Part shown: in pieces, positions 1-36,323 of the stretch
How the letters are laid out: every line of letters starts with the position of its first letter
Numbering within the stretch: position 1 is the first letter of the stretch
Program-made: the position numbers and the translations under genes
DNA from: Candidatus Uhrbacteria bacterium
Lineage (GTDB): Bacteria > Patescibacteriota > Patescibacteriia > UBA9934 > GWF2-40-263
Direction of reading: 5' to 3'
Length of the DNA: 36,323 bases
Assembly (NCBI GenBank): GCA_016205975.1
Contig: JACQSK010000021.1
Span: 1 to 36,323, forward strand
The notes under the pieces: generated by a model
Seen by the model: the letters and a program-made list of their open reading frames with translations, nothing else
Databases searched by the model: none
Told to the model about the DNA's origin: nothing

Positions 1-1
1 C

Positions 2-85
2 GCCTCGGCTGCAGGACCGACCGCCTCGGCTGCAGGACCGACCGCCTCGGCTGCAGGACCGACCGCCTCGGCTGCAGGACCGACC
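2..85. repeat. 21-bp tandem repeat (gcctcggctgcaggaccgacc), 4 perfect copies plus a partial copy, continuing past the left edge
   Basis: Read directly from the sequence; in frame with the CDS. Confidence 0.95.
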
Positions 86-355
86 GCCTCGGCTCCTAGG
101 CGTACTCGTCGAGCTGCCAATCGTTCTCCGGCAACCAAGAAGAACAAGGGTTCCGGTTGGCGCGGATGGATCGGGAGCGTCGTGTTCGTGGTCGTTTCAA
201 CGGCGTGCTGTTTTGCGACCATCTACGCGTTCAAGCTGGTGGTGCTCGACACCTTGGCGATTGCGGAAACAGCAGCAGAGGCAGGTTTGTCCTCGGGAGA
301 TCCTTCTCGGGAACCCAGCGACGAAGCTGCTGAACCTGGCGAGTCTCAGCCCTGA
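2..355 (+). CDS. 5'-truncated membrane protein with ASAAGPT heptapeptide repeats, a basic linker and one TM segment
   Basis: Frame 2 is open from the window edge to TGA 353-355: (ASAAGPT)4-ASAPRRTRRAANRSPATKKNKGSGWRGWIGSVVFVVVSTACCFATIYAF...EPGESQP. Not in the ORF track because the start lies outside the window. Confidence 0.75.
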   Translation, partial: ASAAGPTASAAGPTASAAGPTASAAGPTASAPRRTRRAANRSPATKKNKGSGWRGWIGSVVFVVVSTACCFATIYAFKLVVLDTLAIAETAAEAGLSSGDPSREPSDEAAEPGESQP

Positions 356-371
356 GAACGGACTTACACGT

Positions 372-405
372 AGCCCCTTATGCCTCGCGCATGGGGGTTT
401 TTCTT
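372..405 (+). terminator. Rho-independent terminator
   Basis: agccccttatgc-ctcgc-gcatgggggttttt: stem with wobble pairs followed by a T run, downstream of the stop at 355. Confidence 0.7.
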
Positions 406-430
406 CTGGGGACAGTTTTTTGAAACTCCA

Positions 431-459
431 TTGACCCTGAGCCTGTTTCCTCGTATACT
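431..459 (+). promoter_or_regulatory. Sigma70-type promoter of the atp operon
   Basis: TTGACC (431-436), 17-nt spacer, TATACT (454-459). Confidence 0.75.
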
Positions 460-481
460 GGCGGCGCCTTTCATTTTTGCT

Positions 482-718
482 ATGTCTTCTGACGCTCGCT
501 ATTACCGCTTGGCCATGAAGATTTTTGCTGACTTCAGCGGTACGATTGCGATTCCCGCCGTGCTCTTTGCCCTGCTCGGGGATTGGCTTGATGACAGGTA
601 TGCCACAGAGCCTCGGTATCTGATCCTTCTGCTCACCCTGGCTCTTGTTTTGACAGCAGTTATCATCGTTCGCAAGGCGAAGAAGTACCGGAAGGCCTAC
701 GAAGAGCTCATGAAATAA
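482..718 (+). CDS. atpI: AtpI/AtpZ-like ATP synthase-associated membrane protein
   Basis: MSSDARYYRLAMKIFADFSGTIAIPAVLFALLGDWLDDRY...; two TM segments; first gene of the atp operon. The ORF-track start at 380 lies upstream of the promoter, so 482 is preferred. Confidence 0.7.
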   Translation: MSSDARYYRLAMKIFADFSGTIAIPAVLFALLGDWLDDRYATEPRYLILLLTLALVLTAVIIVRKAKKYRKAYEELMK

Positions 719-720
719 TT

Positions 721-1602
721 ATGTCCTTGATGATTCCTCCAGCCGCGGCTGAACCCCTTTTCTCTCTTGGAGCGTTTCCGATTACCAACGCGATGGTCAA
801 TGGTTGGATTGCTGTCGTGTTTTTTGTTTGCGTGGCTTTGGTTGCGCGTCGGCGCGTCGGCTTCGTCCCGCATGGCGTGCACAATGTCATCGAAGGCGTG
901 ATTGAGTTCCTGCTCACGGAAACAGAAAAGGTCACGGGCGACCGAGCGCGCGCCAAACAGTTTTTGCCGATCGTTGGAACCATTTTCCTGTTCGTTCTTT
1001 TTTCCAACTGGCTTGGCCTCTTGCCTGGGACGGGATCGATCGGCATCTGGGGCGTGCATGAGGGCGCGGTCGAGCTCATCCCGCTCTTGCGTCCGGCTGC
1101 CAGCGACCTAAATCTGACGCTCGCGATCGCCTTGTTTGCCGTGATCGCTTCCCATGTGATCGGCCTCATGGCCGTCGGCCCGCTCGCGCACGTGAGCAAG
1201 TTCGTGAACGTCCGCGGCATCTGGCGCGCGCTTAAGAAAGGCCCCATGGCCATCCTCGTCTCCGTGATCGAGTTTGGCGTGGGCCTGCTCGAGATCGTCT
1301 CGGAGGTCGCCAAGGTGCTCTCCCTCTCCCTTCGGTTGTTCGGCAACATCTTCGCCGGGGAAGTGCTCCTAACCGTGATGCTTGGCATCCTTGCCTGGGC
1401 GCTGCCGATCCCGTTCATGTTTCTTGAGCTCCTGGTGGGCATCATCCAAGCAACCGTGTTTGCCATGTTGACGCTTGCGTACCTGACGGTTGCAACGCAA
1501 AGTCATGAGGAGCATGAGGAAGAGGCCGTAGGGGGCGGAGGTGGACAAAGGGCGCAAAGGGGACAAAGGGGGAAGGAATCATTTAATGAGCTAACCATTT
1601 AA
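721..1602 (+). CDS. atpB: F1Fo ATP synthase subunit a
   Basis: Conserved LSLSLRLFGNIFAGE segment; operon position. Confidence 0.95.
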   Translation: MSLMIPPAAAEPLFSLGAFPITNAMVNGWIAVVFFVCVALVARRRVGFVPHGVHNVIEGVIEFLLTETEKVTGDRARAKQFLPIVGTIFLFVLFSNWLGLLPGTGSIGIWGVHEGAVELIPLLRPAASDLNLTLAIALFAVIASHVIGLMAVGPLAHVSKFVNVRGIWRALKKGPMAILVSVIEFGVGLLEIVSEVAKVLSLSLRLFGNIFAGEVLLTVMLGILAWALPIPFMFLELLVGIIQATVFAMLTLAYLTVATQSHEEHEEEAVGGGGGQRAQRGQRGKESFNELTI

Positions 1603-1616
1603 TCTCTAACACCTAA

Positions 1617-1838
<222 letters not shown>

Positions 1839-1893
1839 TGAACGTCCGGCCAACGGGTATGGAATCATCGTAGCCGTTGGTTGGAAAATATCT

Positions 1894-2430
1894 ATGTCAC
1901 AAGAAGTACAACTGGCTGTTGAAGCCACCGAGTCCGCGGGCGGCATCGGGACGCTCGGCCTCAATCTAAAAATCTTTATCGCCCAGCTCATCAACTTTAC
2001 GGTGGTGCTGCTTGTGTTGTGGAAGTGGGCGTACAAGCCGATCGTGAAAATCCTCGAGCAGCGCCAGGAGAAAATCGAGAAGAGCGTGAAGCAGGCCGCG
2101 GAGGTGGAGGCGCGCGTGGGAGAGATCGCCTCGCAGCAGCGGGCGCTGATTGCTGAGGCCAAGAGCGAAGCGGCGAAGATTCTCGACGAGACGCGCGCGC
2201 AGGCGGATGAGCGGAAAAAAGTCTTGCTGGAAAAGGCTAAGGAGGAGGTGAAGGCGGTCGTCGCGCAGGGCAAAGCGCAGCTGGAAGCGCAGAAGGGTTT
2301 GATGATCCGGGAAGCGAAAGAAGAGATCGCGCAGATTGCGGTTGCGGCGGCGCGGAAAATTATCGAGGAGTCCGTGGATGAGAAGAAAGCGCAGAAGCTC
2401 GCGGAAGCGGTTGTTGAAGAGATGGTATGA
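1894..2430 (+). CDS. atpF: ATP synthase subunit b
   Basis: MSQEVQLAVEATESAGG...LINFTVVLLVLWKWAYKPIVKILEQRQEKIEKS... TM plus long charged helix; start 1894 (tctATG) preferred over 1789, which overlaps atpE. Confidence 0.9.
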   Translation: MSQEVQLAVEATESAGGIGTLGLNLKIFIAQLINFTVVLLVLWKWAYKPIVKILEQRQEKIEKSVKQAAEVEARVGEIASQQRALIAEAKSEAAKILDETRAQADERKKVLLEKAKEEVKAVVAQGKAQLEAQKGLMIREAKEEIAQIAVAAARKIIEESVDEKKAQKLAEAVVEEMV

Positions 2431-2813
2431 ACAGGTCTGAAAAACCATTCGCCGTGGCGCTCGTGGCGGCGCTCGCGGACGCGGACGAGAAGACCGTGCA
2501 GGCGGCAGCAGAAGACCTTGTGCGCGAGCTCTCGGTGCGCAGGGAATTGCACCGCATGCGCGGGATCATCGACGCCTTGGACAGCGCCTGGAGCGCACGC
2601 TACGGCGCGGGCACGATCACGATCGCCACGGCCTATCCCTTAAGCGGCGCTCTGCGCAAGAAGATCGAAAAAATCGCGCAGGGAGCGGAGGTGCGAGAAG
2701 TCGTGGATCCGGACGTGATCGGCGGCGCGAGGATGCGCGTAGACGAGAAGATCATAGAGGGAACGATTCAAGGCAGCCTTGAGCAATTAGCCAGAGCCTT
2801 TCAGAATGTATGA
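2427..2813 (+). CDS. atpH: ATP synthase subunit delta (short)
   Basis: Position between atpF and atpA; delta-like C-terminal part ([33 protein letters not shown]); ATGA overlap with atpF. Confidence 0.85.
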
Positions 2814-4318
2814 CCACGAAAACACAAATCATCGACGCGCTGAAAGAGGCGCTTGATCGCTTCCATACGGAAGTGAAGCAGGAAGAAGTCGGCACGGTCG
2901 TCTCGGTGGGAGACGGCACCGCGCGCATGACGGGTCTCACGAGCGCCAAGGCTTCCGAGATGCTTGAGTTCCCCGGCGGCGTGTACGGCCTGGCGCTCAA
3001 CCTGGAAGAGGACGGCGTGGGCGCGGTCATCTTGGGCGAGGCCCGTTCGATCAAAGAAGGCGACACGGTCAAGACGACCGGCCGCATCTTGTCGATCCCG
3101 ATCTCAGACGAGGTGATCGGCCGCGTGCTTGATCCCTTGGGCAATCCGATTGACGGCAAGGGGAAGCTCAACGCGAAGACCTACATCCCGATCGAAAAAA
3201 TCGCCCCGGGGGTTATGACGCGCAAGTCCGTGGGCGTGCCGCTGCAGACGGGCATCAAGGCCATCGACTCCATGATCCCCATCGGCCGCGGGCAGCGCGA
3301 GCTGATCATCGGCGACCGCCAAACCGGTAAGACCGCCATCGCGATTGATACCATCATCAACCAGAAGGGGCAGAACGTGAAGTGCATCTACGTCGCGATC
3401 GGACAGAAGGAATCTAAGATCGCTAAAATCGTCGCGCGGCTGGAGGAAGCCGGCGCCATGGCCTACACCACCGTGGTGGTCGCGGGCGCGTCTGATCCGG
3501 CGGCGCTCTCTTACATCGCGCCGTTTGCCGGCTGTACGATCGGCGAGTACTTCATGGGCAAGGGCGAGGACGCGCTGGTCATTTACGACGACCTTTCCAA
3601 GCAAGCCTGGGCGTATCGCGAGATTTCGCTTTTGCTGCGCCGACCGCCGGGACGCGAGGCCTATCCGGGCGACGTGTTCTATTTGCACTCGCGCTTGCTC
3701 GAACGCGCCGCGCGTTTGAACGAGGAGAACGGCGGCGGGTCGCTCACGGCCTTGCCGATTATCGAGACACAAGCGGGCGACGTGTCGGCCTATATCCCCA
3801 CGAACGTCATCTCGATCACGGACGGACAGATTTATCTTGAGACGGATCTCTTCTACCGCGGTATTCGTCCGGCCCTGAACGTCGGCCTTTCCGTGTCGCG
3901 CGTGGGTTCCTCGGCGCAGACGAAAGCGATGAAGAAGGTCGCCGGGAAGCTGCGTTTGGATCTCGCGCAATTCAGAGAGCTGGAAGCGTTCGCCCAGTTT
4001 GCCACAGACCTGGACGAGGGCACGCGCAAGCAGATCGAGCGCGGCCGCCGCCTCACGGAGCTTTTGAAACAGCCGCAGTATCATCCGATTCCCTTTGAGA
4101 TGCAGGTCGCGTCCCTCTACGCGGCGATCAGCGGTTATCTGGACGCGATTCCTGCAGAGCGCATCGTCGAGTGGGAAGAGAAGTTTCAGAGTGCGCTGTT
4201 GAGCGCCGGAAGCGAGGTCATGGAGAAGCTCAAAAACGAAAAAGCGCTGAGCGATGAGATTGAGGCCGGACTCAAAAAACTCATTGAAGATTTTAATCAA
4301 ACGTTTAACGCGGCGTGA
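2810..4318 (+). CDS. atpA: ATP synthase subunit alpha
   Basis: [16 protein letters not shown]-loop and full-length alpha features. Confidence 0.98.
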
Positions 4319-4324
4319 GCCCCT

Positions 4325-6612
<2,288 letters not shown>

Positions 6613-6635
6613 GTCCTATGGGACCTATCGGCCCT

Positions 6636-7085
6636 ATGTCAGCTAAACTCCATCTCTCCATCGTCACTCCCGAGCGCGTCGTTTTTGAAGACGAGGTTGA
6701 TTACGTTTCCGCTATGACGCAGATGGGCGAGGTGACGATTTTGCCTGGGCATGTGCCCTTGGTGGCCAACCTTCAGGCAGGGGAGCTGCGTCTGAAAAAA
6801 AATGGTGACGAGAGTTTGCTGGTGGCGTCCACGGGGTTCCTGCAGGTGCAGTCGGGAAACACCATCGTCATCTTGGCAGACACGGCTGAGCGCGCCGAGG
6901 AGCTCGAACTGGAAAAAATCGAAGAGGCCCGCGACCGCGCGCGAAAACTCCTCGAGGAGAAGCGCCATGTGGACGACGTCGCATTTGCCGATGCCGCGGC
7001 CATGCTCGAGCGCGAGCTCGCGCGCCATCGCGTGGCGACGAAGCGGAAGAAGTATCGGGACGTCGGGAAGGCGTCGATTGAATAA
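6636..7085 (+). CDS. atpC: ATP synthase subunit epsilon
   Basis: KLHLSIVTPERVVFEDEVDYVSAMTQMGEVTILPGHVPLVANL. Start could be 6618 or 6636; both have cctATG. Confidence 0.93.
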   Translation: MSAKLHLSIVTPERVVFEDEVDYVSAMTQMGEVTILPGHVPLVANLQAGELRLKKNGDESLLVASTGFLQVQSGNTIVILADTAERAEELELEKIEEARDRARKLLEEKRHVDDVAFADAAAMLERELARHRVATKRKKYRDVGKASIE

Positions 7086-7087
7086 TT

Positions 7088-7870
7088 ATGTTCTCAGAAC
7101 ATATGAACCCAGAGCACGAACACCAAGCTCAACTCGAGCATGAGTGGAAAAAGCAATCCTTGACGATTGAGGCAATTCTGTCTCAGGGGATGGAAGCGTA
7201 TGCCCAATCGGTCGAGGGAGTGGACGCCGCGTTTGAGACAGAGGATCACACGCTTTGTTGCATAGACGAAGGCACCCCGTTCGGGGATAGGCGCAGCGCA
7301 GGGTCGGGGATTCTCGTGGAGGGCGATGATCGAGCGACGTTTATCGAGAACCTCAAGAGGGTCGGTGTGAAAGAGGTCACGAGCCATGCGGGCTGCGGAG
7401 CGGCCGCGCTCTATCGAGAGAAGATGGGCCTGACGGGCCAGTCTGTTGATGAGGTCGCGCAGGAAGGCGCTCGACGCATCGCGCAGGAGCTGGGCGTTCC
7501 CTATAAAGGGCATCTCACCGAGCTCGCTCGTCCAAAAGATTTTCACAGCGCGCGCGTCGTCTATGTCGATGGCACAGGATCGTTTAACCCAGCGGCTGTT
7601 GAAGGGTTGCCTGCGGGATTTGTCGTGAGCCGTAAGTTCATGACGCCTGAGCAATCAAAGGTAGAGGTCGGCATCGCCCTATCGATTGCCTTTGGCGACC
7701 ACGGGTTTGGAAAAAAGTTTTCAGACCGCGAGCCGCTTGTGGTTGTGGCCATCGGGGGAGGGGAGCTGACGGCTGAACAGATGATGCACGAACTCATGGG
7801 TCTAGCCGGCGACCGTCCGGTCAGACTAGAGAAATGGGAGAGAAAAGAAGTCCTAGAGAAAGCCGCCTGA
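7088..7870 (+). CDS. Uncharacterised protein with beta-carbonic-anhydrase-like metal motifs (CCIDEG...SHAGCGAA)
   Basis: C-x-D ... LKRVGVKEVTSHAGCGAAAL resembles the beta-CA Cys-x-Asp ... LGV..I...H..CGA arrangement. Confidence 0.55.
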   Translation: MFSEHMNPEHEHQAQLEHEWKKQSLTIEAILSQGMEAYAQSVEGVDAAFETEDHTLCCIDEGTPFGDRRSAGSGILVEGDDRATFIENLKRVGVKEVTSHAGCGAAALYREKMGLTGQSVDEVAQEGARRIAQELGVPYKGHLTELARPKDFHSARVVYVDGTGSFNPAAVEGLPAGFVVSRKFMTPEQSKVEVGIALSIAFGDHGFGKKFSDREPLVVVAIGGGELTAEQMMHELMGLAGDRPVRLEKWERKEVLEKAA

Positions 7871-7878
7871 ACATTGGG

Positions 7879-7902
7879 AACCGGGCTTCAAACCCGGTTT
7901 TT
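7879..7902 (+). terminator. Rho-independent terminator
   Basis: AACCGGG-cttcaaa-CCCGGTT followed by TTT. Confidence 0.85.
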
Positions 7903-7905
7903 GCA

Positions 7906-7934
7906 TTGACGCTTTTCCGCGAAGGGAGTATCTT
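7906..7934 (+). promoter_or_regulatory. Sigma70-type promoter for the 8012 CDS
   Basis: TTGACG (7906-7911), 17-nt spacer, TATCTT (7929-7934). Confidence 0.65.
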
Positions 7935-8011
7935 TTCGCCATTCTGGGAACCAACCCAGAGTCATAGGCGGGAGCCACTGCTCCCGCATAGCGAACCAAG
8001 GAGATGCACTC

Positions 8012-8638
8012 ATGGGGCAGTTGCAGGAGTTCGACAGGCAAGTCATCGATCAGTTGCGCCAGGCTCAGGTGATCGAGGACATGAGCCGGGAGGGGCTGGA
8101 CCTTTCCCGTGGAGTGATCGTCATCCGTTGTCCGGACGGTGACCAGATGCTCGACCGCATCGAGCACGACCGCCAGACCGCGATTGCGGCCGGGGTTACG
8201 CCTCGCATCCATCTCATCACGCACCACGGCGGATGTATGGTCGTCGCTCCCGACTCGTCGTTCTATCCGGGCCGCGGTATCGACGAGTACGTCCTCGAGC
8301 AGATCCGCGAGGCCGAAGCGCTCAAGGAGATCCACTTGGTCTTGGCCGAGATCCACGCTCCTTGCGGCAAGGCCGCGAGCCTCGGGCTCACGCTGGTGCA
8401 CCAGATCGTGCTGCAGATGGCGGCCAAGCCGCGCATCAAGGCCGTCGACCCGACGAACAAGGTGCTCTGCCGCATCCACGTCGACTTCGCCGACGGTCGC
8501 AAGCGTACCTATTTCATCAGCCGCGCCAAATGGCTCGCGTTCTGGGACGCCCAGGGCCGTGCCCTGTGGGGACATCTCTTCGAGCCCCTCATGATGGAAA
8601 CATGCGATCCCAGCGACACACAGCGGGCTCCCAACTGA
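8012..8638 (+). CDS. Uncharacterised protein with C-x-D (RCPDGD) and H-x-x-C (HHGGC, HAPCGKA) motifs; possible divergent beta-CA-like fold
   Basis: Canonical SD (aaggag, 8 nt before ATG); own promoter; motifs parallel to the preceding gene. Confidence 0.5.
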   Translation: MGQLQEFDRQVIDQLRQAQVIEDMSREGLDLSRGVIVIRCPDGDQMLDRIEHDRQTAIAAGVTPRIHLITHHGGCMVVAPDSSFYPGRGIDEYVLEQIREAEALKEIHLVLAEIHAPCGKAASLGLTLVHQIVLQMAAKPRIKAVDPTNKVLCRIHVDFADGRKRTYFISRAKWLAFWDAQGRALWGHLFEPLMMETCDPSDTQRAPN

Positions 8639-8660
8639 GAGTGAACCTCATCGTCCACGA

Positions 8661-8695
8661 ACCGCCCTTCGACAAGCTCAGGGCGGTATTTTATT
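8661..8695 (+). terminator. Terminator-like hairpin built on TTCGACAAGCTCAGG
   Basis: ACCGCCCT-tcgacaagctc-AGGGCGGT followed by attttattt. Confidence 0.65.
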
Positions 8696-8697
8696 TG

Positions 8698-8706
8698 TGC
8701 TATGAT
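8698..8706 (+). promoter_or_regulatory. Extended -10 (TGcTATGAT) for the helicase gene
   Basis: 9 nt between the -10 and ATG 8716. Confidence 0.6.
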
Positions 8707-8715
8707 AGCTCAGCT

Positions 8716-11646
8716 ATGGTCGATGATTTGCTTGCAAAACTCAACGAAGAACAGCGACAGGCCGTAACGCACGTGGACGGCCCGCTCATGATTGTGGCTG
8801 GCGCGGGGACGGGAAAGACGACCGTCATCACGCACCGTATTGCCTGGCTCATCGAGGCGGGACACGCCAAGCCCGATGAGATCCTCGCGCTCACGTTCAC
8901 CAACAAGGCGGCAGGGGAGATGGAGGAACGCGTGGATCGCTTGCTCCCGTATGGCTATGTTGATCTGCAGATCTCGACGTTCCATGTGTTTGCCGAGAAG
9001 CTCTTGCGCGAGTACGGCGTGGAGATCGGCTTGTCGCGCGACTTTAGACTGTTGAGCGAACTGGACGCGTGGCTGCTTGCGCGCCAGCACTTTGATCGGT
9101 TTGCGCTCAACTATTACCGGCCGCTGGGCAATCCTACCAAGTACATCCGCTCGCTCTTGACGCACTTCTCTCGCGCGAAAGATGTCGGCGTGGATCCGGA
9201 TCAGTATGCCGCCGCGATCGAGTCACGCTTTGCCGATCTGGATTCCGCTCAAGCCGATGAGTCGACGACCTCCGAGCTCAAGCGTTTGCGCGAGCTCGCG
9301 GGCGCCTACCGGACGTACCAACAGATTTTGCTGGAACACGACTGTTTGGATTTCGGCGACCTCATGCTCTACACGTTGAAGCTCTTGCGCGAGCGGCCGC
9401 GCGTGCGTGATGCCGTCCGGGCGCGCTACGCCTATGTTCTGGTGGACGAGTTCCAGGACACCAACGACGCGCAGTATGAAATCGTGCGGGAAATTGCCGC
9501 GCCCAGGAATAATCTGACGGTCGTGGGGGACGATGACCAATGTGTCTATAAGTTCCGTGGCGCTTCGCTCGCGAACATCCTTCGGTTCGAGACGGACTAT
9601 CCGGACGCGCGCCATGTGGTTCTGACGAGCAACTATCGGTCGGCCCAGGGGATCTTGGATCGTGCCTATGACTTCATCCAGCACAACAACCCCAACCGCC
9701 TTGAGGTGACGTCCGCGCGAGCGCTGTCGAAGAAATTGCGGTCCAGTCAGGATCACGCGGCGTCCATCGAACATCTCCATGCGCTGACGAGTGAGGAGGA
9801 AGTCGCTCTCGTCGTGCGGAAGATTTTGGCGCTGAAGGCGGAGCAACCTGAGGTTGAGTGGAGCGACTTCGCGATTTTGGTGCGTTCCAACGCCGCAGGC
9901 GCGGATTTTGCGCAGGCGCTCGAGCGCCACCAGGTGCCGTATCAGTTCCTCGCGCTCTCGGGGCTCTATACCAAGCCCGCCGTGCTAGACCTGCTCTCGT
10001 ATCTGCGCGTGGTGGATCACGTGTTTGACAGCCCAAGCCTGTACCGGTTGCTCATCTCGCCCATCGTGGGCGTGAGCGAGCGCGGCGTGATGGAGCTTAA
10101 CCGTCTGGCCCAGCGCAAAGGCAAGTCGCTGTTTGAGGCCTGTGAGATGGCGCAGGGATTCTCTGCGCTTGACCCGGCGGACGCCCAGGCCGTGCATCAG
10201 CTCTTGGATCAGATCCGGACGTTCCAGCGCCACGCCCGCACGCGCAAGGTCGGCGAGCTCTTCGTCCTGATCGCCAAGGAGTCCGGGTATCTTGAGCACG
10301 TCAATACGCTTGAGGAACGGCAGAAGATCGAGATGTTCAGCTTCTTGTCTCAGTTCTACCAGCGCTTGAAAGCGTTTGAGCGGTCGAGCGAGCATTCTGT
10401 CCTGCACCATTTTTTGAAGGAGTTTGCCCATGAGAGGGACGCGGGGGAAGAGGGATCGTTGTCTGTGGATCTGGAGTCGGGACCTGATGTCGTGCGTATC
10501 ATGACGATTCATGCGGCCAAGGGGCTTGAGTTTCGCTATGTCTTCGTCGTGAATCTCGTGGCACAGAAGTTTCCGACACGCGCGATGCGTGATGCCATCG
10601 AACTGCCGGACGGATTGGGTTCCCCCGCACCGCAGGAAGGCGACGCGCATGTAGAGGAAGAGCGACGGCTGTTTTATGTGGCTATGACTCGCGCCAAGGA
10701 GGGGCTGTACTTTACCTCCGCGGAGGATTACGGCGGCGCCCGCAAGCGGAAGATCTCGCCGTTCCTGCATGAGCTTGGGTACACGCAGCCAGAGAGCCCC
10801 GCATCGATCCTGGAGCTCTTGGACGAAGACCGGAACGCCCCTGCCGCATCTGCGTCGAGCCTCAAGATGCCGGTTCCCAAACAGTTTTCTTTCACGCAGC
10901 TTGCCGCTTTCAGGACGTGTCCGTTGCAGTACAAGTTTGCCCATGTGCTCAAGGTACCGGTTATGGGCAAGTGGACTTTCTCCTACGGCAAGACCATGCA
11001 CAACACGCTCCAGAGGTTTTTTACCCTTTGGTTGGAGCGTAGCGGTCGCCAGCAGACCAGCCTCTTTTCCGCGCCTGAAACGCCTACGCCGGGTGATCTG
11101 CCGGTGAGCCTTGAGGAACTCCTGCAGGCGTACCAAGACGGTTGGCAGGATGACTGGTATTTGAACGATGTCCAGCGTGAGGAATATCGCGAGAACGGGA
11201 AGGCGTCCTTGAAACAACTTTTTGCTCAATACAAAGCCTCGCCGCCGACCCCGTTGTATATCGAGCAAGGGTTCACCATGAAAATCGGCAGCATCGTCTT
11301 GAAAGGACGGATCGACCGCATGGATGCGTGTGAAGACGGTGTTGAGATTATTGACTACAAGACCGGCTCGCCCAAGACGGAACTCGCGCTCGAAGACAAG
11401 GAACAGCTCCTCCTCTATCAGCTTGCGTGCGTGCAAGTGCTCGGGCTCAAGCCCAAACGTCTGACGTATCATTACCTCGCAGACAACTCCAAGCTCTCAT
11501 TCCTGGGAACACAAAAACAGCTAGACGATTTGGAGGAGTCCCTTGTCGCGCGTGTTCAGGGTATTCTCACCTCGAGCTTCGAGGCGACGCCGGGCTTCCA
11601 TTGTCGGTACTGTGACTTTGCGGATATCTGTGAGTTTCGCGGATAG
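8716..11646 (+). CDS. UvrD/PcrA-like superfamily I helicase with C-terminal PD-(D/E)XK (Cas4/AddB-like) Fe-S nuclease domain
   Basis: VAGAGTGKTTVITHRIAWL Walker A, VDEFQDTN, GDDDQCVYKFRGA, YVAMTRAKEGLYFT; C-terminal GRIDRMDACEDGVEIIDYKTG and FRTCP...FHCRYCDFADIC. Confidence 0.9.
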   Translation: MVDDLLAKLNEEQRQAVTHVDGPLMIVAGAGTGKTTVITHRIAWLIEAGHAKPDEILALTFTNKAAGEMEERVDRLLPYGYVDLQISTFHVFAEKLLREYGVEIGLSRDFRLLSELDAWLLARQHFDRFALNYYRPLGNPTKYIRSLLTHFSRAKDVGVDPDQYAAAIESRFADLDSAQADESTTSELKRLRELAGAYRTYQQILLEHDCLDFGDLMLYTLKLLRERPRVRDAVRARYAYVLVDEFQDTNDAQYEIVREIAAPRNNLTVVGDDDQCVYKFRGASLANILRFETDYPDARHVVLTSNYRSAQGILDRAYDFIQHNNPNRLEVTSARALSKKLRSSQDHAASIEHLHALTSEEEVALVVRKILALKAEQPEVEWSDFAILVRSNAAGADFAQALERHQVPYQFLALSGLYTKPAVLDLLSYLRVVDHVFDSPSLYRLLISPIVGVSERGVMELNRLAQRKGKSLFEACEMAQGFSALDPADAQAVHQLLDQIRTFQRHARTRKVGELFVLIAKESGYLEHVNTLEERQKIEMFSFLSQFYQRLKAFERSSEHSVLHHFLKEFAHERDAGEEGSLSVDLESGPDVVRIMTIHAAKGLEFRYVFVVNLVAQKFPTRAMRDAIELPDGLGSPAPQEGDAHVEEERRLFYVAMTRAKEGLYFTSAEDYGGARKRKISPFLHELGYTQPESPASILELLDEDRNAPAASASSLKMPVPKQFSFTQLAAFRTCPLQYKFAHVLKVPVMGKWTFSYGKTMHNTLQRFFTLWLERSGRQQTSLFSAPETPTPGDLPVSLEELLQAYQDGWQDDWYLNDVQREEYRENGKASLKQLFAQYKASPPTPLYIEQGFTMKIGSIVLKGRIDRMDACEDGVEIIDYKTGSPKTELALEDKEQLLLYQLACVQVLGLKPKRLTYHYLADNSKLSFLGTQKQLDDLEESLVARVQGILTSSFEATPGFHCRYCDFADICEFRG

Positions 11647-11653
11647 CGTACGG

Positions 11654-11767
11654 GAAGGTCGTAGGGTGGGAAAAAATACGACCGAATGGTCTGTCGAGCC
11701 CCACAGAATCCGTCAGCGTGGGGTCGGACAGACCTGAGGCCGTATTTTTTCCCACCCTACGACCTTC
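11654..11767. repeat. 114-nt nested inverted repeat with 27-bp perfect outer arms
   Basis: 11654-11680 (gaaggtcgtagggtgggaaaaaatacg) is the exact reverse complement of 11741-11767; inner arms GGTCTGTC 11688-11695/GACAGACC 11727-11734 and CCCCAC 11699-11704/GTGGGG 11718-11723. Confidence 0.95.
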
Positions 11768-11790
11768 GAATGCGCATGCGTCACGACCAA

Positions 11791-11799
11791 TGTTATAAT
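11791..11799 (+). promoter_or_regulatory. Extended -10 (TGtTATAAT)
   Basis: 10 nt between the -10 and ATG 11810; the ORF-track ATG at 11798 overlaps the -10. Confidence 0.7.
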
Positions 11800-11809
11800 G
11801 AACCCTGCT

Positions 11810-12136
11810 ATGGCCATCTCTTCACTGCGTGACCTCCTCTCTGGTTCCCTGAAGCGCGCCGGCGTTCTCCGTAGCGTGCGCGCGTCTATGATTGTGGAGG
11901 CGGCCAACCGTATGATTCCAGCCTACCTTCCTGCATTTCGTTCTCGAGATGTGCAGGCCGTCAGTTTTCAGAATGGGACACTGCGCCTGTTGGCCCGCAA
12001 CGCTCCTGCACGCCATCTCATGAAAAATCACGAAGCGGATCTCCTCACAAAACTCCACGTCGAGTTTCCCACAGCCCCCATCGAACGCATCCAGCTCATC
12101 GTCTCTCACGAACCTGTTCGTTATGAGCTTTCGTAA
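11810..12136 (+). CDS. DUF721/DciA-like protein
   Basis: Small protein with ...VSFQNGTLRLLARNAPARHLMKNHEADLLTKLHVEFPTAPIERIQLIV, DUF721-like pattern. Confidence 0.6.
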   Translation: MAISSLRDLLSGSLKRAGVLRSVRASMIVEAANRMIPAYLPAFRSRDVQAVSFQNGTLRLLARNAPARHLMKNHEADLLTKLHVEFPTAPIERIQLIVSHEPVRYELS

Positions 12137-12530
12137 ATACCTCATCTTGATGACGCTTTCGACCCTCGCCGCCTGGAGCGCGTGGTTTGTCGTGTTGAAT
12201 GCCGTTGATCCCGTTGCCGCAGGCTGGCTCGGGCTCCTGCTTTTCTATGCGACGCTTGCGATTGCCTTATTCGGCTCGCTTGCCTTGCTGGGAATCGCCG
12301 TCCGTTTCTGGTCAAAACAAAAAGGCCTCCCCGTGCGGGTCACACTCAGAGCCTTTCGTCAGGCGCTGCTGCTCACGAGCCTCTTCATCGTCTCACTCCT
12401 GCTGCTCTCGCAGGGTTGGTTCCGCTGGTGGACCATGTTCTTGGTCCTGCTCATCGTGGGGCTGATTGAACTCACGTTCGTCTCAAGCGACCGGACGCTT
12501 GAGCACAAAAACTATCCAAACTCGACTTGA
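12123..12530 (+). CDS. Hypothetical membrane protein
   Basis: 135 aa with 3-4 hydrophobic segments; overlaps the preceding gene's end. Confidence 0.65.
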   Translation: MSFRKYLILMTLSTLAAWSAWFVVLNAVDPVAAGWLGLLLFYATLAIALFGSLALLGIAVRFWSKQKGLPVRVTLRAFRQALLLTSLFIVSLLLLSQGWFRWWTMFLVLLIVGLIELTFVSSDRTLEHKNYPNST

Positions 12531-12555
12531 ACCTCACGGACCCATAGAGTAGAAT
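12527..12555 (+). promoter_or_regulatory. Sigma70-type promoter for the mre operon
   Basis: TTGAAC (12527-12532), 17-nt spacer, TAGAAT (12550-12555). Confidence 0.7.
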
Positions 12556-12574
12556 CTGAGGCGCAAGCCTTTTT

Positions 12575-13627
12575 ATGTTCGACAAACTCCTAGGACACTT
12601 CTCTAAAGACCTCGGAATCGATCTGGGGACTTCCAACACGCTCGTCTATTCTAAGGACGGCGGTATTGTGATCAACGAGCCTTCGATCGTGGCCGTGAAC
12701 ATACGGACGGATCAGATTCTCTCCGTGGGCAAGGACGCCAAGGATATGCTGGGGAAAACTCCGCCGCATATCCAGATCACCAGGCCCTTGAGCAAAGGCG
12801 TTATTTCAGATTTTGAGGTGACGGAGAAAATGCTGAAATACTTCATTGGAAAGGTCCATGACGAGTCTTTCACGTTTGTCCCGCGTCCGACGGTCGTGAT
12901 CGGCGTACCTTTGGAAACCACCGAGGTCGAGCGCAAAGCCATCGAGGACGCCGCGCTGTCGGCAGGCGCGCGCAAGGTACACCTGGTGGAGAATCCTATG
13001 CTCGCGGCGCTCGGCGCGCGGTTGCCGCTGTCGGAATCCGTGGGGATGATGATCGTTGATATCGGAGGAGGGACGACGGAGATCGCGGTGATGTCCTTGG
13101 CAGGTGTCGTCACATGGAAATCGTTGGACATCGCCGGCGAAGAAATGAACAAAAATATTATTCAGTACGCGCGTGACCAGTTCAACTTGCTCCTTGGAGA
13201 GCGCATCGCCGAACGAATCAAGATGCGCATCGGAACGGCCATCGAGCAGGACGAACCTATGGAGATGGAGATGCGCGGGCGCGATCTGCTCACGGGCTTG
13301 CCAAAGGAAATCATCGTGAACGACACGCAGATTCGTGAGGCTCTGCAGCGCTGTGTGCGTACCATCATCGACAACATCAAAGCAACGCTTGAAATCACGC
13401 CTCCAGAACTGGTGGCCGACATTTACGAGCGGGGGATTGTCCTGACCGGCGGCGGCGCACTCCTTCGCGGGCTGGACGTTCTCATCTCGCGGCAGGCCGC
13501 TATTCCGGTGCGTGTCGCCGAGGATCCTCTCACCTGTGTTGTGCGTGGTGCCGGCCTTCTGCTTGAAAATCGTGAACTGCTGGAGGACATTTCCCTGCCG
13601 TCAGCTACGGAAGGCAGCATCATTTAG
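12575..13627 (+). CDS. mreB: Rod shape-determining protein MreB
   Basis: DLGIDLGTSNTLVYSKDGGIVINEPSIVAVN; MMIVDIGGGTTEIAVMSLAGVV. Confidence 0.97.
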   Translation: MFDKLLGHFSKDLGIDLGTSNTLVYSKDGGIVINEPSIVAVNIRTDQILSVGKDAKDMLGKTPPHIQITRPLSKGVISDFEVTEKMLKYFIGKVHDESFTFVPRPTVVIGVPLETTEVERKAIEDAALSAGARKVHLVENPMLAALGARLPLSESVGMMIVDIGGGTTEIAVMSLAGVVTWKSLDIAGEEMNKNIIQYARDQFNLLLGERIAERIKMRIGTAIEQDEPMEMEMRGRDLLTGLPKEIIVNDTQIREALQRCVRTIIDNIKATLEITPPELVADIYERGIVLTGGGALLRGLDVLISRQAAIPVRVAEDPLTCVVRGAGLLLENRELLEDISLPSATEGSII

Positions 13628-13639
13628 CGTCATGGACCT

Positions 13640-14416
13640 ATGAAACTCCGGCCGTCCATTTCCCACAGGCGCCCTTGGCTCACAGGGGTGTTTGTTTTTT
13701 TGGTCCTGCTCCTGTTTTTTCTCGCGCGGGGCTGGGTCATGAACCTCCTCTCGCCGCTCTTACGGGCTGCGTCCAGTGCCGGCAGCGCACTCACGGTGTC
13801 CCTTACCTCCCAGGAGCAGCGTGCACTCGAGGACCAGATCGTTGCACTCTCCACAGACCGGGCGGACTATGAGCGGCTCAAGGAGGAAAATGAAGTCCTG
13901 CGCGACGAGCTTGGATTTGTTGAACGCACGGGCCTCTCGTCCGTGGCGGCGTCTATCTTGAGCAAAAGCCTTTCACAGACCGTTGCGCGATTTGTCTTGG
14001 ATGTCGGGTCGGACGAGGGCGTACAGGTTGGCGATCCCGTCGTGGCGCAAGACGGCCTGCTCGTTGGTAAAATTATCCAGACGGAGCCTGGATTCTCTAC
14101 CGCCCTGGCGATGACAGATCCCACGCACACCGTGGGGGTGAGCCTGCTCAACGACCGGCGTACGATCGGCGTGGCGTACGGAACGGTCGGAGACCTTCTG
14201 GAGATTCGTTTCATTCCTGCCGACGAGACTATAGGCGTCAACGACCTGGTCGTCACCTCAGGACTCGACCCCACGGTTCCAAGCGGATTGTTGATCGGAC
14301 TGGTCAATGCCGTCCAGCAAGATCAGGCCACGCTGTTTTTGACCGCCGTGGTGGAACCCCTGGCTGACGTGCGGCGGCTCTCGCACGTCCTCGTGCTGAC
14401 GAACACATCCTTATGA
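13640..14416 (+). CDS. mreC: Rod shape-determining protein MreC
   Basis: N-terminal TM, coiled coil, VLDVGSDEGVQVGDPVVAQDGLLVGKI; follows mreB. Confidence 0.92.
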   Translation: MKLRPSISHRRPWLTGVFVFLVLLLFFLARGWVMNLLSPLLRAASSAGSALTVSLTSQEQRALEDQIVALSTDRADYERLKEENEVLRDELGFVERTGLSSVAASILSKSLSQTVARFVLDVGSDEGVQVGDPVVAQDGLLVGKIIQTEPGFSTALAMTDPTHTVGVSLLNDRRTIGVAYGTVGDLLEIRFIPADETIGVNDLVVTSGLDPTVPSGLLIGLVNAVQQDQATLFLTAVVEPLADVRRLSHVLVLTNTSL

Positions 14417-14925
14417 TGCGACTTCTCCTATTAAGCCTTCTCTTTCTCCTATTGACCTCCCTTGAGCTGGGCTTTGTTTTTGCGCTCCCGTTTCCCATAG
14501 ATCGCACGCCGCTTGTTCTGGCCATCAGCGTATTTGTGTTCCAAGCGCTTGATGTGCGCCTGAGCGCCTGGTGGGTGGTCTTCCATGGAATGATGCTCGA
14601 CATCCTGCGCATTTCGTTCGTCCCCTTTGAGGTCGTCTCGTATGCGCTCGCGGCCCTCGTGCTGGTCTTGGTCTCACAGCACCTGTTTTCCAACCGTTCC
14701 TTTTGGGGGATCTTGGGAACGCTCACGCTGAGCCTCATCGCGCTCACCTGCGCCCAAATCTTTTTTGCCGTGGTCGAATCTCTTTTCGGCGCCTGGGCGC
14801 CTTCCCTGCAGGATCTGCTCTCCCTGCGCGCCTGGGGATGGGGACTCTCCACTGTCCTTCTGCTGTTTCTCTTTCCGCTGAGCCAAGTCTTGAACCGCCT
14901 GCGCGCCCGCTCGCTGTCTTTCTAG
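14413..14925 (+). CDS. mreD: MreD-like membrane protein
   Basis: Polytopic, 170 aa, between mreC and PBP2; ATGA overlap. Confidence 0.75.
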   Translation: MMRLLLLSLLFLLLTSLELGFVFALPFPIDRTPLVLAISVFVFQALDVRLSAWWVVFHGMMLDILRISFVPFEVVSYALAALVLVLVSQHLFSNRSFWGILGTLTLSLIALTCAQIFFAVVESLFGAWAPSLQDLLSLRAWGWGLSTVLLLFLFPLSQVLNRLRARSLSF

Positions 14926-14928
14926 GGT

Positions 14929-16881
14929 ATGTTGTTCCGCCGCCGATCCACGATTTCTCGTCTGTTCGTCCTGCAGCAGGACGATCGTTTTGGGTCCTCG
15001 CGCGCCAAACACGAAGAGGCTCCTTTGGAGCACTACCTGGGCTGGAAGGATTCTTCGACCGGAGAGCAGATTATCGGTAGCGTGTCCTCCACGGTTTCCA
15101 AAGCGCGCCTGCGTTTGCTCACCCTCGCGCTGTCTTCCGTGTTGCTGTTGTTTGTCGGTCGCTCCGTCCAACTTCAACTGGTCAACGGCGCGGCGTACCA
15201 AGCCCAGGCGCAGGATAATCGGTTCCTCACTGAGACGATCATCCCACCCCGTGGCATGATTTTCGATCGTGCCGGCGAGGCGTTGGCCTGGAACGAGCCG
15301 ACTTTTCTGCTTACGCTGGTGCCAAGAGAGCTGCCCAGCGGCGAGGAAGAGCGCACCGAGATCTTGTTGGCCGTCGCGCAGATGACCGGCTTGCAAAGAA
15401 CGGACTTGGATCTGCTGCTCGCGAGCACAGCGTCTAACCCTGGGGACGAGGTTGCGGTTCTGGAAGACATCCCGTACGAGTCCGGCATTCGACTGGCCAC
15501 GCAAGTGTTACAGACCCCGGGCTTCACCTTGCGTACCAAAACCAAGCGTCTCTATCACTCGTCCATTCCTTCTCTCTCGCACGTGCTTGGCTACACCGGA
15601 GCGATGGATGCGGAAGAGTATCAAACCCTGCACGATTCCGGTTACCGTTTGATCGATGAGGTGGGGAAGACCGGCATTGAGAAGCAGTACGAGACGGCGT
15701 TGCGCGGGACCGTGGGCGCCCTCGTGTATGAGGTGGATGCTATGGGCTCCAAGCGGTCGATCGTTTCGCAACGCCAAGCGCAAGGTTCCGGGAACATGGT
15801 TCTGAGCCTGGACGCCGCGTTTCAGAAGTTTGCCGAAGAACAATTGACACAGACGCTCGCGCGCGTGGGCGCCTCGCGTGGATCGGTGGTTGCGATGGAT
15901 CCTGAGACCGGGGCGATCCGGGCGCTCGTGAGTCTGCCGGCGTTTGAGAGTAATGCGTTCACGGGCGGCATTGAAGCCGAGGCGTACGAGGCCCTGCTCA
16001 CCGATCCGGACCAGCCGCTCTTTCCCCGCGCGATCGCCGGCGAGTTTCCCTCCGGCTCGATCTTCAAGCCGTTCGTGGCCTATGCCGCCCTGGCCGAAGG
16101 GATCGTCGGCGAGCATACGTCCTTTCTTTCCACCGGCGGCGTCAGGATCGGGCAGTGGTTTTTTCCGGACTGGAAAGCCGGGGGTCATGGCGTAACCGAC
16201 GTGCGCAAGGCGATCGCCGAATCGGTGAATACGTATTTTTATATCGTGGGCGGCGGGTTGGATGAGGTCACAGGGCTGGGTGTGGAGAGGATCTCCCAGT
16301 ATGCACAGCGCTTCGGGTTCGGCGCTCCCACGGGTCTGGACCTGCCAAGCGAGGCCGAAGGATTTTTGCCGTCCAAGGAGTGGAAGCAGGAAGCGAAAGG
16401 GGAGCGATGGTATGTGGGGGACACCTATCACTATGCGATCGGTCAAGGAGATTTTTTGACAAGCCCGCTGCAGATGGCGGTGGCCACCTCGGTCATCGCC
16501 AACGGAGGGTACCGATTCTCGCCCTACCTCGTGGAGTCGATCGACGGTCCTGGAGCCTCGCTCGTTTCCCGTGAGGCGCCTATTCCGATCGAGGGGCGCG
16601 ATGAAGCAGCGCTCGCGATCGTCCGTCAGGGGATGCGCCAGACCGTCACCTCCGGCTCCGCGCGCTCGCTCCTGGCGCTCCCCGAAGCGGTCGCGGCCAA
16701 AACAGGAACCGCCCAGACGCCTGGCGACCGGCCGTATCATTCCTGGTTTACTGGCTTCGGTCCGTATGAGGATCCGTCGCTCACGCTGGTGGTTCTCGTG
16801 GAAGAAGGCGGCGAGAGCTCGGACGCGGCCGTCCCGCTCGCTCGCGCGCTGTTCGATTGGTGGTTTTGGAATAATCGATGA
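14929..16881 (+). CDS. mrdA: Penicillin-binding protein 2 (transpeptidase)
   Basis: SGSIFKPF (SxxK), SVN, KTGTAQ motifs; N-terminal TM after an approximately 55-aa cytoplasmic extension. Confidence 0.92.
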   Translation: MLFRRRSTISRLFVLQQDDRFGSSRAKHEEAPLEHYLGWKDSSTGEQIIGSVSSTVSKARLRLLTLALSSVLLLFVGRSVQLQLVNGAAYQAQAQDNRFLTETIIPPRGMIFDRAGEALAWNEPTFLLTLVPRELPSGEEERTEILLAVAQMTGLQRTDLDLLLASTASNPGDEVAVLEDIPYESGIRLATQVLQTPGFTLRTKTKRLYHSSIPSLSHVLGYTGAMDAEEYQTLHDSGYRLIDEVGKTGIEKQYETALRGTVGALVYEVDAMGSKRSIVSQRQAQGSGNMVLSLDAAFQKFAEEQLTQTLARVGASRGSVVAMDPETGAIRALVSLPAFESNAFTGGIEAEAYEALLTDPDQPLFPRAIAGEFPSGSIFKPFVAYAALAEGIVGEHTSFLSTGGVRIGQWFFPDWKAGGHGVTDVRKAIAESVNTYFYIVGGGLDEVTGLGVERISQYAQRFGFGAPTGLDLPSEAEGFLPSKEWKQEAKGERWYVGDTYHYAIGQGDFLTSPLQMAVATSVIANGGYRFSPYLVESIDGPGASLVSREAPIPIEGRDEAALAIVRQGMRQTVTSGSARSLLALPEAVAAKTGTAQTPGDRPYHSWFTGFGPYEDPSLTLVVLVEEGGESSDAAVPLARALFDWWFWNNR

Positions 16882-16923
16882 TAGACTATCTCCAGAATGT
16901 CTATTCCCTCAGGCATGAAATCT

Positions 16924-18006
16924 ATGAAGTCACGGTTCATCTTTCTCACCGTCCTTTTTTTATTGGGACCAACAGCGACGCTTGCGCAGGAGCCAATTCA
17001 GGCGCGCCCCGTGGATGCCCGCGTCATCACGATTACCCTCGTCGAGCAAGATCGCGGCCTGTGGCGATACGTCTTTGAGGCGTCCGGCGACGATGGCCAA
17101 AGCTACATGGTTGATACAACCGACTCCTACACCTCCGGCATCGGCTACGATCTACGCGTCGGGGACTCGGTTATCTTGCAGGTCATCGATGAGCAAACCG
17201 GACCGCACGCGTACTTGGCCGACATCCATCGCGAGAGGGGACTCCTGGTGGCCCTGCTCGTGTTTATGGGCATCACGATCGCGGTCGGGCTCAGGCGCGG
17301 CATTCTCTCGCTTGTAGGACTTGCCGTGACGGTTGGGATCTTGTTGTTCTTCTTGCTGCCGGCGCTCCTGGAGGGCCGATGGGATCCCTTGCTTGCGACG
17401 ATCCTTGCCAGCGTTGTCATCCTGGGCGTGAACATGCACCTCTCGCACGGTTGGAGACGGCAGACGACGCTGGCGTTTCTTGGCACGCTCGCGGGTTTGG
17501 CGCTGACGGTCGTGTTCACGTTTTTCTTTTTGCGTCTGGCCAGGTTGTCTGGACTTGCCTCTGAGGAGGCCACGCTGTTGTTTTGGGAGCTGAACGGACT
17601 GCAAGTACCTGTAGGGATTCTGGCGAGCGGTATCATCTTGGGCGCGGTGGGCGTGCTGGACGACATCGCCATTACGCAGACCGAAGTCGTCCATGAGCTG
17701 TTGATCGCGGATCCGTCGATGACGTGCAGAGCGTTATTCAAAAAAGCGATGCGCGTGGGGCGACACCATATCGCCTCGACCGTCAATACGCTCGTACTTG
17801 TCTACGCAGGCGCCGCGCTGCCGGTCTTCCTCTTGTTTCTGCAAAGCGCGCTCTCCCCATTGTCGTTCATCAACAACGAATTAGTCGCCGAGGAGCTGGT
17901 GCGTACCCTGGCGGGGACGAGCGCTCTGGTTTTAGCCGTGCCCATTTGCACTTGGTTTGCGACTTTTCCACACCGAGTGATTGACAGGGATTCTGGCGTC
18001 AGATAG
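16924..18006 (+). CDS. YibE/F-like membrane protein
   Basis: Signal peptide MKSRFIFLTVLFLLGPTATLAQ; VVILGVNMHLSHGWRRQTTLAFLGT, GAVGVLDDIAITQTEVVHEL. Start 16924 chosen for signal peptide and tctATG context. Confidence 0.85.
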   Translation: MKSRFIFLTVLFLLGPTATLAQEPIQARPVDARVITITLVEQDRGLWRYVFEASGDDGQSYMVDTTDSYTSGIGYDLRVGDSVILQVIDEQTGPHAYLADIHRERGLLVALLVFMGITIAVGLRRGILSLVGLAVTVGILLFFLLPALLEGRWDPLLATILASVVILGVNMHLSHGWRRQTTLAFLGTLAGLALTVVFTFFFLRLARLSGLASEEATLLFWELNGLQVPVGILASGIILGAVGVLDDIAITQTEVVHELLIADPSMTCRALFKKAMRVGRHHIASTVNTLVLVYAGAALPVFLLFLQSALSPLSFINNELVAEELVRTLAGTSALVLAVPICTWFATFPHRVIDRDSGVR

Positions 18007-18009
18007 TGT
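17981..18009 (+). promoter_or_regulatory. Putative greA promoter inside the yibE/F 3' end
   Basis: TTGACA (17981-17986), 17-nt spacer, TAGTGT (18004-18009). Confidence 0.55.
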
Positions 18010-18013
18010 TTAC

Positions 18014-18048
18014 GAACACTCGGCCGGATTGGCGGGTGTTCATTTTTT
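18014..18048 (+). terminator. Intrinsic terminator in the greA leader
   Basis: GAACACTC-g-GCC-ggatt-GGC-GGGTGTTC followed by aTTTTTT. Confidence 0.8.
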
Positions 18049-18056
18049 GAAAGCGT

Positions 18057-18512
18057 ATGCCAACGTATTTATCCACTCAAGCCCTTGAGGAGATCAAACA
18101 AGAACTCACGCGGCGACAAAAAATCACGCGCCGTGAGATTGCCGAAAAGATTGCCGGAGCCAAAGAGCTCGGCGACCTTTCGGAAAATTTTGAATATCAG
18201 GAGTCCAAAGAGGAACAGGGAATGAACGAAGCGCGCATCGCCCAGTTGGAGGGCCAGATCCACGACGTGGTGGTCATCGATGCCGCGAGCGGCGCCTCCC
18301 AGATCGGCATCGGCACGATGTTTATCGTCGAGTGCGCGGGAAGCAAAAAAACGTTAACGATGGTTGGCTCCCATGAAGCCAATCCGCTGGAAGGAAAAAT
18401 CAGCAATGAGTCGCCCATCGGCCTGGCGTTTCTTGGAGCCCACGCGGGCGACGTTGTGGCCGTGCAGACGCCGTCTGGGTCCGTGGAGTATCGGATTTTG
18501 GAGCTCCACTAG
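18057..18512 (+). CDS. greA: Transcription elongation factor GreA
   Basis: KIAGAKELGDLSENFEYQESKEEQG coiled coil; C-terminal ESPIGLAFLGAHAGDVVAVQTP. Confidence 0.95.
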   Translation: MPTYLSTQALEEIKQELTRRQKITRREIAEKIAGAKELGDLSENFEYQESKEEQGMNEARIAQLEGQIHDVVVIDAASGASQIGIGTMFIVECAGSKKTLTMVGSHEANPLEGKISNESPIGLAFLGAHAGDVVAVQTPSGSVEYRILELH

Positions 18513-18514
18513 TT

Positions 18515-18543
18515 TTGACACGCACCCTTTATCCAGTTAACAT
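18515..18543 (+). promoter_or_regulatory. Sigma70-type promoter for lysS
   Basis: TTGACA (18515-18520), 17-nt spacer, TAACAT (18538-18543). Confidence 0.8.
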
Positions 18544-18563
18544 AGGGCTCATTAGGCCCTATG
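18541..18563 (+). promoter_or_regulatory. lysS leader inverted repeat CATAGGGC-tcattag-GCCCTATG
   Basis: 8-bp perfect arms between the promoter and lysS. Confidence 0.75.
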
Positions 18564-18571
18564 TTTGTATT

Positions 18572-20050
18572 ATGATCCAAGAAGAAAAAGACCGCCTCGA
18601 CCGTTTGGAAAAATTGAGAGCCGCTCAGGTGGATCCTTATCCCACGAACGTTTCGCGCACGCATCTGGCCAACGAAGCCCTTGAGCACTTTTCGTCGCTC
18701 CTGGAAAAAAAGACGAACGTCTGCCTGGTTGGACGCATTCGTCTGTTGCGCAAGCACGGCGGGCTCACCTTCGGCCAGCTCCAGGACGCGTCTGGGACGA
18801 TTCAATTCGCTCTGAAGAAAGACGTCCTCGGGCAGGAAGCCTATGATTTTTTTCATGAGACGACGGATGTCGGAGATTTTTTGCAGGTGGAAGGCCAGGT
18901 GTTCCTCACCAAAAAAGGCGAGAAGACCGTTGAGGCCGCGCAGGTGCGTCTGGTGAGTAAGGCGCTCTTGCCACTGCCGGAAAAATGGCATGGGCTCAGC
19001 GACGTAGAAGCGCGTTACCGGCAGCGCGAGTTGGATCTGCTCGTGAGTGCCCAAGTGCGCCAGCGTTTCGTGGTGCGCTCGAAACTCATTTCCGCCCTGC
19101 GCCGAGGCTTTGACGAGCGCGGGTTCCTGGAAGTCGAGACGCCGATTCTCCAACCGATCCCCGGTGGCGCGAACGCTCGTCCGTTCATCACGCATCACCA
19201 TGCGCTTGACGCGGACCTGTATCTTCGCATCGCGCCGGAGCTGTATCTCAAACGGCTGATCATCGGCGGATTTGAGAAGGTCTATGAGATCGGGCGGCTG
19301 TTCCGCAATGAAGGGATCGACCAGGCGCACAATCCTGAGTTCACGACCATCGAGGCCTACTGGGCGTTTGCGGAAAAAGAGCCGTTCATCCAGACTCTGG
19401 AGGAAGTCCTACGCCAGGTGATCGAGACCGCCACAGGAGGCCTGCGCGTTTCCCACGAAGGGACAGCGATTGATTTTGGGGCTGCGTGGCCGCGTCTTAC
19501 CTTCCGTGAGGCCGTGATCCAGGCGTGCGGCATTGATATCGATGCGGTGCAGACTCCTGAGGAGGTTCAGCGCGCGGCGTCGCAGGCTGGTCTCGCGATC
19601 GATTTTTCACGCTGTGTGGGCATCGGTGAAACCACCGACGAGCTTTTCAAAAAAACTGCGCGCGCTTCGATCGAACAGCCAACATGGATTTTGGATTATC
19701 CCACCCAACTCAAGCCCCTCGCGCGGCAACGGCCTGATGACCCAAGCAAGAGCGCTTCGATCCAGCTCATCGTCAAGGGACAGGAAATTGTGAACGCGTA
19801 CTATCACGAGCTGAACGATCCTCAGGAACAACGCCGTCGGTTTGTTGAGCAGCAGACGTTGCGTGAACAGGGGAGTGACGTGGCGCAGTACATGGATGAA
19901 GATTTCCTGCGGGCGCTCGCGCATGGCATGCCGCCAACCAGCGGCGTGGGGATTGGGATTGATCGGCTTGTTGCATTTTTGACCGACGCGCCGAACCTCA
20001 AAGAGATCATTCTGTTTCCGATGTTGCGTCCCGTTCGCGAAGATGAATAG
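18572..20050 (+). CDS. lysS: Lysyl-tRNA synthetase (class II)
   Basis: FRNEGIDQAHNPEFTTIEAYWA motif 2; GVGIGIDRLVAFLTD motif 3. Confidence 0.97.
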   Translation: MIQEEKDRLDRLEKLRAAQVDPYPTNVSRTHLANEALEHFSSLLEKKTNVCLVGRIRLLRKHGGLTFGQLQDASGTIQFALKKDVLGQEAYDFFHETTDVGDFLQVEGQVFLTKKGEKTVEAAQVRLVSKALLPLPEKWHGLSDVEARYRQRELDLLVSAQVRQRFVVRSKLISALRRGFDERGFLEVETPILQPIPGGANARPFITHHHALDADLYLRIAPELYLKRLIIGGFEKVYEIGRLFRNEGIDQAHNPEFTTIEAYWAFAEKEPFIQTLEEVLRQVIETATGGLRVSHEGTAIDFGAAWPRLTFREAVIQACGIDIDAVQTPEEVQRAASQAGLAIDFSRCVGIGETTDELFKKTARASIEQPTWILDYPTQLKPLARQRPDDPSKSASIQLIVKGQEIVNAYYHELNDPQEQRRRFVEQQTLREQGSDVAQYMDEDFLRALAHGMPPTSGVGIGIDRLVAFLTDAPNLKEIILFPMLRPVREDE

Positions 20051-20052
20051 CT

Positions 20053-20427
20053 ATGCGTGCCAAGCGGGTGTTGGTATTCGGGACGTTCGACGGGCTGCAT
20101 CCGGGGCATCTTTTTTTTCTGCGATCAGCAAAGGCGCAAGGCGACACACTCGTCGTGGGCGTGGCGCGCGACCTCCACGTCCAAGAACTCAAGGGCAAGC
20201 GCCCGAGTCGGTCGGAAGACAAACGTCTTGCCGCTGTGCAGGCGCTCGCGTTTGTAGAGGCGGCTCGCTTGTGTGATGCCCAACTTGGGACGTATACCAT
20301 TCTGGAGGAGATGAAACCAGACTTGATTGTGCTGGGACACGATCAACAGACGTTAGAAAAAGATTTGCTCAATTGGATGAGCCGCGCACAGCAGTACTTC
20401 CCGATGTCGCGCATAAAAAAATTATGA
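20053..20427 (+). CDS. Cytidylyltransferase-like nucleotidyltransferase
   Basis: VLVFGTFDGLHPGHLFFLRSAKAQGD (HxGH). Confidence 0.85.
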   Translation: MRAKRVLVFGTFDGLHPGHLFFLRSAKAQGDTLVVGVARDLHVQELKGKRPSRSEDKRLAAVQALAFVEAARLCDAQLGTYTILEEMKPDLIVLGHDQQTLEKDLLNWMSRAQQYFPMSRIKKL

Positions 20428-20858
20428 AGCCCGTGAAAGACCTCAACATCGTGATCGGTTTGTGCGAGCGCAAAGGACAGTTCCTCCTGCTGCAGCGCAG
20501 GGACGAGAATCCGCTCTGGGACCGAAAGTGGGAGTTCCCAGGCGGTAAAATCGAAGCGGGGGAGGAGCCTGAGATCGCGATCGTCCGTGAGGTACAGGAA
20601 GAGACGGGACTGCCGATTTTAGCATCGCGTTTTTTTCGTCTGCATGACCACGACTGGAATCTTGAGGAAAAAGTCTTGCGCGTGCATATCCATTGCTTTC
20701 ACTGCCTCGTCGGGGAAGGGGAGGCACAGCACGAACAGGACAAGGCCTACCAGGCGCAGTGGTTTTCCAAGGAGGAAGCGTTGGCTCTGGATTCCCTGGA
20801 AGCCAACGGCGATATTCTTAAAGCTTTTTTGCATGAAACGGCATCGCACGTGGGTTGA
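20424..20858 (+). CDS. NUDIX hydrolase (MutT-like)
   Basis: GGKIEAGEEPEIAIVREVQEETGLPI NUDIX box; ATGA overlap at 20424. Confidence 0.9.
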   Translation: MKPVKDLNIVIGLCERKGQFLLLQRRDENPLWDRKWEFPGGKIEAGEEPEIAIVREVQEETGLPILASRFFRLHDHDWNLEEKVLRVHIHCFHCLVGEGEAQHEQDKAYQAQWFSKEEALALDSLEANGDILKAFLHETASHVG

Positions 20859-21972
20859 GGTGAGTGAACGCGCCCTGAGCCATAACATCGACATTCTACG
20901 CTCGCTCCTCTCCGGGGAGCCGCGTTTTTGCGCGGTGGTGAAGGCCAACGCGTACGGCCACGGCCTGCGTGAGGTCGCGGGGATCGCTGCACGCGCGGGC
21001 GTCGATGCGTTTGCGGTGGACGCGATCGACGATGCTCTCGTCCTGCGAGAGCTGTTTCCTTCCGCTCTCATCCTGACGCTTGGGTACACGATGTTCGATC
21101 GATTCAAGGACGCGCTGCAGAACAATATCCACCTCACGCTCTATGACCGAGAGGGGATCGAGTATGCGCAGTCCGTCGGACGAGAGTTGGCCAAAACGTT
21201 TCCGATCCACCTGAAAGTGGAAACAGGCACCATGCGCCAAGGGGCGCTCTTAAGCGAGCTGCCGGATCTCGCATTGGTCCTCTCGCGGTGCGACCGTGTG
21301 GCGCTTGCGGGCGTCTCGACTCATTTTGCCAATCTCGAAGATGCAGAGAACCCGGAGTTCGCCACGTACCAGTTTTCCGAGTTTGAACGCGCGCTCAGTT
21401 TGCTAAGTGAACACGGGCTGGCGCCCACGTACGTTCACTGTGCGTGCTCTGCTGGGATCGTCCTGTATCCCCAGACGCACAAAAGCCTCGTGCGCGCCGG
21501 CATCTCGCTCTATGGCCTGTGGTCTTCCGAGCTGGTGGAGATCATGGGGCGGCGCCTGAACCTTGGGTGCGAGCTCAAGCCGGTACTCGCTTGGAAGTCC
21601 CGCGTGGCGCAGGTGAAGCCCGTGAACATGGGCGCGCCCATCGGGTACGGCCTGACGGAAGTGATGCGGCGAAGCGGGCGGCTGGCCATTGTGCCGGTTG
21701 GGTACTGGGACGGATACGATCGTCTGCTCTCCTCGCGCGCGGACGTGCTCATCAAGGGCACGCGGTGTAAAGTGATGGGGCGCGTGTGCATGAATATGAT
21801 CATCGTCGACGTCTCACAGGTGCCGCAGGTAGCAAAAGAGGACGAGGTGGTGCTTCTGGGAACGGACGGACGACACCGCGTGAGCGCGGAGGATCTTGCG
21901 CGGCTTGCGCAGACGGTTTCCTACGAGGTCGTCTCACGCATCAATCCGGAATTGCCGCGTATGATTGTCTAG
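20833..21972 (+). CDS. alr: Alanine racemase
   Basis: AVVKANAYGHGL PLP-lysine motif; the ORF-track start at 20644 runs through the NUDIX gene. Confidence 0.93.
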   Translation: MKRHRTWVEVSERALSHNIDILRSLLSGEPRFCAVVKANAYGHGLREVAGIAARAGVDAFAVDAIDDALVLRELFPSALILTLGYTMFDRFKDALQNNIHLTLYDREGIEYAQSVGRELAKTFPIHLKVETGTMRQGALLSELPDLALVLSRCDRVALAGVSTHFANLEDAENPEFATYQFSEFERALSLLSEHGLAPTYVHCACSAGIVLYPQTHKSLVRAGISLYGLWSSELVEIMGRRLNLGCELKPVLAWKSRVAQVKPVNMGAPIGYGLTEVMRRSGRLAIVPVGYWDGYDRLLSSRADVLIKGTRCKVMGRVCMNMIIVDVSQVPQVAKEDEVVLLGTDGRHRVSAEDLARLAQTVSYEVVSRINPELPRMIV

Positions 21973-21974
21973 CT

Positions 21975-22811
21975 ATGGCAAGGCGTGACTATTTCAAGCA
22001 AACACAGATGAAGCATTACCAACGGGGCCGCGAGAATCCGTATTTTCGACGCGAGCGGCATCTTCCGTTGAAGGGTCTGGCTCTGACCTTCGGCTCCCTC
22101 GCGCTTCTCTCAACGCTCTTATCGCTCATGCTCTCGCACTCGACGCTCGCCATCCGCGAGGTGCGTGTGGATGGGCTGGAGTTTATCGACCGCAGCGCGT
22201 TTGAAGCAGAGGTGAATGCCTATCTGGATTCGCGCGCGCTGGTCTTCTTTCATCGCTCAAACCAATTTCTTTTTTCGCAGGAGGCGCTTGAGGCTGCGCT
22301 CCAGACCTCCTTTACGTTCGCCTCGCTCTCCGTTGATCGATCAGGGAGTCGTCTGGAAATCGTTGTGGTGGAACGCACGTCCAATTTGATCTGGCTGGCG
22401 GACACAGAATACATCGTTGATTTGGACGGCATCGTGGTTCGGCCATTCAAGAGGGAAGAGGCCGCAGATGCGGCGCTGGCTTCCCGACTCCCCGAGTTTT
22501 ACGACATGAATGAGATTCCGGTTTCCATCGGTTCACCGGTTCTGACGCCAGAGGAGATCTTAAAGATCTTTCGTTTCCACGAGATTCTTGTCTCACAGGG
22601 CGTTCCATTCACGCAGACGCGCGTCAATCGGCTTACGGGCGGTTGGATGGGCGTGGTGACCCAAGAGGGCTACGAGATCTATTTTGACGTCACAGGAGAT
22701 ATTGAGGCACAGGGCGAGCGGTTAAAAACGATTCTCGCGTCGCTTGGGGAGGAGACGGATGACCTTGAGTACATTGATTTGCGGTTCGGAGATCGCGTGT
22801 ATTTTAAGTGA
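21975..22811 (+). CDS. FtsQ/DivIB-like cell division protein (POTRA domain)
   Basis: Single N-terminal TM then IREVRVDGLEFIDRSAFEAEV...VVERTSNLIWL; near alr. Confidence 0.75.
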   Translation: MARRDYFKQTQMKHYQRGRENPYFRRERHLPLKGLALTFGSLALLSTLLSLMLSHSTLAIREVRVDGLEFIDRSAFEAEVNAYLDSRALVFFHRSNQFLFSQEALEAALQTSFTFASLSVDRSGSRLEIVVVERTSNLIWLADTEYIVDLDGIVVRPFKREEAADAALASRLPEFYDMNEIPVSIGSPVLTPEEILKIFRFHEILVSQGVPFTQTRVNRLTGGWMGVVTQEGYEIYFDVTGDIEAQGERLKTILASLGEETDDLEYIDLRFGDRVYFK

Positions 22812-22945
22812 AGGGAAGCCGTGGTTTTCAGGAAGAGAAAATATAATGCCGCATAAGGCATATTGTGCGACGTTGTTTCCACGCTCACCGGCGAGCTTCT
22901 TGATTCTCCCCTCCCGTGTGAGGGAGCTGAACGTCTCTGAGCGGA

Positions 22946-23149
22946 CTAGAGAAGATTCGTCAGGTACACGAGCAGCAGCGTCACCACGCCGATCAGAAAA
23001 ATCGTCAGACCGATCAGCGACAGCGAGAGGATAAGGACGTCATCCTTCCCTGCCCCGCGGATCATGTTGAAACTCACGCCAAGGAACACAGCGAGCGGAA
23101 CGAGCGTGAACGCCCAGCCGAGAAACTTGAGAGCGAATACGAGGGTCAT
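22946..23149 (-). CDS. Small hypothetical membrane protein (2 TM)
   Basis: 67 aa; aactATG start; last gene of the minus-strand operon. Confidence 0.6.
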   Translation of the reverse strand: MTLVFALKFLGWAFTLVPLAVFLGVSFNMIRGAGKDDVLILSLSLIGLTIFLIGVVTLLLVYLTNLL

Positions 23150-23152
23150 AGT

Positions 23153-24343
23153 TTAATAGCTGATAAGATACCCAAGAGGGTCTGTCGGGATGCCTTCTTT
23201 GCGTACTTCGAAGTGCAGGTGCGGGCCGGTGGAGAAGCCGGTGCTTCCCACAGCGCCCAATTGGTCGCCGCGCGAGACAAACTGATCTGCCACCACGTCA
23301 ATGCGCGAGAGATGCGCGTAGAGCGTTGAGACACCGTTTGCGTGGATCACCATCACGTAGTTGCCGTACAGACGTCCGGTTTTCGTCCAGGCGACATAAC
23401 CCGAGGCCGCTGAGCCAACAGGCGTGCCCGTGGCGGCTGGCAGATCCAGTCCTGAGTGCTCGAAGAGGTTTCTGAATGGGTACGTAGGGTCGCGAAAGTA
23501 CGTTGAGATGCCTCGCAGGGTTGGATTGAAAGGCCAGGAGAGGATTGAGGAGTCCCCTCCCGCATCCGTCTGACTGAGTTTCCCCTCGATCTCTTGCTGC
23601 AACAAAACGATTTCTTGATTGATAAACGCCTGCTCTTGTTTCCTCTCTTGCAGTAAACTCTGAAACTCGGCCTCGGAACTGCGTGTCTCAATAATCAACG
23701 ACTCCTTGGCCTCGGTCTCCTCGCTCAGGACGTTGAGGTTACGTTCAAGGCCTTCCTGAAGCGATACGAGCTGTTCCTTTTTGAGCTGCTCCCGAGAGCT
23801 CTTTTCCTCCAGTGATGCCTTGGCCGATCTTGCCTGGTCCACGGTGTTTTTTAAATCTTCCGTGACGTTCTCCAACCGCTCCAAGCTGTCGAACAATTCT
23901 GAGAAGGAGTCGTTCCCGAACAGCAGCTGCAACGGGACGTTCGTATCTTCGACTTGGATCTGACGCAACACCTCGGCGATCAGCGCGCGATCCCGATCGA
24001 GTTGTGCTTGTACGGATTCAATTTCTTCCTCCAGCACGGAGAGCTCCGTGTTCGCCAAATCAATGGACGCCTTAGCCGCCTCGATATCCAGCTCTGTTTT
24101 TGCCACGCGGTTTTCCAAGAGGTCAATCTGTCCGTACAAGGACGCCTCCGTCGCTTGAAGGTTTTCTATTTTTTCTTTGTAGGAGTCGATTTTGCGGTTC
24201 AACTCCTCGATCGCGCTGCGCTTCTCGTCAATCTGTCCCGTCAGCGCGTCGACATCCTGCGCCTGTACGGACTCGTATCCCAACAGCGGCGCTAGGATAA
24301 GCGCTGCGACGATCATCAGTTGAGCGCATCGGCGTATGTTCAT
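23153..24343 (-). CDS. EnvC/NlpD-like coiled-coil M23 peptidase
   Basis: Signal peptide MNIRRCAQLMIVAALILAPLLGYESVQAQ, long coiled coil, HSGLD and GPHLHFEV metal motifs. Confidence 0.9.
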   Translation of the reverse strand: MNIRRCAQLMIVAALILAPLLGYESVQAQDVDALTGQIDEKRSAIEELNRKIDSYKEKIENLQATEASLYGQIDLLENRVAKTELDIEAAKASIDLANTELSVLEEEIESVQAQLDRDRALIAEVLRQIQVEDTNVPLQLLFGNDSFSELFDSLERLENVTEDLKNTVDQARSAKASLEEKSSREQLKKEQLVSLQEGLERNLNVLSEETEAKESLIIETRSSEAEFQSLLQERKQEQAFINQEIVLLQQEIEGKLSQTDAGGDSSILSWPFNPTLRGISTYFRDPTYPFRNLFEHSGLDLPAATGTPVGSAASGYVAWTKTGRLYGNYVMVIHANGVSTLYAHLSRIDVVADQFVSRGDQLGAVGSTGFSTGPHLHFEVRKEGIPTDPLGYLISY

Positions 24344-25809
24344 GAGGAGAGATACTCTATGGCATGGGCAAGCCGCGCGAGCGTTTCCTCCCGGCCCAAG
24401 ATCCAGGCGATCTGAAACGGGCTGGCAGAGTTTTGGGAGCCGGAGAGCGCCACGCGCATGGGCCACAGGACGGGACCGTTCTCAAAACCCTTATCTTCAA
24501 TATACCGCTTCACCTCTGTTTCGATCAACGCAACGTCATCGAACACCTGAGGTGCCATGGCGCTCAAGAGCTCGTGCACGCCTTCCAGTTTTGCGCGCGC
24601 GTCTTCCTTGGTTGATTTTTTCCAGACGAGGAGAGCTGCGTCATAGGCCACCGACTCGACATACGGCCGCACGTGTTCAACGATTTCAGTGAGGGTCGTC
24701 ATCCGCTCTTGCTCTACGGCCAGAATCTTCTTGAGCCGCTCAGCGTCCAGTGCCTTCCCTGCCCCGCCCAGAAACGGCTCGGCGCGCTCCATGAGTGTCC
24801 CAAGGTCCATGGAACGGATGTACATGCCGTTCATCCAATCAAGTTTTTGGACATCGAACACGGCGCCGCTCTTGTTCACCTTCGAGAGATCGAACGCCTC
24901 GATGAGCTCACGGAGCGTGTAGATTTCTCTGTCCCCTGTCGGGTTGAAACCCAAGAGCGCCACGTAATTCAAGAGCGCCTCGGGCAGGTAGCCTTTCGTG
25001 AGATACTCCTCGACCGCGACGTCGCCTTGCCGTTTGGAGAGCTTGGACTTGTCTGGATTCAGGATGAGCGGCAGGTGCGCATAGACGGGGATCGCCCAGC
25101 CGAAGGCTCGGTAGAGATGGACGTGCTTTGGCACCGAGGAGATCCACTCCTCTCCGCGGATAATATGCGTGACGCCCATGAGGTGATCGTCGACGACCAC
25201 GGCCAAGTGGTACGTGGGAAAACCATCCGCCTTCAGCAGCACCTGGTCGTCGATCTGTTCATTTTGGATGGTGACCGAGCCGCGGATGATATCCTCAAAC
25301 GTGGTCTCGCCCTCGGGAATGTGCAGGCGTACGACTGGCTTTTCCCCCGCCTCCAGGCGTGCACGGACCTCCTCTGGTGTGAGGCGCAGGCAGGTGCGGT
25401 CGTACTTGGTGGGCAGCCGCGAGAGCTCAGCGGCCTTACGCGCGTCCTCAAGTCGCTCGCGCGAACAAAAACAGTAGTACGCATCGCCTTGCTCGATGAG
25501 GCGACGGGCATGTTCCGTATAGAGCTCTAAGCGCGCGGATTGCGTATAAGGGCCGTTCTCGCCTTTCTCCTCAAGACGACCATCAACGAGCACAGGGCCT
25601 TCGTCATAGTCCAGTCCCATGCGCGCGAGCGTTTTGATGAGGGACTCGATCGCGCCTTCTACGTAGCGCGTGCGGTCCGTGTCCTCGATACGTAAAAGAA
25701 AAACGCCCGCGTGATGCCTGGCGAACAGAAAACTGTACAGCGCCGTGCGCAGCGAGCCGATGTGCAAATAGCCGGTTGGCGATGGTGCAAAGCGAGTTTT
25801 GATATTCAT
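24340..25809 (-). CDS. gltX: Glutamyl-tRNA synthetase
   Basis: MNIKTRFAPSPTGYLHIGSLRTALYSFLFARH; SKLSKRQGD (KMSKS-like). Confidence 0.97.
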   Translation of the reverse strand: MNIKTRFAPSPTGYLHIGSLRTALYSFLFARHHAGVFLLRIEDTDRTRYVEGAIESLIKTLARMGLDYDEGPVLVDGRLEEKGENGPYTQSARLELYTEHARRLIEQGDAYYCFCSRERLEDARKAAELSRLPTKYDRTCLRLTPEEVRARLEAGEKPVVRLHIPEGETTFEDIIRGSVTIQNEQIDDQVLLKADGFPTYHLAVVVDDHLMGVTHIIRGEEWISSVPKHVHLYRAFGWAIPVYAHLPLILNPDKSKLSKRQGDVAVEEYLTKGYLPEALLNYVALLGFNPTGDREIYTLRELIEAFDLSKVNKSGAVFDVQKLDWMNGMYIRSMDLGTLMERAEPFLGGAGKALDAERLKKILAVEQERMTTLTEIVEHVRPYVESVAYDAALLVWKKSTKEDARAKLEGVHELLSAMAPQVFDDVALIETEVKRYIEDKGFENGPVLWPMRVALSGSQNSASPFQIAWILGREETLARLAHAIEYLSS

Positions 25810-26621
25810 AGGCCTCTGAGTTGACGGGAGACTTCTCTAAAAACGCGGCGCACGGCGCGCAAGAATCTATGCGTGCACAGTGTACTCAATGCGACCGTGA
25901 ATGGAAAGACGACGGCCGCGTCCAGGATGCGGCGCGCGCGTTTGGGTTCCACCAGGAGCCTCCATGCCCATTCAAGACCAACCGTCTGCATCCAAACGGG
26001 CGCGCGTCTTTTTTGTCCTGAGAGCATATCCAGGGCGCCGCCCACGGCGATCCAGATTCGAACCTCAGGCGCTTGTTCGTGTGCTTGATACAGGAATGCC
26101 TCCTGCTTGGGCGCGCCCAAGGCCACGGCCACCGCGTCGGGAGCCGCGCGTTGGATTTCGCGGATGACGGACGGTTCGATTACGACGCGCGTCCCGTCAT
26201 ACGAGATCTCTCCAGGATCGATGGCAACGGCATTGAGCGCGGGTATCTTCCCCATGAGAGCCGCCGCCGCGCGTGCAGCCACGCCAGGCTCGCCGCCCAA
26301 GAGCAAGAGGCGCTTGCCTCCGCCCGCGCACAGGAGTGCGAGCCGTTCAAGCGCGGCAACGCCAGGATGGCGATGCCCGAGCGACTCGTCCGTGAGCGCC
26401 GCGACCGCGTAGCGCAGGCTGACCGAATCAGGGAGTGAGAGATCGCTCGCGTTCAGGTGATCCAGAAAGGCTTTATTTTTTTTTGCCATGAGGATCAACT
26501 CCGCGTTCGGGGTCACAATCACCTTCCCGGTGTGCGCCTCGAGCCAAAACTGGAGCAAGCCGTCAAGCTCCTCATCGGAAAGGTCGTCAATTCTTACCTT
26601 CAGGACGTGGTGTTGATTCAC
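25806..26621 (-). CDS. WecG/TagA/CpsF family glycosyltransferase
   Basis: VTPNAELILMAKKN...LPDSVSLRYAV...DAVAVALGAPKQEAFLYQAHE. GTG start at 26621 preferred because the ORF-track TTG at 26639 lies upstream of the -10. Confidence 0.85.
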   Translation of the reverse strand: MNQHHVLKVRIDDLSDEELDGLLQFWLEAHTGKVIVTPNAELILMAKKNKAFLDHLNASDLSLPDSVSLRYAVAALTDESLGHRHPGVAALERLALLCAGGGKRLLLLGGEPGVAARAAAALMGKIPALNAVAIDPGEISYDGTRVVIEPSVIREIQRAAPDAVAVALGAPKQEAFLYQAHEQAPEVRIWIAVGGALDMLSGQKRRAPVWMQTVGLEWAWRLLVEPKRARRILDAAVVFPFTVALSTLCTHRFLRAVRRVFREVSRQLRGL

Positions 26622-26629
26622 ACGCCGGT

Positions 26630-26638
26630 ATAATAGCA
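26630..26638 (-). promoter_or_regulatory. Extended -10 (TGcTATTAT) for the minus-strand operon
   Basis: 8 nt between the -10 and GTG 26621. Confidence 0.6.
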
Positions 26639-26659
26639 AAAATTAGCTTTATTCACAGG

Positions 26660-26688
26660 TTGACAAACCCCTCTTAGCACTCTATCCT
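26660..26688 (+). promoter_or_regulatory. Sigma70-type promoter for clpB
   Basis: TTGACA (26660-26665), 17-nt spacer, TATCCT (26683-26688). Confidence 0.85.
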
Positions 26689-26700
26689 TCTGAGTGCTAA
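26674..26700 (+). promoter_or_regulatory. CIRCE operator (HrcA binding site)
   Basis: TTAGCACTC-tatccttct-GAGTGCTAA, perfect match to TTAGCACTC-N9-GAGTGCTAA. Confidence 0.97.
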
Positions 26701-26709
26701 TCCTTTTTT

Positions 26710-29370
26710 ATGATGCAAAATAACTTCACACGGAAATCTCAAGAAGCGCTCCAGATGGCGCACCACGTCGCGGTCGAGCACGGTCAGCAGGCGCTTGAAC
26801 CCATCCACCTCCTCTCTGCCCTTTTGGAACAAGACGATGGTGTCGTGGGCGCGGTCATCGACAAAGTCACGCCCGCGCGCGGACGCCTGCGCGGCGAGGT
26901 CGAAAAGATTCTCGGTTCCCTCCCCCGCACGTCAGGCCCTGTCCCCGCTGGCGGCATGGCGCAGATGTATATGAGCCAGCAAATGGCTGACGTGCTGAGT
27001 GCCGCGCACAAGAAAGCAAAATCGTTTTCCGATGAGTTCATTTCAACCGAGCATCTCCTGCTGGGGCTTCTTGGCAACAAGGCGATCGCGCGGCTTCTGT
27101 CGGGCTATGAGATCGTCGAAGAAAAGATCATGGTCGCGCTCAAGGAGATTCGCGGTACGCAGCGCGTGGACTCACCGGACCCGGAGGGCCGCTACCAGGC
27201 GCTGCAAAAATATGGCCAGGACTTGACCGAGCAAGCCCGCAACGGAAAGCTCGATCCGATTATCGGCCGGGACGCCGAGATTCGTCGCGTCATGCAGGTC
27301 CTCTCGCGCCGTACCAAAAATAACCCCGTTTTGATCGGCGAGGCCGGCGTGGGAAAGACGGCCATTATCGAAGGCCTGGCTCAGCGTATTGCCTCTGGCG
27401 ATGTCCCCGAATCGCTCAAAGAAAAGGCGGTCGTCGCCCTGGATCTCGGGTCCATGGTCGCCGGCACGAAGTATCGCGGAGAGTTTGAGGACCGCCTCAA
27501 GGCCGTCATCAAGGAAATCGAAGCCTCGCAGGGCAAGATTATTTTGTTTATCGACGAGCTGCACACACTCGTGGGGACGGGCACGACCGAAGGCGGATCG
27601 CTGGACGCCTCCAACATGCTCAAGCCCGCGCTCGCCCGAGGCGACCTTCGTGCCGTGGGGGCGACGACGCTCAAGGAGTATCAAAAGTACATCGAAAAAG
27701 ATCCTGCGCTTGAGCGCCGCTTCCAGCCGGTGATGGTTGAGGAGCCAACCGTCCAAGACACGATTGCGATCCTGCGCGGCATCAAAGAAAAATATGAGGT
27801 GCACCACGGTGTGCGTATTTCTGATCCGTCGATCGTCGCGGCAGCAGAACTCTCGTACCGCTATATCACCGACCGTCACCTTCCCGACAAGGCCGTTGAC
27901 CTCATTGACGAGGCAGGTTCGATGTTGCGCATGCAAATTGACTCCATGCCCGAGGAGCTTGACCACCTCAAGCGCGATCTCATGCGTTTGGAGATCGAAC
28001 AAAAGGCGCTTGCCAAGGAAGACGACAAGGAATCAAAAGCTCGACTTTCAGAGATCGAGAAGCAAGTCGCGGACCTGCGAGAGCAAACAGAAGGCCTTGA
28101 GGGTCGCTGGCAAAACGAGAAAACACGCATCACGACGATTCAAAACATCAAGTCCGAGATTGACCAGCTGCGCGCTTCCGCTGAAATAGAGGAACGCCGA
28201 GGAGACCTTGAGAAAGTCGCGGAGATTCGCTACGCACGGATTCCCGAGCGCGAGGGCGCTCTCCATCAGGCGGAGAAAGAACTGACCGCTCTTCAAAAAG
28301 AGCGCGGACTCCTTAAGGAGGTCGTGGGCGAGGAAGACGTGGCGCTTGTCGTGTCGCGTTGGACGCATATCCCCGTTTCAAAAATGCTCGAGTCGGAAAT
28401 GACCAAGCTCGCACGCATGGAGGAGGAACTCGCCAAGCGCGTCGTGGGTCAAGAGGAAGCCATCACGGCCGTCTCAAACGCTCTGCGCCGCTCACGCGCC
28501 GGCATCGGCGAGGAGAAGCGCCCGATTGGGTCGTTTATCTTCCTAGGTCCAACCGGAGTAGGAAAAACCGAACTGGCCAAGGCACTCGCGGCGTTTATGT
28601 TCAACGAAGAGACTGCACTTGTGCGCCTGGACATGAGCGAGTACATGGAGAAGCACTCCACTTCCAAGATCATCGGCTCCCCTCCTGGCTATGTTGGCTA
28701 CGAAGAAGGAGGTCAGCTCACGGAGATCGTGCGCCGCAAACCCTACTGTGTCCTCTTGCTCGACGAGATCGAGAAAGCTCATCCGGATACGTTCAACCTG
28801 CTCCTTCAGATTCTAGACGACGGCCACCTCACCGACGCAAAGGGTCGCAAAGTAAACTTCAAGAACACGATCATCATCATGACCAGCAACATTGGTTCGG
28901 AATACATTTTGAACGCTGGGCAAACAAAAGCCGCGATGGGATTTGAGGATGGCGACGGGGCGATGTCTCAAGAAGACGAAACCCGCGACCGCGTGATGGC
29001 CATGCTCAAAGATCACTTCCGTCCGGAGTTTCTCAATCGCATCGACGATACGATAGTCTTCCATTCACTCAAAGAGGATCAAATTGAAAAGATTGTCGAG
29101 CTCCAGCTCGCCATCATAAGCGCACGTCTCAAAGAACAGCGCGGCATCACGATCACGATTTCCGATGCGGCCAAGAAGCTCTTGGCCGCGCGCGGCTTCG
29201 ACCCCACGTATGGTGCCCGCCCGCTTAAGCGTGTCATTCAGTCGCTGATCCTCGATCCGTTGGCGATGAAGATCGTCTCAAACGAGATCAGCCAGGACTG
29301 TGAGGTCGCCGTCGGCGCCAAGGGCGAGGAGATCACACTGAAGGCGACGAAGAGGAAGAATTTGGTATAA
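26710..29370 (+). CDS. clpB: ATP-dependent chaperone ClpB
   Basis: Two AAA+ modules ([37 protein letters not shown]), middle coiled coil, Clp N-domain. Confidence 0.97.
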
Positions 29371-29371
29371 T
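29363..29371 (+). promoter_or_regulatory. Extended -10 (TGgTATAAT) overlapping the clpB stop codon
   Basis: 10 nt between the -10 and ATG 29382. Confidence 0.7.
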
Positions 29372-29381
29372 AGTACTACCT

Positions 29382-30785
29382 ATGAGATGGCTGAGTTTTT
29401 TTGTATTGAGTGCGGTTATCTTCACGCTCCCCTCCCGCCTGCTGGCCGAGGAAGACGTTTTGTTCAATCCGGATTTTTTGCTTTCCGATGCGGATCTTTT
29501 TGATGCGGACAGTATGACCCTCACGGACGTCTCGCGCTTCTTGACGCGCGGGGGTTTGTCCGCGTATTCGGACACGGACATCGACGGTGCGCGGAGGACG
29601 GCGGCGCAGATCGTGTGGAACGCCTCGCAGGAGTTTTCGCTCAGCCCGAAGTTTCTCTTGACGCTCCTGCAGCGCGAGCAGAGCTTGGTCGAAGATCCGA
29701 CGCCATCGGAGGACCAACTGGCCTGGGCCATGGGCTATGCCGTGTGCGACGATTGCTCAAAGTCGGATCCCCGCATCCAAAAGTTTAAGGGCTTCGCTGC
29801 GCAAGTCCACTACGCGGCCGAGCGCATCCGCGAGTCCTACCTCGCCGATCTGGAACGGCGCGGCTACACCGAGACGGGCGTGGGCCCAGGCATCGAGATC
29901 ACGATCGACAATACGACGGTCACGCCGGTGAACTTCGCGACCGCTTCGCTGTACACCTACACCCCGCACCTGCACGGCAACAAAAACTTTGTCACGATCT
30001 GGGAGCACTGGTTCGGCCAGGAGTATCTCACCGGTTCGCTCTTGCAAGACAAGGACACGGGCGGCATCTGGCTCATCCAGTACGGCGCGCGCCGGCCGAT
30101 CACTTCGCGCGCCGCGTTCTTTTCGCGCTTCAACGCGAGCGCGCTGGTGGCCGTGAGCGGGACGACACTTGAATCGTATCCCGTAGGCGCGCCGATCAGC
30201 TTCCCGAATTATTCCCTCTTGCGCTCGCCCGGCGGAACGGTCTACTTGCTCGTGGACGACACGCGCCGCGGGTTCACGTCCCAGGAAGCCTTCCGTTCGA
30301 TTGGATTCAGTCCGGATGAAATTACGGATGTGAGCTGGGACGACCTGAATGTGTACATAGAGGGCGAACCCATTACGACCGAGACGCTCTATCCGCAGGG
30401 CGCGCTCCTGCAGAACAACGTGACCGGCGGCGTGTTCTATGTTGAGAACGGCGAGAAGCATCCCATCGTCTCTAGGGAGATCCTCGCGAGCCGTTTCTCC
30501 TCCCAGACGATCGTCCCCGTCGAGCCCGAGAACCTCGACAGCTACCCGCGCGGCGACGAGATCGGTTTCGCTGACGGCACGCTCATCGGTGTTGCCGGCT
30601 CCCCGGACATCTTCGTCGTCTCCGAAGGCGACCGCCGACCCATCGTGGACGAGGTGACGTTCTTCACCTACGGCTGGAGTTTTGATCAGGTCGTGTGGAC
30701 CAACGAACGCTCGGTGCTCCTGCATCCCTTAGGCGCCGCCCTCTCGACGGACCTGGATGAAGGAATCCTGATCGCCTCAAATTAG
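29382..30785 (+). CDS. Secreted protein: lysozyme-like N-terminal region plus about four ~60-aa repeats
   Basis: Signal peptide MRWLSFFVLSAVIFTLPSRLLAEE; IVWNASQEFSLSPKFLLTLLQREQSLV; repeats of the form G-x-L...(V/I)(Y/F/W)xV...RRPI...F...YPxGxxI. Confidence 0.65.
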   Translation: MRWLSFFVLSAVIFTLPSRLLAEEDVLFNPDFLLSDADLFDADSMTLTDVSRFLTRGGLSAYSDTDIDGARRTAAQIVWNASQEFSLSPKFLLTLLQREQSLVEDPTPSEDQLAWAMGYAVCDDCSKSDPRIQKFKGFAAQVHYAAERIRESYLADLERRGYTETGVGPGIEITIDNTTVTPVNFATASLYTYTPHLHGNKNFVTIWEHWFGQEYLTGSLLQDKDTGGIWLIQYGARRPITSRAAFFSRFNASALVAVSGTTLESYPVGAPISFPNYSLLRSPGGTVYLLVDDTRRGFTSQEAFRSIGFSPDEITDVSWDDLNVYIEGEPITTETLYPQGALLQNNVTGGVFYVENGEKHPIVSREILASRFSSQTIVPVEPENLDSYPRGDEIGFADGTLIGVAGSPDIFVVSEGDRRPIVDEVTFFTYGWSFDQVVWTNERSVLLHPLGAALSTDLDEGILIASN

Positions 30786-30787
30786 CT

Positions 30788-31585
30788 ATGCTCGTCTTTG
30801 CCGCGATCACACCCCACACGCCGCTCCTCATTCCCACGATCGGAAAGGAGAACCTGAAGGCCATGACGAGCAGCGTACAAGCGCTTGAGCGTCTGGCTGA
30901 GGATTTTTATCTTGCGCGGCCGGACACCGTGATCGTTCTCTCGAGCCACGCGACGGTGTACAGGCATGCTTTTGCGATCAACTTGCACGACGAGTATCTG
31001 ATTGACTTTAAGGACTTCGGCGACCTGCGTACGTTCAAAACCGTGAAGCCTGACCTGTTGACGATCACGCAAATCCAGCGCGCCTTGCGTGATGCCCGCG
31101 TGCCCTTCACGCTGGACTCCGACGCATCGCTGGATTACGGCACGGGCGTCCCGCTTACCTTCCTGCTCGCGCACTCGTCGGATGTTCAGCTCGTTCCGCT
31201 GTCGCACTCCGGCTGCGCGCCACGCGAGCATGTGCGCATGGGACACACGCTCAAGGACGTCATCGACGCAAGCCCCAAGCGCATCGCCGTCATCGCTTCA
31301 GGCGACCTGTCCCACGCGCTCACCTCTGCTTCGCCTCTGGGTTTCCGTCCAGAGGGCCAGGCGTACGACGAACGCGTGCTTGAGGCGGTGAAGAACCAGT
31401 CGCTCTCCACGCTTTTGCATACGCCGGAGCGTGTGCTCACGAGCGCGGGCCAGTGCCTGCAGGAACAGCTTCTGATCCTCATGGGCGTCTTGGAAAAAAG
31501 AAACACGCGACCGGAAGTGCTGAGCTATGAGTCTCCGTTTGGCGTGGGATATCTGGTCGCGGAGTTTCATCTGACGGACCTATGA
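30788..31585 (+). CDS. LigB/MEMO1 superfamily protein (class III extradiol dioxygenase-like / AmmeMemoRadiSam B-like)
   Basis: ITPHTPLLIPTIG, VIVLSSH, DYGTGVPLTFLLAH, VIASGDLSHALT, FGVGYLVAEF. Confidence 0.75.
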   Translation: MLVFAAITPHTPLLIPTIGKENLKAMTSSVQALERLAEDFYLARPDTVIVLSSHATVYRHAFAINLHDEYLIDFKDFGDLRTFKTVKPDLLTITQIQRALRDARVPFTLDSDASLDYGTGVPLTFLLAHSSDVQLVPLSHSGCAPREHVRMGHTLKDVIDASPKRIAVIASGDLSHALTSASPLGFRPEGQAYDERVLEAVKNQSLSTLLHTPERVLTSAGQCLQEQLLILMGVLEKRNTRPEVLSYESPFGVGYLVAEFHLTDL

Positions 31586-33408
31586 TCGCCGAGGTGTATC
31601 CGTTCAAGCGCACGAGCCGCGCCTTGTCCGCGTTTGATTATCTTGTGCCCGAGATGCTCTCGGTGCGCCGCGGAATGTTCGTCGAGATCCCGTATCGCCA
31701 ATCTCGGCTCGTGGGCGTGGTCAAACGCGTCAAGGACCATCCCGTGCGCGGCATCGCGTTGAAGTCGATCAGCCGCGTCCGGGAGGACACGGCCTTGAGG
31801 GAGGACGAGCTCTCTTTTTTTGAATCGCTCAGCCGCGAGCTGTTCCAGTCCACCGCGACCGTGCTGCACCACGCCTTCCCGCAGATTCCAAAAACAAAAG
31901 AGACGAAAACCGCGTCCGCATCTGTGCCCGCTCTGCCGCTCACGCTTCCCAAAAGCGATGCACAGACGGCTGAGCGGCTGGTGAGACTCATGCGTGAACG
32001 ATCCAAGGCGTTCATTCAGACGCCTGACATCCGACGCGCCGCCGCGCTCATTCTGGGATACGCACACAGCACCGAGAACCAAAAACTCCTCATCCTCGCG
32101 CCCACGCTGCGCGATGTGGAACTGATGCGCTCGCGGCTCGCGGGGATCAACCCGTGGATCATCACAGGCGAGGAATCAGCACTCGAACGGTTCCGTCGCT
32201 GGAAGGCTTTCCGCGAGGCGCCCGAGGGCGTGCTCATGGGAACACGCACCGCGGGCCTCATGATCGACGCCTCGGTCACGACGATTTTTTTGGTGCGCGC
32301 GGGTGAGAGTGGCCACAAACAGGAAGACCGCAATCCACGCTATGACATGCGTGAACTGGTCTGGAACCTGCACGAGTCGTTTTCTGCAAACCTGTTTTGT
32401 CTGGATGTCGTCCCTCGCGCGCAAACGCTCGTACGCTTTGCCGCCTCCGAAATCCTGTCTTGGCCCGCCGCCCTGGATGAGCGTGTCATCGACATTCACA
32501 AAGACGCCGACCGCCGCGCGCGCACCATTTCCTGGGAGGCGGAACAAGCCCTCCTGAGCGCGCTGCCTCGCGGGCCTGTGCTGTGCGTACACAACCAAAA
32601 GGGCTCGGCGCGCCTCATCGTGTGTCGCGCGTGCGGGGTTCGGCCGACGTGCCCCCACTGCCAAACTTCCTTGTCCGCGTTTACCCACACGCTCGCGTGC
32701 GCTCGATGCCATCACAAGGAACCCCTGCGGCTCTCCTGCGCGCAATGTCGAAGCACGAACCTCGCGCGCATCGGCCCCGGCAATCAGGAAGTCGCGCGCG
32801 AACTCAAACAGCTCTTCCCACTCGCGACCGTCGCGATCGTAGATAAAGACCACCCAGGGCAAGGCCACGCGGATATCCTGGTCGCCACGTCGTTTTATCT
32901 GGAAGCCTGTTACGATCCCTTCCGTCCGGAACGGTTCGCCGCGGTCCTGCTCGTGGACGTAGACGCGCCGCTCTACAACGCACAGCCGTCCGCGATCGAG
33001 TCCCTGACGCGCAACCTGTGGCAGTGGCGCGCGCTGGCCTACACCTCGCGCGCGCCGTTTCTCGTCCAGACGACAAATCCCGCGCTGGTTCAAACGGCAC
33101 TTGAGGATCCCGACGCGCTCTTGCGCGAGGACGTGCGATCGCGCGAAAGCTATCACCTGCCGCCCTTCACCCGCTGGTACCGCGTGACACTGAAGGAAGA
33201 AGAACCTCGCAAGGCGCAGATCGCGCTCTCAGAACTCAAGGATCGCCTCGCCCTGTTACCGGGCGTCATCTTCGGCGCAACAACATCTCGTCCAGGTGCG
33301 GACGCGATCCTGGAGCTCGGCATTCCCGCCCAGGGCGTAAGCGCGCTCCAGCCAGTCTTCTCATCCCTCCCCGATCGCTATATTATTGACACAGACCTTT
33401 TTTCCTGA
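31582..33408 (+). CDS. priA: PriA-like primosomal protein N' with degenerate ATPase motifs
   Basis: Zinc region VCRACGVRPTCPHCQTSL...CARCHHKEPLRLSCAQCRS; LMGTRTAGLM and PRYDMREL match PriA, but no GxGKT or DEEH. Confidence 0.85.
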   Translation: MIAEVYPFKRTSRALSAFDYLVPEMLSVRRGMFVEIPYRQSRLVGVVKRVKDHPVRGIALKSISRVREDTALREDELSFFESLSRELFQSTATVLHHAFPQIPKTKETKTASASVPALPLTLPKSDAQTAERLVRLMRERSKAFIQTPDIRRAAALILGYAHSTENQKLLILAPTLRDVELMRSRLAGINPWIITGEESALERFRRWKAFREAPEGVLMGTRTAGLMIDASVTTIFLVRAGESGHKQEDRNPRYDMRELVWNLHESFSANLFCLDVVPRAQTLVRFAASEILSWPAALDERVIDIHKDADRRARTISWEAEQALLSALPRGPVLCVHNQKGSARLIVCRACGVRPTCPHCQTSLSAFTHTLACARCHHKEPLRLSCAQCRSTNLARIGPGNQEVARELKQLFPLATVAIVDKDHPGQGHADILVATSFYLEACYDPFRPERFAAVLLVDVDAPLYNAQPSAIESLTRNLWQWRALAYTSRAPFLVQTTNPALVQTALEDPDALLREDVRSRESYHLPPFTRWYRVTLKEEEPRKAQIALSELKDRLALLPGVIFGATTSRPGADAILELGIPAQGVSALQPVFSSLPDRYIIDTDLFS

Positions 33409-33414
33409 TAGCTT
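33386..33414 (+). promoter_or_regulatory. Putative def promoter
   Basis: TTGACA (33386-33391), 17-nt spacer containing TGa, weak -10 TAGCTT (33409-33414); 8 nt to ATG 33423. Confidence 0.5.
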
Positions 33415-33422
33415 GTGCGCCT

Positions 33423-33893
33423 ATGAACCTCCGAGCTGTCCTCACGCATCCAAACGATCGCCTTCGCCAAAAAGCGAAGGAAGTTCCGGTCGGCGAGATT
33501 GCCTCCAAGGAGATCCAGCAAGTGATTGATGATCTCGTGGACACGATGGGTGTTGAAAACGGCGTCGGTCTGGCCGCGCCGCAGATCGGCGCGCACCGGC
33601 GCATCATCGTGACGGACGTGGATGGCGTCCTGGTGCTCGTGAACCCGGAGATCATCGGGAAATCCCTGCGCAAGATTGATTTTGAGGAAGGCTGTCTGTC
33701 CGTGCCCGGCGTGTACGGTCTGGTGCGCCGCCACCGCGAGGTGAAGGTGCGCGCGCTCAATCGCCACGGCGAACCCATTACGATCAAAGCTTCCGGACTC
33801 CTGGCGATCGTGCTCCAACATGAGACAGATCACCTGGACGGGATCCTTTTTACCGACAAGGTCGTACGCTACACGAGCCCGCCACGGATGTAA
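33423..33893 (+). CDS. def: Peptide deformylase
   Basis: GVGLAAPQIG, EGCLSVPG, HETDH motifs. Confidence 0.97.
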   Translation: MNLRAVLTHPNDRLRQKAKEVPVGEIASKEIQQVIDDLVDTMGVENGVGLAAPQIGAHRRIIVTDVDGVLVLVNPEIIGKSLRKIDFEEGCLSVPGVYGLVRRHREVKVRALNRHGEPITIKASGLLAIVLQHETDHLDGILFTDKVVRYTSPPRM

Positions 33894-33894
33894 T

Positions 33895-34842
33895 ATGAGA
33901 ATCATCTTTTTTGGCACGCCTGCTTTCTCCGTCCCGTTTTTGCAAACCCTCATCGACGACCCAGACATGGAGGTCGTCGCTGTTGTGTCCCAGGGTGATA
34001 AAGCCGCTGGCCGCGGCGGTACGGTCCAGCCCTCCACGATCAAGACGCTCGCGCTCGCGCACAGCATTCCTGTCCTCACGCCCGCATCGCTCAAGACGGA
34101 CATGAGCATCACAGAACAGCTCACAGACCTACGCGCGGACGCGTTCGTGGTCGTCGCGTATGGAAAGCTGATCCCCAAGACCATCCTCGATCTTGCGCCT
34201 CTGGGCGTGGTGAACGTCCATCCGTCGCTTTTGCCACGCCACCGTGGGCCTTCTCCGATGCAGTGGGCGATTGCTGCTGGCGATGCCATAAGCGGCGTAA
34301 CCATCATGCGGCTTGACGAAGGCATGGACACGGGGCCGGTCCTTTCGTTTGAAACCATCGAGCTCGATGCGGAGGAAACGTACACGACCCTCGCGCGCAA
34401 GGTGCAGGCCGTTGGCGCGCCGCTGTTGCTCTCAACGCTCAAGCGACACGGACGCAGCGAGATCGTGCCCCTGCGTCAGGACGACTCCAAAGCGACACTC
34501 ACGCGTCTGCTCGAGCGCAAAGACGGCCATGCGGACTGGACCAAACCGATGGCCGAGATCGAGCGTCTCGCACGCGCCTACAACGAGTGGCCAGGGCTCT
34601 GGTGCCTGTGGACGCGCGGCGGGCAGGAGCCGCAGAGGCTGAAACTGACAACGATCCGTCCCGCAGATTTTGTTGCCGACGTCTCGCCCGGGACGGTCAC
34701 GATCAAGGATGACCGATTGTTCGTTGACTGTCAGGATGGGACGCTGGAGATCCTCGAGCTCCAACCAGAGGGCAAATCAAAAATGCCCGCGAGGGCATTC
34801 ATTCAGGGGAACCGGGAAATCCAAAACGCACAGCTTGCCTGA
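33895..34842 (+). CDS. fmt: Methionyl-tRNA formyltransferase
   Basis: MRIIFFGTPAFSVPFLQTL; VVNVHPSLLPRHRGPSPMQWAI; follows def. Confidence 0.96.
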   Translation: MRIIFFGTPAFSVPFLQTLIDDPDMEVVAVVSQGDKAAGRGGTVQPSTIKTLALAHSIPVLTPASLKTDMSITEQLTDLRADAFVVVAYGKLIPKTILDLAPLGVVNVHPSLLPRHRGPSPMQWAIAAGDAISGVTIMRLDEGMDTGPVLSFETIELDAEETYTTLARKVQAVGAPLLLSTLKRHGRSEIVPLRQDDSKATLTRLLERKDGHADWTKPMAEIERLARAYNEWPGLWCLWTRGGQEPQRLKLTTIRPADFVADVSPGTVTIKDDRLFVDCQDGTLEILELQPEGKSKMPARAFIQGNREIQNAQLA

Positions 34843-34849
34843 AATAGTC

Positions 34850-36323
34850 TCATCCGCGCTCGGAGGTCAGGGCCGGCACGGCCGCTTTTGAAAGAGACGG
34901 TGCAAGAGTCACACCAGCCACAGCCTCGGCTGGTTTTTTGGCTGGCAGGAACGGCACGAGGAACAGCAGGAAGCCCAGACCGATGGGATGATTGAGATAG
35001 GGCGAGAAAAAATGCGTGACGAAAACGAATACGAGGCTGCTCATGAGAGCGGTGAAGAGCCAGGCTTGGTCGGTCCATTGGTAACCCCGAAGGCGCTTGA
35101 GGAGTTCGTAGGCCGCATACAAAAACGCCGCCGGGCCCAGGATTCCCATCTTGAGCCATAGTTCCAGCCAACCCCACTCCATCGAGCTGGTCGTCCAGGT
35201 TCCATCAGGACGGATTTCTCGCACGCGCGGATCGTCGGTGATAAACGTCACGGACGCGCCAAAGCCCTGGCCCGTGAGCGGGCTGTGAAGGACGCTCTCC
35301 ACCATGGGAGCGAGCAGCTGCCATCGGCTTCTCACGGCGACATCGTCCTCGTTCGCGGTGCGTTCTTTGAGGGCGAGCGCCAGGTCATAGCCCGTGAGGT
35401 CTTGCGCGGGCAGCGGGAACAGAACGACCAGGGCGATCAAGACGATCGAGAGGAGTACGGCGCTCAGGCTCGATCCGGCAACGTGCAGGAGGTGTCTCAC
35501 CTTGGGGCGTAACTGCTGCCACAGGAGAACGGTCATACACGCGAGGGACACAGCGATCCCGATCCAGAAGCTGCGCGAGAGAGCCAGGAGCGCGGTGGCG
35601 ATCGGAAGACTTGAGAGGAGGACGAGGCCGCGACGGTTACGCGCGAAGACGGAGAACGACAGCAGGACAAGCCCAAAGATAATCGTAAACACTTGCGACT
35701 GAATGAACACGCGATACACGCCACCCAGGTTCGTGATCTCCGCCACGCGGCTGTCGCGGAAAAATGCGTAGGTCGGCAGCAGGACGTCGGGAGAGAAATG
35801 AGTGAAGACATAGAGGAGGGCCAGGGAGAGCCCAGACACCCAGAGCGCTCCTGAGGCCAAAAGCTGCAGGAGCTCTCCGCGCAACCTGGCGTTCCACGAC
35901 ACCGAGAGGATCGGGAGCAGATAGAGCAGGTAGAGGTAGGCGTTGCCGTCCCTGAAGACGGTGACTGCCTCGCGCTGAATCAATCCAACGACAAATCCGA
36001 GCGTCACGGCGAGACCCAGAAGGACAAAGGGCCGTGCGCGGCCATCGGTCAGGTTAAGTCGGTGGCGCTTTGTGGTCCACCCGATGAACCATCCCACCAT
36101 CACGCCTGCAAACAGCGCCATGCGAAGCGAGACGGAGAAGCCGTCGAGCTCAGAGGTGATGAGCGCCCCATGGGGGTTGGAAAACAGTTCGATGAAAACA
36201 AGGAACAGTCCCCTCTCCAGCCGGACGTAAGAAAGAATCGCCGTGCCCAGAGCGAGCGTCAACAAGAGCGCGACCGAGAGGCTGCTGCCGTAGGCGACGA
36301 GAGCCAGCGCGTACAAGAGGGCC
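34850..36323 (-). CDS. O-antigen ligase/polymerase-like polytopic membrane protein (5' end outside window)
   Basis: Many TM segments and a large loop containing GQGFGASVTFITDDPRVREIRPDGTWTTSSMEWGWLELWLKMGILG; frame stays open to the window edge. Confidence 0.75.
   Translation of the reverse strand, partial: ALLYALALVAYGSSLSVALLLTLALGTAILSYVRLERGLFLVFIELFSNPHGALITSELDGFSVSLRMALFAGVMVGWFIGWTTKRHRLNLTDGRARPFVLLGLAVTLGFVVGLIQREAVTVFRDGNAYLYLLYLLPILSVSWNARLRGELLQLLASGALWVSGLSLALLYVFTHFSPDVLLPTYAFFRDSRVAEITNLGGVYRVFIQSQVFTIIFGLVLLSFSVFARNRRGLVLLSSLPIATALLALSRSFWIGIAVSLACMTVLLWQQLRPKVRHLLHVAGSSLSAVLLSIVLIALVVLFPLPAQDLTGYDLALALKERTANEDDVAVRSRWQLLAPMVESVLHSPLTGQGFGASVTFITDDPRVREIRPDGTWTTSSMEWGWLELWLKMGILGPAAFLYAAYELLKRLRGYQWTDQAWLFTALMSSLVFVFVTHFFSPYLNHPIGLGFLLFLVPFLPAKKPAEAVAGVTLAPSLSKAAVPALTSERG

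Follow-up and report, generated by a model that had tools for sequence, protein, structure and literature searches.

Does PriA need its helicase activity, or is it enough that it recognises abandoned forks and supports loading of the replicative helicase? The question is of long standing: E. coli tolerates an ATPase-dead PriA in the laboratory, yet the motor is conserved in most bacteria. It is raised again by a gene in the window (the whole stretch of 36,323 nucleotides analysed here), which belongs to a tiny uncultured Candidatus Uhrbacteria (Patescibacteria) with a genome of 938,558 bases that is 94.3% complete. A sequence-only reading had taken the gene for a PriA homolog with both Walker motifs destroyed, and had proposed an independent or parallel conversion to a DnaB-loading scaffold of the kind reported in Deinococcus radiodurans.

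Identity of the gene and state of its ATPase motifs

The open reading frame at 31582-33408 (+) starts with ATG and encodes 608 amino acids, with the frame intact throughout. The protein matches the PriA profiles NCBIfam NF004066 (1.1e-34), NF004070 (4.4e-34) and TIGR00595 (4e-31), all under the curated cut-offs. For TIGR00595 the score is 108 bits against a cut-off of 230 bits; since this profile starts at Walker A and most of it covers the motor region, we read the low score as motor loss rather than as non-membership. The Pfam profile for the 3′-end-binding domain, PriA_3primeBD (PF17764), is matched above its cut-off, and sequence comparison with PDB PriA chains gives 3e-23.

For an AlphaFold2 model, the window protein was combined with 15 orthologs on named contigs, almost all of them from Candidatus Uhrbacteria or Parcubacteria; mean pLDDT is 87 and pTM 0.84. 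The model's nine best matches among PDB structures are all PriA (E-values 2.3e-36 to 5.4e-29, TM-scores 0.63-0.73), after which matches drop to generic helicases at 5e-9. By profile and model alike, the PriA fold (3′-end-binding domain or 3′BD, two lobes, zinc insert and C-terminal domain) is present despite the loss of motifs.

The neighbourhood is that of a priA gene. Directly upstream and overlapping its start lies a LigB/Memo-like gene (30788..31585, +); directly downstream is def, for peptide deformylase (33423..33893, +), followed by fmt, for methionyl-tRNA formyltransferase (33820..34842, +), whose real start is probably within the open reading frame at MRIIFFGTP. The order memo/LigB-priA-def-fmt is found in 16 of 16 named relatives. 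Because def also follows 13 of the 30 motor-intact priA genes examined, it ties the motor-less gene to canonical priA. The closest named relatives are Candidatus Uhrbacteria, and the same protein on independent named Uhrbacteria contigs rules out an assembly artefact. Genome-wide searches, in which the window protein and E. coli PriA served as queries, returned no second PriA, canonical or otherwise, the sole other match being a stretch within uvrB. Profiles, PDB chains, fold match and synteny thus all uphold the call of a PriA homolog, and we conclude that the window gene is a true priA ortholog and the sole one found in the genome.

In alignment with E. coli PriA, the Walker A sequence GVTGSGKT lies opposite FIQTPDIRRAAA (32008..32043, +; about residues 143-154), with K230 and T231 replaced by R152 and A153. 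Where a P-loop would be, the model has a strand (142-146) separated by just three residues from a helix (150-163). At the former Walker B, TIFLVRAG (32281..32304, +; about residues 234-241), VRAG takes the place of DEEH and V238 and R239 that of D320 and E321. The damage goes further than the sequence-only reading had it: the losses of Walker A and Walker B that it described stand, and the alignment adds motif III, where GSAT is replaced by LDVV (32401..32412, +; residues 274-277), motif V, where TQMLAKG is replaced by TSFYLEA (TSFYLE at 32887..32904, +; residues 436-441), and motif VI, where GRAGR is replaced by ALAYT (33031..33045, +; residues 484-488) and the arginine finger is gone. The intact P-loop that would have spoken against such a reading was looked for in the alignment and not found. 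Neither Walker A, nor Walker B, nor the motif VI arginine finger, the marks of an active PriA helicase, is present in the window protein, which from its sequence is predicted to be incapable of ATP binding, hydrolysis and unwinding.

Retained domains and residues

The 3′BD (31582..31893, +; residues 1-104) retains F18-D19-Y20, equivalent to E. coli F16-D17-Y18, as well as K61. In E. coli, Asp17 is crucial for recognition of the 3′ end (PMC4129139). Its equivalent is present in 46 of 49 PriAs from the window's order and in 35 of 39 from the rest of the class; motor-intact patescibacterial PriAs mostly have Thr or Ser at this position. After the 3′BD, the winged-helix domain (E. coli residues 115-191) is absent, replaced by a low-confidence linker (31894..31950, +; residues 105-123) that shows as an alignment gap and has a pLDDT of about 60 at residues 101-120. 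The winged helix is largely missing from three motor-intact patescibacterial PriAs too, so its deletion is an event separate from motor loss.

The loop after motif II, which corresponds to the PRYHARD region of E. coli, is kept as NPRYDMR (32332..32352, +; residues 251-257), with PRYxxR at residues 252-257 and N251, P252, R253, D255 and R257 invariant in 27 relatives. All eight zinc cysteines (C348, C351, C357, C360, C373, C376, C386 and C389) are present in the cysteine-rich region (32623..32748, +; residues 348-389), and a C-terminal domain (33154..33405, +; about residues 525-608) is recognised by secondary structure and by the PriA fold match. The sequence-only reading had noted the surviving zinc region and flanking motifs, as the eight cysteines and PRYxxR bear out. 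The residues which we take to be the SSB pocket of K. pneumoniae PriA, W82, Y86 and R697, do not match E. coli numbering.

The structure of E. coli PriA on a fork shows the 3′BD gripping the 3′ end of the nascent leading strand and a loop of lobe 1 acting as a wedge at the junction; lobe 2, the zinc domain and the C-terminal domain together form a pore for lagging-strand single-stranded DNA (PMC10175261). Judged by alignment, the parts that contact the fork there correspond to those kept in the window protein. Conservation has shifted within the protein: the ratio of 3′BD identity to lobe-1 identity is 0.70-0.88 in five motor-intact sets, where conservation is higher in the motor lobes than in the 3′BD, as against 0.91-1.21 in eight degenerate sets. 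In degenerate PriAs, then, conservation moves from the motor lobes towards the 3′BD, and in the window's family the fork 3′-end-binding domain with Asp17 is the most conserved domain.

Motor loss across Patescibacteria

The P-loop is gone in all PriAs read from relatives in the same order, and its replacement, aligned with orthologs from related genomes as the sequence-only reading had suggested, is common to the whole order, which puts it far beyond chance. At the level of the class, a TIGR00595 search of 286 genomes gave, among the matches listed, none that reaches Walker A: these begin at profile position 8 or later, as against positions 1-3 for the motor-intact PriAs of the phylum. Among 31 class loci read directly, none has GKT. 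Elsewhere in Patescibacteria canonical PriA is common.

We aligned 180 alignable PriAs, chosen to cover the range so that the proportions are not frequencies. Walker A is kept in 57, with the Walker B DE in 57 of 57 and motif VI in 56 of 57. The other 123 have motif VI in none, DE in 32 and all eight zinc cysteines in 102, a pattern which suggests that motifs I and VI would decay first and motif II later. Two motor-less PriAs, L049 and L108, retain 38-50% identity to intact relatives, and by their sequences they look like recent motor losses. The clade that includes them, drawn from family f74 and from what is probably a contaminant contig of genome G001, also holds three PriAs with an intact motor and only four of the eight zinc cysteines.

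An rpoB tree was used to count the losses (77 genomes, 41 of them motor-less; open reading frames picked by homology; genome G022 within its own family). It is a quick search with one gene and one site-heterogeneous model, and the motor-state groups had been defined before this tree, which comes from a different gene. Motor state changes 11 times on it, nine of these forced by well-supported branches, and if the motor is ancestral there are at least 11 losses under every rooting tried. Placing the 41 motor-less genomes in a single clade costs 1,412 log-likelihood units (AU test, p=1.7e-49), which rules out one ancient loss for all Patescibacteria. The window's class forms one loss (14 genomes sampled, support 100), and motor loss looks ancestral to it.

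The losses fall inside Patescibacteria, since many lineages of the phylum still have a canonical PriA. As the class forms one old loss within the phylum, that of the window is independent of Deinococcus. The proposal of an independent conversion therefore stands, whereas the possibility of a one-off does not. In the literature on PriA in Patescibacteria/CPR (most subscription journals being outside the scope of the search) we found no report of complete motor loss that is repeated at the scale of a phylum. A PriA pseudohelicase is already known as a kind, and it is the repeated and complete loss that would be new.

Degeneration takes other forms as well. In five motor-less PriAs, two of them from family f3 and two from the window's own family, the zinc region is wholly or half lost. 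Four genomes of family f22, rated 80-85% complete, carry C-terminal halves of PriA as separate frames of about 312-324 amino acids; in some of them an in-frame TAA is read through, which would fit a split gene, a pseudogene or an unusual code. Of 41 genomes chosen because earlier matches were weak or missing, 36 gave no match with a profile built from degenerate PriAs, several of them complete (about 100%) or in a single contig. PriA may be absent altogether from several patescibacterial families; restart may be of little need there, and parts of the phylum may be losing the pathway or have replaced it. In practical terms, searches with TIGR00595 miss or under-score PriA across a large part of Patescibacteria.

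Possible roles of a motor-less PriA

Experiments in other bacteria show what PriA can do without its motor. The PriA of D. radiodurans neither hydrolyses ATP nor unwinds DNA, yet it binds forks and contacts DnaB, and in E. coli the ATPase mutants of PriA still build primosomes and support viability (PMC4504706). PriA-PriB restart in E. coli in vivo needs no ATPase or helicase activity (PMC10175261), while the helicase is reported as required for the PriA-PriC-DnaT route (PMC13220808).

The PriA of Deinococcus-Thermus is the closest parallel, having non-functional Walker A and B motifs and conserved DNA-binding and zinc domains (PMC4504706); it is a proposed restart scaffold contacting DnaB in bacteria of the DciA type. 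Like it, the window protein has lost its ATPase motifs and kept its DNA-binding parts in a gene that is intact and selected. It differs in lacking motifs I, II, III, V and VI and the winged helix, whereas Walker A is by published description still recognisable in Deinococcus (K to R in GKT), and also in belonging to a different phylum, where intact PriAs persist in sister lineages. With canonical E. coli PriA (TIGR00595) it shares the fold, the 3′BD with Asp17, the zinc cysteines and the C-terminal domain, and with intact patescibacterial priA the def-fmt synteny; it departs from the canonical protein in the missing ATPase motifs and winged helix and in its score far under the family cut-off. 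Actinobacterial PriA (the PRK14873 group) is annotated as having no detectable helicase motifs. It belongs to another phylum, and its likeness to the window protein is drawn from that annotation and from a match to NF011453 at 2e-28.

We think it probable, and hold this with good confidence, that the window protein is a motor-less fork-recognition scaffold that helps to reload DnaB, probably with DciA, by a conversion that Patescibacteria underwent at least 11 times. A DnaB-loading role is a reasonable one by analogy with Deinococcus, taken together with the retained 3′BD, Asp17, loop after motif II, zinc domain and full fold. The protein would bind abandoned forks: its 3′BD would hold the 3′ end of the nascent leading strand, its lobe-1 loop would lie at the junction, and lagging-strand single-stranded DNA would be held by the zinc domain, lobe 2 and the C-terminal domain. 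It would then recruit or position DnaB, which is present in the genome, with DciA as the probable loader by homology. The DciA-like gene noted in the sequence-only reading is indeed in the window (11831..12094, +), as a borderline candidate partner (PF05258, 24.0 bits against a cut-off of 24); the profile also matches in Thermus and Deinobacterium controls.

Several points weaken the scaffold reading. In some degenerate lineages the zinc domain, through which E. coli PriA takes part in helicase loading (PMC10175261), is gone as well; many patescibacterial genomes have no detectable PriA, so restart may be weakly needed; and the DciA match lies at its threshold. The first two lend some weight to the idea that PriA has left replication restart for another structural role, as a passive roadblock guarding forks or 3′ ends or in a function linked to the adjoining def and fmt, given that the motor and, in some relatives, the zinc domain are dispensable. 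We consider this unlikely. The linkage to def and fmt occurs with intact priA too and is therefore older than motor loss, and the domain conserved most in the window's family is the one that recognises fork 3′ ends through Asp17.

It is very improbable that the window protein remains an ATPase with an unconventional nucleotide site. The lobe-1 fold is kept and, dead P-loop included, is the slowest-changing region within the genus (dN 0.20). However, nothing is left of the P-loop, the Mg-binding DE, motifs III and V or the arginine finger, and a change of K230 to arginine, the residue found at position 152 here, by itself abolishes the ATPase of E. coli PriA (PMC4504706).

A small genome and several relatives with no detectable PriA might suggest, with slighter probability still, a neutral relic decaying under genome reduction, its product en route to loss. 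Against this, the gene has been kept across the class since an ancient loss, no stops were found inside the PriA matches of relatives, and dN/dS within the genus is about 0.13 (dN 0.31; dS above 2 and thus saturated, so that the ratio is only approximate), with lobe 1 the most constrained part. The gene is under purifying selection, and the intact frames together with this ratio rule out a pseudogene.

Least probable of all is a subfunctionalised paralog beside a helicase-competent PriA elsewhere, for which a genome only 94% complete leaves room: 60 relatives searched have one PriA each, apart from one extra full-length match (L049, whose small contig belongs to a genome that is 9% contaminated), and, as above, no PriA reaches Walker A among the matches listed for the class.

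For the motor-less scaffold, repeated loss of the motor with the fold and DNA-recognition parts kept suggests that the essential job of PriA is to mark and rebuild forks, not to unwind DNA. On balance, we also favour a broader picture, held less firmly, in which the motor was discarded at least 11 times and the scaffold kept, constraint moved towards the 3′BD, and PriA went missing from further lineages. This would form a series from helicase to pseudohelicase to loss, with restart or helicase loading in minimal DciA-type bacteria running on a motor-less PriA. Many independent losses beside intact sisters in one phylum amount to a natural experiment: Patescibacteria allow tests of which genes or genome features track motor loss, of which residues are still selected without the motor, and of whether one motor-less PriA loads DnaB with DciA.

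Another helicase would have to unwind the nascent lagging strand, if that step is needed at all. Directly upstream of the DciA-like gene, at 8233-11643 (+), the window encodes a UvrD/AddA-like helicase of 1137 amino acids with a C-terminal PD-(D/E)XK nuclease, which from its sequence could be a candidate active helicase for forks.
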